This document shows positions 1 to 64,000 of a stretch of DNA of 64,000 nucleotides, piece after piece; position 1 is the first letter of the stretch; the number at the start of each line of letters is the position of its first letter. The position numbers were made by a program, and so were the translations under genes. The notes below the pieces were generated by a model, which was not told the origin of the DNA, ran no database searches, and saw nothing but the letters and a program-made list of their open reading frames with translations. The stretch comes from Zarea fungicola (Eukaryota; Ascomycota; Sordariomycetes; Hypocreales; Cordycipitaceae). Location of the stretch: assembly GCA_900169235.1 (NCBI GenBank), contig FWCC01000140.1, forward strand, positions 124,001 through 188,000, in the 5' to 3' direction.

Positions 1-1900
1 ACAGAACGGGTCTATATCAAGGCCAGTTGCAACGACTTCGAACAAAATTTCGCAAGGCCAGAACCCGGATGCTGGTATACTAAATACTAATCCTCTGCCA
101 TCCGTGAACCTCGCACAACAAGAACGCAATCAAAGGCTCGAAAGAGCTCGCCAGTTACAACAACAACAACAACCTCCAGGAACCAAATATGTGGTCGTAT
201 TTACAGGACCTCATCAGGCTCGGATGAAGAGTCTGCTAGAGAACCTTTCAGGGAAAAACAATGAGCTCACACAGCTACTTGAGCTCCCTGATTTGAGTTT
301 TGAGAATCCACTTCTCCATATTCGGAACGGGGCAGACCGACCAACCCTTTGGCAGGATAATGAACTAGTCCGCGACGATTTGTTTCGCCTTCACGAAACA
401 CTTACTGATGCCAAGTTGATGCTTGAAGACTCTCCTTTGAAGCTTGCAATTCAACTACAAGCAAAGGATTCCAGTGTGCTCAACTGGGTCAAGGTCAATG
501 GATTAGACGGCCAACTCATAAAAAGGCTGCGCCCCAACTTCTTCCGCCTGCTGGGGCTGCCGCCGTCTGAGGCAAAGCCAAAACTTCTCATCGCTGGCAC
601 AATATCCTCACCGCGCTCTGGCCAGAGACCGGAGAATGCCACGACTCAAGATAAACTGGCGGCCATAATTGAACAGAGCGGTGGCAACTCAGTCGGCGCG
701 AAGTATAACGACATTGGGGATCTCGCTTTCGACAGTGAACGAGCATTTAATATCCGACATATTACAGATATAGATGGATCTAATTGGGAGGCTGATGAAA
801 GCTTGGATCGTCTGATTGGAAAGAATTGGGAAGAATTCTCCTACGTGGCACGCATCAAGCTGGCCGCTCAAATTGCCCTTGCCTACATCCAGTTCGCATC
901 GGCGAATGACGGATTCATGGTGCGCGAAGCAAAGAGCTATCGTTTCTTTCGCAGCTCTTCCGAGAATCAAGACTGGACCCAAGCCTGGCTCGATAATGGA
1001 TTTGGGTTACCAATACCACAGCCTGAAAACGGAGCTCAGCGCTCTCCAAGCGAAGTGGAGGCCAGTCGTGTAAATGCAGCAAAGGAACTTGGCAGATTAC
1101 TCTATCAGCTCACTAGCGGCCGCACGCTGGATGGCAGCGAATATTCGGCTCAGGATACGGTTTGCATTCAGTCTCTACGTCACGTCTCGGATAAATGTGG
1201 CGGCTACGTCAGTTGCATTGTGAAGGCATGCTTCTCCACCGTTAGGAGATCAGGACAGCAGGACCCATCCTACGTGATTATTGAAGAGGTCGCATACGCT
1301 TTGGAGCGGCTTGCCACGGAGTTGAATAAAGAGACGGAAAGAGAGCAACGCCGTACGGCGGATATTGTTGGCGGTGAACCAGGCTTGACGGCCGAAGACT
1401 TGGCTCCCCAGCCTTCAAGTAATGAAGAAGTTCTGCGACAAGATTTACAGGTGGAGGGTGCCTCTGCGGTATCAGTCCCCGCAACATCAGCGCCAGTTCA
1501 GACAACAGAAGAACTCACGGTCGATCATAACCTATCACCTCAGCAGCAGGAGTCGGCTCATCGGTCCAATGTCGATGCGCAGACCGAAGCAGTAGATCAG
1601 ACCCTGTTATGCCACCAGGGCGAGACCAACTCGGGATACCAATTAGAACATGGCCCGAGCCCGGGCGCTTCAGTTGGAGCAAATTTAATGCCAGGGCATT
1701 CGAGAGAACAACCAAGGACTGTTCCTCAGTCAGCTGCGGGATTCCCACTCCAAACCCGCGCGAATGGCGCAGTACCATCATTTCCAGAAGCTCCAGACCA
1801 CGCACCCGAGTCGTCATCAGTGCCAGCATTTCCAAAAGCTCCAGACCACACGCTGGAGTCGTCATCAGAGGAAATCTACGAAGATAGACTAGCCAATTAA
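1..1900 (+). CDS. DUF7580-like (HeLo-associated) protein, 5' end outside the window
   Basis: The frame is open without a stop from base 2 to the stop at 1898-1900. The codon at 104 is GTG and not a eukaryotic start, so the N-terminus lies left of the window. The visible part has a Gln-rich stretch, a region with FNIRHITDID, then a helical block (ARIKLAAQIALAYIQFAS, AKELGRLLYQLTSG, GGYVSCIVKACF). This block resembles the C-terminal domain (DUF7580-like) that follows HeLo or prion-inhibition domains in many fungal proteins. No HeLo domain is visible; it may be upstream. The last ~150 residues are low complexity and end in two 16-residue repeats beginning FPEAPDH and FPKAPDH. The domain call rests on pattern recognition. 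A role in fungal self/nonself or stress signalling is only inference. Confidence 0.6.
   Translation, partial: QNGSISRPVATTSNKISQGQNPDAGILNTNPLPSVNLAQQERNQRLERARQLQQQQQPPGTKYVVVFTGPHQARMKSLLENLSGKNNELTQLLELPDLSFENPLLHIRNGADRPTLWQDNELVRDDLFRLHETLTDAKLMLEDSPLKLAIQLQAKDSSVLNWVKVNGLDGQLIKRLRPNFFRLLGLPPSEAKPKLLIAGTISSPRSGQRPENATTQDKLAAIIEQSGGNSVGAKYNDIGDLAFDSERAFNIRHITDIDGSNWEADESLDRLIGKNWEEFSYVARIKLAAQIALAYIQFASANDGFMVREAKSYRFFRSSSENQDWTQAWLDNGFGLPIPQPENGAQRSPSEVEASRVNAAKELGRLLYQLTSGRTLDGSEYSAQDTVCIQSLRHVSDKCGGYVSCIVKACFSTVRRSGQQDPSYVIIEEVAYALERLATELNKETEREQRRTADIVGGEPGLTAEDLAPQPSSNEEVLRQDLQVEGASAVSVPATSAPVQTTEELTVDHNLSPQQQESAHRSNVDAQTEAVDQTLLCHQGETNSGYQLEHGPSPGASVGANLMPGHSREQPRTVPQSAAGFPLQTRANGAVPSFPEAPDHAPESSSVPAFPKAPDHTLESSSEEIYEDRLAN
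1779..1869 (+). repeat. 48-bp tandem duplication in coding sequence
   Basis: Two copies with a 48-bp period start at 1779 and 1827 (cores CATTTCC[A]AAGCTCCAGACCA). They encode the 16-residue FPxAPDH..ESSS repeats in the disordered tail of the DUF7580-like protein. A few substitutions separate the copies, and the unit keeps the frame. Confidence 0.85.
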
Positions 1901-2603
1901 TCGTAATCAAGCCTGGACGCTGGCTAAGCTAATTTCCGCCAGGGGATTTGCGAGGGTCGAAATATTCTCTGGCGTATTCTCCTGCCAAGTGCATGATTGT
2001 ATATATACGCCAGATTGACGAGGCTTTATACACAGAAATCTCAGCTAGATAGTCCAGGTTCTCATTTCTTCTCTCTTTTTTTTTACACGAGTGCTTGGAA
2101 AGAACTGTAATATTAATGCATTGACTACTAGGAGAGGGAGTAATTGTATGGCTACAGAAATCCTATTGTTCCAATGTAATAGTTCAGTGGAACGATAGCC
2201 TGAGGCTGGGTAAGTCTAGCTGAAGATCGTCTCGCGACGATCTTGTCAACCGTTCAATGCTACCCAGTGCATTAATGCGTAGTGACTCTGAGCGTAGGTA
2301 CTCTCACACTAGGTCTCTGGTTCATCAAAACCCTCAGTCAAACAACTGCAGTAGCTGAAAAGTGCCGCTACCTAACATTTTTTTCATTGCATTAAAATAC
2401 CATCAGTGACGGTGACTATTTGGTCACTAGTTCATTAAGATGGCAGAAGCCGCCTTGAGGCTGAACGTGCTGGTCAGTTCAGCTGAAGCCGGCGGTGGCG
2501 TCTTTGCTTCACAACAGGTAACTCGTCCCTCAGGACAACATTTCAGGCAAAAATGCGTAGTTGATAATCCTTTCGGAGTTTCAAGTTTGGGCTAGATTGT
2601 ACT
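1901..2603. other. Intergenic, no gene seen
   Basis: Between two plus-strand genes. It contains a T-rich tract near 2080 and no convincing coding signal. It should hold the 3' end of the upstream gene and the promoter of the membrane protein gene. Confidence 0.5.
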
Positions 2604-4889
2604 ATGTATTTTTACATTGTTCTCTTCTCGGCTGCTTGTGTGGTCTGCAGCTGCTCACCACTGGTTGATCCTTGTGAGATGATCCCCTCTTCACTGGATG
2701 CAAGGCAACTGTCAGTGTCAGGAAACGGTGCAAACAGCACCCAGTTTGGACCTTCAAATACGCCGCTTGTGAGAGGTCTTACCACCTCAATCGCCGGGGC
2801 GATAGCCATATGGACTGGGGTCACATATACCTTCATTATCTCTCGCAGCCCGTCCCTAGCGCAGGGCCTGGCGTTGCCGCTGCGGAGCTTGGAGCGAAGC
2901 CTTTCCACTATACTCGCCGAGGCCTGGGTCTCCAAACTACTTTCTCCTCTCGAGCGTGAGCGTATGGGCTGCTTACAGGTTCTCCGACTTGAGGAAAGAA
3001 AGTGCCCTATACAAGTCTCTGATCTTCAAGACAATGCTGTCTTTGATCGTCCCAACATACCCAATCCCGTTCAAGAAACGGCAGGGCTTAGCGAAGAAGG
3101 TTCAAGTAGGCGAGACTCCAATCTTGCTGCAAGAGACTCTGATGATACGGAAGAGGATTCTGAGCCAGCGTTCTTCGGCCGCGGGCATGAAGAGGTTGAC
3201 CAAAGTTCGGTCCCTCGCGAGGATCAGATACTTTATCAGAGTACCAAGAGCGCTCATCAAATTTGGCTTAACCCTGCTTCCTCGGTCATCAAAAATATCA
3301 TTATATTAGGAATCTGGGAGTTTTGGAGTTTCTGGATGGTTCTAGCTATGGTTGCGCTCACTGTGGTCTATAACGGCTTCATTTACCAACAACGTGGCCC
3401 AGACGCAGTTCTTCGACTCGTCTTGATTTGCATATATGCGACCATTAATTTTGCGCACATGGGTGTCACCTGGATATATCTATGGAGAATTCTTGATTCA
3501 GTGGGAAACCAGGTCTGCTGGGTTATCATCTCGAGAGTGTTCGTTTTCTTCTCACCAGAAAACCACCGCAAATCACGACAAGGCATCAACGACAGTGATC
3601 AGGGATGCTTGTGGGATCCAGAGATTCCTCTGTACTTGCGGTCATTCCAATGCGAGCTCCTTGGTCCGATCAAAACCGTGAAACTATGTAGAAGCGCCAA
3701 TACATCCTTGACAGTTGACAAACTGGGTGGATCTAGTCAAGATGTGTCCGCAAACTGGGAGGGAACTTATAGCGATCCGAAAATATTTCTCAAAGACTGG
3801 GAGGGGCCAAAAACTACAGCGGAGGACGATTTGAAGCCTTTGATAGACGTGGAAATCAAGGCCTTGGAGAAAGCTGCGGAATCCGGGCTGGAAAAGCAGC
3901 TTGCCAACGTCATTATCTTGCTGGGCATTTGCTTGTCAACTGGACTGGCGCCGTGGACGACAATACAGTCAAAGGACTCAACAGCCACACAGATCGGTTC
4001 CTACGCTATCATTCTATCCATTAGCACAGGGTCTGCAGCACTGGTTGCCAGCCTAAGCTACCTTAGCAATGCTGCAGCCTCGGTGGAGACGTTACGGCGA
4101 CTGCAATATCATATACTGTCTTTATCAAAAGAGGAGTATGAGATGAATCTGTCTGCAAGGACCGCCCGGTATGGCAGCAGAGCTTGTGAGGTTGCAAAAA
4201 TTACCTACTTATTCGAATTCGGCGATCTTTTCGACAGCACGAGCCATCAGCTGAAGCTATTGTGGCTACTTTGGGGTCCGTTCCTGGGTCTCCTGTCAAA
4301 GCCACGAAAGAACCAATATAAGGAGAGTCAAAGACAAGGATGGGGCTCCGTATTGGATGTAGAAGCCGCACAGCCTCTTCAGGAGTCTACGACTACTGAC
4401 GAGGATTCTGACCAGCATGCCGACCAACATTCTGACGATAATGCGATGCGCTTCACAATTCCCAACTCTTCTTATACAGCCGACAATCCAGTGCCTGGAG
4501 ATGCCAATCCTCTGCCACCTACAGATGTAGGAGCTGCGCTTACTACGGCACATTCGCTCTTTCAATTCGACACGTCCAAGTACAGGCTGCGTAAGGCTGA
4601 CTTGAATGAGGTGGATGATCATGTCGCTCGGGTGCGAGTAAAACAGCAATCGCAGAGTATTGTGGCAGGCCAAGGGCAGAGGCAAGGTTCCAATGTCCCT
4701 GAACCAGCTTCTACTCTCGTGGAAGGTACGATTCCATATGGTGAGAACGTCGGGGATTCTATCCCATTACACAATCAACCTCCCTCGGTCGGATCGTCTG
4801 GACGAATGGGAAACGGGGCGATGGAAACAGCTCAAGGCGAAACAAATGGGCCTGAGGCGTCGGTGTCGAGAGTCGCCCCTACATTATAG
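2604..4889 (+). CDS. Fungal multi-pass membrane protein of unknown function
   Basis: A 761-residue single-exon ORF with a good ATG. I do not recognise the family. Hydrophobic segments by eye: 3-20 (signal peptide or first helix), 58-80, 230-257, 268-293, 302-316, 432-450, 463-487 and a short one at 550-565. An acidic cytoplasm-like loop (about 160-215) separates the first helices from the central group. The C-terminal ~190 residues are hydrophilic, rich in D/S/Q and probably disordered. There are no catalytic motifs. Small introns inside the model cannot be excluded, but the frame is open throughout. It lies on the same strand as the DUF7580-like gene; a functional link is not shown. Confidence 0.7.
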   Translation: MYFYIVLFSAACVVCSCSPLVDPCEMIPSSLDARQLSVSGNGANSTQFGPSNTPLVRGLTTSIAGAIAIWTGVTYTFIISRSPSLAQGLALPLRSLERSLSTILAEAWVSKLLSPLERERMGCLQVLRLEERKCPIQVSDLQDNAVFDRPNIPNPVQETAGLSEEGSSRRDSNLAARDSDDTEEDSEPAFFGRGHEEVDQSSVPREDQILYQSTKSAHQIWLNPASSVIKNIIILGIWEFWSFWMVLAMVALTVVYNGFIYQQRGPDAVLRLVLICIYATINFAHMGVTWIYLWRILDSVGNQVCWVIISRVFVFFSPENHRKSRQGINDSDQGCLWDPEIPLYLRSFQCELLGPIKTVKLCRSANTSLTVDKLGGSSQDVSANWEGTYSDPKIFLKDWEGPKTTAEDDLKPLIDVEIKALEKAAESGLEKQLANVIILLGICLSTGLAPWTTIQSKDSTATQIGSYAIILSISTGSAALVASLSYLSNAAASVETLRRLQYHILSLSKEEYEMNLSARTARYGSRACEVAKITYLFEFGDLFDSTSHQLKLLWLLWGPFLGLLSKPRKNQYKESQRQGWGSVLDVEAAQPLQESTTTDEDSDQHADQHSDDNAMRFTIPNSSYTADNPVPGDANPLPPTDVGAALTTAHSLFQFDTSKYRLRKADLNEVDDHVARVRVKQQSQSIVAGQGQRQGSNVPEPASTLVEGTIPYGENVGDSIPLHNQPPSVGSSGRMGNGAMETAQGETNGPEASVSRVAPTL

Positions 4890-5546
4890 ACTCAGCATCG
4901 CCAAGATGTGCAGAGTATCAATTGGCTCCAGAGGTTTACTCTCATATCGCCGGCATATTCCCAATCTCAAACTGGCTCAACGCGCTTTACGGGGATAATG
5001 GATGGTTTTCTCCGTCTACCGGTGCGGACAGCGCCTTATCGTGGACGTGTTAAATATAGCTTGTATTTGAAGGTAACAACATTGACACGAGGCACATTTT
5101 TTAGTTGAAAACACTCGTACTCAGTACTAGCTGTAACATTACAGCGTCTAAACTGCCACTTTTCAGTTGTACTGGTCATGACTTTGCACTAAAGACGCCT
5201 GATGCAACACACTCATGGTTTCGAGCGGCAAAAGATCCGAATCCAGCTGACATCTTTACAATGCTAACCTTGCTGAATGTATTATTAGAATAAAATCCCT
5301 CCTGGAGGTTTCTGGAATCTCTTTTTCAAGTATTCTCATGCATCATACAAACGATGATCTTCGTATCAGGCATTATTCTTGTAGTGGGTCGCACAGTAGG
5401 CTGTGAGACGGGTTTTCGCACCATCAGCTGCATTCTGCAGAATCCTCCGTGCCCTGAACACTTTTCTATTCCCCGATAATCACATCTGAGGGTTCTGTAC
5501 ACAGTAGAGCGGCCCTCTAGACGAGGTACACTCGACTGCAGACAGA
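4890..5546. other. Intergenic, no gene seen
   Basis: Only short ORFs without recognisable content. It presumably contains the terminator of the membrane protein gene and the promoter of the nucleotidyltransferase gene. Confidence 0.5.
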
Positions 5547-6173
5547 ATGGCAGAGTCTAGTCCCGTCAACCCGGCGCAATTGCCGCTTGACCAGCAGCTC
5601 ACGCATCTCCGCACCATTCTCTCGACGAACAAGACTTTGGTCGAGGTCCTCGAGCGGTCTGTAACTCTTGATATGCCAAATTGGTATCTCGCTGCCGGTG
5701 CCGTCTCTCAAACCATCTGGAACCACATGTCAGGCATGGCGCCAGACACGGGCATCTCCGATTACGATATTGTCTACCATGACGCCAGTGACCTCTCCTG
5801 GGACGCCGAAGACAAGTATATTCAGAGGGCAAAGTCGCTCTTTGCGGATATGCCAGAGGTGGAGATTGAGATTCGTAACCAGGCACGCGTGCATCTGTGG
5901 TACGAGGAAAAATACGGCGTGAAGTGTCCGCCGCACAGGAGCGTCGAGGCGGGCATAGATACGTGGATCTCGACGAGCGCCATGATCGGGATACGGCTGA
6001 ATAAACAAGATGATACTTGGACTGTTTATGCGCCGAGGGGGTTGTCCGACTACTTCAACATGGTGGCGAGGCCGAATGCTTCGCTGGGACTGAAGGAGAA
6101 TTATGACAAAAAGGCGGCACGCTGGAAGGGAATATGGGACAAGCTGACTGTTGAACCATGGCCAGCAGGTTGA
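5547..6173 (+). CDS. Nucleotidyltransferase family protein (NTP_transf_6 / DUF2204-like)
   Basis: A 208-residue single-exon protein. The fold is indicated by WYLAAGAVSQTIWNHMSG (residues ~47-64) followed by the acidic pair in DYDIVYHD (~70-77). This is the hG-x..D-x-D arrangement of the minimal nucleotidyltransferase superfamily, as in PF06042. Later conserved blocks are RNQARVHLWYEEKYG, an aromatic/proline stretch CPPHRSVEAGIDTW, and YAPRGLSDYFNMVARPN. The length fits the family, which occurs in bacteria and fungi as a stand-alone enzyme whose substrate is unknown. The ATG at 5547 gives the full conserved N-terminus. No neighbour suggests a pathway. Confidence 0.85.
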   Translation: MAESSPVNPAQLPLDQQLTHLRTILSTNKTLVEVLERSVTLDMPNWYLAAGAVSQTIWNHMSGMAPDTGISDYDIVYHDASDLSWDAEDKYIQRAKSLFADMPEVEIEIRNQARVHLWYEEKYGVKCPPHRSVEAGIDTWISTSAMIGIRLNKQDDTWTVYAPRGLSDYFNMVARPNASLGLKENYDKKAARWKGIWDKLTVEPWPAG

Positions 6174-7164
6174 AGATGGATCAGGCTATTACTTCCAATT
6201 ATTCCGGGTCCTTTCATGCGTTTATCATGAGATATGGATACTCCCTTCAAGCGCTTATACATGAGATATGATCAATAATGCATAGGAAAACGGAGCACAC
6301 CCAACTACTTTCAAGTCAATATAGTATCCAGTTCCTTCTTCATGTATAGTTTGCAATCACGCTCAATACTCTAGGGTACTGTGCCTCCCAGTCAGTGCCG
6401 TCGTATCGGTAATCTGGAAGGTGCAGACTGCGGAGTGTCAGTGATCCATCGTACTACAAGCTGTTTACCGGATGTACCAACAATACAGCCGTAACAGAAT
6501 GTAAGCTGGCTTTAGGAGCTGCTGATTCCTTTCAATAGCGCATCATTTACGCAGCTGTGATATCTCTGCAGGCCACGTTTTGTGACCGGAGTGCTGGCCC
6601 CAACGCAATTAAGACGCCGGCCAGTTTCCGAGTTCAGTATCCGTTTGCTCCAAAATTCAGGTGTTGCCTCATCACATTATGTGCATAGCCACATCGTTCG
6701 GGTGTACTATAGTCTCCGCTGCCGAGAGTCTGGGCAAAGTTTAAACTCGCACCATGCCATGTCCCTCAGCTCACAATCACCACTTTGTCGACGTGCCAAG
6801 CTCAAAAGTTCCTTCACCTTGGCATAGCATGAGACTAAAATTTTCACAGGTTGGCTCAAAAACGTAGCCAATACTGGTCTTGTAGATAGGGTTTAAAAGC
6901 TGTTGGCTGTAGGTTGGCATGCTTCAGCACGGCCGAAAACCCAAAAGCTTGGCACCTTTGAGTTTCATTGTTACATGGCCTCGTTGCATGGCCTGGCTGA
7001 ATCATATCCTTCGATCACAGTCGGAAAACATTTGTCATTGCCGCATTCCAGCTTCGCCCTTGCCCGATCTCTGCCACTCTAGTGCCTTTGGGCTTTGACG
7101 AAAGTTTTGATCCAAGCCACAGGATTCCCACTTAAACATCGCCTGATTCTTTACTTCCACCGTT

Positions 7165-7211
7165 CAACCGGGGCCGCGGATCAAAGTTCGTGAACGCCTC
7201 AAACCCGGTTG
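7165..7211. repeat. Short inverted repeat, 8-bp arms
   Basis: CAACCGGG at 7165-7172 pairs with CCCGGTTG at 7204-7211 across 31 bases. The CCG/CGG content could also serve as a Zn2Cys6 factor site. Seen directly; function unknown. Confidence 0.6.
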
Positions 7212-7292
7212 GACGAGCCTGTGGGTAGATATCCACTTGGCAGATCCCTTTCCGTTCAGAAGTTTCTATCGGAATATTGTAGTTAGCGCAGC

Positions 7293-7328
7293 AATAGAGT
7301 TTTCAAAGATTTAGAAGGAAACTCTATT
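7293..7328. repeat. Hairpin-forming inverted repeat, perfect 10-bp arms
   Basis: AATAGAGTTT (7293-7302) and AAACTCTATT (7319-7328) are perfect reverse complements with a 16-base loop. It sits immediately left of a GC-rich island. It is not followed by any recognisable gene. Confidence 0.75.
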
Positions 7329-7332
7329 CCAA

Positions 7333-7445
7333 CTAGCAGCGGCGAGCGATGGCCGGCGGTCGCTGTGGGGCCGGGTTGGCCGTGGCCGGGAGACTCGGAG
7401 CTCCCTTGACCGAAAACCCGAGTCCGTCAGGCCGAAAGCCTCGCA
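7333..7445. other. GC-rich island with internal inverted repeats
   Basis: About 110 bases dense in CGG and CCG triplets within otherwise average intergenic DNA. GACTCGG (7392-7398) pairs with CCGAGTC (7418-7424), and AGCGA/TCGCT flank another small stem near 7345-7363. Two readings are possible: a cluster of Zn2Cys6 regulator sites, or a structured non-coding RNA. It does not match the parts of fungal rRNA I know. Confidence 0.4.
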
Positions 7446-8318
7446 GTACTGGTTCATTGGTCCGGCTAATATTTCTCCTGGATATAGAGTTCTCTAATCC
7501 TTTATTGGATGGTGAAAATTGAGTTTCATGCCCCAGAAACTACCACTCTGGGTCTTGCTACAGTAATCCTTGTTGCAGACGCGGTGTTATTTGCTACATT
7601 CCAGTCGCTCGACGCGTTTGGCATCCGGAACTGCAAGAGTAGACGGAACGAAATCTATTCCGAAGCGAAATTTCTTTCAAGTGACATCGCACGTTGGTTG
7701 TACAGTTGCATGAGCGATTGCCGGTGACAGAGTTTATCCACCACACGGCACGAAAAGATCGGTTCAAGGGCACAGCAACTGCGAGCATCGTGGGAGCAGT
7801 ATGCAAATACTGTAGATTTTTGCGCCCAATACAATCAGTAGACGCCACGGCGATGGATTTCGGCAGCGCTAGGTGACGTATTGTGAAAGTTGAACGCCTC
7901 AGACTGTCACGCAAACATTCCGCGCAACGTAACCTCACCAACTATCTATTTAGCTACTCAAGAGCAGAGAGTTTGAACTCCCGTGCCTGTTGGTGTGCCA
8001 TTATGGAACATCGGAACTTTTCTCAGTCTAGGGTACAACCGGCCACTGAATACTACCCAACAGTACCATGTTTGGTAACTGTCACCTGCCTTGCAAGGCT
8101 ACCCACCATACATTCCGTCATAGTTGCTCTTCTTAGGCATCTAGATTTGTTTGCTCAATGAATACCTGGCTCTAACTTGAGTCTGAGTCTAGGAATTTGA
8201 AAACCCAGACTTGTGTAGCACCGAGTAAAGTTAAGATGCAGTCACTGTTACACTTGACGGGGAGGCATCACGCCATCGTACACTATCGAAAAGTGAGACA
8301 AAATGTGCATGCGAAATC

Positions 8319-8369
8319 TGGCGCCCAACGCACGGCACCCTACCGAGCGTCACCGAGGCTTGGGCGCCA
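8319..8369. repeat. Inverted repeat, perfect 10-bp arms
   Basis: TGGCGCCCAA (8319-8328) and TTGGGCGCCA (8360-8369) are separated by 31 bases. No adjacent gene explains it. It could be a hairpin or a paired protein-binding site. Confidence 0.65.
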
Positions 8370-11300
8370 AACTATGCAGAAAGCTGCTTCCAACTCGTAG
8401 CATCTCTTACTACGCGTTCAAGTGCCTTGACCCTCAAATATGACATTATAAAGAAGTATTGCGGCTGCAAATACTGTCTGGTCCCACTTGTTCCCCGCCG
8501 GAAAGGACGAGAGACATACATTTCACTGTAGTTTGCCTGCCTGCCTACGTGGCAATCACACGGCCAGCGGAGATGGGGCGGCCGCACAGGGAAAGATCTT
8601 GCATTCCCGATGGCGGTGGCGAGATAATGGGGGAGGGGAGGGTCAGCTGTGCCGTGCACAGATGTGCTTGTTGAATTTACAATTCATCCAGACTCGTCTA
8701 GACTTCTACTCGAGAACAAAAGCAAGGCAGTTGGTTACATTGACAAACAAAACAGGATGAGCGTCAAAGACAAAAGCGTATTACCATGTCGCAGGCACGC
8801 GGAAATAATGAACATTCCGCGATTTGTCAGTGGCCGTTGCGACTCAACGCCACTCTTGGCGTTTCCATACCCACAATGTGTGTCTTGAATGCATGCCAAA
8901 AAGCAAGACGATATATCACGCGCATGAAGACTGCAGCTTGCAGGAGGCTATGCATTTTCTTTTGCCTAATGTGGAATGTCGGCGGTGAAAGAGAATCGAT
9001 CAAAGGCGGTTTACCTGCAGCATATACTCACCGCTAGATAATGCAGTTCTTACGCTAAAAAAAGGCTCGCCGAAGACGAAAAAGCAATCAAGATGGGATC
9101 AAAAGAAAGATGGCATGACGGGTGTCTAATTCCCGTGGCGTATGTGATAGACATTTCTCCGAATCAAAATAAATGGAAAAAGGAATTGTAGGCTGACAGG
9201 GGAAAAAGCAAAGATGATGGCAACACAGCAAGAGCTAACATGGTATTTTGTTCTTTTGCTTTTTCTTCTTACATGTTGGCCGCAGACTGTGTGCCATTGC
9301 ACATTGCTTCTTCTGTTCCAAGTCTACGCCACATTCAACGGCTGGCTTTTCTCTGCACAGTCTTAGGTTTTCTTTGCTTTTTCTTGTAAATTGGCGCTCT
9401 ATGCCGGCTTGTTTGCCATGTGCGTTGGGCATGCCACAAGCGCAAAGAAGAAAGAAACATGGCGCAGCGACAAGCAGCCCATTCTTTTGTTTATTGGTCG
9501 ATTGTTTCTTTTCGGCCGATGCTTCCGCTGCCTCAGTTTCTGTCACTTCCCTTAAAAGGCAAGACATGACACCGGCGTCTTACATAAGTTGGGGGTACAC
9601 AGACCTCGCAGTGAGGTTTCTAGTAGGAAAATCTGGCGGTGAGTTCAAGACATCTCTTTGATACAACCATTGGTCGGTATAAGGCCTCAATGAAAGTCGA
9701 AGGAACTTTCCCAAATCCGCCGTGGAGCACACTGCGAAGGACATTGCATCTGCAGGCTTGACAGTCGCTTGGCCAAGACACAACAATGTGATTCCGGTCC
9801 TGGCTCCCGATTGCCCCAGACCCGAACAAGTCATTAATCATCATATTAATTAACTTGACGTGTCTATGGTTGCTTCGTCTGTGGCCTGCAACATTTGTGC
9901 CGGTTCGCTTCCGTTCTCTCTCAGCCACAAGTGAGCGACAGGCTGACGAGGATGTGTGACGGACTGATGCAATAATGCAAGTACCCTCTTTGATGGCTTC
10001 CTGCTCAACAAAAGGCCGCAGACCTTCGGCAGCCTGGGCCTGTGGCGTCAAATAATAAGCCCTTTACAGGAAAGAGGGGGTTGCGGCACCAACGCACTTT
10101 GCCTCCCGGAGGTCACGCTGTCACATTTCTCAGCTCTGGCGATGCCAAGCTGTGGTGTGTGTGCTGACTTAGAGTTTCCTCGGTTCGCCGCCGAGGCCTA
10201 CTTCAACGCCAGCACGGCGGGATTTGGTATCAGCTCCCACGCGCGGAGGGAGCCAGCTGCGAAGAGGAGAGGAGGCTGTACGGAGTATTTCGTAGTCAAA
10301 CTCAAAACTGCCGCTCGCGACTGCAGCCACGAGAGTCTCCTCGTGGAACAAAGCCACTGCATGAGAATCTGCAGGCCTGTCATCCAGCTTCATCCCCACA
10401 CCTTCCATTTATGCATTCTCCCCTGGTGTCATTAGCGCCATGTTGAATTTACCTCATTCGCGAGGCTTGATATCAAACCTGCCAAGTGACGTTTTGTCGG
10501 TCCAATCATTCCCCGACGAAGGGGACTCACACCCACTCGGACAAGATAAACGTGTGGGAGCAAGTAGCCTAAATCGGGCAATAGCACGGCTCATCTCAAA
10601 GGCTCGGCTGGCTCTGCACCGGTCTGGGCCTCTGCCTGCAGTGTCTGGCACTCATCGCTTCGCCACGCCTTGTGCAGTCTCGCAACTTGGGGAAACTGCC
10701 TGAGCACGATATCCACATAGCTGGCACACCATCTCTTAATCAGATATCCAATCACAGCGATGGTCAAACAAACATGCGCTACTCCGTAGTCATCTTCACA
10801 TTGCAGGAAACTAGTCACAGAAACGGCCATAGCCCCAATGAGCACGCACCGGCAAGCAAGGCAAGGTTTCCCAGCCCTTCCCGCCCAGCCAGTTGTTCGG
10901 GGCTGGGACGTATCCGTCGTAGCTAGTAAGCCATCCTTCAATTTCAATACCAATTAAGCCACACGGGAATATGCCGTCATACAGTTTAATCCTTGACAGA
11001 ACATGGAATGCGACGGACTCGGCGACGAAAGTGGCATTTATTATTTACTCATCCCATTCCACAGTGGCGCACCGTCGACAAGGTTTGGCGGCGATATTGC
11101 CTTGTGGTATAAGTATTGTTTATTACGGCATAAAGAATAGCCACGCAGAATATTGACTCCACTGCAGCCAAGCAGTCTGCGGCATAATAATGAACAGATC
11201 GGCACACAACGAGAGTGCCTTCCTGCAAGGAGGCACAGCACGGACAGAGGACAGGCAAAAGGCAAACCTGAGAACGGTGGGTGCACGTCCCCCATTTGGG

Positions 11301-14018
11301 AATCTCGGCACTACGGCCATTGGAAGTTTATGATGGGCGATTATGGGGCAAATAGGTTGAAAAATGACAAAAACAGATGGGCGCCATGGGCAGTTAGTCA
11401 CAAGGCTCACCCAATCTATTGGGTGCGAACCAATCATCTCCAGCGGAAACGCCGGGGGGCGGCGCATCGTACTGGCCAGTGCACGGTGGCTGTCAGCCAA
11501 AATGCCCACTCGAACAATGAATTTGGGTATGGGAATCCATTGCAGCCAAAAAAGTATGACGCCTCACTGTAACGGTAGATTTGGAGATGCTCCGGCCGAG
11601 TTGGCCTCAAAGGCTAGCGCCAACCAAAAGTCAAGATTGAGCCAAAGGGTAGGAATGTTGCATGTCTGTACGCCGTAATAAGTCTCAGTTGACTTGTTTG
11701 CTTTGGGAGCGTCGGCGTGAGATGGACTGAAGCGGTCACATTGCGATATTGTGTCGAAGTTTCAGCCTAGAGGCTACTACGAGCCGCGGTACTAGGCCCA
11801 AAGACAGACCTCCCCAATCAGAATATTGCGAGCGACAGGTGGTAGGATAGGCTGTTTGTTTCAGTAGTTAGCTAATATATTGCCTGACAGTATAAAGGTG
11901 CCTTGGCGGTGGCAGACTCTGCACCTGCATGTTACAATCATACCGTTAGAGCCTAGAGGGGCAGCTCAGCTCGTTGCAAAAATGGCTACGACTGCCGAAG
12001 ACCCGTAATACCAGGACACGAATCAGGCAGATGATATGTTTACTATTCGTCGTTCCCAAAACGCAGTAGCCAAGATCTTCGTGGCCCACAAGCCGACCTT
12101 GAGAAAAAGAAGGCTCGGCTATGTATGCCTTCGGGTGCCACGGAGGGCAGCCTCACAGTGATTGGAGAGCTGATAAGACAAAGCGTGAAACAGACACTGA
12201 CGGAGTAACTTGGCCATAATATTTCTCACTGTGGCATACGTGCTGTAGTCTGTATGGACATGCCCAGGGAAAAAGTATGGAGGTGCGGGCCACAGGCAAC
12301 GAAACAGGAAACGCCTGCCAATGTTCTTCTTCATTTCCCATCTGCATGCCCAGCCCGGCGGCGGTGGATAGCAACTAAACAGTTTATTACTGGGCGCTGC
12401 CGACAAGGGTTAGAGGAAAAGCCATGCTGACCTTCGCGTGGAAACTCCAAAATAGAGAGAGCAGGGATGTGGAGGGGACCCGAGAGCGCCACCGACAAAA
12501 CCTGACCGTGGTGACTTGGACGCTAGTATGTTTGGAGGTTGGCTCATATCACAAGAGCAGAAAATCTGCAAGGACAGGGGTTTGAGAAGGAAGAAGTGAC
12601 AGAAAAGGGAAAAAATGAGAAGGAAGAAAAAAGGACTCAGCTCCACTCGCATCTTCGTGCTAGTCTGTGCTTTGGCTGCGCATCACGAAGTTATCGCCCA
12701 CGCTAGACTGTGAACGGCCTAACGCTCGCCTCTTCGTTCTGGCGTTCAGTTGTAATATTCTAAAAATCATACCCACCATCCCCTGGGAAGAGCCATCTTC
12801 AAGGTGGGAAGTGTATGTGGGCAAGTGGTTTGCGGTGGTTGAAGCCACGAAATAGTTCACACTCTCGGCCTAGTGGGCGGTCGGCTGCGCCTTGTTTTGG
12901 GTCGGGGATTTTTTGATTTAGAAATAGTCTGCTGTAAGCTAAATGATGTGCCAGTGCTGCAACTCTCATTCCATTTAGCTCCATTTTGATGGTTGGGTGG
13001 TGCCGACATTAGCACGGCACCCATACCAGAATAGCCTCTTGTTTGATTTAGAAATGTGGCAGCTTACTAGCTGTGCTGTTAGCCTCTTACCATGGCGCTG
13101 GGCCTTTGGCGCAAACAACAGCCGTAAATGGTGATCTTTCCTAATTAGGCTTGATATCTGGTTCAGAGTTGCAAGCCGAATATGTAGGTCAACACCTGTG
13201 AGCAGTTCTACTGAGTACGAAGGAAGCAAGATGGGGAAAGATTCTACGAGACTTGGTGTAGCTTGTAAAGTGTTTCCATTGCTAGCTAAAAAAAAATAAA
13301 AAAATTCTGTCCCTTGATTGGGTTCTCTTTTGTTTGCAAGGCAGTAAATCTGGGTAACGCCAGTTTGCCTATCAAGCCCAGCCTGGGCAACCAAATGTCT
13401 ATATCCCGAGAGTCCGAATAGATTCGGAAGAATACATAAAAATGAACAAAAAATTGGTTAACCCAAATCTTTCCAGAATGAACGCGTTTGTTTTTTTTTT
13501 ATAAAAAAAAATCGAGTGTCGTTGAAATTGTTTTTGACACAGGTTGTTGGTCGTCTTTGCCAAACTCGCGGATTAAAAGATATTTTGTTTTCGTCAAGAG
13601 TTCCGTAAAATCCGATGGTGCCTTTTATCGGTTGCAAATGAATAGAAAAACTCCGTTCTAGTCCTTTTCCACCCGGACTGAATAAAATCCCACTGCGCCA
13701 AAACATGCGAAGCGGTACACTGGCCGCACAAAATCCGTCCCAAAAATGTAATTAAGAAGATAAAACTCCACGCTGGTAAAGAAAAAAGGAAAAAAGTGAA
13801 GGTCGTTGGAGTAGTTATTGCAAGAATGTGTTGAAGCGTGAATGTGGTTCGAGAAGCACATAAGTCGGTACGCAGGTATGGAAGAGTTCAACTACCATCC
13901 TGTTATTTGTTGTCTTTTCTGACCAGCAGTACATGAACTCAGAACAGAGCTGTAGTAATAAAAAAAAAGTTGGATCGACTCGTGGGAGCCTAAAATGTCT
14001 TTGTACAGCAAGACTGCC

Positions 14019-15545
14019 TTAGTAGCCTTGGAAAGAAGGGAGAAAGGACACCTGTTGGTGGAATGGAGAGGGGTGGTGCAGCACGGGTGCTTGCTGGTGG
14101 ACCAACTTGACCACATCCCACAAGGGGAAGTAGGACTTGGGTTGACAGTGTGGTTGGGGAGGCATCGCCGCTGGTACACGCATAGGTGGCTGATGGTGCA
14201 TCAAGGGCTGCTGCGAGGGGAGGATGGGTACTTGGATGGGTGCCTGGACTGGCACAGGTCCCTTGTAATGTTGGGGAATGAACTCCTGGGCCTGGTAGAC
14301 TGCTTGGGCCATCAAGGCATCTTCAGCATCGAAAGTCTGGGGAGCGTAGTCTGCCATGCATTGCTGGTCCTGCATGAAGTCCTCGTCGAGTTCATCCACG
14401 GAAGAGACGCTGGAAGCGAGAGAGCCGTCCTCGGAGTAGTCAGAAGCGGGAGAGAGGGCATCCTCATACTCGTAGTCATAGTCGTAGTCATCGATGACAA
14501 CATCCTCGGCAGCAATAGGGTCCTCAACTGGAGCAGCGGGGAGAGGGCTGGCAGCGGGAGCTGGCACAGTGAAGCCGGCGCAAGCCATGATGCGGCTGCG
14601 AAGTTCTGGCATGGTGATGCGCATGTCCGGGTTTGGGTGGAAGATGTGTCCCAGGATATCATTGAGGTCATCCGTCAAAGGCAGGATGGTCTTGAGGAAG
14701 CCTGGAGAGCGGGTGTACGCACGGTAGGTAGAGTCCTGGACAGAAGCCTGCTTCCACGGGTTGCGGCCACATGTCAGGTTGACCAGGATAACACCAAGGC
14801 TCCAGACATCATTGGGTGCACACATGTAGTAGGGCTTCCTTGTAGTGGGCTCAAGACACTCGGGGCTCATGTAAAAGGTGGAACCGCATCCGTAGTCCTC
14901 TGAACGGTCCTCGGCAGTGGCGAGGCCAAAGTCGGCAAGCTTCACACTCTCGCCCCGGTTGGTAACCAAGATGTTCTCGGGCTTGAGATCACGATGGTAG
15001 ATGCCCAGCTTGTGGCAGTGCTCGACAGCGTCGAGAATTTGCAGGAAAGCTTGCTTGGCAAGCAAGTCGTTGCCAACATAGTGACCACGCTCGGTGATGT
15101 TGAGAAACAGGTCGCCTTCGGGGCAGTACTCCAGAACAACGTAGATGCAGTCGACATCGTTCATGATCTTGTGAATAGATACGACGTTGCTATGCGCAGA
15201 AGCCTTGTAGTGCAGGTTAATTTCCCTTTGCTGGTATGCCACTTGGCGGCGCTCAAGAGGAGAGCCATCGGCATTGAACTTGCTCAGGCACTTGACAGCA
15301 TAGCGAATGCCTGTGGTAATGTCAATGGCAGAGTAAACTACACCGTAGGCACCAGTGCCGAGAATGTCAGTAAGCTGCAGTCTGCCCTCAAGAAGGCGTC
15401 CGAGGCGCTGCTCTGGGGCCAGAGGCACACATCGCACGGGTTGAAACTGGCGAGCGTATTGTTGTTGTGGTGGTTGGAACTGGCACTTGTCATATGTTGG
15501 CGAAGCAGGTGGCGTTGGGTATCCGAAAGGTACATGGCTCTGCAT
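14019..15545 (-). CDS. Ran1/Pat1-like serine/threonine protein kinase
   Basis: 508 residues from the ATG at 15545. The open frame extends upstream only from a GTG, so 15545 is the first usable start (MQSHVPFGYP). The kinase domain covers about 57-325: glycine loop GTGAYGVV (63-70), VAIK-type lysine in YAVKC (K85), HRDLKPEN (184-191), DFGLA (205-209), CGSTFYMSPE (220-229) and DVWSLGVILV. This set fits the fungal Ran1/Pat1/Sks1/Vhs1 group, nutrient-linked kinases that in fission yeast repress mating and meiosis. The N-terminal ~55 residues are P/Q rich. The C-terminal ~180 residues are acidic, then P/Q rich and low complexity. The gene stands alone in a very large non-coding interval. Exact orthology to Ran1 is likely but not proven. 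Confidence 0.9.
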   Translation of the reverse strand: MQSHVPFGYPTPPASPTYDKCQFQPPQQQYARQFQPVRCVPLAPEQRLGRLLEGRLQLTDILGTGAYGVVYSAIDITTGIRYAVKCLSKFNADGSPLERRQVAYQQREINLHYKASAHSNVVSIHKIMNDVDCIYVVLEYCPEGDLFLNITERGHYVGNDLLAKQAFLQILDAVEHCHKLGIYHRDLKPENILVTNRGESVKLADFGLATAEDRSEDYGCGSTFYMSPECLEPTTRKPYYMCAPNDVWSLGVILVNLTCGRNPWKQASVQDSTYRAYTRSPGFLKTILPLTDDLNDILGHIFHPNPDMRITMPELRSRIMACAGFTVPAPAASPLPAAPVEDPIAAEDVVIDDYDYDYEYEDALSPASDYSEDGSLASSVSSVDELDEDFMQDQQCMADYAPQTFDAEDALMAQAVYQAQEFIPQHYKGPVPVQAPIQVPILPSQQPLMHHQPPMRVPAAMPPQPHCQPKSYFPLWDVVKLVHQQAPVLHHPSPFHQQVSFLPSFQGY

Positions 15546-18500
15546 ATTAGACAAGAGTGGCTCCAGGCCGTTGGAAGACGGGGTGTATGGTAAGAGAGGT
15601 TGATGGAAGAAAGTCTCCGTTGCGTAGTCGTAAGAAATTAAATCGAGATATCCATCCAAGTTGTTATTCGAAAGCAACAAGAAAAAATCAGGTTGGCTGT
15701 GGTGTGACCAAAGTAGCACAAAGTGTGGTCGGGAGTTCCTTGTGTTGTATAACAGAATGTCGACGGCCGAATAAACGGGTCAAACAAGATTTCCTTTGGA
15801 GCTTAGGCGTTCAAGTAAAACGGTGTAGCCCAGACCCGAGAGAAAGGAAAAAAACAAGTATTAAAAGGAACTAGAGGTTGACAAAGTGTAAACCCTGATT
15901 GGAGATGTAAGAGGAATCTTGTTGCAGAGGGACTGAAGGAATGTCGTGAAGAAGGTTCAGGAAGGTATGTACAACCGAGTTTGATATCAAAGAAGGTTGT
16001 CGGCTACCGTGGGCATCTCGAGGTAGATATTCAAAACGAGCCAACTAACCTGGGACAGGCAGACCCATGGACCACACATGGAACCACAACGACAGGCCAC
16101 CCTCAATCCACCCAACGCCGCCGCGACTAAAAAAGGCCCGCCCGAGGACAAGACAAGACGAGGCGGGTCACTGTACGTACCAGCCCAGTCCCACCTCGAA
16201 ACCCTCTCACAGCTAGCGTATTGTTGTGTCTGGAAGGACGGATTGCGTGGAACACGGACTAACACGCCGACCCACCCAACCTCATCAGACCCTGGCCACC
16301 CTGGGCAGATTAATGCAAAGAGAAAGAGTGGGCTGGGGGGGCTTGTCTTAACCAGACAAGTGGCGCTAATGTACCAGCTATTCTTAAAACTGTGTGCCAC
16401 AAAGTTTGACTGGACTGGGTCCGCTCTCTGAACTGTTGCCCCCGGTCTCTGTCACACCACGCTCACCAATATCTGTTGAAGGGTGGTGGGTCGCCCGGAG
16501 AAGAAAGTAGAGCACTCTGGTGGGGAAGAGGAAGGAGGAGCAGGATGCTGATGATGGTGTCCCTGCTAGCGGCCAGCGGCCAGGGATCGTGGCTTGGAGT
16601 GTGACGCTGCGCAATATACGAGAGCAGCGGTTGCGTGGTGTGGTCTGACGCATCATTGCCAATGTGATTCTGCATCTGTGTCATGATCAGCGCCCACCTC
16701 TTTGCGTCTGTCCGCTGCCTGCTTTCCTGCTGTCGCCCTTGGCCTTCGGGGCTGGAAGTGGACAAGCAGCCGGCCCCCCCCTTTGGGCTCACGGCTTTCT
16801 GTAAAGTATGTGACGGCTAGGCCCTGCTCCCACCAGCCCATTGGTCCAGCAGGTTCCCGATATGCAGGTGTGCTGCTGATTGCCATCTGTCGGTGCCCAG
16901 CCCAAATGCCTTTCCTACCTGATGATGACCGTCCCCTGCCAGCACGACCGTGAAAAGAACCTACTAGTGTCATGGCGGCGCATCCCAGTAGCCATTTGGG
17001 CGCCGCCTCCTGGATTTTTAGTGGAATTTGACCAGTGCAGGTCTGCCCAGCTGGCAATTGAGCGTTGCCCCCAGCGTCTGGGACTCCGTCTCTGATTTCC
17101 GTGCCTGCTGATGACGCCTCCCTTCCCGTCAGTCTGAGGCTGGTCCTGCTGCTCCTCGTGACTACGAGTCACTGTGTGTTGCCGGCGCCTCAATAGTCAC
17201 TGCACTAATATTGTACCTAGCCACGGTGGCCACACGCTGTCCTTCGGCCTCGCGGAACAGAGAGCGAACTAGGCCACCAGTACAATGTTAACTTCCGTGA
17301 ACTGCACCAGGTCTTATGTCACTCCTAGTTTCTGTTGAGAAATGCCGCCTACAATTTCTGGCAAGTTCCGGTATGGACGCAGTTGGGTAAACTCTTGATA
17401 GCACGGAGACAGACAAGAAAGGTAAAGGCAAACTCTACTTGCTTGCCGAATTGCTGTTTGTTTTTTTTTTCCTTTTTTTTTTGTCTTTCTTCAATGATGA
17501 TCTCAAATAAAGCGCGCACAGGCTTATTGTGCTGCCTTACTGTTGCCTCTTAAGCAGCACATCAGTGGTGTTCCACAGCTCTGTCCCTTCAAAACACCAA
17601 ACCTAATACATTGGAGCATCAGTTACGGATGCGTCGGGCAACTACGATTCCCACCGGCTTTGCAATGGATCGTGGCAATAATACGTAGCCCAAACCTTCT
17701 TCATTTTTATGGCCCTCGTTCGATAACAGATGCAGTTGCCTACGACTTAGCTTCTTTAGTATCACTTCACAAGACCTTCCATTCCTTCTGCCTGGAATGC
17801 GGACGCATCCATCTGCAAGTCTCTTCCCTAGGACAAAATTGCGTAACTCGCAAAAGTATATGCATAGTCCTTACCAAGGCCGGACACAAATCTCAGAGTG
17901 AAAAGCTTGTAGAATACCCTTGGTACTCCGCAAAGAACGCTAAAATCGCCAGCCGGTTGTTCTTTCTCATGACAAAAGTTTGTGTTGATCTTGAGACGAC
18001 GAAGCTACCAGTATGCCAGGGCTACAAAGAGCCGAAGCGAAGGTATGTGTACAAGGTACAGCTAGTGCACGCAAAAGGACAGTAAAAGAATGTGTGTTGC
18101 CAAGTACAAGCTACATAGTCAGTAACGCAATTTACCTTGTGGATATTCTACAGATGAAGATCTGGCCCTGTAACAACTTGTTTACAACACTTGGTCCCTG
18201 GTTGGACGGCAGTGAATGCCTGCCATGGAACCATGGGTCTCTCCCTAGTGCGTCCTTGCGACAGAACCAGTGGCATCATCAGAGCCAAAACACCTGTAAA
18301 ATGCGCTACCAGCGCCACCAATCAAATCCAGCCAGGGATTGGTTCTGTCGTAGGATCATCGCCACTTGACGCAGCCTGAGTGGCTGAGGCAGACACGCCA
18401 CCAATGCGGGAAGGCTGGCCGGCAATAATACCACGGCAGAAATACGACCTGGCGCTCATTGTTCACCGTCCCACACTGTAAACAAGTGGAAAAGTGCTTG

Positions 18501-21500
18501 CCTGGCGCGTAAAGATGTGCAGTGCCATCACAGCTAGAGCGATGACGCTCTCTGGCACTTGATGTTCCAGTTGTTGCTCGGCAAGTGCTTGGAACCTGGA
18601 CGCACCCAGGCACTAGATGCAAAATGACACAGTTGCAGTACTCCTTCCTACAGATCTTCGAGACTAGAGGGAGCACATTATGATGATTGTTATTGTCTGG
18701 AAGATCAAAACCTGGAACCAAAGAGATTAGGAGGCACTACAAAACACGGCATACGTCTACGCCCCTGTAGCGAAACAGCAGCAGCCCGCCGCCTCCTGAC
18801 ACTAGCTTGCAGCTTGGCCCTATGGGATGCTCGGGAAATGAGAGACACCATATATTAGACATGCCCTGTAGAGAGTACACAGCGCTTCCAGGGAACATGT
18901 CATAATCAATGCAACCTATCAACAGACTAGACCAGTGGACAGAAGTGGTTGGAGTAATTACTACAACCACTAATTTATTTAGTGGCTGGGTACTATTTTC
19001 AGCAGCTGCATCCCTTACCGCACTGCAATATACTTGTAGTGTCCCCTTTGCAAGCCTAGAATGCCCCTTGGTCTGCAGGTCCGTCGAGGTGCCGAAAACA
19101 GACAGCTGCAGCTCAGCAATGGTTGCTGATTGGGGCCGCCAGTTGTGTGAGTGGGTGAGGAGGCGGCGGTCTTCTGAATGTGTGTCGTGCGGCTGTGGGC
19201 GTTTTTGGAACACTTGCGAGCCTCGCTGTAGCCAGTCTTCAAGCTACTGGTTAGTGTTGCAGTCTATCAAGAATTCGGGAAGATGTGTCAACGAGTGCCT
19301 CCAACCCCGGCGCAGCAGCCCGACGCCTCCGTGTGCCTACGCCGCCTCCTTCGACTTTTTCGGAGGGGGGATGGAGCGAGAGGCTGCTGATGCGCTGTAT
19401 GTAATAATAGTGTAGCGCCAACTACACACCAATCCACTGTAGTTCTCAGTGAGGCTGCTGTCGCATCCCCTGCTTTGGTCCCATGGCATGTTTTGGGTCA
19501 ATAACAATAATAAGCCCTGGTGAGGATGGTGCATATTGCATGGGATGCGTTGTTTTTGGACCCTGCAGGGTGTTAATGCAGATTGCTTCCCATTGTGAGT
19601 ACATTGTTTTCTCATGTTATTCGATGTTTTGGCATGTGCATTACGTGGAGGCTTGTGGGATTGATGCCGGAATGTGTTTAAAAATAAGCCTTGATGCATT
19701 GTCATTTATGGCTCTGGTCATCATGTTAGAGTCAAAGTCTAAAGCACAGAATGGCTTCTTTGATTTCGATACGGGTATCAGATCTCATACGTAATAAGTG
19801 TCATCTAAACCATTGCCACTCGAAACGAAGTAAAAGTGGACAAAAAAAAAGAATACGTGGAAACAAAAATTTTCCCTTCTCATGACAAGCATCACCACCC
19901 ATGCGCCATGTTAATCTGACATCGAACTCCATCTCCGAGGCCGTACCTGCCCACCATCCACCACATGCCGCCCAGGTCAGAGAATGGCGGTCTGGGCCTT
20001 TCTCGCTTGTCAGTATAGCTGAGCTATTAGATCACGGGTTGTCGGGTCTAACGGATTTGGGCAAAAGGCTCTTTCGGAAAGGCATACGAGTAGCGCCCAT
20101 TTTTTGCAATGCGAGATGCCACACCATATCCACTGTAATATTTGGCATGGCCTATGATTGATATCTGTAGCAATGGGAAATCGCCGTCTTTGCTTGATAT
20201 CGGGGACTCAGATTTTCATATCTGCTCGGTCTAGAGCGGTCCCTTTGTTGCCTCTCGCATTGCTTTTACTTGTGACTTAAGAACTAAGAAATAATAGTCT
20301 GCAACGATATGCAAAGTAGAATTGGGCAATCCCACAGCGTCACATTGAATGCTGCTTTTGGGGGTTGAAGAGCAAGGATCACTGACCCTTGTCAAACACT
20401 AGAAACCGCAGCGTGGTACCGAAGGCACTATAGAACTGCTATTATGGAGCACCGTGTGGTATTATTATTTACGGAGACCTACCTGAGAGCGGGTTTGATG
20501 AGCGCCCAAGGATGACCACTCAACCCCTGCCTGCCCGTCGGCGCTGCCCCAAGAAAGACAAGGCGCCGGTCAAGTGTGAGAAGAAACGCTGAGCCTGGCT
20601 GCGATCCGCAATGGCGATCCAAGGTGGTATTTTTGAGCAGCACTAATAATAAGCAATCCTATCACTGGCTGGCAGTTCATCCGACTCAGGGCTCAGGGCT
20701 ATTTACTCGTACTGGTAAATAGTTGGACCGAAAAAGACAGGATCATTGATAACAGCGGCGCTGTGTCCTCTTCCGGAAACCGAATCCAACCCAGCGCCAA
20801 GGGACAAGTACAAGTAATATTATTACCTGCGCAAACAATATCGCAGTCTCCAGTGGCGTAATTTGACAATTTGTGCTTGAAACGAAACGAACAAGTAAGC
20901 GAAACCTCAGCTGCTCTCCATACACTCTGCAATTTCATTGGCTCTGAAAATTATTTTGTCTTGTTTTGCCATTCTATTTTGTCTTCCAGTTTAGAGCATT
21001 TCAGCGCAAAGCTACTTACCGACGAGATAACGGTGGCCTTTTCGTGGAAGCTGCCTTGGCAATCAGTCTTGTTGCCCAGCCCAATTTCTCTCTTGCATGT
21101 GGCTTGCAGGTAATACTTTACGGTGTGCTTCTTTGCCCATACACTTTCGACGACACCCACCAGTGCTACCACACCACCATGGCTGCAGAGTGATTGATTG
21201 CGCAGGATTGTAAATCTGGCGCCCTGCGTGGCGTTTTTCCTTTCTCTGGATTCTGGCGTGCTTTTGCCATTTTTACCCCAGCCCTGAAGGAGGGGGGGCC
21301 TTATCCACCTGTAATCGCTCCCGCCAAGGATGGTCATGTCTCGTTATTTGTCTGGGTGTGGTGGTGACCAGCAAGGGCTGCCCTGTCTGGTACAGCTGGG
21401 GTACTTGGCTGCAGGCGCCCGGCGCTCTTTATTACTGGTATTGCAGGCATTGCAGGGGCCGCGTGGCTGTAAACCATTCTGTGCCTTGCCGTGTCACGGA

Positions 21501-24500
21501 TGCCGATATCAACAGCATGTCTTTGAGAGGAACGAGACTGTAGGATTGCTTACGCCGCCCTGTTTGGCCGTGTAGGATCCAGGAGAGACGAAAAATGAGA
21601 AAAATAGAGGCTTGTGATGGCGCCTGCCATACAAGACAGGCAAGTAAGCTAATTTTTTCAAGAATCGGTACGTTTCTCAGCCGGAGAACACGGCTGAGTC
21701 CTCGTGGACACTGCGAGAGAGTAACGACTTGTGGTTTATCACCAATCCAAAAGATATCTAGCTTCTTCATCAATTAAGATAGACTGCTTATCTAGGGACT
21801 GCCGATTTGCAGGTCCTTTGTGTTATCCGACCCCAATCGACGTAGATGCTGCTCATCGGTGGTGATGCTGATCAGTAGTTCGTCATAATTACTCAAGTGT
21901 GAGATCGACCCTGTAGGTTGATATCACACTGCACTCTAACTACCTGCCAACCACGGAAACTCGGCCAGGTTATCACTCAGCCTCATGCCCTTGTCGGCAG
22001 ATGGTATTATGCATTGCAAAGCCATGACAGTATCAACATTCTTTATGTAGGAGGCTTGACATGTTTTTGGCGAGACATGTGAGTACAGCCTTCTGCGGAC
22101 AGAAATGGACCCTGCCACAAATCCAGACTGGTAGTGCCACAAACGTATGCCAGTAAGAAAAATGGCGTTGCGGTCGTTTTGTTAAATCTGCAGCGAAATA
22201 ATATTACACGACCTACCGTTATCTTATCTGCCAGACCCTTGAATTGATTCACCACGGTGAGGGTAAGGAGACACACCAATGCGCTCTCTTCATGCCTGTC
22301 CCGCCCTGTATCAAGCTGCCGGTATTCACCTGCACCGGCCAAAAAGACTGCAAGCCAAAGCATATAGTGCTTACAGTTCTGGATCAGTATGTATAGACTG
22401 AGCACATGGTCACGCACGCAATCCTCGCTTACGAATTGAACTGAGACTGCCGCGTCCTCTTAATGTCTTTGTCGTTGAGCGCCTTCATTCCTGCGATCTC
22501 GATGGTAGCTGTTAGTGTGTTGACTTGCCACTTCTGGAGTCCGTGTCTCCGGCGGACCGGAGCCCCACTCCGGCGCCGTGACAAGGGCAACGGCCGATGT
22601 CTTTTCCAACACCCGGATACCAATGGACCTAGATTACTTGCCGTTAACTTGCGACTAAATTATAGCCTACGTGGTCATGAATGCGTTGGATTATCATATG
22701 ACTTAACATATGCAGCCCAGACCCGTTACGTTAATCCCATGTCCATAACTTGTCCATAACTTGGCCTGTTTCAGCCGCTACGCGGTTCTGCATGCCATGC
22801 CCGCTCATGCCACCGCCGACAAACAGTACAAGACACTACTAGCTAGGGCAAGATGCCAGCAAAGAGAAAAAAAAACACCATATGACCTTGACGATACGAT
22901 ACGAAGCAACCCTAACGGTGATCCAAGATTGCAAAGCAGGACCCGGGTGGCTTTTCTCAATGTCAAGCCGTGCGACACAAATCAGAACTAAGTGAAAATG
23001 CTCCGGAAAACTAATGGCCAGCTGGTAATCAAAATACCAAGCCACAGACAGAGGTCGTTCATCATGTGTCTTGAAAGCATTTCTTACATTTCACAGAACG
23101 CAAGCGCCTCTAGAGTCTAGTCCGATAGGGGGCGTCGGGATGCTCCTGCGCCCCATCACGAGCCACGGGAAAAAAAACCTCCTGTCCCTTCTTTTTTAGC
23201 CCATCTTGAAGACGGACGGCCCGCAAAGGAGGCTGCGAGTCGGTGTGGGTTGCGCTTTTGGAGTTTTTGTGTGGTGGGTGTGACAGGTTGCAGCAGGCTC
23301 TGTTATGCGTTGGCAAAAAAACATCCCCAGGTCATCCCTTTGCCACCCGCCCCAATCCCATCCATCACACACCAAAAGTGGTCAGCCTTTCCAACACCGT
23401 TTTCCCACCTTGCGGGAAAGGCTGGGGGGCTGGATATTGAGGGGGGTCGGGTGAAGGCGAGGCGCTTGCCGAGAAAAGCTTCTTGGTGTGTGTGCCCAAG
23501 AAAAAAAACAAGTCATCATTGGAATGTTCAAAATGGCCCTTCGCCCAATAGAGGGGAGTGGAGATGTGGCAAATGGGCAGCATCAACGAAATGTCTCGCT
23601 AGTGTCCAACTTGCTGCCTTGTTAGTGGGCAGAAGAGTACTTCCGTCGAATCCCACCAATGCTTGTTCCAGCGCATGGGCCTGCCAGTGGTCACAGTTCG
23701 CAAATCACGATTACATTTTGCAAAACAATCACACAGTAAAGGTAGCTCTCGACCGCCTTCGGCACATCGTGAAGCTCCACTGCCAGCTCAGGGTTCGGCC
23801 GTCAGTCGCGTGAATGGGAGTGGAGAATGAGAAGCAAAAAGAAAAACCAGTACTCCGTAGTTTAGCCCAAATCTATCCATAGAAACTTCCTGGTAAGACA
23901 ATTTCACATGGCCTAGTAGCAAAGTATGGCGCTCGTTTTGCTTCTTTTCATGCGCCAAGGGAGAGAGAATATACCAGACTCCGCCGTCATTGCAAGCCCG
24001 AGGCTCATGGGGGAGATACGTCAACTACCCACCCAGAAGCTTCCCTCGAGCTTCTATTGTTAGCTCCTGCTTCCAAAACCTCATGTGGCCTTGGCTACCA
24101 ATTCAGGGGTCTTTTTCCAACCCCCAAACAAGTCCACTATTCTTGCTCGGAGACCGATCAAGGGAATGAACATGACTCCGGGCAACTAGTCTCCCTTGCC
24201 GTAGCGTGTTGTTGTTGTTATTGAGACTTTGCTTTTTTCATAAACTCCCCGCGCAGCGAAAGCAATGGCCAATTGATTCAAACACCTGCTGACCACTGGA
24301 GTGTTTCTTTTGTGACACAGCATGACAGTCCATCCGTCTTGTACGCGGCTAACCAAAGGGGTTCCGTTCAATACCTCGCCTACAGAAACAAAAGTACAAC
24401 GGGGTGTGGCCAAAAGAATAAAATAGTAAAAAAAGGGCACACAAGAAAAGGGTCGAGAGGCATGGAGGTCTGACGGCTGGCACCGAGACATATGGAGACA

Positions 24501-27500
24501 CTTGAATGCCTGACCCTATCCGCTTATGACGTTAATTATTACCGTTTTCTGCCAGTTGTGAAAACGGACCGTCTGAATCGGTATGCTGTAGAGTAACGAA
24601 TCGTGGAGAAGAAAAACCAAGGCAGTCAAGGGCGAAAGCAGCGTCACAGCGTTTCGTCCTTCTCCCTTGCATTTGGCTTGCAGGCTGTCTGACGGCATGT
24701 TTACTTTGTTATTCTTCTTTTTTTTTGTCCTGTGTTTCTTTTTTATTGGTTCACACACAGAGACGTAGGTCACAAACTGTCGACGGCATTCGCAATCAGC
24801 AGGCCGAAAATTCCTTATTCGTCTGCATACCGTTTTTCTTTCTTCCTTGTCAGCCCAGCACTGCATGTCCCAGCCACAGACTCTTTGGTTATGCGTCACT
24901 CGCTGTTATGCAGCAAAGGCGCGGTGTTTTATTTGCTTTTTGGTTACCCTATTTTTCCACACCGCACTGCACGGCATCGTACGACACGCGGAATCCAGCG
25001 CCCATTCAGCTCAATCCCATTCTTTAGCGCAAATCTCACTGAAGCGTAGGTGCCGAATCTGACTGAGAGTCTGAGCGTCAACGCACAGGTAGATTTGGAG
25101 GGCCGCCACAAAAGTCATAGTCATTGACATTATGTATGCTATTTAGTAAACCCCGAACTTTTACCAGGGGTGGCTTTTTTCTTGTTTTGTTCATGCAACG
25201 GTTCGGCATTGTGGTTTTTCAGGCCAATCTATTTGCGGTGTGAAATCAATAGCCTCACCACGAAACGCCACCCCAGCCCTCTCCGTATCAGTTGGTTTAG
25301 TGTGTGCATGAGCACGTTTCTTTTTCGCCTCCTTGTTCCCCAGCCATTCAGGGCCTCTACACTCCAACCAGTTAAGCGCCTGGCCCGGTCCTCCAGGCAA
25401 GCCAGAGTTGTAATGAGGCGTAGCCCGACTTTGGTATTTCCAGATCATCTTGTGACTGGGCAAAGGCATCATGATAGTGGCTAAGCTACCCAATCAACCA
25501 ATGACGGGAGACTACAGACATCCATCGGTTGCGCAAGCTACCAGTAGCCTCGCTCGCCACCATGCAGTGCACGCACCTTCTTGAACAAAGCTTTTGGTGA
25601 TGCAGTGGGGTTTCCCAATCTTGTTCGCTAGCCGAAGAACAATGGGAGGCAAACTATGCATCTGCCTGGGCGTTTCCCGTGAACCAATCAAGTTGTTGGG
25701 ACCACAACACCAATCGAACGGGCTGAGAGTTTCAACTAAAATGGAAAAAAGATTGATATCCATAACCTTGCATGAGTGTATTAGAGAAGGAGGGGAAAAG
25801 AGGAGCAAGTATTGCGGAGAATGATGCATCACTTTTCTTCCAGCCTTTTGGCGTTTCAATAGTGCAGGTCATTATGATTCTGGGCTTGCATGGGCAGGTG
25901 GATGCACTTTTGTTCGCCTTGGACACTTGACACCAAACTGGCGATCTTGCATAGGCTCCTCCTTCACCAGGGAAAGTTTCGAGGATTTTGCTTTTTTGTC
26001 TTTTTTTACACAATGTTCCAGATTCTTTCCTTTGTTCTATTTGAAACCTAGTCAGTCACGGAAAAGGAAAATGCCACGCGAGAATGATAAAGCCACCGGC
26101 GCTATTTCGTTACTTACTTTTTTCTTTTGATTGCTTTTCTTGTCGGCATAATACTGGTGCGTTTGGCTAAAGCTGTTGACATCTATGATGTAACGGTAAG
26201 TTTTGTACCGTAGCCGAAGTGGCATGAGTCGCCGGAAAGCATGTCACCCTTGCATCACGACAACGACTCGTGATCTGAACTCCTTGTATATTGAGAAAAC
26301 GTTGCGAGAAGAAGCGTCCCAATTGCCATAATGAGAAGACACTGCGGGCATTAACTGAGAGGGCGAAACTTTGATGTCGTTTGAAGTTGCCTGCCATGTA
26401 ATTCTGTAGCTGTATTACGTTTGTACACCAAATAACAGAGGTGTTGGGCTGAAGTTGAACATGTTGTACAATGTTTTCGGTCTCCCATGGCCGCATTTCC
26501 TCTTTTTCCCCATCCATGACACAACAGCAATCCATCGCGGAAACTCGTTCACCCTGTTTCCTGTATGCTGTAACCTTTTTGTGCCACCGTGACTCATGAT
26601 AACACTCAGCCTCAGAGAAGTTGTGCTCTGCTTCCGCGGGTGGGAAAACCATGTGTACACTCTCTCACAATGTGTAACCCCCAAACACACCTTGCCTGCT
26701 GTTTGCAATCATGCGACAATGACAGCTTTGTCTTTTACTTGATCTCGGGTAATCAATTGGTGACGTGTTTTCTGCGATCCTCGGTACGACGACCCTCGTA
26801 AACCCTGTGAGAGGGGGAGGGAATCTTGCCATTTACGCCCAAAGTTGTACCAGAATTCTGATCGAAACGATCTTGTGACACGCCATTGAACAGACAAAAC
26901 AACTCAATTCAGCCTCAGATGCACAAATTTAGGGTCCACTGACCCGATAAACATTTCTGAACACTTTGATTCTATTTCCTGCCATATTGGGGACACAGGG
27001 GGTCCAAAGTGTCTTCAGTTAAATGTTGCGGTTGGTGTAGGGTAGTCCAACATGCAACCATCTCGGCCCCCAACATCTCACTCAACTTACAGGTACAAAG
27101 TATCACAAACAAACACATATAACAGCATTATTATTATTGTGACACCAGTAACGAGAAAAAAAAGCTCCGTTGTAAGACTCTCAAACAAATCGCAGCCTGT
27201 AACGCCGCACCGCATAATCTCTGCATCACATGACCCCCCCGTACAATGGAAACACATACCCCTCCGTCGTGCATAGAAGTCAACATATCGGCCAGTGTTC
27301 ATTGCCTGTTGGACAATGATTACGTTGCGGGTTTCACAGTAGATCTCACAGTCTGGAGGTATGCATTAGGTAATTGTGAAAGTAGTCTTGGGACAAAATC
27401 ATGCCGTCGGGTACATGAGTTTGGTATTTGCTGTAAATGGTTTCATTCTTCCCAAAAAAATTTGCTAAGGATGCGTGTGTGGCTTTTTCAATTGCCCCCA

Positions 27501-27629
27501 ATTTCTAACCCTGATAAGAATAACGATCAAACTGACACCCATATCATGCTTGCAAAAAATCTAAAAAAAAGTACTTTGTAAAGCTTCCTCTCTGCTCCGC
27601 AACCCCAAGAACTGCCCCAGGGCAGCATC
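15546..27629. other. Long gene-free interval, 12 kb
   Basis: Upstream of the Ran1-like kinase and downstream of prp4. No ORF carries recognisable motifs, and ORF lengths look random. Poly-T/poly-A runs (near 17460 and 24715) and scattered TACTCCGTA or TACGGAGTA words, common in fungal intergenic DNA, are present. The stretch next to 15.5-16 kb is probably the kinase 5' UTR and promoter. A distant regulatory region or long non-coding RNAs are possible. I see no transposon ends or reverse-transcriptase remains. Confidence 0.5.
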
Positions 27630-30588
27630 CTAACGTCTGCCTGCAGCTCGGGATGTAAAGAATGGATGCTTCAAGGCCTCGGTGGGCTTGATCCGCTTGT
27701 CCGGGTTCAGCGCCAGACACTGCTCCAAAAGGTCAACAAAGTGATTGAGGTCCTTCATCTCCGCATCATTCATCCCGCTGGATGCAGCCATCAGGCGAGT
27801 ACGGAGGTCCCGCGTCGGCTTGACCACCGGCAGTGTTCGGACTGCAGTCTAGAACGGAGAATCATGTTAGCAACCATACACACTATAAAACAAGGGGAAA
27901 TTCAATGTCTGACAGCCACCGCAAATAGCATCCCGACAGGGGGGAGTCAACGTCTGTAAGACGGCCCACGTCAATAGCAAAACCCATCCATCCCCACCAT
28001 TGCGACTTCATCTGTTGCCAAGAATCCATCCGTCGCGGGGCCAAAGAGGTTATGCGGCCACCTGCGACCACCTGCGACCACCTGCGACCACCTGCGACCA
28101 TAGGCGCTTTCGATGAGATTTCACATTTAAACTCAATCGACTGGCTGAAAACAAGTTTCGCCAACGAGTGGGGGATTGGGGCCGTGAATGCAGGGGCTCC
28201 GTAGATGGGCGCTTACGGGCAAGGCTGCGGGCTAATGCAGGTGATGGGCTCAAAATAGAACCCAAGCATATTACCCAGAAACATGGGGGGAAGTGTGATG
28301 TGACGACTGCCAAGACGGGGAAAAAGAAAAAAAAAAGACAAAAATAACCATGTAGAGGGTGATGGAAATAGAAACAATCATGCACGTACCTTTCCGAGTA
28401 CCTTGTCCTGCTCGACGCTGACAAATTGGCCAAGATCATCAAAGTGGCCGGCGGAGAGCTGACCACGCTTGTAGAGCTTTGGTGTTAGGCGGCCGCGAAT
28501 CTCCATAATGGCCTTGAGCATCTGGTTGTTGCTGTCGCCGGTAAATAGAATCTTGCCCGTGTACAGCTCGTACAGTGTGCATCCAATAGACCACATGTCG
28601 ACGCCGTAATCATACGGCATGCCAAGGATAATTTCCGGCGCTCTGTAGAATCGACTGACAAGGTAGGGTGTAATTTCAGTGTGCGCAGTCGCGGCGTCTG
28701 ACCGATCAATGGCTGTTCCCAAGTCGCAGATTTTGAGCAGGCTCCGACTTTCATTGACTAGAATGTTGTCGGGTTTCAAGTCGGCGTGAATGATGCTGCA
28801 CTTGCGCATGTGAGCCAGCGAGACAAAAATCTGATGAGCATAAGTCCGCGTGGCACCGAGGTTGATGCCGACATTGTTGCCAAACTTTCGCAGGACCTCG
28901 CGTAGGTTCATGCTCAGGCTTTCAAACACCATGCACAAGTGCCCGCGGAAGTCGAACGATACTTCAAACTTGACAATGTGTTTGCGGTTTTCCGGGTCGG
29001 CGTCGTTGAGCTTCTCAAGAATGGCAATCTCCGTGTAGCCCACCTTGCGCAAAGCATCGTTGTTTCGTATAATTTTGATGGCAACAGGCGTATTTGTCGA
29101 AGTGTCAAGAGCCTGAACGACACCAGAGAACATGCCTCGTCCAAGCGTTGACTGTATTTGATATCGACCGTTGAGCACTTCGCCGACTCGCATCTTGTAA
29201 TATCCGTCCTTGTCGTCTCCTTCCAGAATACCGCCCTTGCCAGCGTCGCCGACTGCCTCTTCGCCTCCTTTGGCAGTTGGCTTCGTCGCATACTTGTCCT
29301 CGTCAAAGGCATCCGCAAACATGTCAAAGTCGTCATCGTCTTCATCATCGCCGGCGTCAGTTTTCGGTTCCTCGGCCTCCTGTGACTTTTCAACCTCGGC
29401 ATGCATTCCATTTGTCGCGTGGCCGTGGCGTAGTTCGTCGCGTTGCTCGTCCGCCTTCATGTCTGCGGTTGGATCGTAGTCGGCAGCGGACGGGCCGTCG
29501 TCGTCTGTATCTTTCGAGAGTGCGTGCCTGTTCATGAGTGCGCGATCGTCGGTGAGGTCTAGTCTTGCCGGTGACATGGCATCGTGAGAACCTGGTGACC
29601 GGGGCGAGGTAATGTCTGGATAGCGTTAGCAGATATTCATTCCAATGTAATGTATTCTCAACTTACTTGACTGCGGCGTCTGCGGTGTCTCGGAGTCGAG
29701 GGTGCCTTCCGACATGGTAGGCGACGCTGCGCGAATCTTGTCTGTTGCGCCTACCGCATGGAGTAATAACGGCGTAGCGGAGGAAGACTTGGCAAGAAGT
29801 GCTTCGCGCCGTTTGCGACGGCGCTCAATTTCGGCCTCTTCGTCAAACTTCTCCTCATTATCATAGTCGTAGTCAACAGAAGGAGGTTCGCTGGAAATAG
29901 TCAACGCTCCGGTACTGTCCAACTCGGCGAAACGTACTGACTTTGACGCTGTCTCTGCACGATTCGCGGCACCAGAACCCAAACTATCTTTATGTGATTT
30001 AGCATCTCCATTTGTGGCGGGAGGCTGTTGCCTGCCCGTGCTCTGCCTTAACCCAGAACTTGCCCTAGTAGAGTCGGCGTGATCATCATAGTCGAGGCCC
30101 GGATGGCGTCGGCCTGGAGAAGACCGACGGCCATTGCCGCCTCTGTCGTCGTTGTGTGATCCGCGCGGCGAGCGACTTCGGCTCCGGCTTCGGTCGCGAC
30201 TGTACTGGTTGTAGGAGCGGTCGCGCGGGTCGTCGCGATAACGATCTCGGTTCCGCGTAGAATTGTAGCGATCATCTGCATTTCCCCCCGATGACCGGTC
30301 TTGGTCGTCGTAGGTCACCCTCGAGCGTTTGAAGTCATCGCGACCGCCGTGATCGTAACGGGAGTGACCTGACCCTTCGCGCCGTCTGGAACGACCGTCG
30401 TAGTCGTCATGGCCACGCTTGCTGCCTCTTGGAGAGCGGTTTCTACGAGCATCTCGTTCGGGCGAGTCTCGGTCAGGTAGTCTGTCTCGACGGTCAACGC
30501 TGCTTCCTTTTGAGTGCGGCAGTGAAGATGCCTTCAAATTGCCCCCCTTGGCCGACTCAACAATTTCGCCCTCATCAGAGCTCGACAT
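27630..30588 (-). CDS. prp4: Spliceosome-associated kinase Prp4
   Basis: My model joins 30588-29667, 29615-28390 and 27848-27630 (788 residues). The first intron (51 nt) has GTAAGT, a GCTAACG branch and CAG. The second is 541 nt (GTACGT..CTAG). Start MSSSDEGEIVES. The first ~300 residues are RS/RD rich, as in splicing proteins, followed by an acidic stretch with DDDFDMFADAF. The kinase domain starts near residue 458 with GRGMFSGVV. It has the Prp4 signatures HADLKPDN (HAD in place of HRD), CDLGTA, and PYLVSRFYRAPEIILG. The terminal exon supplies TLPVVKPTRDLR and the last helices through HPFF. Prp4 phosphorylates tri-snRNP components and promotes spliceosome activation in the nucleus. The ATG at 30648 region is not used: the frame there opens from a weaker upstream start. 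Confidence 0.93.
28061..28100 (+). repeat. Decamer minisatellite in the last prp4 intron
   Basis: Four perfect head-to-tail copies of CCTGCGACCA, preceded by a partial unit (CCA). They lie inside the unusually long terminal intron of prp4. The repeat generates a spurious minus-strand ORF. Confidence 0.95.
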
Positions 30589-31269
30589 GATGGAAATTCT
30601 CGCGCCACCGCCCTTTCGGGTTCCTTTTAGATGTGGAGCAACGAGCAAGTGTCAGCACGAGAGCAAATACAAGTCAATGTACAACAAGAGTAATGGTCGA
30701 ACCGGTTCAGCGTTGAATCGTCCACTCTGGGGCCATCAGTGTGCTGCCTGGAGACGAGCAATGCAGCGCAATATGACTGATGGTAAATGACGATGGATTG
30801 AAGCAACAGCGATATAGTATGTGCCGCGCCGTGATGGTGCTGCTGAAGAAAGCGCGTTGTCTCCAAAGGCAATGTTTGCGCTGGTGAGGAGGCTGAAGAA
30901 AGCTGCCTGAAGATGTCTGGGGCGAGACGACGCCGCTTTAACTGACTGTTGAACTATGCCCAAAAATGATCCCGTCACTAAAGCGGCATCAAATTCTTAC
31001 TTTTTCTAAACCCCACTTTTACCTAAGCGTTGTCGTGTCACGGCGGTATAGTCTGACCCAGACCGTATCTTAGTGGCGACGGTCTACGAGGCCATTTCGA
31101 TGGGGATTTTTTTTCTTCTGTGAGTTGATCAAATTTGAAGCCAAATCGACGCCCTTGTATTGATCGAATCCTTCCCAACCTTCACAATTCCCGCGTTATC
31201 GATCCATCGAGTCCTCGAGTTACACAAAAGCTTACATAAGTTTTTTTCTGCACGTTACACAAGGTCGAC
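30589..31269. promoter_or_regulatory. Divergent promoter region between prp4 and tma7
   Basis: 681 bp separating the starts of two divergently transcribed housekeeping genes (splicing kinase and ribosome-associated protein). No ORF in it has recognisable content. Core promoter elements cannot be assigned by eye. Confidence 0.5.
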
Positions 31270-31699
31270 ATGGGTGGTGACTCCAGACAAGGCATGTGAT
31301 TCGTTACCGACTTGCCGGGCCTTGTTCTCTCTGCTGGTTGGCTATTGTCCTGCAAGGTCGCAAACAGCAAGGGACAGCGCCCGAATTCTTGCTTTACAGG
31401 CCGCTAACAGGATGTAAACATAGGTGGCAAGGCCAAGCCTTTGAAGGCGAAGAAGAAGGCTGCTGTTGACTACGATTCCGATGACGAGAGACGCATTGCA
31501 GGCGAACGTGAGAGTATGTATTAATTTTTTCCCTCTCGGCGGGTTGAAACTAGAACATGTTCAACTGAGATTGCAGCAAGGCTAACCCGCCCATTTTATA
31601 GAAGCCAAGGAACTCAAGGCCGCTCAGCAAGTTGCTGCCTCTAGTAAGGGGCCTCTGAAGATGGGAAGCCAGGGTCTCAAGAAGAGCGGTAAAAAGTGA
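31270..31699 (+). CDS. tma7: Translation machinery-associated protein 7
   Basis: Too small and too interrupted to stand out as an ORF. The model joins 31270-31276, 31424-31513 and 31602-31699, giving 64 residues, the normal TMA7 length. The protein starts MGGGGKAKPLKAKKK, has an acidic centre (DYDSDDE) and ends KGPLKMGSQGLKKSGKK, the hallmark TMA7 tail. The last intron has GTATGT and TAG ends, and the first uses a GCTAAC branch before TAG. The first coding exon is only 7 nt (ATG GGT G). An alternative donor 3 nt earlier would delete one Gly. TMA7 is a small basic protein associated with ribosomes. Divergent from prp4, convergent with the NLR gene. Confidence 0.88.
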
Positions 31700-31979
31700 G
31701 CCTTTCGAAAACCCAATACGATACAATAAATAATACTTTCTATTTTTCCTGGCGAGAGAGACGCCCACGACCTTTTTGGACTGCATTTGTGCATTCTCTA
31801 TTGATAATACGACGTCATGCTGGATAGCTGCTATCCAGTTGCTTGTAAAACCCTAAAAGGGAGCGAAAAATGACAGACAAAGGCAGGCCATCAATTGGAC
31901 AAGAGTGGCAAAATCTTCTTCTGAAATTCGGGGACTGTAGAGCACTAGGCTGAAGAGAGGCGAGCAAATGTGTAGACTG

Positions 31980-34900
31980 TTATTCAGAACTCGCGCCGTT
32001 CATTTCATGCGCATCTCCCACAATCTCTTGTTCTACACCCGAGATAGTAATATCAGCTGCGGATGTTGTGGAGGGCGCAAAGGTGTCCGTAGAGCCTTGT
32101 CCATCAGTCTCCTCGTCACTGTCAGAATACAACTCCATCAAATCATTCAGGTCTTGAATGGCCGACAGAGTATCCTCGTCGTCTGGTCCAAATGTCTCCT
32201 GACATATGCGGAGTCTCTCTTGTACTAGCTCACGAGTTGCGTCCATGTCCAAGTATATAAGATCGAATAACAGCAACCGCATGTAATCGAGTGTTGTACG
32301 GTCTTGAGCACCGGCAATGCTCCGTCTGAGTTCGAATGCCGTTCTGAATATCTCCACCGACTCGCTGTATTGCTTTTGCATGCTTTGCAAGCGGCCTACC
32401 CAGATCTTCGCTGCCATTGTTTCATCATCGGTTTCGCCATTCTCTGCCAGCTGTATTTTCCATACTTCAACAGAGATCGCTAGGGCTTCTTCAATGCGTC
32501 CCTGCTTGTGGTATACAACTCCCAGTGCCTCCATAGCATCAATCGTCTGAAAATCGCATGGGCCGTACGCAGTCTTGCATCTCACTAGGAGATCGCTAGC
32601 TAGCGATTCTGCTTCGCTGAGCTCTTGTTCCCCAGTAAGGACAGCTATTAAGAAACTTGAAACTCGGATAGCGAGGTCATTGTCCAGACTCAAAGCAGGT
32701 TTCTCAAACGTTTCTCTTAGCAGTTTCTTCGCGTCCTCGTGCAAGCCGTTCATGTATAGGCTTCGTGCCAGATAAAACATACACCACAATGTTTTGATGT
32801 GCTCAGGGCCGTATTGAAGCTTGCGGGAAGCAAGTGCTCTCGTGTACCAATCGCCTGCTTCGCTGAACTTCTGTTGCGAATAAAATACAAAGGCCAGCGT
32901 TTGCTGGGCATTTGCTCGTGCACCATCCAACGATTTCGGCAGCTGCGACATTTGAAGCGCAGTCATGTACATCCTCTCCGAGTTAGCAAGGCGGCGCTGC
33001 GTATAATACATGTATCCAAGCTGACAAGCAGAGTCGAACGTATCCGGATGGTCAGCTCCACAAAGAGCCTGTCTCTGCCGCAGCACAGACAAATGAATCT
33101 CCTCCGCTTCTTCATGCCGCTTAAGCTCTTCGCAGACCTCTGCGTGGTCATGGAGGGCGTCAAATGTCTCTTTGTGATCCGGTCCAAACAAGTTTTTCCA
33201 CTTTTCGACAACTTTAGACTGTAATTCGTAAGCCTCTTCGAATCGTTTCTGCTCTCTGTACACAGTCACTAAACGTTCCATTGTAATAAACACATGTTCA
33301 TGCTCCTCGCCTAGAGTATTTCTTGTTGCTTCTAAGATATACAAGTTCAGGGCCTCAGACTTGTCGAACTGCTCGCTTTCGGCGTATATTACTGCCAAGT
33401 GTGACATGTATGCCAGTGTCCTGGCGTCGGTAACGCCATATTCGGATTTTCCTAATTCTATAGCCTGAGATGCGAGTTCTTCTGCCTCTTTCAAGCGCTT
33501 CTGAAGAATGTATACATCCGAGAGACTTAGCATGGTGGTAAAAGTAAGTCCATGGTTGGGCTCAGCCAGGCTTTTGCAGGCTTCGAGGATGTCGGTAAGC
33601 ATTTTCTCAGCCTCATCTACTTGGCCCAGGTCACGTATTGCCTCAGCGTATAGCTGCTTGCATAGTAATATCTGGGTCTGTTCTTTACGACCTGATAAGG
33701 CTTTTTTGGCAAGACTTTTCGCCAATTCGAAATGGCGCTCATCCTGAGCGAAGCGCCCAAGCTCAAGGCATAGATATAGCCATCCTTCCATGCTGTCTTC
33801 ATTTGGCCGATAGCTTGTGGCAATTTGTGCATGTGTGAAAAGATACCGCTGTTGCGACAGATCCACAGGATCTACTTCAGGAAATGCCGCCGAAACTCGC
33901 TTAATGAAGGTCTGCTTAAACTGCTCCTGTTTCTTAGACGCAGACAACCACCTTTTTGTTGCCAGCTGCACGAGGCGGTGCATCTCAAAATCTTTGCCGT
34001 TGTGACAAGTCGAAATGAGGCAGAATGCGTTGAGTAAAGTAATGTCGTCCTCAAATTGGATAGCAGTATCATTAACGGAACCAGTGTCTGAGAATTCATC
34101 TGCATCGCTGAAGCTATCCATCGAGAAAGATACGGTAAGCGATGAAAAGTCATCCAGCACAGTATTTTGCTCGACTTCTGCGCTGGTGTCAGCGTGTTGG
34201 TTAAGGGGCAAACCCGTCGCTTTTGGATCAGGCCTGATGACGGATTCGGGAATAGACTGATTATCGAAGAAGGACATGAGGGAGAGAAGATCTGCAGCAG
34301 ATGGTTGTACTGTCTGAATATGGTCAAATGACATCTGCCATGATTTCATTACGGCGTTCGATGCAGACCCATCACGACGCAACTCAGCAGCATCGTATGC
34401 AAGGAGCCGCGCAAATTTTCCATCACTTTCGTGTAATTCAGTCAGGTAAGTTTCTGGCGTACAACGGGGCGATCGCATTTGTATGTAGCTCGCCGCCTGA
34501 CTGATTGCAAGCGGAATGTAGTCTAGAGCCTTGACAAGTTCTGCACCGGTCTTTGGGTCCGCCATCGAGCTTGTCTTTTTAGAAAGAAAAGCAATAGCTT
34601 GTTCCGGCTCCATCGGGCCAATCTTGATGATGGTCTGGTAGTTGCCCGCTACTCGAAAAGCGAGGTTACTGTCTCGAGTCGTTATCAGAATGGAGCCGTT
34701 TCTGCTCTGGGGCAAGTAAGTCGCCAGTGGTGTCTGGTCTTTGTCTGCCCCGTAAAATATCTGATCATCGTCGGCGCTATCGAGTATCATGAGCCATCTG
34801 CCATTGCGCTCATTGGATAGCCAAGTGTGCAAAAGTGATAGGACATTGGCGTTCTGCCTATGTCTTCCAGGTAGATTTACAGCGTCAGCAATGGCGCGGA

Positions 34901-35314
34901 AACCCTCCTCAACCCGCGCTTTTGTGCCGGCGTGGACCCAAAACACCCAGCTATCGCAGTGCAACTCCTTCGTCCGATACGCATACTCGATGGCCAGCTG
35001 CGATTTACCGACACCGCCTAAGCCACAAAGTGCCGCCCTGCCGCCTGGTTTTGAGCAGTGCATGGAGATTTGGTCCAGAAGATCGCCGCGACTGATAAAG
35101 TCTGGATCTCGCGAAAATGGCACCAAAGCGAAGGGCGCAGGAGTAGTCTCATCGACTTCCTTTCCAAGTTAGCTTATTCAAGGCCGAAATTTGTTGGAAA
35201 GGGTGTATTACCCTGCGCTTCAGTATAGTTATGAACATGGGTCACAGAACTATTGCCGACGTGGATTCGCGCATTTCCGTCGGCCTTGACGTCGCGAACG
35301 CTGACAGACTCCAT
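31980..35314 (-). CDS. NLR: N-terminal amyloid-like motif, NB-ARC, TPR repeats
   Basis: Two exons, 35314-35212 and 35155-31980, about 1092 residues. Exon 1 begins MESVSVRDV and contains ARIHVGN (residues 15-21), which resembles HET-s-type amyloid motifs. The intron (56 nt, GTAATA..AAG with a GCTAAC branch) keeps frame into VDETTPAPF. The NB-ARC follows at once: P-loop GLGGVGKS (79-86), Walker B LMILD (~156-160), sensor ILITTRDS (~192), PLA, and an MHD-like MHRLVQ near 400-440. The rest is a long array of TPR/kinesin-light-chain-type repeats with alternating ALxxxxxLxG and YGxxHPDT-like turns, ending in an acidic tail. There is no separate N-terminal effector domain. By known biology, such receptors oligomerise on ligand and pass the signal through the amyloid motif. 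The neighbouring HET-S homologue is the obvious partner. The intron model is mine; NB-ARC and TPR are certain. Confidence 0.88.
35225..35281 (-). other. Amyloid-like motif R0 at the NLR N-terminus
   Basis: Encodes residues 12-30 of the NLR (core ARIHVGN, then SSVTHVHNY). It aligns with ARVRIGN and SRVQVGN of the adjacent HET-S homologue: small residue, Arg, aliphatic, polar, aliphatic, Gly, Asn. The second half is less similar to the HET-s pattern, so amyloid templating is an inference. Confidence 0.6.
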
Positions 35315-35619
35315 GACTGCATAGCTGTCTATGCGACGTCAAAATTTGGTGATGTTACACAGAATTTTCCCAATTATATCTTTTCTTGCCGGAAACAAAA
35401 CTCAGAAATAAAATGGATTTTGGAAGAAACGGACCGTAGCGAGGGGAATGCACTATGCGTTGTCCCGTCTGGGCGGTTAGCGGGCCAATAAGACGTGCAG
35501 TTGAAATGTCGCAGCAGCAGGTCCAAAACGGGCTGGGCAGTAATATAATGGCAATCCAAGAAGCCTCTGCATTCTTGCTTTCCTGTCTCTCAATACCATC
35601 CTCCATTTAAAAAACCCCC
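35315..35619. promoter_or_regulatory. Shared divergent promoter of the NLR/HET-S pair
   Basis: 305 bp separate the two start codons, so both genes are probably controlled from one region. On the NLR side, an upstream ATG (ATGCAGTC) lies 7 nt before the main ATG and out of frame; it would give a short overlapping uORF that could limit NLR translation. CA- and T-rich tracts occur, with no identifiable factor site. Confidence 0.6.
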
Positions 35620-36462
35620 ATGGCTGAAATATTCGGCACCATCTCCGCGGCGCTGAGCGTGGCGGCGCTCTTCAACAACGCCGTCGAGTGCTTTGGCTAC
35701 ATCCAGCTCGGCCGGCACTACGGGCGGGACTACGAGCGGTGCCAGCTCAAGCTCGACATCGTACAGGCCAGGCTGACCAAGTGGGGGGACGCCGTGTGCA
35801 TCCACGACGACGTCCGCTTCGCCACGACGTCTCCGACCGACGAGTCGACCATGCGGGCCAAGGTCATACTCGAGGAGATTAGTATGCTCTTCCAGACGGC
35901 CCGGAAGACGTCGGCGCGATATGAGATTGAGTCCACCGCGGCGGCGGTGGCGCAGAGCTCGTGGCCAGCGCTGCACATCTTCCACGGCGTGCTGCGGAAA
36001 AAGGGAAAAGAGCGGCAGCGGCAGAGCAGCTTCAAGCAGAAGATGAAGTGGGCGCTGTATGACGCCAAGGAGTTTCAGCGGCTGCTGGCCAGCGCCAGCG
36101 GCTTCGTGGACGACCTGGAGAAGCTCTATCCTGCCCAGCAGCAGCACCGAGAGGAAGCCATACTGCCAGAAGGGAATGCAGTCCAGGAGACCATGTCGGA
36201 CACGACTACACAGATTGACCAGGAGGAGAGCCGACGCGGCTCAGCCAAGAGCGACGAGACGGTCGTGGTGCAAGTCTCGGAGAGCGTCGTTGTGGATGAA
36301 AAGGCTCGTGTGAGGATTGGAAACGAATATTCCGCGGCATCAGTGGCAGATACCCTGACGAAGAAGCCGGGGCTGGTCAAGGCTCACACAATCGAAGCCA
36401 AAGGCACTTCGAGGGTGCAGGTTGGTAACAGCTATGGGTTTGGCAGCATTTTTGACGACTGA
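35620..36462 (+). CDS. het-S: HET-S-like protein: HeLo domain plus two C-terminal amyloid motifs
   Basis: 280 residues in a single exon (Podospora HET-s has 289). Residues 1 to ~220 form a HeLo domain. The N-terminus FGTISAALSVAALFNNAVEC is the hydrophobic helix that acts in membranes once the domain is activated. Residue 33 is His, in GRHYGRDYERCQ; in Podospora His33 marks the killing-competent HET-S allele and Pro33 the prion allele HET-s. The C-terminus has two pseudo-repeats: R1 from 226 (EKARVRIGNEY) and R2 from 262 (GTSRVQVGNSYGFG), joined by a ~15-residue loop and ending in an aromatic (IFDD). This matches the two-layer beta-solenoid prion domain. Expected role: cytosolic cell-death executor switched on by amyloid templating from the divergent NLR. 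There is no break in the gene. Activity itself is not demonstrated by sequence. Confidence 0.93.
   Translation: MAEIFGTISAALSVAALFNNAVECFGYIQLGRHYGRDYERCQLKLDIVQARLTKWGDAVCIHDDVRFATTSPTDESTMRAKVILEEISMLFQTARKTSARYEIESTAAAVAQSSWPALHIFHGVLRKKGKERQRQSSFKQKMKWALYDAKEFQRLLASASGFVDDLEKLYPAQQQHREEAILPEGNAVQETMSDTTTQIDQEESRRGSAKSDETVVVQVSESVVVDEKARVRIGNEYSAASVADTLTKKPGLVKAHTIEAKGTSRVQVGNSYGFGSIFDD
36295..36459 (+). repeat. HET-s-type amyloid motifs R1 and R2 (protein-level repeat)
   Basis: R1 lies at about 36295-36357 (residues 226-246) and R2 at about 36403-36459 (residues 262-280). Core alignment: ARVRIGNEY with SRVQVGNSY. The 36-residue spacing equals that of the HET-s solenoid. The repeat is weak at DNA level, consistent with old divergence under protein-level constraint. 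Confidence 0.85.
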
Positions 36463-37528
36463 GCGCTGGATTTTGATATTATTGGCATTGTTCTGGTGTT
36501 TCTGCATGGGATGGCATGATATGGAGTTTTGATAAAGCACATGAAAGACTGTTGGGAGCCGTATCGACAATGTTTGTATAATGTTTGCTTGATGGCGCAG
36601 AGAAAGTTTGGGAAATTTGTATGTGAAGGAAGACTTTGTACTACAGAGGGCCTGTACAGGCGGCACGGCGCTGTATTTTAGCGACCTGTTGCGCTAAATT
36701 TTGCCTCGAGCCCTGTGTCACCTGCTGAAGCATTCATCTTGCTGTTGAGATAGAGTCGAACCTTGTTTAAATGTAGAAAACCAAGTCTTTATATGGAAGG
36801 ATGCATTATATACTGTAAGATGGATAGTAAATTGAAAATAATACAGGTTTAGATATCTGGATAATTGGTCTTTGACTTTCTGAGTAATTTGTTGGAACTT
36901 GGTTTAAATATGGCATCATGGTTTAATAAGACTTGCTTATTAAAGAGTGAAATTTATCCAACCATCAACATGAATCCATCATATACAGTTTTTTTGTTGT
37001 CAAACGGCAACAGAATATGTTCTCAAGTCCAATCGAAATTTTAAGAGTCATTCAACCGATATTGAGCTCAAAAACCTGTTGCGTTTGTTGAGCCAAATTT
37101 TGTATAGGGTAGCCTCTGAGGTGTGCTTGACTGGCACCAACACTACACATGGCATGAACAGCACGGTTGCTGTTTATTCACAACAGCGGTTCGATAAAAT
37201 AAATTAAAATAACTTGTTTAAAATTAAACCAAAAAAATAAATCAGAGTTCATGCATAATTAAAGGCCACTAACTTGAATAGTAGTGTTGCCCGTCTTGTC
37301 GTCGCAACACCATGACGAACCTCGGAGCACCAACTCGGATTTCCATGTGAGCCCCAACAAAAAATACAGACCCATTCCAACAAAGAGAGTTTTTCTTTCA
37401 TCTATATATCAACGCTCATGCCCGTAAATATGATTTTAAAAGAATCAAGTACCCAGGTCTAAAATAACCAGACTCTGTCGTTTTTGTCTGCATTTGCTAG
37501 CACGTTCCTAAAGGCATAAACCACCACC
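36463..37528. other. AT-rich intergenic stretch next to the HET-S gene
   Basis: About 1.1 kb that becomes strongly AT rich between 36720 and 37270 (TTTAAAT, AAATAAATTAAAAT). CTGTTGCG...AAATTTTG appears twice in degenerate form, near 36688 and 37076. No ORF is recognisable. It may be a mutated repeat remnant; no transposon motif survives. Confidence 0.45.
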
Positions 37529-38620
37529 ATGGCATCCTCATCATCGCCGCCAACATCAAGTGTCCGGCAGCGCCGGCCATCCTTTCGCGCCTCCGCCATC
37601 AGCGCCGCCAAGACCATAGAGCACAAGGTCGAAGACACGCTCCTCCAGCTCTGGGATGACCTCCCCGCCTGGCGCCGCGACAATGCCTTTATTCATTCCG
37701 GCTACCGCCAGATCCGCGGCTCCTACGCCCACTCTGCCCGCTCCCTCTTCTACCTGCACAACGAGTTTGTCAACATCTGGTCGCACCTCCTTGGCGCTCT
37801 TGTTGCCGTCGTCGTCGCCGCATATCTCTACTGCGTGATCCATCCGCGGTACGACTCGGCTAGCGCCGCCGACATTGCCGTCTTTGCGTGCTTCTTTGGC
37901 GGCGCCGTCCTGTGCCTGGGCATGAGCGCGACCTTTCACGCCGTCGTGGATCACAGCGCCGAGGTCGCCCGCTGGGGCAACAAGCTGGATTACACGGGAA
38001 TCGTGGCCCTCATCGTGGGCAGCTACGTGCCTGCGCTGTATTACGGCTTCTTCTGCCAGCCGGCACTGTTTCAAGCCTATCTCTGCACGGTGAGTACGAG
38101 ACATTTCCACTTAACAAAGGGGAAATAAAAGAAAACCATGGCTACCGTTCATATACTAACACATGGAGGTGTAGATGTGTGCTCTTGGAGTAGGCTGCGC
38201 GACTGTGTCCTGGGTTGAGCGCTTCCGCACCGCCGCCTGGCGTCCGTACCGCGCCGCCATGTTCGTCTGCCTCGGTGTGTCCGGCGTCGTCCCCATTGTC
38301 CATGGCATCCGGGCCCACGGCTACCAGTACTTTGAAGATCGCATGGGCCTGAGCTGGGTCATTCTCCAGGGCGCCATGTACATATTCGGCGCCGTTCTCT
38401 ACGCCGTACATTCAAAGTCTAGTCTAGTACTATGGACTACTCGCTAACATCCTTATAGTCACGATGGCCGGAACGAAGCTTCCCCGGCAAGTTTGACATT
38501 TGGGGCAGCTCGCATCAAATCTTCCACATGTGTGTGCTGCTGGCCGCAGCGACGCACTTTTACGGCATGTCCAAGGCATTTGACTACCACCACACAGGCA
38601 ACGGGGCGCAGTGCTCATGA
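37529..38620 (+). CDS. PAQR / Izh-type receptor (hemolysin III superfamily)
   Basis: Three exons, 37529-38089, 38175-38405 and 38459-38620 (317 residues), with GTGAGT..TAG and GTACAT..TAG introns and frame preserved. After a basic N-terminus comes the family entry motif DDLPAWRRDNAFIHSGYR and the NEFVNIWSHLLGA block. Seven membrane helices follow. The metal-site motifs are present: SATFHAVVDHS in helix 2 and HQIFHMCVLLAAATHFYG in helix 7. Length and motifs fit fungal Izh1/adiponectin-receptor-like proteins, which act in membrane lipid/ceramide and zinc homeostasis. The tail is only 91 bp from the convergent TFIIIC gene. Confidence 0.93.
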
Positions 38621-38711
38621 GTACAGAGCCAAAAGAATCTTGAATTTAGCGTTTATATAGTACATATTTTTTATTACCATCCATAGAGCATAGAAGGCAT
38701 GGTATCATTCG

Positions 38712-40973
38712 TTATTCATCATCTGCCGATGCATCTTCAATTCCCAAGTCCATGACCCTGACAAGGCCAGAGCCCATCGCAACAGCAACCCAGCACCCAA
38801 ACAACTTATTGGGATTCCATTCTAGCGTCGTTATTCTCGTCAGAGGCTCGTGTACGGCCATGCGCCTCGCATCACCCGCTTTCAATACCTCGTCCTCGTC
38901 GTCATCAACAGCGGCGGCCCTCTTCTTGTTCTTAGGCGCTTTTCCTTTCTTAGCAGAAGGGGTTTCGTACTTTGCGTTGCGATTCTTGTCAATGTTGAAT
39001 CCCTGAACCACGCGCGTGGCGCCGCGCAGACCTGCTGGCGAGTCCTTGGGATACAGCGTATGCGGCCGATGCTCGTGATGGAACAGGCGAAGGCGGTACG
39101 TGGCGTCGGTGCGGCTGTTGAAGTGCTCAACCTGCGGGTTCAGGCACCACACCGAGCCGTCCATGAGCCCAATCAGCAGAAACGGATGCGTCTTGCCCGT
39201 GGCAATGGCGGACGGGAAGCTGTCGCCCGTAAACGTCGTGCGGAAGAGCGGAAAGTTGGCGTGGTGCATGAAGCCCACCACCGTGTTGTTGACCTTGGCA
39301 GACGGGTAGATGGAGAAGAAACCGAGCATCTGATCGCTCCAGGTGAGGAGCCCCGGCTGCGTGACGACGTTGATGGCCGGCATCTCGGTGAACTCGTAGC
39401 TGGGGGCGGTCAGATCGAGTATGCGCATGGTTCCGCCGAGCGGCGTTGCAGCGACAAGGTAGGGCATGCTTGGGTAGCCAGTGGCGATTTCGACGACGTG
39501 GCTGTGGTGGACGGCGTGTCGGGATAGGAGATGCGATGGAAATATCGACCAAAGGGCAACGGAGCCGTCCGAGTACCCAACCACGAGCCGGTTCAAGTTG
39601 GCCCAGCTCATGGACGTGGCTTCAATGCCGTATTCATCTTGCAGAAACAGGACCGCAATCGGGTTCAGAAGTTCCTCTATTCAACGTTAGCAGACTGTAA
39701 TGCAAAGAAAAAAAAAGATGCTACTATACTTACCAAACTCCTCGCTGCTCTCTGTATCTGCCTCGACAACATACACAACCCCGTCTGCACATATTACTGC
39801 CAGGTATGTCCCTGTAGGATTCCACGCCACACGTCTCGCCCTCCCATGAGGGAAACACAGCGTCCTCCGAAGCTTAGGAGGCAGACTCGTAGGACGTGCA
39901 GACTGTGTAGTTGAAGACTGCTCACCCTCCACCTCCCATAGCTGCACCGTGCCGTATGCCTCAAACTCAATCCTGGCTGCATCGTCTGTGAATGAGTGTA
40001 CTTCCTGGTCCAGGTGTGGCATGACAGCCACGGCCAGCAGCTGTGTCATCTGGTCATCCGTGCGCGGCGCCCAGTCCACGCTCGTGACAATGCCTCCAGC
40101 ATCAAACATCCACCCACTTGGCTCTTTGTCCCCCCTCTCGTCATAGTCGAATGGTATCCCAGACTGTGCAATCGCATAGCCACTACCCGGAGCAAACAAG
40201 ACCTCCTCCTCCGCGCCCGGACCAACGAGAACCGGCATGGTGTGCGTGGGGAGCCTGTACGGCGCGGCCTCTGCGGGCGACAGGGCACGCACCGGCAGGC
40301 GACCCCCCATGGCGGCGTCTACCTTTTCCCGCCAGGCCGCGGCCAGCTTGCTCTCCCTGCCCGCGTAGTCATCCAGCCAGGCACCCCGGCAGGGCAGGTC
40401 TGATTCATACTTCAAGCTCCTGGGCGGCAGCACAGGCCACTCGAACCAGCGCTCCAGCAGAGTCTGCGCAGTTTCCAGGCGGGCCTCGTCGCTCCCGTAC
40501 CACGCAGACACGAGGTGGTGCCGCCGCACGGCGCGGTCATTGGGGCCAATGTACGTCCTCATCTGGTGGCTGCCGTCCTGTGCGGGCATGGGTATTTCCA
40601 TGTATCCGGCGACAAGCGTCGTTGCCTTTGCAGTGGGCTTGCTGGCTGCTGCGGCGGGTGCTGGTGGCCGAGACTTTCTGGCAGATGACGCAGTGGTGCT
40701 CTTCGCCGCTCCACGACGTCGCGCCGGCGTCTTGACCTCGTGGAGACTCTCTACTTCGCTCACATGCGCTGCCTCGCCCACGTCTGACGCACTGCTGCTC
40801 TTGTCCCCCTCCTCTTCATCATCAGGTTCAGGGACATCCTCGTCATCAAAGTTGGTGTCACGCTCCTCTGTTTTTTTGCTGCGACGGGTGATGGGGTCCT
40901 CCTCTGAGCTGTCACCAAAGTGATACTCTGGAGCAGTGTAGCTTTTAGTACGATTTGACCTTCTGGTCCTCAT
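38712..40973 (-). CDS. sfc6: TFIIIC complex subunit (Sfc6/Tfc6-like WD40 protein)
   Basis: Two exons, 40973-39734 and 39676-38712, 734 residues; the intron is 57 nt with GTAAGT, GCTAACG and TAG. The start at 40973 (MRTRRSNRTKSYTAPEY) is preferred because upstream codons lack conserved character. The N-terminal ~130 residues are acidic, then Ala/Ser/Pro rich with basic patches. The body is a divergent WD40 propeller: VTSVDWAPRTDDQ..LLAVAV, GTVQLWEV, RRVAWNPTGTYLAVICADGVVYV, LVVGYSDGSVALWSIFP, LLIGLMDGSVWCLNP. Fungal orthologues belong to the B-box-binding arm of TFIIIC and recruit RNA polymerase III to tRNA genes. The PSAKKGKAPKNKKRAAAVDDDEDE insert near the C-terminus looks like a nuclear signal. 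The subunit assignment is probable rather than certain. Confidence 0.78.
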
Positions 40974-43044
40974 TGTGAACACCCCCAAACGACGCGTTGC
41001 GGGATGGAGGATGGATGTGTTGCTTGGTGGGGGTTTTGCTGATGATGATGCCAGGTCCAAAAGTTTTGTTAGTCGACTGGTGGGGCGCCACCAACAAGAG
41101 ACAAAATATTCAAATTCAGAACACAACTCTTTGCAGGGCAATAAATGGCGATAAATTGTAATTAAAGACGTTAATAAAATTTAAAAAGAAATAACCATGA
41201 GTTTATTTCGCCGGTGTTTAATGCTATACCATAGCTACAACTGCTAGCCAGGCCAGCAACTGTGCTGGAGCAACTGAAGCCGCAGTTGGTTGAAGTGAAA
41301 CAGTTCTGACAACGCTTGTGCTCCTGAATCTAATATAATTTCTCATTGAATCACATAATTCTGGGCCCAAAGAATCACGCAACTGGAAAAATCCGTGCAA
41401 CAATACTTTCTTTGTCCTCGCTCCCGTTTCAGTTCGACAATAGACCTTGTGCCCAGATAGCAACCAATGAGATGCGGAAATGAATCATAATGGCGCTTCT
41501 TATGCTACACCAGGATTTTGGCCAACATTGTCTAATTCGTGAATCAGAGGAGAGTAGCCAGTTGTTCGATGGCCGAACAGGCAGGGTCTCTGCTCGCCGC
41601 CTGGTCTCGAAAACCAACATTCCACAGCAGCCTTTCCAAGGACCAAAGAAGTTACAATAGACCTGAAGCTGGACTGGTGCAAATAAAAATGAACTACTGA
41701 GGTAGTGATGGAGATATTCCAGACCATGTGGTGATAACAACACTGATGGCCAACCGCCGCATAGCCACAGGATACGACATTGAAACCTACTGTACTACTT
41801 GCCTCCTTTCGCATTGTTGAGATAAAATAGAAAACCTGCAGAGCCATTCACACAGCCCGCAGTTTCACGAAACCGAAAGCTTCAGAACTTTTGGTGCTTG
41901 ATTGCCTCTCCGTGTTCCTCTGCACGCCGTTGGATGGCAAGAGTAGCCGTCCACAACAGTAAAGTAACCAACATTCACAGGCAGAGCTCGTATTCTCGCG
42001 TATTATTTCCTAAAAGTATGAAGATGCTCTGAATCATGGTGGTATCTAGTCTCTCAATCATGCCGCTGTTGGAGGGCTTCGAAAATTATTTAAGAGGCCG
42101 CTTCTCCCGCCCAAATTTGCAAGTTCTGGTTCTCAACAGGCTCAAAGAGAGCAAGTCAGCCATGCAACAGCATTTCGGCCAAAAGGAATTTCCACCAAAC
42201 ATAAGCGAAGCAATGCCGCCAACATAATTCCGAGGCAGAAGCCACATGCACATGGTGATACTTACTTGTAATCTAGATGACATTGATCTAGGTTTCCGTT
42301 GGGATTAATCACAGAGCACGAATGAAAAGAGAGCAACTTTGGATCGTGATAATCAAGATGATTGATCACATGAAAAATGGACTTCCCTGTTGGAGAGCTT
42401 GCAGCCGGTGCAATACTCGCAGACGAAACATCTCCTCCAGGCAGCCTATGTGGGCAGCCTCGTTTGGCATGTTGATTGTGAGAGTCTCAAGACTCCTACC
42501 TGTCTTCAGGAAACGGCCGAGCCATTCGGACACAGGGAGCAACATGCAGTCTCTCGACACCCGTCCCAAAATCTTGTGCATTACAAAACCACAACTGGAT
42601 TGCATGAGACTATTGTCTGCATGACAGGAGCTTGCGCCACACGCTCAGTGACTGCTGTTGTGTTGGTTGGCCAGGCCATGTCTAGCAGTGAAATCGACCA
42701 TTTCTTCAGTGACAGGGAACTCAATGGCCCAGAAGCCGAGGCCCATGTTCAGAACAGCACTGAAGCAGATGAGTACTATATTGCTACGCCGCCCCCAACT
42801 TTTGGCTGCGATGGCCGCGACTGGACCAGAATAAGAAATGATCGACCAGCTTTGACGCTGCATTCTCGGGACAGCAACCGCATTTACAACTACATCTCTA
42901 CGAGAGCCAGCAAGAATCTCGAGGCACCGCTATATCTCGGGGTTGGAGCAGAGCCATAGGAACCTCCATATATATTGTGAATAGCCGGGTTCATAAATAT
43001 TGAGAAGATCCGGTTTAGTGGAAGTTGATGAAGATGCCTTTGAA

Positions 43045-43150
43045 GAGAGCTTTGAAGACCTATAGGTTGACGACTTGTAGGCGCCATTGGAAAGAGCTTT
43101 GGACCTATAGGTTGACGACTTGTAGGCGCCATTGGATAGAGCTTTGAAGA
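43045..43150. repeat. 45-bp tandem repeat, about 2.3 units
   Basis: A 34-base core, ACCTATAGGTTGACGACTTG followed by TAGGCGCCATTGGA, occurs at 43058-43091 and 43103-43136, embedded in AGAGCTTTG-type flanks. On the minus strand it would encode a 15-residue repeat (PMAPTSRQPIG..), but there is no supporting gene. A related GATTTGTAGGCGC word recurs near 43930. Confidence 0.85.
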
Positions 43151-43151
43151 G

Positions 43152-44009
43152 CTATACGAAGAAGACTTGTATGTCCCATGACGTCGACATGCTGCTTCCC
43201 TACTCGACGCTAACACCACATCGCTGGCCTGTTCAAGTCCCAGATGCAGGCTAGAAACCGTGCTCGCAGACTGAGCTTGCTTTCCTTGCACTTTGGAGGG
43301 CTTTGAACACTAGAGCAACAAGACATCACTCTTCATATGCTCCACTAATTCAAGGCTACCAGCATTCTTGAGAGTGAAATAGGAAAGGCAACAAACTGAC
43401 GGACAGCTCCTCGTCATGCAAAGAGGCCTACATTTGTTCCAGGCTTCGGGACTCTAACCACGGATGCGAGGGAACTGAAGCTGCGCGTGCGCATGCGCTT
43501 CCCTTGATAAATGCGGCCTCGACTACCTTGACCTATACCTGATTCACTCCCCCGCCGCCGACGTGAATGGCAAGGACCTGGATGTGCTCCTTACTGAGCA
43601 TGCTTTGTCGACCAACTTCATATGGGCGCTGTAATCGACCCGCATAACCTTCCGGTGGTTGTCCATCACTGAATCATGGTTCCTCGCCTGTCGACATCTG
43701 TCTCAATGAATAGGGCAGCTTGTTTGTGGTGGTTGTCCCCCTTGCCGCCGACGAGCTGAAGCGATACAAGACCTGGCGCTCTCTCCATATAGCACAGAAA
43801 CTCGACAGGGTTCGCCCCATTGGCGTCTCAAATGCCTTCATCCCAATACTCGTCCAGCCCGTCTGGCCGCGCATACAGTGCCATCAGAAAACATATACGA
43901 AAAAGATTTGTATGCGCTTGACTTGTCCGATTTGTAGGCGCTTGATTTGTCCCATGAGGCAGTCATGCTGCTTCACTACTCGATGCCAACAGCACATCGC
44001 CGGCTGTGA
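43152..44009. repeat. Diverged direct repeat flanking the AKR remnant
   Basis: Copy A (43152-43231) and copy B (about 43893-44009) share ATACGAA[G/A]AAGA[C/T]TTGTATG, TCCCATGA and CATGCTGCTTC..CTACTCGA, then ACATCGC. Copy B has an extra ~30-base internal piece. A segmental duplication or the ends of an inserted element are both possible. Confidence 0.6.
43500..43870 (+). pseudogene. Aldo-keto reductase fragment, frameshifted
   Basis: From 43509 one frame reads KCGLDYLDLYLIHSPAAD, the family motif (LGLDYVDLYLIHxP-type) near the TIM-barrel active site, and stops near 43633. A second frame from about 43738 continues with DELKRYKTWRSLHIAQKLDR and then PIGVSNAF, the next conserved AKR block (W..L..L...G..R.IGVSN-type). 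Frame change, internal stops and loss of both ends show it is a broken remnant. No restored sequence is offered. Confidence 0.8.
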
Positions 44010-44432
44010 CAAAGGACGACATCAAGATCACGGCCTTCTCAACTGGAACAGCGGGCGGCAACACGCTCGCTGTTCCCGACGGTGTGGGAACGATTCTTCC
44101 AGCTGCGCATCGCTGCTAATCTTGCAGTGGCCCTGGCTTTGTAATATGATCCTGCAACATCAACGCCGTCGTGCATAGTTCGTTGAGATATTGGGTCCCT
44201 GTCATGAAGGAAATGACCAAGTTGGGACGATTGGCCACCGCTTTGCCCTGTTGTCAGGCTTGGCCATCGCCAGAGTTTATTTCACTCTGGTAAAATGAGA
44301 ACCAATACTTCCTTAACTACAGCAAGTACCCATGCGCAGATTCTTTTAAACTGGAATCGCGCGGGGGAACGTTGTCCTACTGAACCGAAGAGCTTGACTG
44401 CCCAGCGCATCACCCGCCGAATAACCGCCACT

Positions 44433-44517
44433 TGATACTGCATTGGGCTTAAGAGCTGAATACGACAGTCCGACGCTCCTGATACTGCATTGGGCTTAAG
44501 AGCTGAGTAGGACGGTC
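44433..44517. repeat. 47-bp tandem duplication
   Basis: TGATACTGCATTGGGCTTAA followed by GAGCTGA and a variable TAxGACxGTC occurs at 44433-44470 and 44480-44517. Lies in the degenerate interval with no gene association. Confidence 0.85.
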
Positions 44518-46248
44518 GTAAGCTGGGCTGATACAATGGCTTTTTGCCATTTGGATGCCATTGAAGCCTTCCATGACTACTGGAAGGGATACTAATAAAT
44601 CAGCACACCGGTAAGAGCTGCAAACGTTGACTACTTATACTGACCAATCAAGCTGTGAAATTTCTCTCTTTTAATACAAATCAAATTATTACTCTTCAAA
44701 TGTGTGTCCTCAATCGCATCAGTGAATGCCTATACTGCTTTGTGGTCCCTGTAGACTGTTTTTGCCAACAATGGTAAAATGCCAAGGAAAAGATGAGAAA
44801 TCATCGAAGCCTCGACCTAATTGAGCGATTTGAGCTTCAGGCATAGGCCCTCTAGCGCAAATTTCGCGGATGGGACTGTCCGCGGCGCGCTGATCCCAAA
44901 GTCAGCGCATCGACAACGACGACACTGCAAATTCAACTCTGAGATGTGAAACTTTGGGTGGCCTACTAAAAACAGGTCGCCGCACTGCATGCGATGTGAG
45001 ATGCAACGGCTACATGGAAGCGCATATATCTAACACAAACCGAAAGCTGCAGTGCTCCCCCGTACTCTGGCAGTTTATTTAGATGTGCCCCTTGCTGGTA
45101 AATGCCATGAATGAGTAAAAAGCGCTTTTGATCATGAGGCTGCCACGATTACCTGCGAATGAGGCGTGCCTGTGGCGCCAGGCAGAATTATCCATCTCCC
45201 AACACACTCGGAGTATGGTGATGTCCTAGTAGACTAGAGCCAAAAGCGACTTCAGCGAAGGATCTGGCTTGCGTCATTCTTCTCTCCAAAGACTATCACT
45301 TCCAATGGACCCAGTTAAGCTGAAATCGCTGCACTGAAATTTTGCACCATCAAGACAAGGAAAGGTTGGAAACTGGGCACTGCCTTGAAAGAGCCTTTCT
45401 TGGGACAAGTGCATATCTGAGGCCAGCTGTAGGGATTGACAAGCATGCAAAGATAGCCACGAATATTTCCCAATTAAGCGTTATCCACCCATCAAAGCTG
45501 CCTGACGAAGGATTCTGCGTGCATACAACATTCCTTGTCGAGGCGTTCGAGTCGGGCCGCCGGTCCTAGCCGCAGTGGCGGGGTAGTCGAGTTTCAATAG
45601 AGAGGTTCGCGCTCTAGATGTGACCCAGTCTTGACATTGGCGGCTGATTATCGCTGCAGTAGCACCTCGTGTGTAGGTTAGACCAAACATATGCTAAGCG
45701 AGCTGACTACGCGTCTGACACCGACTGAAAAAAACTTCGGCTGAGTCTTGATTTGCGTCCTCCCGACGAGGTGGCCACAATTAGCGCTTGCAGAATTGTA
45801 TCAAGACATGGGAGCAATGAGGGAACAACGAGGCTGAAAAGTGGCTGCAGCATGCCTGCGGAAAACCTGGTTCATGTGATTCCAGGGAACCATACGGAAT
45901 TCTGCGGCCTGCAACCGTAAATGAGGGGTTGCTGTGTAGAATCAAGGCTTGAATTTGCGCTGTTGGCGGTGCTCATGCAGCGTAAAGGGGGCGCCACCAA
46001 ATGGTGACAGTTACTATGCCTTGATGTCAACAAGCACCAAAGTCGCGAGTATGCCAGGTATACAGCCTGACAAGGCTCTTGCTATTGATGAGGGAATGGA
46101 CAGATCCGCAGCGCAGGCGGGAAGCAATAAAGCAGCACCATTGACATGCAACTGGGCACTTGTCCACGTAGTCCCCTCATTTGTCGCCTTTCACATTGAA
46201 AAATCGCACGAGAAACACCCGCCTACCTTTCTATAGAGACCATAAACG

Positions 46249-49143
46249 ATGCCGCTGCAAGAAGTGCTGGATTCTCATATGCTCCAAGTGGAGTTTGAGC
46301 AACCTACCAACTATGTGTCCGACGATGATCAAAGTGACGACAGTGGACCAGAGTTCATTGAGACGACAGCTTACCTTCCTAGCCGCCAGACAATTTCGCT
46401 TTCCGTCAGGTCAACGTACACGAATTGGAATCCACGAGAAGCATTCCGCGAGCTTGTGCAGAACTGGTGAGTCTGAACACTACAATGTGTCATTCACATC
46501 GTACAAATGCCGACTGTTGTGGAACTTCTATAGGCGGGATGGAATAATCAGCTCCTTTGATCTCGACGAAAAGGATTTCGTAGTGGAATGCGACCGCAGA
46601 ACAGTTAACCGAAAACTCGAAATTATCTTCAAAGTGCCTCGGCCAAATTCGAGTCCGAAAGAATGGCTCGGATTCATACACTTCAGGTCGCAAGGAGAAG
46701 GGGGCATCGTGGAACTCACCAACCGAAGAGCCACTATCCATCCCTGGCATCTCGACATGGGCGGCACGAGCAAGAGTGGTTCTGGAAACCTGGCGGGCGC
46801 GCATGGCGAGGGACTCAAAGTGGCGCTCCTAGTGATGATGCGCGGCGATCAGAACCACAAAGTCTGCTGTCGCTCCGACGGGTTTTCGTGGACATTTAAC
46901 TTCACCAAGAACAGACGGCTCGTGGCACGCCTCCGTCGCGTGTCGGATGACACTCTCCGCAGATGGGAAGCGCAGGGGCGGACAAGAATGGCAAAGATGC
47001 TGGCTCCTTTTGTGCCCAACGCAAAAACCGACGTTCAATTCTTCCTTGGCGAGCCGCATTCCGGCCGCTCGGAGAACGGCACGCCAACACAGCGCCGTTT
47101 GGTGAGCCCACGCGATTTTGAGTCGTGGACTGAGGCGGCTCTATTTCTGCAGAACCCCAGCCAAGATGAGCTAGTCAGGACCGGAGAGGGCGACCTGCTG
47201 ATTGGTGAAAGATTTCGCAGGCGACTGTATCTGAAAGGGCTCCTTCTACGGGAAGATACAGAGTGGCACCGGGCGAGCGTAACGGGCAAGCCGTTGCGGT
47301 ATGGCTACAACATCTCGGCCGGGACGACGAATCGCGAGCGACAGTCCGTGGCCAGCGCATATGAAGAATCGGCGACAATTATCAGAATTTGGGCCAAGGC
47401 GCTTGTAATAAAGCCTGAACTTGCGAGTGAACTAAGCAACATGCTCAACTCAACAGAGGTTGAATATGCCGATGTTGTTGGTGCCAAGACGGGCATCGGG
47501 AGGAGTACGGCGCAGGTTCTCTGGAGCTACCTGACGAGGGACACCTTTCGGGGGATTTGGTACTACTCCCCGCAGGAAAAAAGAGACGTACGTACCTAGC
47601 ATTCGCAACTTGAACGTTTCTAACATTTATTTTGGTAGTGCCCTAGACTCAATGACATTCTCCTTGGGCTAGGGTATGAAGGGTCGGAACTCAGCCAGCT
47701 CTACTGGGATATTCTTCGCAAACATAAGCTGGTCCAAACAGCCGATGAAGAGCAGCGAACACGGTTTATGAACGCGAGCTCATCGACAACGCCAGTGGAC
47801 GCCTTTATGGAGCGAGCTAGAAGATCGCTAAGAGCGACAGTGCATGCCTGTGAGTTGTCCAAGGGGACTATGATCAAATTTGTTAGCGCTGGCCGACTGG
47901 ACCTCCAGAGCCTCTATGTTGAAGACCAAAAGCTCTTTATAATTCATGAACGCTTGCTGTCGCAACAAGGCATTGTAGATGCACTTGGCCTCCCTCCGAA
48001 CTTGGTAGACGCGGATATTCACTTTCATGCCGTGATTGAGTTGTTTTCCGACTTGCTTGCACAGCTTCCTGCGGAAGTATTTTCCAAGGAACAGAGTGCC
48101 AAGTCCATCGAGTGGCAACGAAAGGCGCAGGTCCGGCTTGCAGAGCAGCGACTGTTTGACCTTGCCCACCTCGCAGGCATCAGGATTTCCACGAGCAATT
48201 CGGGACGAGTTTTCCATACTGAATGGGTGGCAAGTCGACGGACGCCAGGCACAGAGATTGAGATCCAATATCACTCTGTATCCTGTGGGCGCAGGCTCCA
48301 GGACAGTATTCTGATCGCGGGCGATGGTATGTTTTATGCGACTGGATCGTTTCGTAAACTTTTGACTAACGGAAACAGTCCTTTCATCGACAATCCCCTG
48401 CTTATGCGCGGCTGATGCCTTGCCCATGGTGTATATGGATGCTGATTCTGGCACACAGCAGTCCCCTTTTCGCGTCCTCAGAACACTGATTTCTGAAACA
48501 AACCACAATGTTATGAAGGTGCAACAAGGCCAAGACTACATGCTCTTATTTTTTGTGCCGTCAGATAAAAGGTCGTTGGCCTCTTGGAGGGATGGGCCTT
48601 TTGCAGAGCAGCATGGATTATTGCCAGAGAAAATAGCTGATGCAACTGACTCGGCTGCATCACTCGTCAATTCCGACGCGACAGAAGGCCACAGCGCTAC
48701 ATTTTTTACACCTGTGTCCCCGAGCATTTCTGCCGCCTTGCCCATGAATTTCCACCATTCATCGAATGTAGATAGGCCTAGAGCCTCGGGAGGGAGACAG
48801 CCGAGTGTAGCAGAACCGGACAGGGACAGCGTTGCTGATTGCTTCGCATCCTCAGTTGCGAAATATGGTAAGTTTTTTTCTTGAATTTTTTTCCGCATAC
48901 CGAATTGTAACGTCTTCTAACTACGCGCTAGAACTGGGACATAAACTTGCCGAATTTAACATTTTGTCAGTCAATGATTGGTATGAAGGGGTGAATATCA
49001 GCGCAGTGGGCAGAAACAGGGCAGTCATTGGACTGCTCGAGCAGGGCGTGGATAGTCCATCAACTCGAAAGAGAAAGCAGAGGACTTTATCGAGTGAACA
49101 AGACCAGCCTACCCGCACTCGTACGACCATAATAATCCCTTGA
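46249..49143 (+). CDS. Fungal orphan GHKL (histidine kinase/HSP90-like) ATPase-domain protein
   Basis: The five-exon model is 46249-46466, 46534-47587, 47639-48326, 48379-48867 and 48932-49143 (886 residues). Every junction has GT..AG and keeps the frame; ORF breaks seen within it are these introns. The N-box AFRELVQNWRDG gives E68, N72 and D75, the E-x3-N-x2-D pattern of GHKL ATPases, and it is split by intron 1. A G2-like glycine box AGAHGEGLKVALLVMMR follows at ~160-176. A conserved DxGxG box is not obvious. Further conserved-looking blocks are FNFTKNRRLVARL, TDVQFFLGE, SEGDLL-type GEGDLLIG, LYLKGLLL, YGYNISAGTTNRERQSVAS and WYYSPQEK. I recognise these as a family widespread in filamentous fungi but with no known function. 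The C-terminus is disordered and ends in a basic KRKQR stretch (possible nuclear signal). Confidence 0.82.
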
Positions 49144-49486
49144 GGCTATGAAGAGGCATGGCGTGGAAGATGCTGAGATGGGACCAAGCTGGGATAGATG
49201 ATATTATGAACTGAATGCCTTACAAATTGAAACCATGTCTGAATTTGATATTTCCCATTCCAATCATTGAATTGACACCGTTTGATGGATATTAGATACC
49301 AATCTGCAGTAGCAATACGTGGTGTTGAAAATTACAGTGGACGATGGCAGCTTACAGTGGATGGCCGGCCCTGCTAACCGCTAATTAGCCGCCCAACTCT
49401 TTGCAGCTCCAAGCTCCAAGCCCCAGGTCAAACAAACATCTACAGCCATCAGGCACGTCTTCATCCGAACAGATAAAGAAAAAGAA
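49144..49486. other. Intergenic, no gene seen
   Basis: 343 bp between two plus-strand genes; AT-rich first half. It holds the 3' end of the GHKL gene and the promoter of TRAPPC12. Confidence 0.5.
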
Positions 49487-50987
49487 ATGAGCCAAGCACC
49501 AAGGTCAAGCGCCAAAGGCCACAGTAGAAATAAATCTTCAGCATCGCGCCGTACGTCTTGGCATGTCGCTAGCTCTCTACGGTCGGAAGAAAGACAACCA
49601 AGCTAACCAGCAGCGTGAGCAGCTTCGAGGCCACGGGCATCAACCAAAGGACCCCTTGACATTGACGAGTATGTGTTGTGCCGCCCGCATCTGAATCATT
49701 TCTAATGATTAATTTAATTGCAGTGATCCGCTATCACCGCCTGGAACACCTCCCGTGGCACAGGGCTCACCTAATCCAAGCCTGCGCAGAGGACCAGCCT
49801 CCCCGCGTGAGCGCCAGATGGCATCGTCTCCAGTAACCCAAATCGGAGAAGCCAACGGCAAGGACTTTTCATTCCTCCTCCGCCCAGAGATTTACCACCC
49901 CCTCACGCCCCTCAACGTGCCCCTGGCATTTCGCAACTCGTCAAAGCAGCCCGACCCCAAGGGCCGGCCCGAGGACCTCCTCGCACGCGGCCACTTCCGC
50001 GCCGCCGCCATTGCCGCCGTGCAGGAGCTGACGGGGACGGGCTCCGGCCCGGGCGTAGACTCGCACGACACGGGGCGCATCTTTGAGCTCCTCTACACGA
50101 GGCTGGCGTGCCTAACCCTGATTGACGCCACGGCGCTCGCCGCACAGGAGGTCAAGGCGCTCGAGGACCTCAACAGCGTGCGCGTCTACGTCGACGACGC
50201 CACGGGCGAGCACCTCGTCCCCTGGGACCTCCGCGTGCTCAACGTGCGCCTCCAGGCGCTCGGCTTCGGCGACCCGCGCCGCGCGGTCATGAGCTACCAC
50301 GACCTGGCCCGCGAGGCCCGCGAGCGCATCACCAGGGCCGCCGCGCGCCATGACAACTCGGAGAGCGAGCTGTGGAAGGCGCGGCTCCAGGATCTGGGCA
50401 TCAAGGTTGCGGGTGCGCTGATTGACATGGACGACCTGTCCGGGGCGGCCCACCAGCTCAAGACGCTGCGGAATCGGGGTGATGCGCGGCTGGAGCTGTC
50501 GAGGGCGTTGTTGTGGCTGCAGCTTGGTGATGCGGACGGTGCGCGTGAGTGCGCGAGCCACTGTGTCGACGACGCGGTGACGATGGAGAAGATTATCTTG
50601 GCACTGTGCGACATGGCCGAGTCAGAATACGAAGCGGCGCTTGGGCGATGGCAGGCGCTGCGGGCGGAGCTGGACGACGAAATGGTGAATGTGAATGCTG
50701 CGATATGCCTACTGTATTTGGGGCGAATAGTGGAGGTATGTTGCATTTTTTTTTTTTTTGCGAAATTGCGCACGAAAACTAATCAAAGCCCTTAGGGACG
50801 GGATATTCTCGAGGAGCTGGTGGACAAGGGCTACTCATCACATACGCTCCTCTTCAACCTGTCGACAGTGTACGAATTATGCACGGAAAAGAACCGGAAT
50901 CTAAAGATGAAGCTTACAGAGCGCGTCGCGGCCATGGACGAGTCACAGACTGGATGGGAAAAGTCGAATGGCGATTTTAAGCTATAA
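49487..50987 (+). CDS. trappc12: TRAPP complex subunit TRAPPC12 (TTC15-like)
   Basis: Four exons, 49487-49550, 49623-49668, 49724-50735 and 50796-50987 (437 residues). The first two small exons were found from the start MSQAPRSSAKGHSRNKSSAS and frame matching into LDIDDDPLSPPGTPP; the second acceptor choice (CAG at 49620-49622) is the least certain. After the disordered N-terminus comes FLLRPEIYHPLTPLNVPLAF, then HFRAAAIAAVQEL and helical repeats of the TPR type: LDLARLELSRALLWLQLGDA and MVNVNAAICLLYLGR. The final exon starts GRDILEELVDKG and contains HTLLFNLSTVYELCTE. This is the order seen in fungal TRAPPC12, a TRAPPIII subunit for Rab activation in Golgi and autophagy traffic. Convergent with the cupin gene, 131 bp apart. 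Confidence 0.87.
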
Positions 50988-51118
50988 GCACGTCGACGAC
51001 CAGTTGAACCAGAACCCAACCCACGGCATTAAATACAGGCCGTTCATCACCTTGTTAGGTCAGCGTATAGTCCATATATTCTTGTCATTACAAGGCATTT
51101 TAACGGTATCATCTTGAT

Positions 51119-51865
51119 TTATGACAACTTCTTTACACCCAATTTACTCTCATTCCACTCAGCAAAGACAGACGCCGGTGTGAACCTTTGCTGAACCGGC
51201 CTGATGCCCAGCACCCAGCCCAGGCACGCAGCAGACAGGAGCGTGGCATGCGTAACAAGCCACTCCGCACCTTGCGCAATTCTCAGCACCGAATCCAATG
51301 ACATGAAGAATGCTGGCAAATACCGCCCCAAAAGGACAGGCACGTCAACAAAGACAGGAAAATTATCCAAATGGTAGAAAATCACAAAGAGACCCAGCGT
51401 AACCCAGAAATCCACCACGACTCCCCGCACCACCTGCGGCAGCGCGGCCAACCTGCCGTCCAGCGCCGGCGCCTCCAAAATCACGCCGTTGAGGTTCCAG
51501 AAAAACACCTTCTTGGCCAGGTCCACCGGTTCCGTGCGCTCAACTACAATGACATCGTCCTGCTCCTCCTCGATGCCGTCCAGGTCGGCGCGCCGCCAGC
51601 TGTGCCATGCGTGGCGGGGAACCTTGACCTCGGGTTGGTGGTCCCCAGTGGCTGTCAGGATGTGCTGGATGCCGTTGAGGAGAACGTGAACGCTTCCCTG
51701 GACGACCTTGAGGTATTCGTCGTGGTCCTCGTGCCAGTGCAGGCCGCTGGACCATGTGGAGTGCCGGGGCAGGGTGATGGTGACGCTGCCGGGCTCGCGC
51801 ATGTCGTAGGTGACGGCATTGGGGAGGCCGCGGGAGATGATGGAGGGGATGGTGTCTGATGACAT
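51119..51865 (-). CDS. Cupin-domain protein with C-terminal membrane helices
   Basis: 248 residues, single exon. The cupin motif 1 is GLHWHEDHDEYLKVVQG (H43, H45, E50) and motif 2 is centred on KVPRHAWHSW (H85), so all usual metal ligands are present. A long hydrophobic stretch at about 146-166 and a second near 206-222 indicate membrane anchoring after the cupin, which is unusual for a soluble-barrel family. The catalytic role is unknown; such cupins occur in fungal specialised-metabolism loci, where they can act as isomerases or oxygenases. The next gene on the same strand is an ABCC transporter, but with a separation of 382 bp no operon-like link is implied. Confidence 0.8.
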   Translation of the reverse strand: MSSDTIPSIISRGLPNAVTYDMREPGSVTITLPRHSTWSSGLHWHEDHDEYLKVVQGSVHVLLNGIQHILTATGDHQPEVKVPRHAWHSWRRADLDGIEEEQDDVIVVERTEPVDLAKKVFFWNLNGVILEAPALDGRLAALPQVVRGVVVDFWVTLGLFVIFYHLDNFPVFVDVPVLLGRYLPAFFMSLDSVLRIAQGAEWLVTHATLLSAACLGWVLGIRPVQQRFTPASVFAEWNESKLGVKKLS

Positions 51866-52247
51866 GGCTCGCTATGTATGTCAAAATGAGTCACCAAGTA
51901 AATGGGATTTGGTTTGGGCGATGTTTAATTTTTCTGTGGTTATTGGAGTGGAATGTTGGGCTGGTTGGTCGACGCGGCTTCATTCAATTATATAGGGCGA
52001 TGATTGCGGTAAACCTCAGGTTACCCGCATTATAAATCAAGAGTCGCGCCGCCACATTATTGATGCGCCAACGCTGGATGTCGAAGTGAGTACATTTCGA
52101 TAATGGTCCAGGGGGTAGAGATGATATTTAGGTATGACTTGACGTTTCTTGGCAAGTATCTATTTTTATTCAAGCAACAACTACACATCATTGTTCACTA
52201 GCTGCTTCATTTAGAGGAAGAGAGCAAAGGTGAGGCTCCTACTCAAT
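51866..52247. other. Intergenic, no gene seen
   Basis: 382 bp upstream of the cupin gene and downstream of the ABC transporter gene, both minus strand. Confidence 0.5.
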
Positions 52248-55200
52248 TCATCGCGTAATAAGAGCCTCAATCGCTGCTTTATCGCCACTATGATTCACCA
52301 TGTCCCAAAATATGCCTCGTTTCTCCAAAAGCACTGCCGGCGTCCCCATCTCCTTTACCTCGCCGTCACTCATCACAAGAATCACATCAAATGCAGCCAC
52401 CGTGCGAAGCTTGTGTGCTACCACAATGACAGTCATCTCCTTAAAATCTTCTCTAATAATCCTCTGAATTGCTTCATCTGTCGTGCTGTCCATGCCGCTG
52501 GTAGCCTCGTCGAGAATCAGTACGCGGCACTGCTCAAGCACCGCCCGCGCAAGACAGATGAGCTGACGCTGCCCATGAGACAAGTTTGAGCCGCCTGTCT
52601 GAATAATCACGTCCAAGTCGGAGAAACTGGTACCACCTGATGGCTTATTTTCCAAGTTGCCACTGACAAGGTGTACACGCTGAAGCGCCAATAAAATATC
52701 CTCATCAGCCTCGCCGCCGTCCGGATCTACATTCGAGCGCAGAGTGCCCGAGAACAGGAGCGGATCCTGGGGTATAATCCTGACACTTTTGCGCAGCTGC
52801 TGCAGGCTCACAGTGGTAACATCTACGCCATCAATTCGAATTGCGCCCTTGGTCGCCTGCACAAACCGCAGCAGCGCACTTGTCAGGCTTGATTTCCCTG
52901 CGCCCGTGCGCCCGACGATGCCAATGCGTTGACAAGGCTGTACCGAAAAGGAAACATTCTTCACCACGACAGGGAGATTTGGTCCATATTGCAAAGTGAG
53001 ATTTCTCACCTCCAGCCCTCCCTCCAAAGGCCAGTCTGTGAGCTCCTCCCCGTCATTGTCTTCCTGGGGCACTTCTGTAAGCGCAAGAATACGGTCGGCA
53101 GCAAGCAGACCCATGCGAATGGTCGAGAGCTGGCTCAAAAGTGTAGAAAGCGTTGATCGAAGCTGCAGGGCCAGAGTAATCGTAAAACCAGTCGTCGCGG
53201 CGTCAATGTTGTTGTACACCATGGCGGCCGCCGTGGAGGTGACAAAGGCACAGCCTAACAGCCCAGATCGCATCATTGACCAGCAGCTGCCCAGTTGAAT
53301 ATGAACGCCTATTTTGGAAGAGCCGTCTACCAAATCAAAGAATTTCTCCGTGTAAAACGGCGTGCGGCCAAACGCGCGGATAGTCGTGAGGCCCAGGACG
53401 GTGGCGTTGGTATGGTCCGTCAACGGATGAAAGGCTGGTCCCAGCAAGGGACGCAGTCTACGTCCTGATTCAATCATTTTCGGCCCAACAAATGCGTAGA
53501 TGATTAAGATGGTGGCACTGCTTATAGCTGTGTACGGATTCGAGTATAGACTACACTCTCATTAGCAAGGAGTTTCTGCAGCCACGCTCCTCTTTTTGGT
53601 TTATACTCACCTGACAGCAATAATCACTCCAAGCTGAATAGCCGTGCCTAAAATACCATTGAAGGCGGATGGAATCAAATTGTCCAAGACGTGCATGTCA
53701 ACGTCGACAATCTGGAAGAGCTTTCCGAATGGCGTCGAATCAATCCATAACAGCGTCGCCCGTAGGACCCGTTGAACAACACGCTCATGCAGAGATCTTG
53801 AGGCAGCCATACCAACAGTATTAAATACGAGGGCTTGTAATGCAATAGAAGTTGCACTGGCGACGGAGAGCATCAGGTATAGAAACACATTTCGTATTGT
53901 TGCAGTTTGCTGGCTCGTAGCGTCATCGCTCGCAGTCGTCCACCGCGTGAGAAACCAGATGTGGCCTGCGCTCAAACCCTCATAGCACAGCGTGATGAAG
54001 ACTCCAAGAGCATACAACCGTGGACCAGAGGATTGTATGTACATCATGATGAGTTGATAAGCGGATTGACTGTCTTGATCTCGCTTCGATGAAGTGACCG
54101 CCTTCTTCGCCACAGGGGCATCATGGTTACAATTCTTTCCGACCCTTTCCGTATGCATCTCAGATATCTCTGCGTCTGGTTCAATTTTCGTAAGAGAGCC
54201 AGGGACTTTCAGTATGCCTACAGCAGTCCCCGAAGCAACATTGACAACGTAGCTTGCTGCCGCGAGGCAAAACTCGGGCCGATGCGTAGCAAAAATGATG
54301 GTTCTGCCCGCGGCCATATCCCCAGTCAACACGTTTTCGCAGATCCAGGCCGCGATGGGTGTATCAACAGCACCCAGCACATCTTCCAGTATTAAAATCT
54401 CCACGGGAGAATAGAATGCCCTCGCAAGAGCCACACGCCACTTTTGCCCACCGCTCAAGGCAGAGCCGCCTGCTCCTGCTATTGTCTTGTCGCCGCCGCC
54501 GAGCGCTGAGAGATCCGGACCAAGGGCACAAGCTTTAATGACTCTGTCATATCTTTCACGATCGAAAGCGTATCCAAATACGATGTTATCCATGACTGTG
54601 CAGTTATCCACCCACGGCGGCTGGGACACGTAGGCTGTTGATCCAGGAATCACCCCATGCTCTAACACTTTCTCTACACTCGGTTTTCCAAGTCGCCCAG
54701 ACGTTATAGAAGCCTCGTCCAAAAGACCTGCCAAGAGCAAGCTCTTGCCACTGCCGACTTTGCCCGTGACGATGCTCAGCTTTTGGCGGGGGAAGTGAAG
54801 CGTGACATTTGCAAGTGCGAAAGCAGGCTTGGCATTGGCTCCAGGCGCAGACGGCCAGCTGATGCTTGCATTTTCCAGCAGAACTTGATCTGCTGCAACC
54901 GCGGATTTTATCTGATCGGGCTGCTGTAGGTACCTTTGTAGCTCGACGCTGCTGAGCCACGATCTGTGCAGCGTCGCTGCTTTGGCTGGGAGCTGAGTGA
55001 AGACGCCGCCGAGATTGGCAAAGAAGCTGAGTGCCGTAAACGCGGCGGCTGGGCTGAGATGTCCTGCCTCGAGCGCATGCACGGAAATGGCGACGGAAGC
55101 CAAGAGGACGGGACCGAGGCTTGAAACAAAATTGAGCTTCCCCAGTGCAACAGCGGCCTTCCAGTTGCAGGCTTGCTCCTCGGTCATGGAGGCTAGCATA

Positions 55201-56834
55201 CGCCGACGCATGAAGCCTTCCAGAGAGGAAAGATGAATCTGATGCAGGCTACGGAGCATCTCGGTAAGTAGGGCAGTGGTACTGCGCTGGGCGACATTGT
55301 GTTTTCGCTGTAGGGCCTGTTGCCGTTGAGCTAATCTTTTTGAGAGAAACAGGGAGAAGAGCGAGAAGAAGCAGCCAGCCAACAGACTTTTGGCACTCAG
55401 TAACCGAATCAGGTAGAAAATGTCAAGGACAACTTTCAAGGCTGCGATGGGAAAGTAATAGTTGTCTAGTACTGCCCTGGAAATAGCTTGCCTAAATAAA
55501 GAATGAGATAAATGCATCTATGAGAGAAACAGTTGAAAGCTTACGTATCTTTGAACGTGACATCGCCAGTCAATGCCTTCTGGGGTCCATTGCCGCCTCC
55601 ATCGGATGAAACTTGGTAGTTTTGTTTTCGTATCATTTTTTCGAATACCAGAATTTGAAGGATTGAAGAGAGCGATGTATAGAGAACACCAGTGGTGACC
55701 CAGAGCAACCAGGCATCAGCAACCGCGCCAAAGAGCAGTCCCAAAAAGATGGAAATCACTCACGCCCACGTTGTCTTGTCGGCCGCGGGGTTGGAAATAG
55801 TATCGAGCCGACTCAGAAACTTGAATAATGCGTAACGACATCCAAACTCAGATGCCGCCCTGAGCAGAACAAGGGCCCAATGCAACAGCAGTGGCCTGAA
55901 GCAAAACCGCACAAGTCGAAGCCAGAGCCTGGTGACATGTAACGTGTCCCCAAACGCTGCGCGCAAAGTTCGAGTGCGAAGCTTACAATCCACCACTGGT
56001 ACGTCTTGCAGGCTGAGCTTCTGTGCCAGTCTGTTGGCCGATGCGCGATGTAGGAAGCCGTATGAAAAGGTAATCCACGACAAGAATGACACGCCGCGGC
56101 GATTTAGGACTTCCTGCCCTTGCAGGTACTTGACTGGCCCTTTCGGGACAGAAGTGAGGGCAGCAAAAGTTAAGGCAAGAGCAGTCATTTGAACTGTCTC
56201 TTAGCCTTGAGCGGCCTTGGCCTCAATGCAGAAAAGAGTGTACACTATGATAACTGCGCAGCTCGCTGCAGCGCTGCATGAAGACCTGTATTGCCTGGAG
56301 TTGGTAGGTGCAAAGGCAGCAGATGTCACTTGGACTGATAGTAAGAGCTGCAATCCGTTAGATGCCGAAATGCACGAGGACACAAGAACTCCAACCAACC
56401 CATAAGGTGCATTTAAGCCAACTCATGTTGAGATTTTCTTTCGACAGCCCTGACTGATGATCTATGGCCTCAATTGACGCCGTGGCTAGGCCGATAGAGC
56501 TAACAACGGAGGCCAGCCTACCAACTGATCTGCTTGCCGCGGCTGCATCTTGTCGAGATTCAGCTGTAGAACTGCCATCCTCATCCAAATGCTGTACCTC
56601 AATTTCTTGACTACCGCCCCCCAAGTTACTGACGCAAGAAATGGTAAAGAGAGTGATGAGTGTAACAGTAACAGTTGTCGTAGCGTTGTGCTGTTGCAGA
56701 ATTCCAAGTGTTGACCACGCCATTACGGATGATCGCTCGAAGCCCAACTTCCTGAAAAAACAGGAAAAAAAAAACGCCGGTAGGATTTCAAAGAAGCAAG
56801 AATTTAACCCCCAACTTGAGAACTGATCTAGCAT
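52248..56834 (-). CDS. ABCC-type (MRP/Ycf1-like) multidrug transporter, probably inactivated by in-frame stops
   Basis: The 3' exons are clear: 53550-52248, 55491-53611 and 55545 upward, with good GT..AG introns of 60 and 53 nt. Order: TMD0 remains, TMD1, NBD1 (GKVGSGKS, ALSGGQKWRVALARA, ILILEDVLGAVD, THRPE), TMD2, NBD2 (GRTGAGKSS, NLSHGQRQLICLARA, VLILDEATSGMD, VAHKL). NBD1 has LED where ABCC proteins usually have LDD, a typical degenerate site; NBD2 keeps its catalytic Glu. In the TMD1 exon a TGA (55762-55760) interrupts one helix: ...NPAADKTTWA, stop, ISIFLGLLFGAV... in one continuous frame. Further upstream a TAA (56203-56201) interrupts TMD0; an intron might remove that one. The start is uncertain; 56834 is the best ATG. 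It may be a pseudogene or a strain-specific allele. Confidence 0.72.
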
Positions 56835-58024
56835 TATTTTGACCTCGAGTGACTCATGGGAAGAGGGGGCAGTACGTGCGACATCTGCAGCTCGACCATA
56901 TTGGATTATCAGGCTGCGTGTGCAAACAAGTGAACAAGCCACAATTCGAGGCAGAGCTAACGGCTATCGCGGCAGGTTCTTTTCTCAGTGATACCCTCCG
57001 CTACAAAGATCCATTGCAGGAAACCCAGTTCTCATCAAAGCACTCCTCCACACTTCGACCCCAGCCCATCTCGTTGTAAGATTCCCGCCGCGTTAGTATC
57101 ACTAGCTTAAAGACTTGAAGATGGAGAATTTTCTTTGCGTAGACTAAAGATGTCAATCTATTGAAAAGTGTATACATCCTTTTCTCGTGTAAATGGAAAG
57201 CACTAGTACAAGCTGTAATTCGTTCGCAGCCACCTATTTGCTACACGCTCTTGCAGACTGGCATGCCCTCATCTTTAAAGGACTCCTCAAGGCTAACCCA
57301 ACACCCAACTTCCCCTCCTCGTTGAGAATAAGGGACTGTCGTCGCGTAACATCATCCGGCTTCTCCATCGTCTTCCAATTTACCAGAAGCCATGCATCTG
57401 GCAGTCGATGCTGTTCTGGCCACGCCAATAAATCTTCAAAATCCATACATTTCCGTGTAATATCAAAGTCTGGAAACTGCCGTGAATGATAAACTGGCCT
57501 GGAACCGCAGTCCATTGTATTTTGGGGTTGTAAATCCGGCGAGAAAAGCACATTTTCTCGCTCCGTCATGGCGGCGATTTATGCTGTATGTCATAGCTTA
57601 AGTTCTGTCTCAGATGCCAAGTAGATGCTGGGAACAGCACCATGTAGTTTCACAGTCGATGGGCAACGGCGTGCCAGAATATTAGCAAGTGTCATGGTTA
57701 GGTTTCCTCCCACGTGTTGAGAAATTCACAGCCCTGTTTGGCATCGAGTTATGTAAGATGCATTCCAGTCCTTTATCTGAATATTGCGCAGCTGATGTTA
57801 AAATTTGCCACCAAGTCTCGCGCGAAAGTCTAGCGATACAGCAGGAGTCGCGTGTGGGCTGTTCGGGTGCCCGCGATGTACGAGCCGGCACCGTAGGCAG
57901 GGGAACGTTGGATGAGGCAGGCAGCATGATTGCAAATGTTAAGTAGGGAAGACAATGGATATACACTATGTTGCTTTAAATATTAAATTTATGTCCTATT
58001 TTCACGGCAATAGAAAATCTATCC
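56835..58024. other. Intergenic, no supported gene
   Basis: 1.2 kb holding the ABCC promoter side and the 3' end of the phosphatase gene. A minus-strand ORF of 111 codons (57569-57234, with SRPVYHSRQFPDFDITRKC) looks somewhat protein-like, but I recognise no family and it lacks support. Confidence 0.4.
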
Positions 58025-59113
58025 CTATGGAAATGGTTCACTAGAAGGTATCTCGCCTGCAACACGCTGCACGACTCTCAGGATCTGTTCATGTATATGT
58101 CTTGGTGCCCCAACAAGGCCGTAGTTGTTTTCCAACTTGAGCCCAGCAGTAAAGTCAAACGCTTTCCCGTTGATGTCTGTGAGCTTCCCGCCAGCCTCTT
58201 CAAATATCAACTGCCCGCCCGCATGGTCCCAAACATATGGCCTGAAAGATTTACTTGGCGGCATTCGAACAACCACGTCTCCCTGTCCCAGCGCCAGGGC
58301 TGCATACTTGACCTGCATCGCCCAAAGCTCTGTGCCGGGCCACGGTATCCCCAACTCGCGAGCCACCTCGGCATGCGCAGCCGCCGAAATTGCCGGGTGC
58401 GTCGATGAATCGATGAATCGAATACCCCGGACGGTTTGTATATGATGTAGATGATCGACCACTGTTGCCGGCTCTAGGCTTCCCCGGGACATGGGCCGCA
58501 CGTGGGTGCCGTGTCCCGCGACTGCAGACAGCATGAACCCGAATCCACGGAGATTGACAGAATCTTCCATTATGGGAGGACAAGAGACTGCGAAATTGGG
58601 ACATCCCAAGACGCCTACTTTTTGAACTCCTTGTGCTACCAGCGCCAGACACACGGCATACTGCTTCCCCTGCAAGAATGTTGAGGTCCCGTCAACGGGA
58701 TCCAGAATCCAGAATCTTTGGCCGGCCTGATTCGGAAGCGTCCTTCTGCCGAGATCAATGATATCAAGCATCTCGCCCTTGGAAGCCGGCACGGCTAGCA
58801 GCTCATTCTCTGCGGGGTCGTCCAGCTTCGTGGTGGAGACGACATGCCAAACTCGATCTTGCAACTGCACATCGCCGCGGAGAATCGCGGCAGTTTCTTC
58901 TCCTAGGAAGCCATCTTCGGGGAAATTGTGATGAATGGCGCTTATTAGCAGTGCTTGTGCGGCAAAATCGGCGACTGTGACGAGGGATGCGTCGAGCTTT
59001 TCAGAGACGCCTCTGTCCGCAGCAGCATAGACCTGCCTCGTGGCGAGGCTGGCGCGCTGGACTGCGAGGCATGCAATGTAAAGTTCCTTTGAGAATTGAT
59101 TGTCATCCATCAT
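58025..59113 (-). CDS. met22: 3'(2'),5'-bisphosphate nucleotidase (Met22/Hal2 family)
   Basis: 362 residues, single exon; the second ATG, 3 nt later, is an alternative start. Lithium-sensitive phosphatase motifs are all present: the metal-binding Asp region SLVTVADFAAQAL (~43-55), GEE (71-73), WILDPVDGTSTF with D138 and D141, and WDHAGGQLIFEEAGG near the C-terminus. FLQGKQYAVCLAL and GCPNF fit the Met22/Hal2 subgroup rather than inositol monophosphatase. The enzyme removes the 3'-phosphate of PAP and PAPS in sulfate assimilation and is a target of lithium and sodium. The length matches yeast Hal2 (357). It is slightly divergent, so a paralogue of the main Met22 is possible. Confidence 0.88.
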   Translation of the reverse strand: MMDDNQFSKELYIACLAVQRASLATRQVYAAADRGVSEKLDASLVTVADFAAQALLISAIHHNFPEDGFLGEETAAILRGDVQLQDRVWHVVSTTKLDDPAENELLAVPASKGEMLDIIDLGRRTLPNQAGQRFWILDPVDGTSTFLQGKQYAVCLALVAQGVQKVGVLGCPNFAVSCPPIMEDSVNLRGFGFMLSAVAGHGTHVRPMSRGSLEPATVVDHLHHIQTVRGIRFIDSSTHPAISAAAHAEVARELGIPWPGTELWAMQVKYAALALGQGDVVVRMPPSKSFRPYVWDHAGGQLIFEEAGGKLTDINGKAFDFTAGLKLENNYGLVGAPRHIHEQILRVVQRVAGEIPSSEPFP

Positions 59114-59754
59114 GCAGATGTTTCACTCTTTGCGGCGAAATGAGTCAATAAGGGATTCCTATCAGCAAGGTTTGTTGCTGGCACCGTGCTTGTAAGAGTG
59201 GGATGTATGCAAGATCCCGGCCCCCACGCGGAATTGGGGCTTATTACTTCCCAGCGCCGCTAGAGAAATATTGTGCCAAATGCATTTGGTTGGTAAGGGC
59301 AACATGGTAAAGACGCAGAGAGCCGGTCCTGGTTTTGCATATATGCAGAAGGACACAAAGAATCTACAGAGGCATGAAATCTGGTGCGTAACCTGCTACG
59401 AGTTTGGCTGAGGGGGTTTCCACTGCCATTTTACTTCCTTTGTTCAAGAGAGTGATTATCCGTTCAGTGTCATTAGTTTACACGACGCTATGCTGTTTGT
59501 CATGTCACCATTGATGTATGCATGAGAGATTTTGCAAAAAGAAATGAAGCAATGGTAATTCTTACCTATAAAAAAATCCAAGTTTGGGAGATGCCATGCT
59601 GAGGCTGAAGTTGCACAAATACTGAGAAAGAGGCTGGAGGATGCAAGACCGTTGGTGGACTTCTTGCCCCGTTGCAAGTGCCGGGCAAAATTGTTGTAAA
59701 ATCCAGCAAAATTATTTGCCAATAATTCTGGCACACAGATCGGTATTGCAGCTG
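59114..59754. other. Intergenic, no gene seen
   Basis: 641 bp between two minus-strand genes. One minus-strand ORF (59770-59456) is unremarkable and probably spurious. Confidence 0.45.
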
Positions 59755-60216
59755 CTAAACCGATTGCCACCGCCGTGTGTTGCTCTGGGTATTGTTCCCT
59801 CCCGGCCGTGATTCATACGGCGGGGGTGCTGGTTCGTACCTCGGAGGCGCCGGACAGTTTGCAGGCGGATTCGGCTCGTATGGTGGAAGCCCTGGGTCCA
59901 GTAATAACGGCGTCGTCTCCGTGAAGTGCGAGACTGGCCATGCCTGCCATGACCCGTCCGCGGCTTGATTCATCACCAACCGCCCCTGGTGGCCGCCGTT
60001 GGGCAGCATTTCGGGCTTCTCTCGGAACCACAACACAATATGACAGCCCATCAGGAAGATCACCACGGACAACCAAAACAGCATAAATCCATCCGCTAGA
60101 GCATCGCGGGGCGGGGAGGATGGCCAGTCCGGACCGGGCGGGGGATGGGCGGGCCAGCCTGGTTCACCAACACGGCCACCAGCAGACGGAGCCTCAGTAG
60201 AAGCCGCGAAACGCAT
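59755..60216 (-). CDS. Small single-pass membrane protein with three PY motifs
   Basis: 153 residues from the ATG at 60216; a longer form from 60354 is possible. A Pro/Gly-rich N-terminus (PPPGPDWPSSPPRD) precedes one transmembrane helix, GFMLFWLSVVIFLMGCHIVLWF. The C-terminal tail has LPPYEP, PPRYEP and PPPYES: two PPxY motifs and one LPxY. Such PY motifs bind WW domains of Rsp5/NEDD4 ubiquitin ligases, so the layout is that of a membrane adaptor for ubiquitylation. I know no named orthologue. Function inferred from motifs only. Confidence 0.6.
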   Translation of the reverse strand: MRFAASTEAPSAGGRVGEPGWPAHPPPGPDWPSSPPRDALADGFMLFWLSVVIFLMGCHIVLWFREKPEMLPNGGHQGRLVMNQAADGSWQAWPVSHFTETTPLLLDPGLPPYEPNPPANCPAPPRYEPAPPPYESRPGGNNTQSNTRRWQSV

Positions 60217-63200
60217 CACCACTTTTTTGTTTGATGGGGAAAGATGAGGAGACAAAAGGATGAAGGGGGCGCGGGGCTTTTTGCCTGATATGCATGCAGA
60301 GAGATATGCATGCGCAAATTCTTTAGGCTGACTGGCCCAGTGACTCCGTGGCATGCAGTACGCCACCAATCACGCGAGCAGGACGGCCTTGAGGGCACAA
60401 AAGAAAGTATTATTTAATAGATACGAAGAGATCAAGCCATTATTTTTATAATTATTCCGACCTCGTATTAACGCTGTGGTCGGGTTTCTCTGCTCTAACG
60501 GGCGGTAAATCGCTTCGTCCGAGCTCGAGTCTTCCAGCACCCAACCGATGAATTCATGGACTCTGAGAAAGGAAGAAACCTCTAAAGAGCGACATTGTTT
60601 AATCAGGGGACCTTGATCCAGCTAAAGTACAACGGAGATCGATGGTGCGGCCCGACCCTGCTTCGACTCCCACGCTAGACCCATTGCCACCGACCAAGCC
60701 CTTGCCGACCACATGTTACAAAATTGCCCCGTGCCATACATGAGGCGCCCAATCGATCACCACAAATAGCGCCATCAGAAATGCCGAGTATGCAGTGAAA
60801 CTCTCACGAAAAATCAACACACAGGAAGAGGCCAATACTGTGAAGATATTTCTACTTTGGCGAAAGTAGGCGCATACGAATTTCAAGAGACGCGGCTACT
60901 GAGGCTGAAGCAGTTGCTTCATAGTTGAAATACTTGCTCTCTGCATGCGTTGTGTGCTCCAGAAAGATGGTAAGACATGTCCAGCTTTTCGTCAAGTCAC
61001 CCACCAACGCCACGATATTCTTCGCCCCATTTAATAGGAGGGATCTGTGGTGTGCCTGACAACTTGTAGGACATGGAAAATATGATCTGTAACAAGGGTT
61101 GACGCATGGGAGAACGTGCCGTGTGCTCATCGTACGACCACCACCGGCCAACGAAATACCAACTTGAAGACGTTACAATGTACTACGCTGTGAAACTTGT
61201 GTGATCGGCACACACGTGTCGCAGCTTGGAATGGCTTGGATCGCCGCCGTTTTAATCTCGCAAGCCGCTCTTTAACGGTCGGAAAAACAGGATGATGACT
61301 TGTACACACTAAAGCTCCATAAAAAGGGCAATGTGGCATTTTTTTATCCATAACTTGGCACTTGGCAACTCAAGCAGAATTTAAATTGCGCTGATTCGCC
61401 TGCAAGCCAACCCTGTCGGAGCTGATGAAAACGCATAACAGCTAGCTGATCGGAGACTGTAGGACGGGTGCTTAGTAATTTACTCTATCGTACATGGGCT
61501 AATCTTTTGACCTAAAGTCTGTTTTCAATGATTGTTTTGTGACTTATATACGTCGCATAGCATACGTCCCATGTCAGGTGATAACATGGAAGGCTTGTGG
61601 TGGCACAGCCATGTCCTTTCTGCAGGAAAGGGAAGTATTACAAGGTGCCTCTATTGGATGGAAATGGGGCTAAATTAATACTGAAAGATATAGGTAGATT
61701 ATAAGCTAATATAGTATTAAGTTTTATTAACCTATGTATATTCAATCATTTCTTTGTCCGAGCTCTCCTACTAGGCAACTTACCGCGGCGATACCTCCAA
61801 GGAAATACTACCAGGCCCCTAGTACAGCGCAGCGCAAATAGCAAGGTAAATAAAATTAAAACGATTACGGCAAATAAATTCTAGCCTGCCGTTCTGTTCT
61901 ATCCCCAGAATACGCTGGGGCAGCAGGCGGTCGGCGTACGAAGGGATGCCTCGTCTCCCAGCCACTTGTAACAAAGAGAACGAGATGAACAGAGAGGAAA
62001 GAAAAATGGCTACTCGTATCTCCTCAACCTTCCTGAGCTATATTTCTACACTTCACATGTCATGACAGTCAAACGTGGAAAAATGACATGTAACTAAACA
62101 AGTGGCTACTAATCAGCATGTCGCAAGTGACAGGCATGGCATGATGCTCCAGAGCGCCATTTAAGATGCCACTTTTGCATACTGCATTAACGGCAGCCCC
62201 AATTCTGCGAGCCCAGCGACGCCAGTTTCTGTCCATGAAACTGAATTTCGCATTGTATATGGACAAAATAGTGTCAGCCCAAGCTGTGCGCAGACCCATC
62301 AAGGGGGCAGCCAAGTCCCGCATTGAACGCCAGAATTGGCTGCCTAAAGTTGCCTGTCGCATAAGAACCTCCATGTGCGATTGAACATTGGGAGGAACCA
62401 GAGGTCGAAGCGATTGACCAGTGCTGGCGATGATATAATCAGTGCCAATACTTATTTGCCGTCGAGAGGCGTGCCACAATAGCCACAACAACGGCCGGGA
62501 ATTACCCAAACTAGACTCCCGGCCGCAGCACAAGTCGGACACCGAGTACCCGGAATCTTCAACAAGTCAGTCAGCTGCAGGCTCTACAAAATCGTTTTTG
62601 CGACGAATGTACCGTGCGCGATTGTTGTGATTTGTATGGCCTACCTTTGGTCCCGAGGACTCCATGGCCTTGACTCAACTGCTCAAGTATGTTTCATGAA
62701 GGGTCGGATAGGTGATTATGAGTGTATGCAAAGAATTGAAAGCCATGTATGCCAAAGAAAATGGTAAACCTGAAGCTTCTGGTCATAAACGAGCTGCTAT
62801 GGGGTGGCAAAGTCTCGCTATTTGAGTACCCTTTGAATTGCCTATTGAAGACTTTGTAGCGGCGATATTGTGTATTGAGACACTCCCCGGACTTCAAGAA
62901 ACGATCTAGAATCTACTCAGAAAGCCACAACCAGCTAGTTCTACGTGCAACACGCTGGCGTCATTATTATGCCAATAAATCATAGCGGAATAATGTCGAA
63001 AACGAAAAATCATGCCATCAAGGCGATACGAAAAATACGCATGTCTTTGAGCTTGGAAAATTAGCATTAGATGTGGTGTCCGACTTGAGAAGGCTGAGAC
63101 GGTCTGCCGTGCAACCAGAAATTAGACTTTGATGGGAATGATGATGGCCTGATGGACAGTGTGAAACAATTGAAAGCCACGTTTCCCAAGTTTCAAATAG

Positions 63201-64000
63201 TGCTGTCGTGCCAGACAACGGAGAAAACCAATATGTGCCGCCGCGGCAAACCAATGAGGAACTTGTTTGGCCTGCCTCCGTTATGCAAATGAAGTGCCGC
63301 TCCCGATGCCGGCTTTAAGATTCGATTGCCAACATCGAGCTCCTGTGTTGCGATCAAATTCAGGGCCCGCAGCTTGGGTTTAAAAAGGGTAATATGGATC
63401 TTGAAACATCTCGCATTATTCAGCTGTGTGAGGCATTGCTATAATTGAACTTCCCGCCGCGGAGGCTCCTACCAGCGAGTGCTTATGTTCACGAAATTGC
63501 GGAATTCACTGTAAATTAAAACCAAGCAAAGCTGCTATCCTAGAAATATTCTAGAGTTTTAAGCCATATAAATTGTGAGGCTAGGAAATTTAGGGGACAA
63601 GTCTATGCATATGGTGAGCGGAGTTGGGCGACATGGGCTCTGATGCATGTAGGTTGGCTAAGCAATTCTGTCAAATAATAAATTCTGCGATATGGGTAGC
63701 TTATCATAGAGAATAATCTAAAATACTGATAAATTCTTACCCCTTTGACTGATTATTTACTTTATATAATAGAAGAGCGGCCGCGGCCGCCATGTGGATA
63801 TGATGGCGGTAATGGCAACCTGGATGAACATTGTTTACATACAACACATGACATCAAATGGCAATAAAAGTACAGTTATAATATCTACACAAGTGAGTGT
63901 TTTATGCTGATTCTCCTGCGACAGCAGGTAAAAGTACCCCGCATCCCAAGGATATCAACAATATCCACTGCGGACGATCATCTTGGCAACAAAAGAGGCA
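60217..64000. other. Gene-free right end of the window
   Basis: 3.8 kb without a recognisable gene. The ORF 62542-62069 (minus, 157 codons) has no motif I know. A patch around 61640-61880 is AT rich and resembles a decayed repeat. The 14-base palindrome GCGGCCGCGGCCGC sits at 63777-63790 within AT-rich DNA. Confidence 0.45.

What the first reader, a model, noticed from the sequence alone, without database searches (positions are those of the whole stretch)
31980..36462. Complete NLR and HET-S divergent pair: a candidate prion-templated cell-death module
Seen: a NB-ARC-TPR receptor with an ARIHVGN motif at its N-terminus lies head-to-head (305 bp) with a HET-S homologue bearing two motifs of the same pattern. 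Known: in Podospora the NLR NWD2 carries an amyloid motif before its nucleotide-binding domain, templates the HET-S prion fold, and triggers HeLo pore formation; the genes are adjacent. Inferred: the same signalosome here, with a different (TPR) sensor.
Basis: partly seen in the sequence, partly recalled or inferred. Interest (0 to 1): 0.93.

Follow-up and report, generated by a model that had tools for sequence, protein, structure and literature searches.

The report
Fungal prion-triggered cell-death gene pair
Two neighbouring fungal genes look like a sensor and a membrane-killing protein that talk to each other by copying an amyloid (prion-like) shape; such pairs are already known in other fungi, and this one is a variant with an unusual sensor.

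Summary
A 280-aa HET-S homologue (HeLo domain plus two HET-s-type repeats, 35620-36462 +) lies head-to-head, 305 bp away, with a NB-ARC-TPR receptor (35314-31980 -). The receptor's N-terminal motif (R0) sits on a short first exon, joined across a predicted 56-bp intron. A profile trained on 204 repeats from other HET-S proteins, run over all 62,904 stop-free six-frame 21-mers of the window, scores only three above 8 bits: R0, R2 and R1. Relatives keep R0 (81-95% pairwise), and the two genes carry consecutive locus numbers in two named species. The best reading is an amyloid-templated NLR signalosome of the NWD2/HET-S type. No seeding or cell death was tested.

Novelty is moderate. Such pairs are described, and FNT1/HELLF of Podospora already joins a HET-s-related motif to a NB-ARC-TPR receptor. 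What is less ordinary: all three repeats lack the asparagine at motif position 3; the sensor half diverges far faster than the signalling half; and the same genome holds three further head-to-head, motif-sharing effector/NLR pairs, including a HeLo/NACHT-WD pair.

The parts
35620..36462 (+). HET-S homologue (effector), single-exon ORF, 280 aa
35635..36162 (+). HeLo domain, residues 6-181; carries H33, the residue named in the HET-s mutant D23A P33H (PDB 2wvq)
   Evidence: Pfam HeLo 2.7e-43; phmmer to 2wvo 4.7e-50; H33 in 10 of 10 clade members and 84 of 110 other homologues
36265..36327 (+). repeat R1 of the prion-forming region, residues 216-236, G at motif position 19
   Evidence: PSSM 17.6 bits; PF11558; predicted strands 217-225 and 230-233
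36370..36432 (+). repeat R2, residues 251-271
   Evidence: PSSM 26.0 bits; predicted strands 252-260 and 265-268
36433..36459 (+). C-terminal aromatic tail after R2 (residues 272-280), 100% identical among the 7 clade members compared
35315..35619 (.). 305-bp intergenic region between the two start codons, likely shared divergent promoter (inferred)
35212..35314 (-). NLR exon 1 (start codon 35314), encodes R0
   Evidence: five relatives' proteins start the same way
35249..35311 (-). R0, single HET-s-related motif, residues 2-22 of the NLR
   Evidence: PSSM 29.4 bits, rank 1 of 62,904; PF11558 E 0.0014; one place in the genome
35156..35211 (-). predicted 56-bp intron
   Evidence: no RNA evidence
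31980..35155 (-). NLR exon 2 (NB-ARC, ARC/DUF7779, TPR), to the stop codon
34491..35036 (-). NB-ARC domain; Walker A GLGGVGKS 35001-35024, Walker B-like LMILDS 34776-34793
   Evidence: Pfam 5.8e-9; motifs
33966..33983 (-). MHRLVQ, the MHD-like motif at the end of the NOD
   Evidence: sequence; the equivalence to MHD is recalled, not tested
32139..33893 (-). TPR superhelix, the presumed ligand sensor
   Evidence: 7 stretches of TPR_12; model of exon 2 pLDDT 82.8, top PDB match a STAND-TPR protein 6mfv, 2.4e-12

Best explanation
This is a two-gene NLR signalosome of the NWD2/HET-S kind. The TPR half of the receptor is proposed to bind a ligand (unknown). [quoted passage not shown] That fold templates the R1-R2 region of the neighbouring HET-S protein, whose HeLo domain then refolds, inserts in the membrane and kills the cell or compartment, as in defence or non-self recognition. 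Shown here: domains, the motif triad, linkage in relatives, intact nucleotide-binding motifs, conservation pattern. Inferred from the Podospora system: oligomerisation, amyloid templating, membrane attack. In this lineage the pair has two twists: its three motifs share the absence of the position-3 asparagine, and its TPR sensor diverges quickly while R0, NB-ARC and effector are held.
For: HeLo and PF11558 over cut-off in one protein. R0, R1 and R2 are the only three profile hits above 8 bits in the window. R0 on the NLR N-terminus of 5 predicted relatives, 69-75% identical over residues 1-42. Adjacent locus numbers in 2 named species and equal contig lengths in 2 more pairs. Mean pairwise identity among 5 full-length receptors, the window's included: R0 89%, NB-ARC 74%, ARC 66%, TPR 31%. 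Receptor clade 100/100 by NB-ARC. Template-free model of HET-S gives a helical domain plus two strand-turn-strand rungs; Foldseek returns HET-S HeLo structures (2wvo 6.7e-6) and, weakly, the HET-s amyloid (2lbu E 9.5e-3, TMt 0.61, prob 1.00). The mechanism itself is shown experimentally for NWD2/HET-S (PMC4344463: start of abstract, passages).
Against: No amyloid, seeding or death assay for this pair. All three motifs lack the position-3 asparagine that 101 of 109 (R1) and 99 of 106 (R2) other homologues have and that R0 consensus keeps in the species of PMC3321046 (section 7); in Podospora, Ala replacement of that Asn pair weakens prion function and replacing both Asn ladders abolishes it (passages of PMC4055769). 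Here the second ladder (position 20) is kept. R1 scores 17.6 bits, below the 1st percentile of the training repeats (23.4). The HET-S model is of moderate quality (mean pLDDT 65, pTM 0.45) and AlphaFold may have learnt the known amyloid. The splice rests on homology, not RNA; that its donor GTAATA is not a strong one is recalled.
Confidence: 0.85

Rival explanations
1. The HET-S protein is a functional effector but this receptor is not its (only) trigger; another NLR in the genome, such as the NACHT-WD receptor at C280, or a prion state of HET-S itself, activates it.
For: C280 carries a head-to-head HeLo/NACHT-WD pair; its R0 scores 31 against the window's R1, above the 25 with its own R1.
Against: The window's R0 matches its own R2 best (41; C280 repeats 22 and 16). 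R0 and effector are adjacent and both conserved in relatives.
Confidence: 0.12
2. The pair mainly serves allorecognition (heterokaryon incompatibility) between strains rather than defence against parasites; the variable TPR sensor reads an allelic partner.
For: Two C. javanica records are 93-100% identical over residues 1-360, then 68-54%, then 22-40% from residue 541 on, the sort of polymorphism seen at incompatibility loci (recalled); heterokaryon incompatibility limits mycovirus spread (passages of PMC12881547).
Against: The same pattern is expected for a defence sensor; alleles and paralogues were not told apart.
Confidence: 0.3
3. The R0-NLR joining is wrong: exon 1 belongs to a separate short transcript and the receptor starts inside exon 2.
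For: Exon 1 is in another frame; four relatives' gene models lack R0 (P0122, P0131, P0143, P0151).
Against: Five relatives' predicted proteins carry R0 continuous with NB-ARC. Three of the four models without R0 come from a metagenome-type source and may ignore introns (inferred); the fourth, P0143, is a named Cordyceps fumosorosea record.
Confidence: 0.04
4. The motifs are relics: sequence survives but the amyloid switch is dead in this clade because the position-3 ladder is gone.
For: N3 absent in 10 of 10 clade effectors and in the R0 of 6 of 6 R0-bearing receptors, which have V or I; charge polarity at position 6 is reversed.
Against: R0 is the most conserved part of the receptor; most core positions, G19 and the aromatic tail are kept; 7 of 106 other homologues also lack N3 in both repeats.
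Confidence: 0.07

Closest known systems
NWD2 / HET-S, Podospora anserina (HRAM1)
   Same: HeLo effector with two C-terminal 21-aa repeats; NLR with one N-terminal repeat; divergent neighbours (ORFs 0.6 kb apart in Podospora, passages of PMC4344463)
   Different: Receptor here is NB-ARC-TPR, not NACHT-WD; no N at motif position 3; position-6 charge pair reversed
FNT1 / HELLF, P. anserina (HRAM5)
   Same: NB-ARC-TPR receptor with a HET-s-related R0 next to an amyloid-activated cell-death protein (passages of PMC7885112 and PMC7889193)
   Different: HELLF has a HeLo-like, not HeLo, domain and HRAM5 repeats (Q inside the core); here HeLo and HRAM1-like repeats
PNT1 / HELLP (PP motif)
   Same: NB-ARC-TPR receptor beside a cell-death effector, motif shared N- and C-terminally (passages of PMC7889193)
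   Different: PP motif instead of a HET-s-type repeat; the genome here has its own PP-like pair at C334
Arthroderma HeLo / NB-ARC-TPR pairs (passages of PMC3321046)
   Same: HeLo effector beside a NB-ARC-TPR STAND gene
C280 pair in this same genome
   Same: HeLo effector with two HRAM-like repeats, head-to-head NLR with one
   Different: NACHT-WD receptor; R0 has N3; 34% effector identity

Membership tests
HET-S-type effector (HeLo plus HET-s prion-forming region) | N-terminal HeLo domain | tested here: met
   2.7e-43, residues 6-181; 2wvo 4.7e-50
HET-S-type effector (HeLo plus HET-s prion-forming region) | two C-terminal 21-aa repeats, PF11558 | tested here: met
   42.1 bits, cut-off 32.2; R1 and R2 by profile
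HET-S-type effector (HeLo plus HET-s prion-forming region) | amyloid formation and HeLo toxicity | not testable with these tools
   needs fibril and toxicity assays
HRAM motif in general | hydrophobic at 5, 8, 10, 16, 18; G19; R/K15 | tested here: met
   R0 and R2 fit (A counted as hydrophobic); R1 has S at position 5 and fits elsewhere (rules from passages of PMC4518210)
HRAM1 subclass | N at position 3 | tested here: not met
   R0 V, R1 Q, R2 V; 0 of 10 clade effectors have N3 in either repeat
HRAM2-5 subclasses | Q3 (HRAM2), H3 (HRAM3), Q18 (HRAM4), Q16 (HRAM5) | tested here: not met
   only R1 of the window has Q3; no H3, no Q at 16 or 18; tested by these marker residues, not by subclass profiles
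Amyloid-signalling NLR (NWD2/FNT1 kind) | single motif copy at the very N-terminus of an NLR lacking an effector domain | tested here: met
   R0 residues 2-22, then NB-ARC
Amyloid-signalling NLR (NWD2/FNT1 kind) | gene adjacent to the effector carrying the same motif | tested here: met
   305 bp here; adjacent numbers in 2 named species
NWD2 proper | NACHT domain and WD repeats | tested here: not met
   NB-ARC 5.8e-9 and TPR; no NACHT or WD family among the 25 of 26 matches shown
Amyloid-signalling NLR (NWD2/FNT1 kind) | R0 seeds the effector's prion region | not testable with these tools
   needs seeding assay

The most novel reading that the evidence does not exclude
In this hypocrealean lineage a HET-S effector was rewired from a NACHT-WD to a NB-ARC-TPR receptor. 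All three motifs then lost the position-3 asparagine ladder and the effector's charge pair at position 6 flipped, making a new HRAM subclass that no longer cross-talks with the HeLo/NACHT-WD pair kept elsewhere in the same genome. The receptor is a constant R0-NB-ARC trigger onto which TPR sensors are exchanged even within a species, so the locus works as a plug-in sensor port for one fixed amyloid executioner.
Probability: 0.3. Interest if true: 0.68.

Novelty: new variant of a known kind. Interest (0 to 1): 0.5.

Why it matters
It places amyloid NLR signalling with a HeLo executioner in Cordycipitaceae-type fungi, with a receptor class described for other amyloid pairs but not, in the texts I saw, for a HeLo protein with HET-s-type repeats. 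It gives a natural test of how far the HET-s beta-solenoid tolerates losing its first asparagine ladder. With four motif-sharing pairs in one genome, it also offers a setting to test whether parallel amyloid pathways stay insulated.

Tried and rejected
Pfam alone as a detector: PF11558 finds one place in the genome and misses the C280 prion-forming region, so 'only one HET-s-type effector' would have been wrong. R0-only protein search returned 5 proteins of 7 candidates, all NB-ARC-TPR or TPR by their domains; it needs shared 5-residue words and so cannot show that R0 is absent from NACHT-WD receptors. Insulation of motifs in this genome was tested with a small BLOSUM cross-table: the window's and C360's R0 prefer their own effector, but C280's R0 scores higher with the window's R1 (31) than with its own (25), so full insulation is not supported. 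Position-3 loss as unique to the clade: rejected, 7 of 106 other homologues also lack N3 in both repeats (4 of 120 proteins lacked one extracted repeat and were left out). HeLo tree: a sample of 47 of the 120 listed homologues plus C280; the deep branches are weak and C280 is a long branch, so the order of pair duplication and receptor swap is not resolved. TPR tree: the ten receptors still fall on one side of a branch (98/94), but the window's TPR lies closer by path to outgroup receptors than to the clade's other members except P0122, so exchange and fast divergence could not be told apart. Tandem DNA repeats in the TPR region: none at score 30 or more. Linkage: seen for 4 of the 9 other clade effectors (P0002-P0010); for the other 5 the partner was not seen, which may be due to short contigs or to the listing of only the best 120 of 3,166 receptor hits. 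The 'clade' is P0001-P0010, set by at least 68% identity; of the nine besides the window's own, three bear species names. Two of the six genome regions read (L066, L068) gave no motif-sharing HeLo-type pair by eye; they were not scanned with a profile.
Full report
WHAT IS THERE. On the + strand, 35620-36462 encodes 280 aa with a HeLo domain (2.7e-43, residues 6-181) and a HET-s prion-forming region (PF11558, 42.1 bits against a cut-off of 32.2). The nearest solved structures by sequence are the Podospora HET-s/HET-S N-terminal domains (4.7e-50) and the HET-s amyloid (5.7e-4). Residue 33 is H, as in the PDB construct D23A P33H (2wvq); that H33 marks the toxic HET-S form is recalled. H33 stands in 10 of 10 clade members and 84 of 110 other homologues. 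On the - strand an ORF 35126-31980 holds NB-ARC (5.8e-9) and seven TPR_12 stretches, with Walker A, a Walker B-like stretch and an MHRLVQ motif.

R0 AND THE INTRON. It is in another frame at 35314-35212. Removing a 56-bp stretch (35211-35156: GTAATA donor, GCTAAC, AAG acceptor) joins it to NB-ARC in a 1092-aa protein. Five predicted proteins from L. saksenae, A. album, A. muscarius and C. javanica (two) begin with nearly the same residues and run into NB-ARC; four other clade receptors lack R0 in their models. There is no RNA evidence.

IS THE MOTIF MORE THAN CHANCE? I extracted R1 and R2 from the HET-S homologues (the best 120 of 159 are listed). Of the 110 outside the window's clade, R1 could be taken from 109 and R2 from 106. 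A position matrix from these repeats (215, 204 unique, the clade left out) was run over all 62,904 stop-free 21-mers in six frames of the window. Only three exceed 8 bits: R0 29.4, R2 26.0, R1 17.6. R0 and R2 lie between the 1st and 5th percentiles of the training repeats (23.4 and 30.0); R1 lies below the 1st. None of 106,361 21-mers beyond residue 70 of the 120 listed receptor homologues reaches R0 (maximum 0.0), and 0 of 100,000 shuffles do. Among 121 receptor N-termini, six score above 20 (the window's and five relatives'); the next is -4.35. Pfam gives R0 to PF11558 at E 0.0014, below the cut-off. One place in the genome matches R0.

RELATIVES AND LINKAGE. The ten effectors P0001-P0010 are at least 68% identical to the window's; the next listed are 43-46%. 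Named ones are L. saksenae, A. album and Akanthomyces lecanii; Lecanicillium, Akanthomyces and Cordyceps are genera of Cordycipitaceae (Aphanocladium was not among the genera shown). So the host is most likely a fungus of that kind; this is an inference from protein identity. Receptor and effector carry consecutive numbers in L. saksenae (NLG97_g3008 and g3007) and A. album (PWT90_00460 and 00461); two more pairs share contig lengths (38,538 and 13,946), from which I infer linkage. Gene orientation in relatives could not be read.

UNEQUAL EVOLUTION. Among five full-length receptors (the window's and four relatives') the mean pairwise identity is 88.6% for R0, 74.1% for NB-ARC, 66.1% for the ARC region and 31.0% for the TPR region. 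By NB-ARC the ten clade receptors form one group at 100/100 support among 25. Two records of one species, C. javanica (P0126, P0139), are 93-100% identical in 60-residue windows up to residue 360, then 68, 62 and 54%, then 22-40%. Whether they are alleles or paralogues is open. The signalling half is held and the sensing half changes fast.

MOTIF CHEMISTRY. By the rules in PMC4518210 (abstract, passages and sections 7 and 9 read), HRAM1 has N at position 3. R0, R1 and R2 of the window have V, Q and V; R0 of the five relatives has I or V. 0 of 10 clade effectors have N3, against 101 of 109 (R1) and 99 of 106 (R2) other homologues. Seven of 106 others also lack it in both repeats, so the loss is not unique. 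At position 6 the usual plus-minus pair of R1 and R2 (54 of 106 others) is turned round: minus in R1 in 10 of 10, with H (8), R (1) or Q (1) in R2; minus-plus occurs in 0 of 106 others. The second ladder (position 20) is kept in the window; 2 of 10 clade effectors lack it in one repeat. In Podospora, Ala at the first Asn pair has a lesser effect, while a mutant with both ladders replaced lacked activity (passages of PMC4055769). By marker residues the motif belongs to none of HRAM1-5; in PF11558 and the profile it is nearest the HET-s (HRAM1) type.

STRUCTURES. Template-free AlphaFold2 with 29 sequences gives a helical HeLo domain and two strand pairs at R1 and R2 (mean pLDDT 65.2, pTM 0.45). 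Foldseek returns HET-S HeLo (E 6.7e-6) and, weakly, the HET-s amyloid (E 9.5e-3). The network may have learnt that fold. The receptor model (exon 2 only, pLDDT 82.8) is a NOD plus a long TPR superhelix; the top match is a STAND-TPR protein, 6mfv (2.4e-12).

FOUR PAIRS IN ONE GENOME. The genome has 8 HeLo, 10 HeLo-like (some of them exons of one gene), 25 NB-ARC and 78 NACHT matches; counts are lower bounds and some places match both NB-ARC and NACHT. I read six regions. Three hold further motif-sharing pairs. C280: a HeLo protein with two HRAM-like repeats lies head-to-head with a NACHT-WD receptor with one; these are the top three of 6,016 21-mers, though at only 5.2, 2.3 and 0.7 bits (next -5.3). 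C360: a HeLo-like protein with two 21-aa repeats having Q18-G19 (the HRAM4 mark) lies head-to-head with a NB-ARC-TPR gene whose N-terminal copy scores 73 against those repeats, with the next non-self 21-mer at 21. C334: a HeLo-like protein ending in a PP-like motif lies head-to-head with a NB-ARC-TPR gene beginning with one. The PP and HRAM4 labels are by marker residues, not by profile. Motif cross-scores separate C360 cleanly; the window's R0 prefers its own R2; C280's R0 does not prefer its own effector.

MECHANISM. Known for NWD2/HET-S: ligand, oligomerisation, R0 solenoid, conversion of the HET-S prion region, HeLo membrane attack (passages of PMC4344463, PMC4518210 and PMC7885112). Here the parts are shown and the steps inferred.

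WHAT IS KNOWN. HeLo or HeLo-like effectors with HRAMs lie beside NLRs in 98 of 155 cases (PMC4518210, section 7). FNT1/HELLF pairs an HRAM with NB-ARC-TPR (passages of PMC7885112 and PMC7889193). In Sordariales 87 (56%) of amyloid-motif NLRs are NB-ARC (passages of PMC12258605). NWD2 homologues can have ankyrin or no typical repeats (passage of PMC4344463). My searches (most listings capped) listed no paper on this pair in Cordycipitaceae; supplements were not available to me.

VERDICT.

Noticed in passing
L067 (G000 C280:26500-32000): Head-to-head HeLo effector (3879-4745 +) with two HRAM-like repeats and a NACHT-WD receptor whose N-terminus carries one; start codons about 0.5 kb apart (counted by hand). 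Pfam's PF11558 misses it.
   Followed up: partly
L065 (G000 C360:38000-42800): Head-to-head HeLo-like protein with two 21-aa repeats (Q18-G19) and NB-ARC-TPR receptor with one N-terminal copy at 1543-1605 +; no Pfam match for the motif regions.
   Followed up: partly
L064 (G000 C334:52900-57200): Head-to-head HeLo-like protein ending in a PP-like motif and NB-ARC-TPR receptor beginning with one, like the HELLP/PNT1 pair of Podospora.
   Followed up: partly
L069 (G000 C206:17500-22000): Two HeLo-like genes facing away from each other with G-rich C-termini and no NLR seen in the 4.5 kb read.
   Followed up: no
L066 (G000 C439:25400-29300): A NB-ARC-TPR receptor lies head-to-head with an ORF that looks by eye like a nucleoside-phosphorylase-type effector (recalled look, not searched).
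   Followed up: no
P0126 and P0139 (Cordyceps javanica receptors): 93-100% identical up to residue 360, then falling to 22-40% over most of the TPR half: sensor exchange, diversification or paralogy within a species.
   Followed up: partly
   Followed up: no
about 31425-31697 (+) and 37529-38128 (+): The pair sits between a TMA7-like gene (1.3e-14; exons joined by eye) and a haemolysin-III-related membrane protein gene (2.3e-31), ordinary neighbours.
   Followed up: partly
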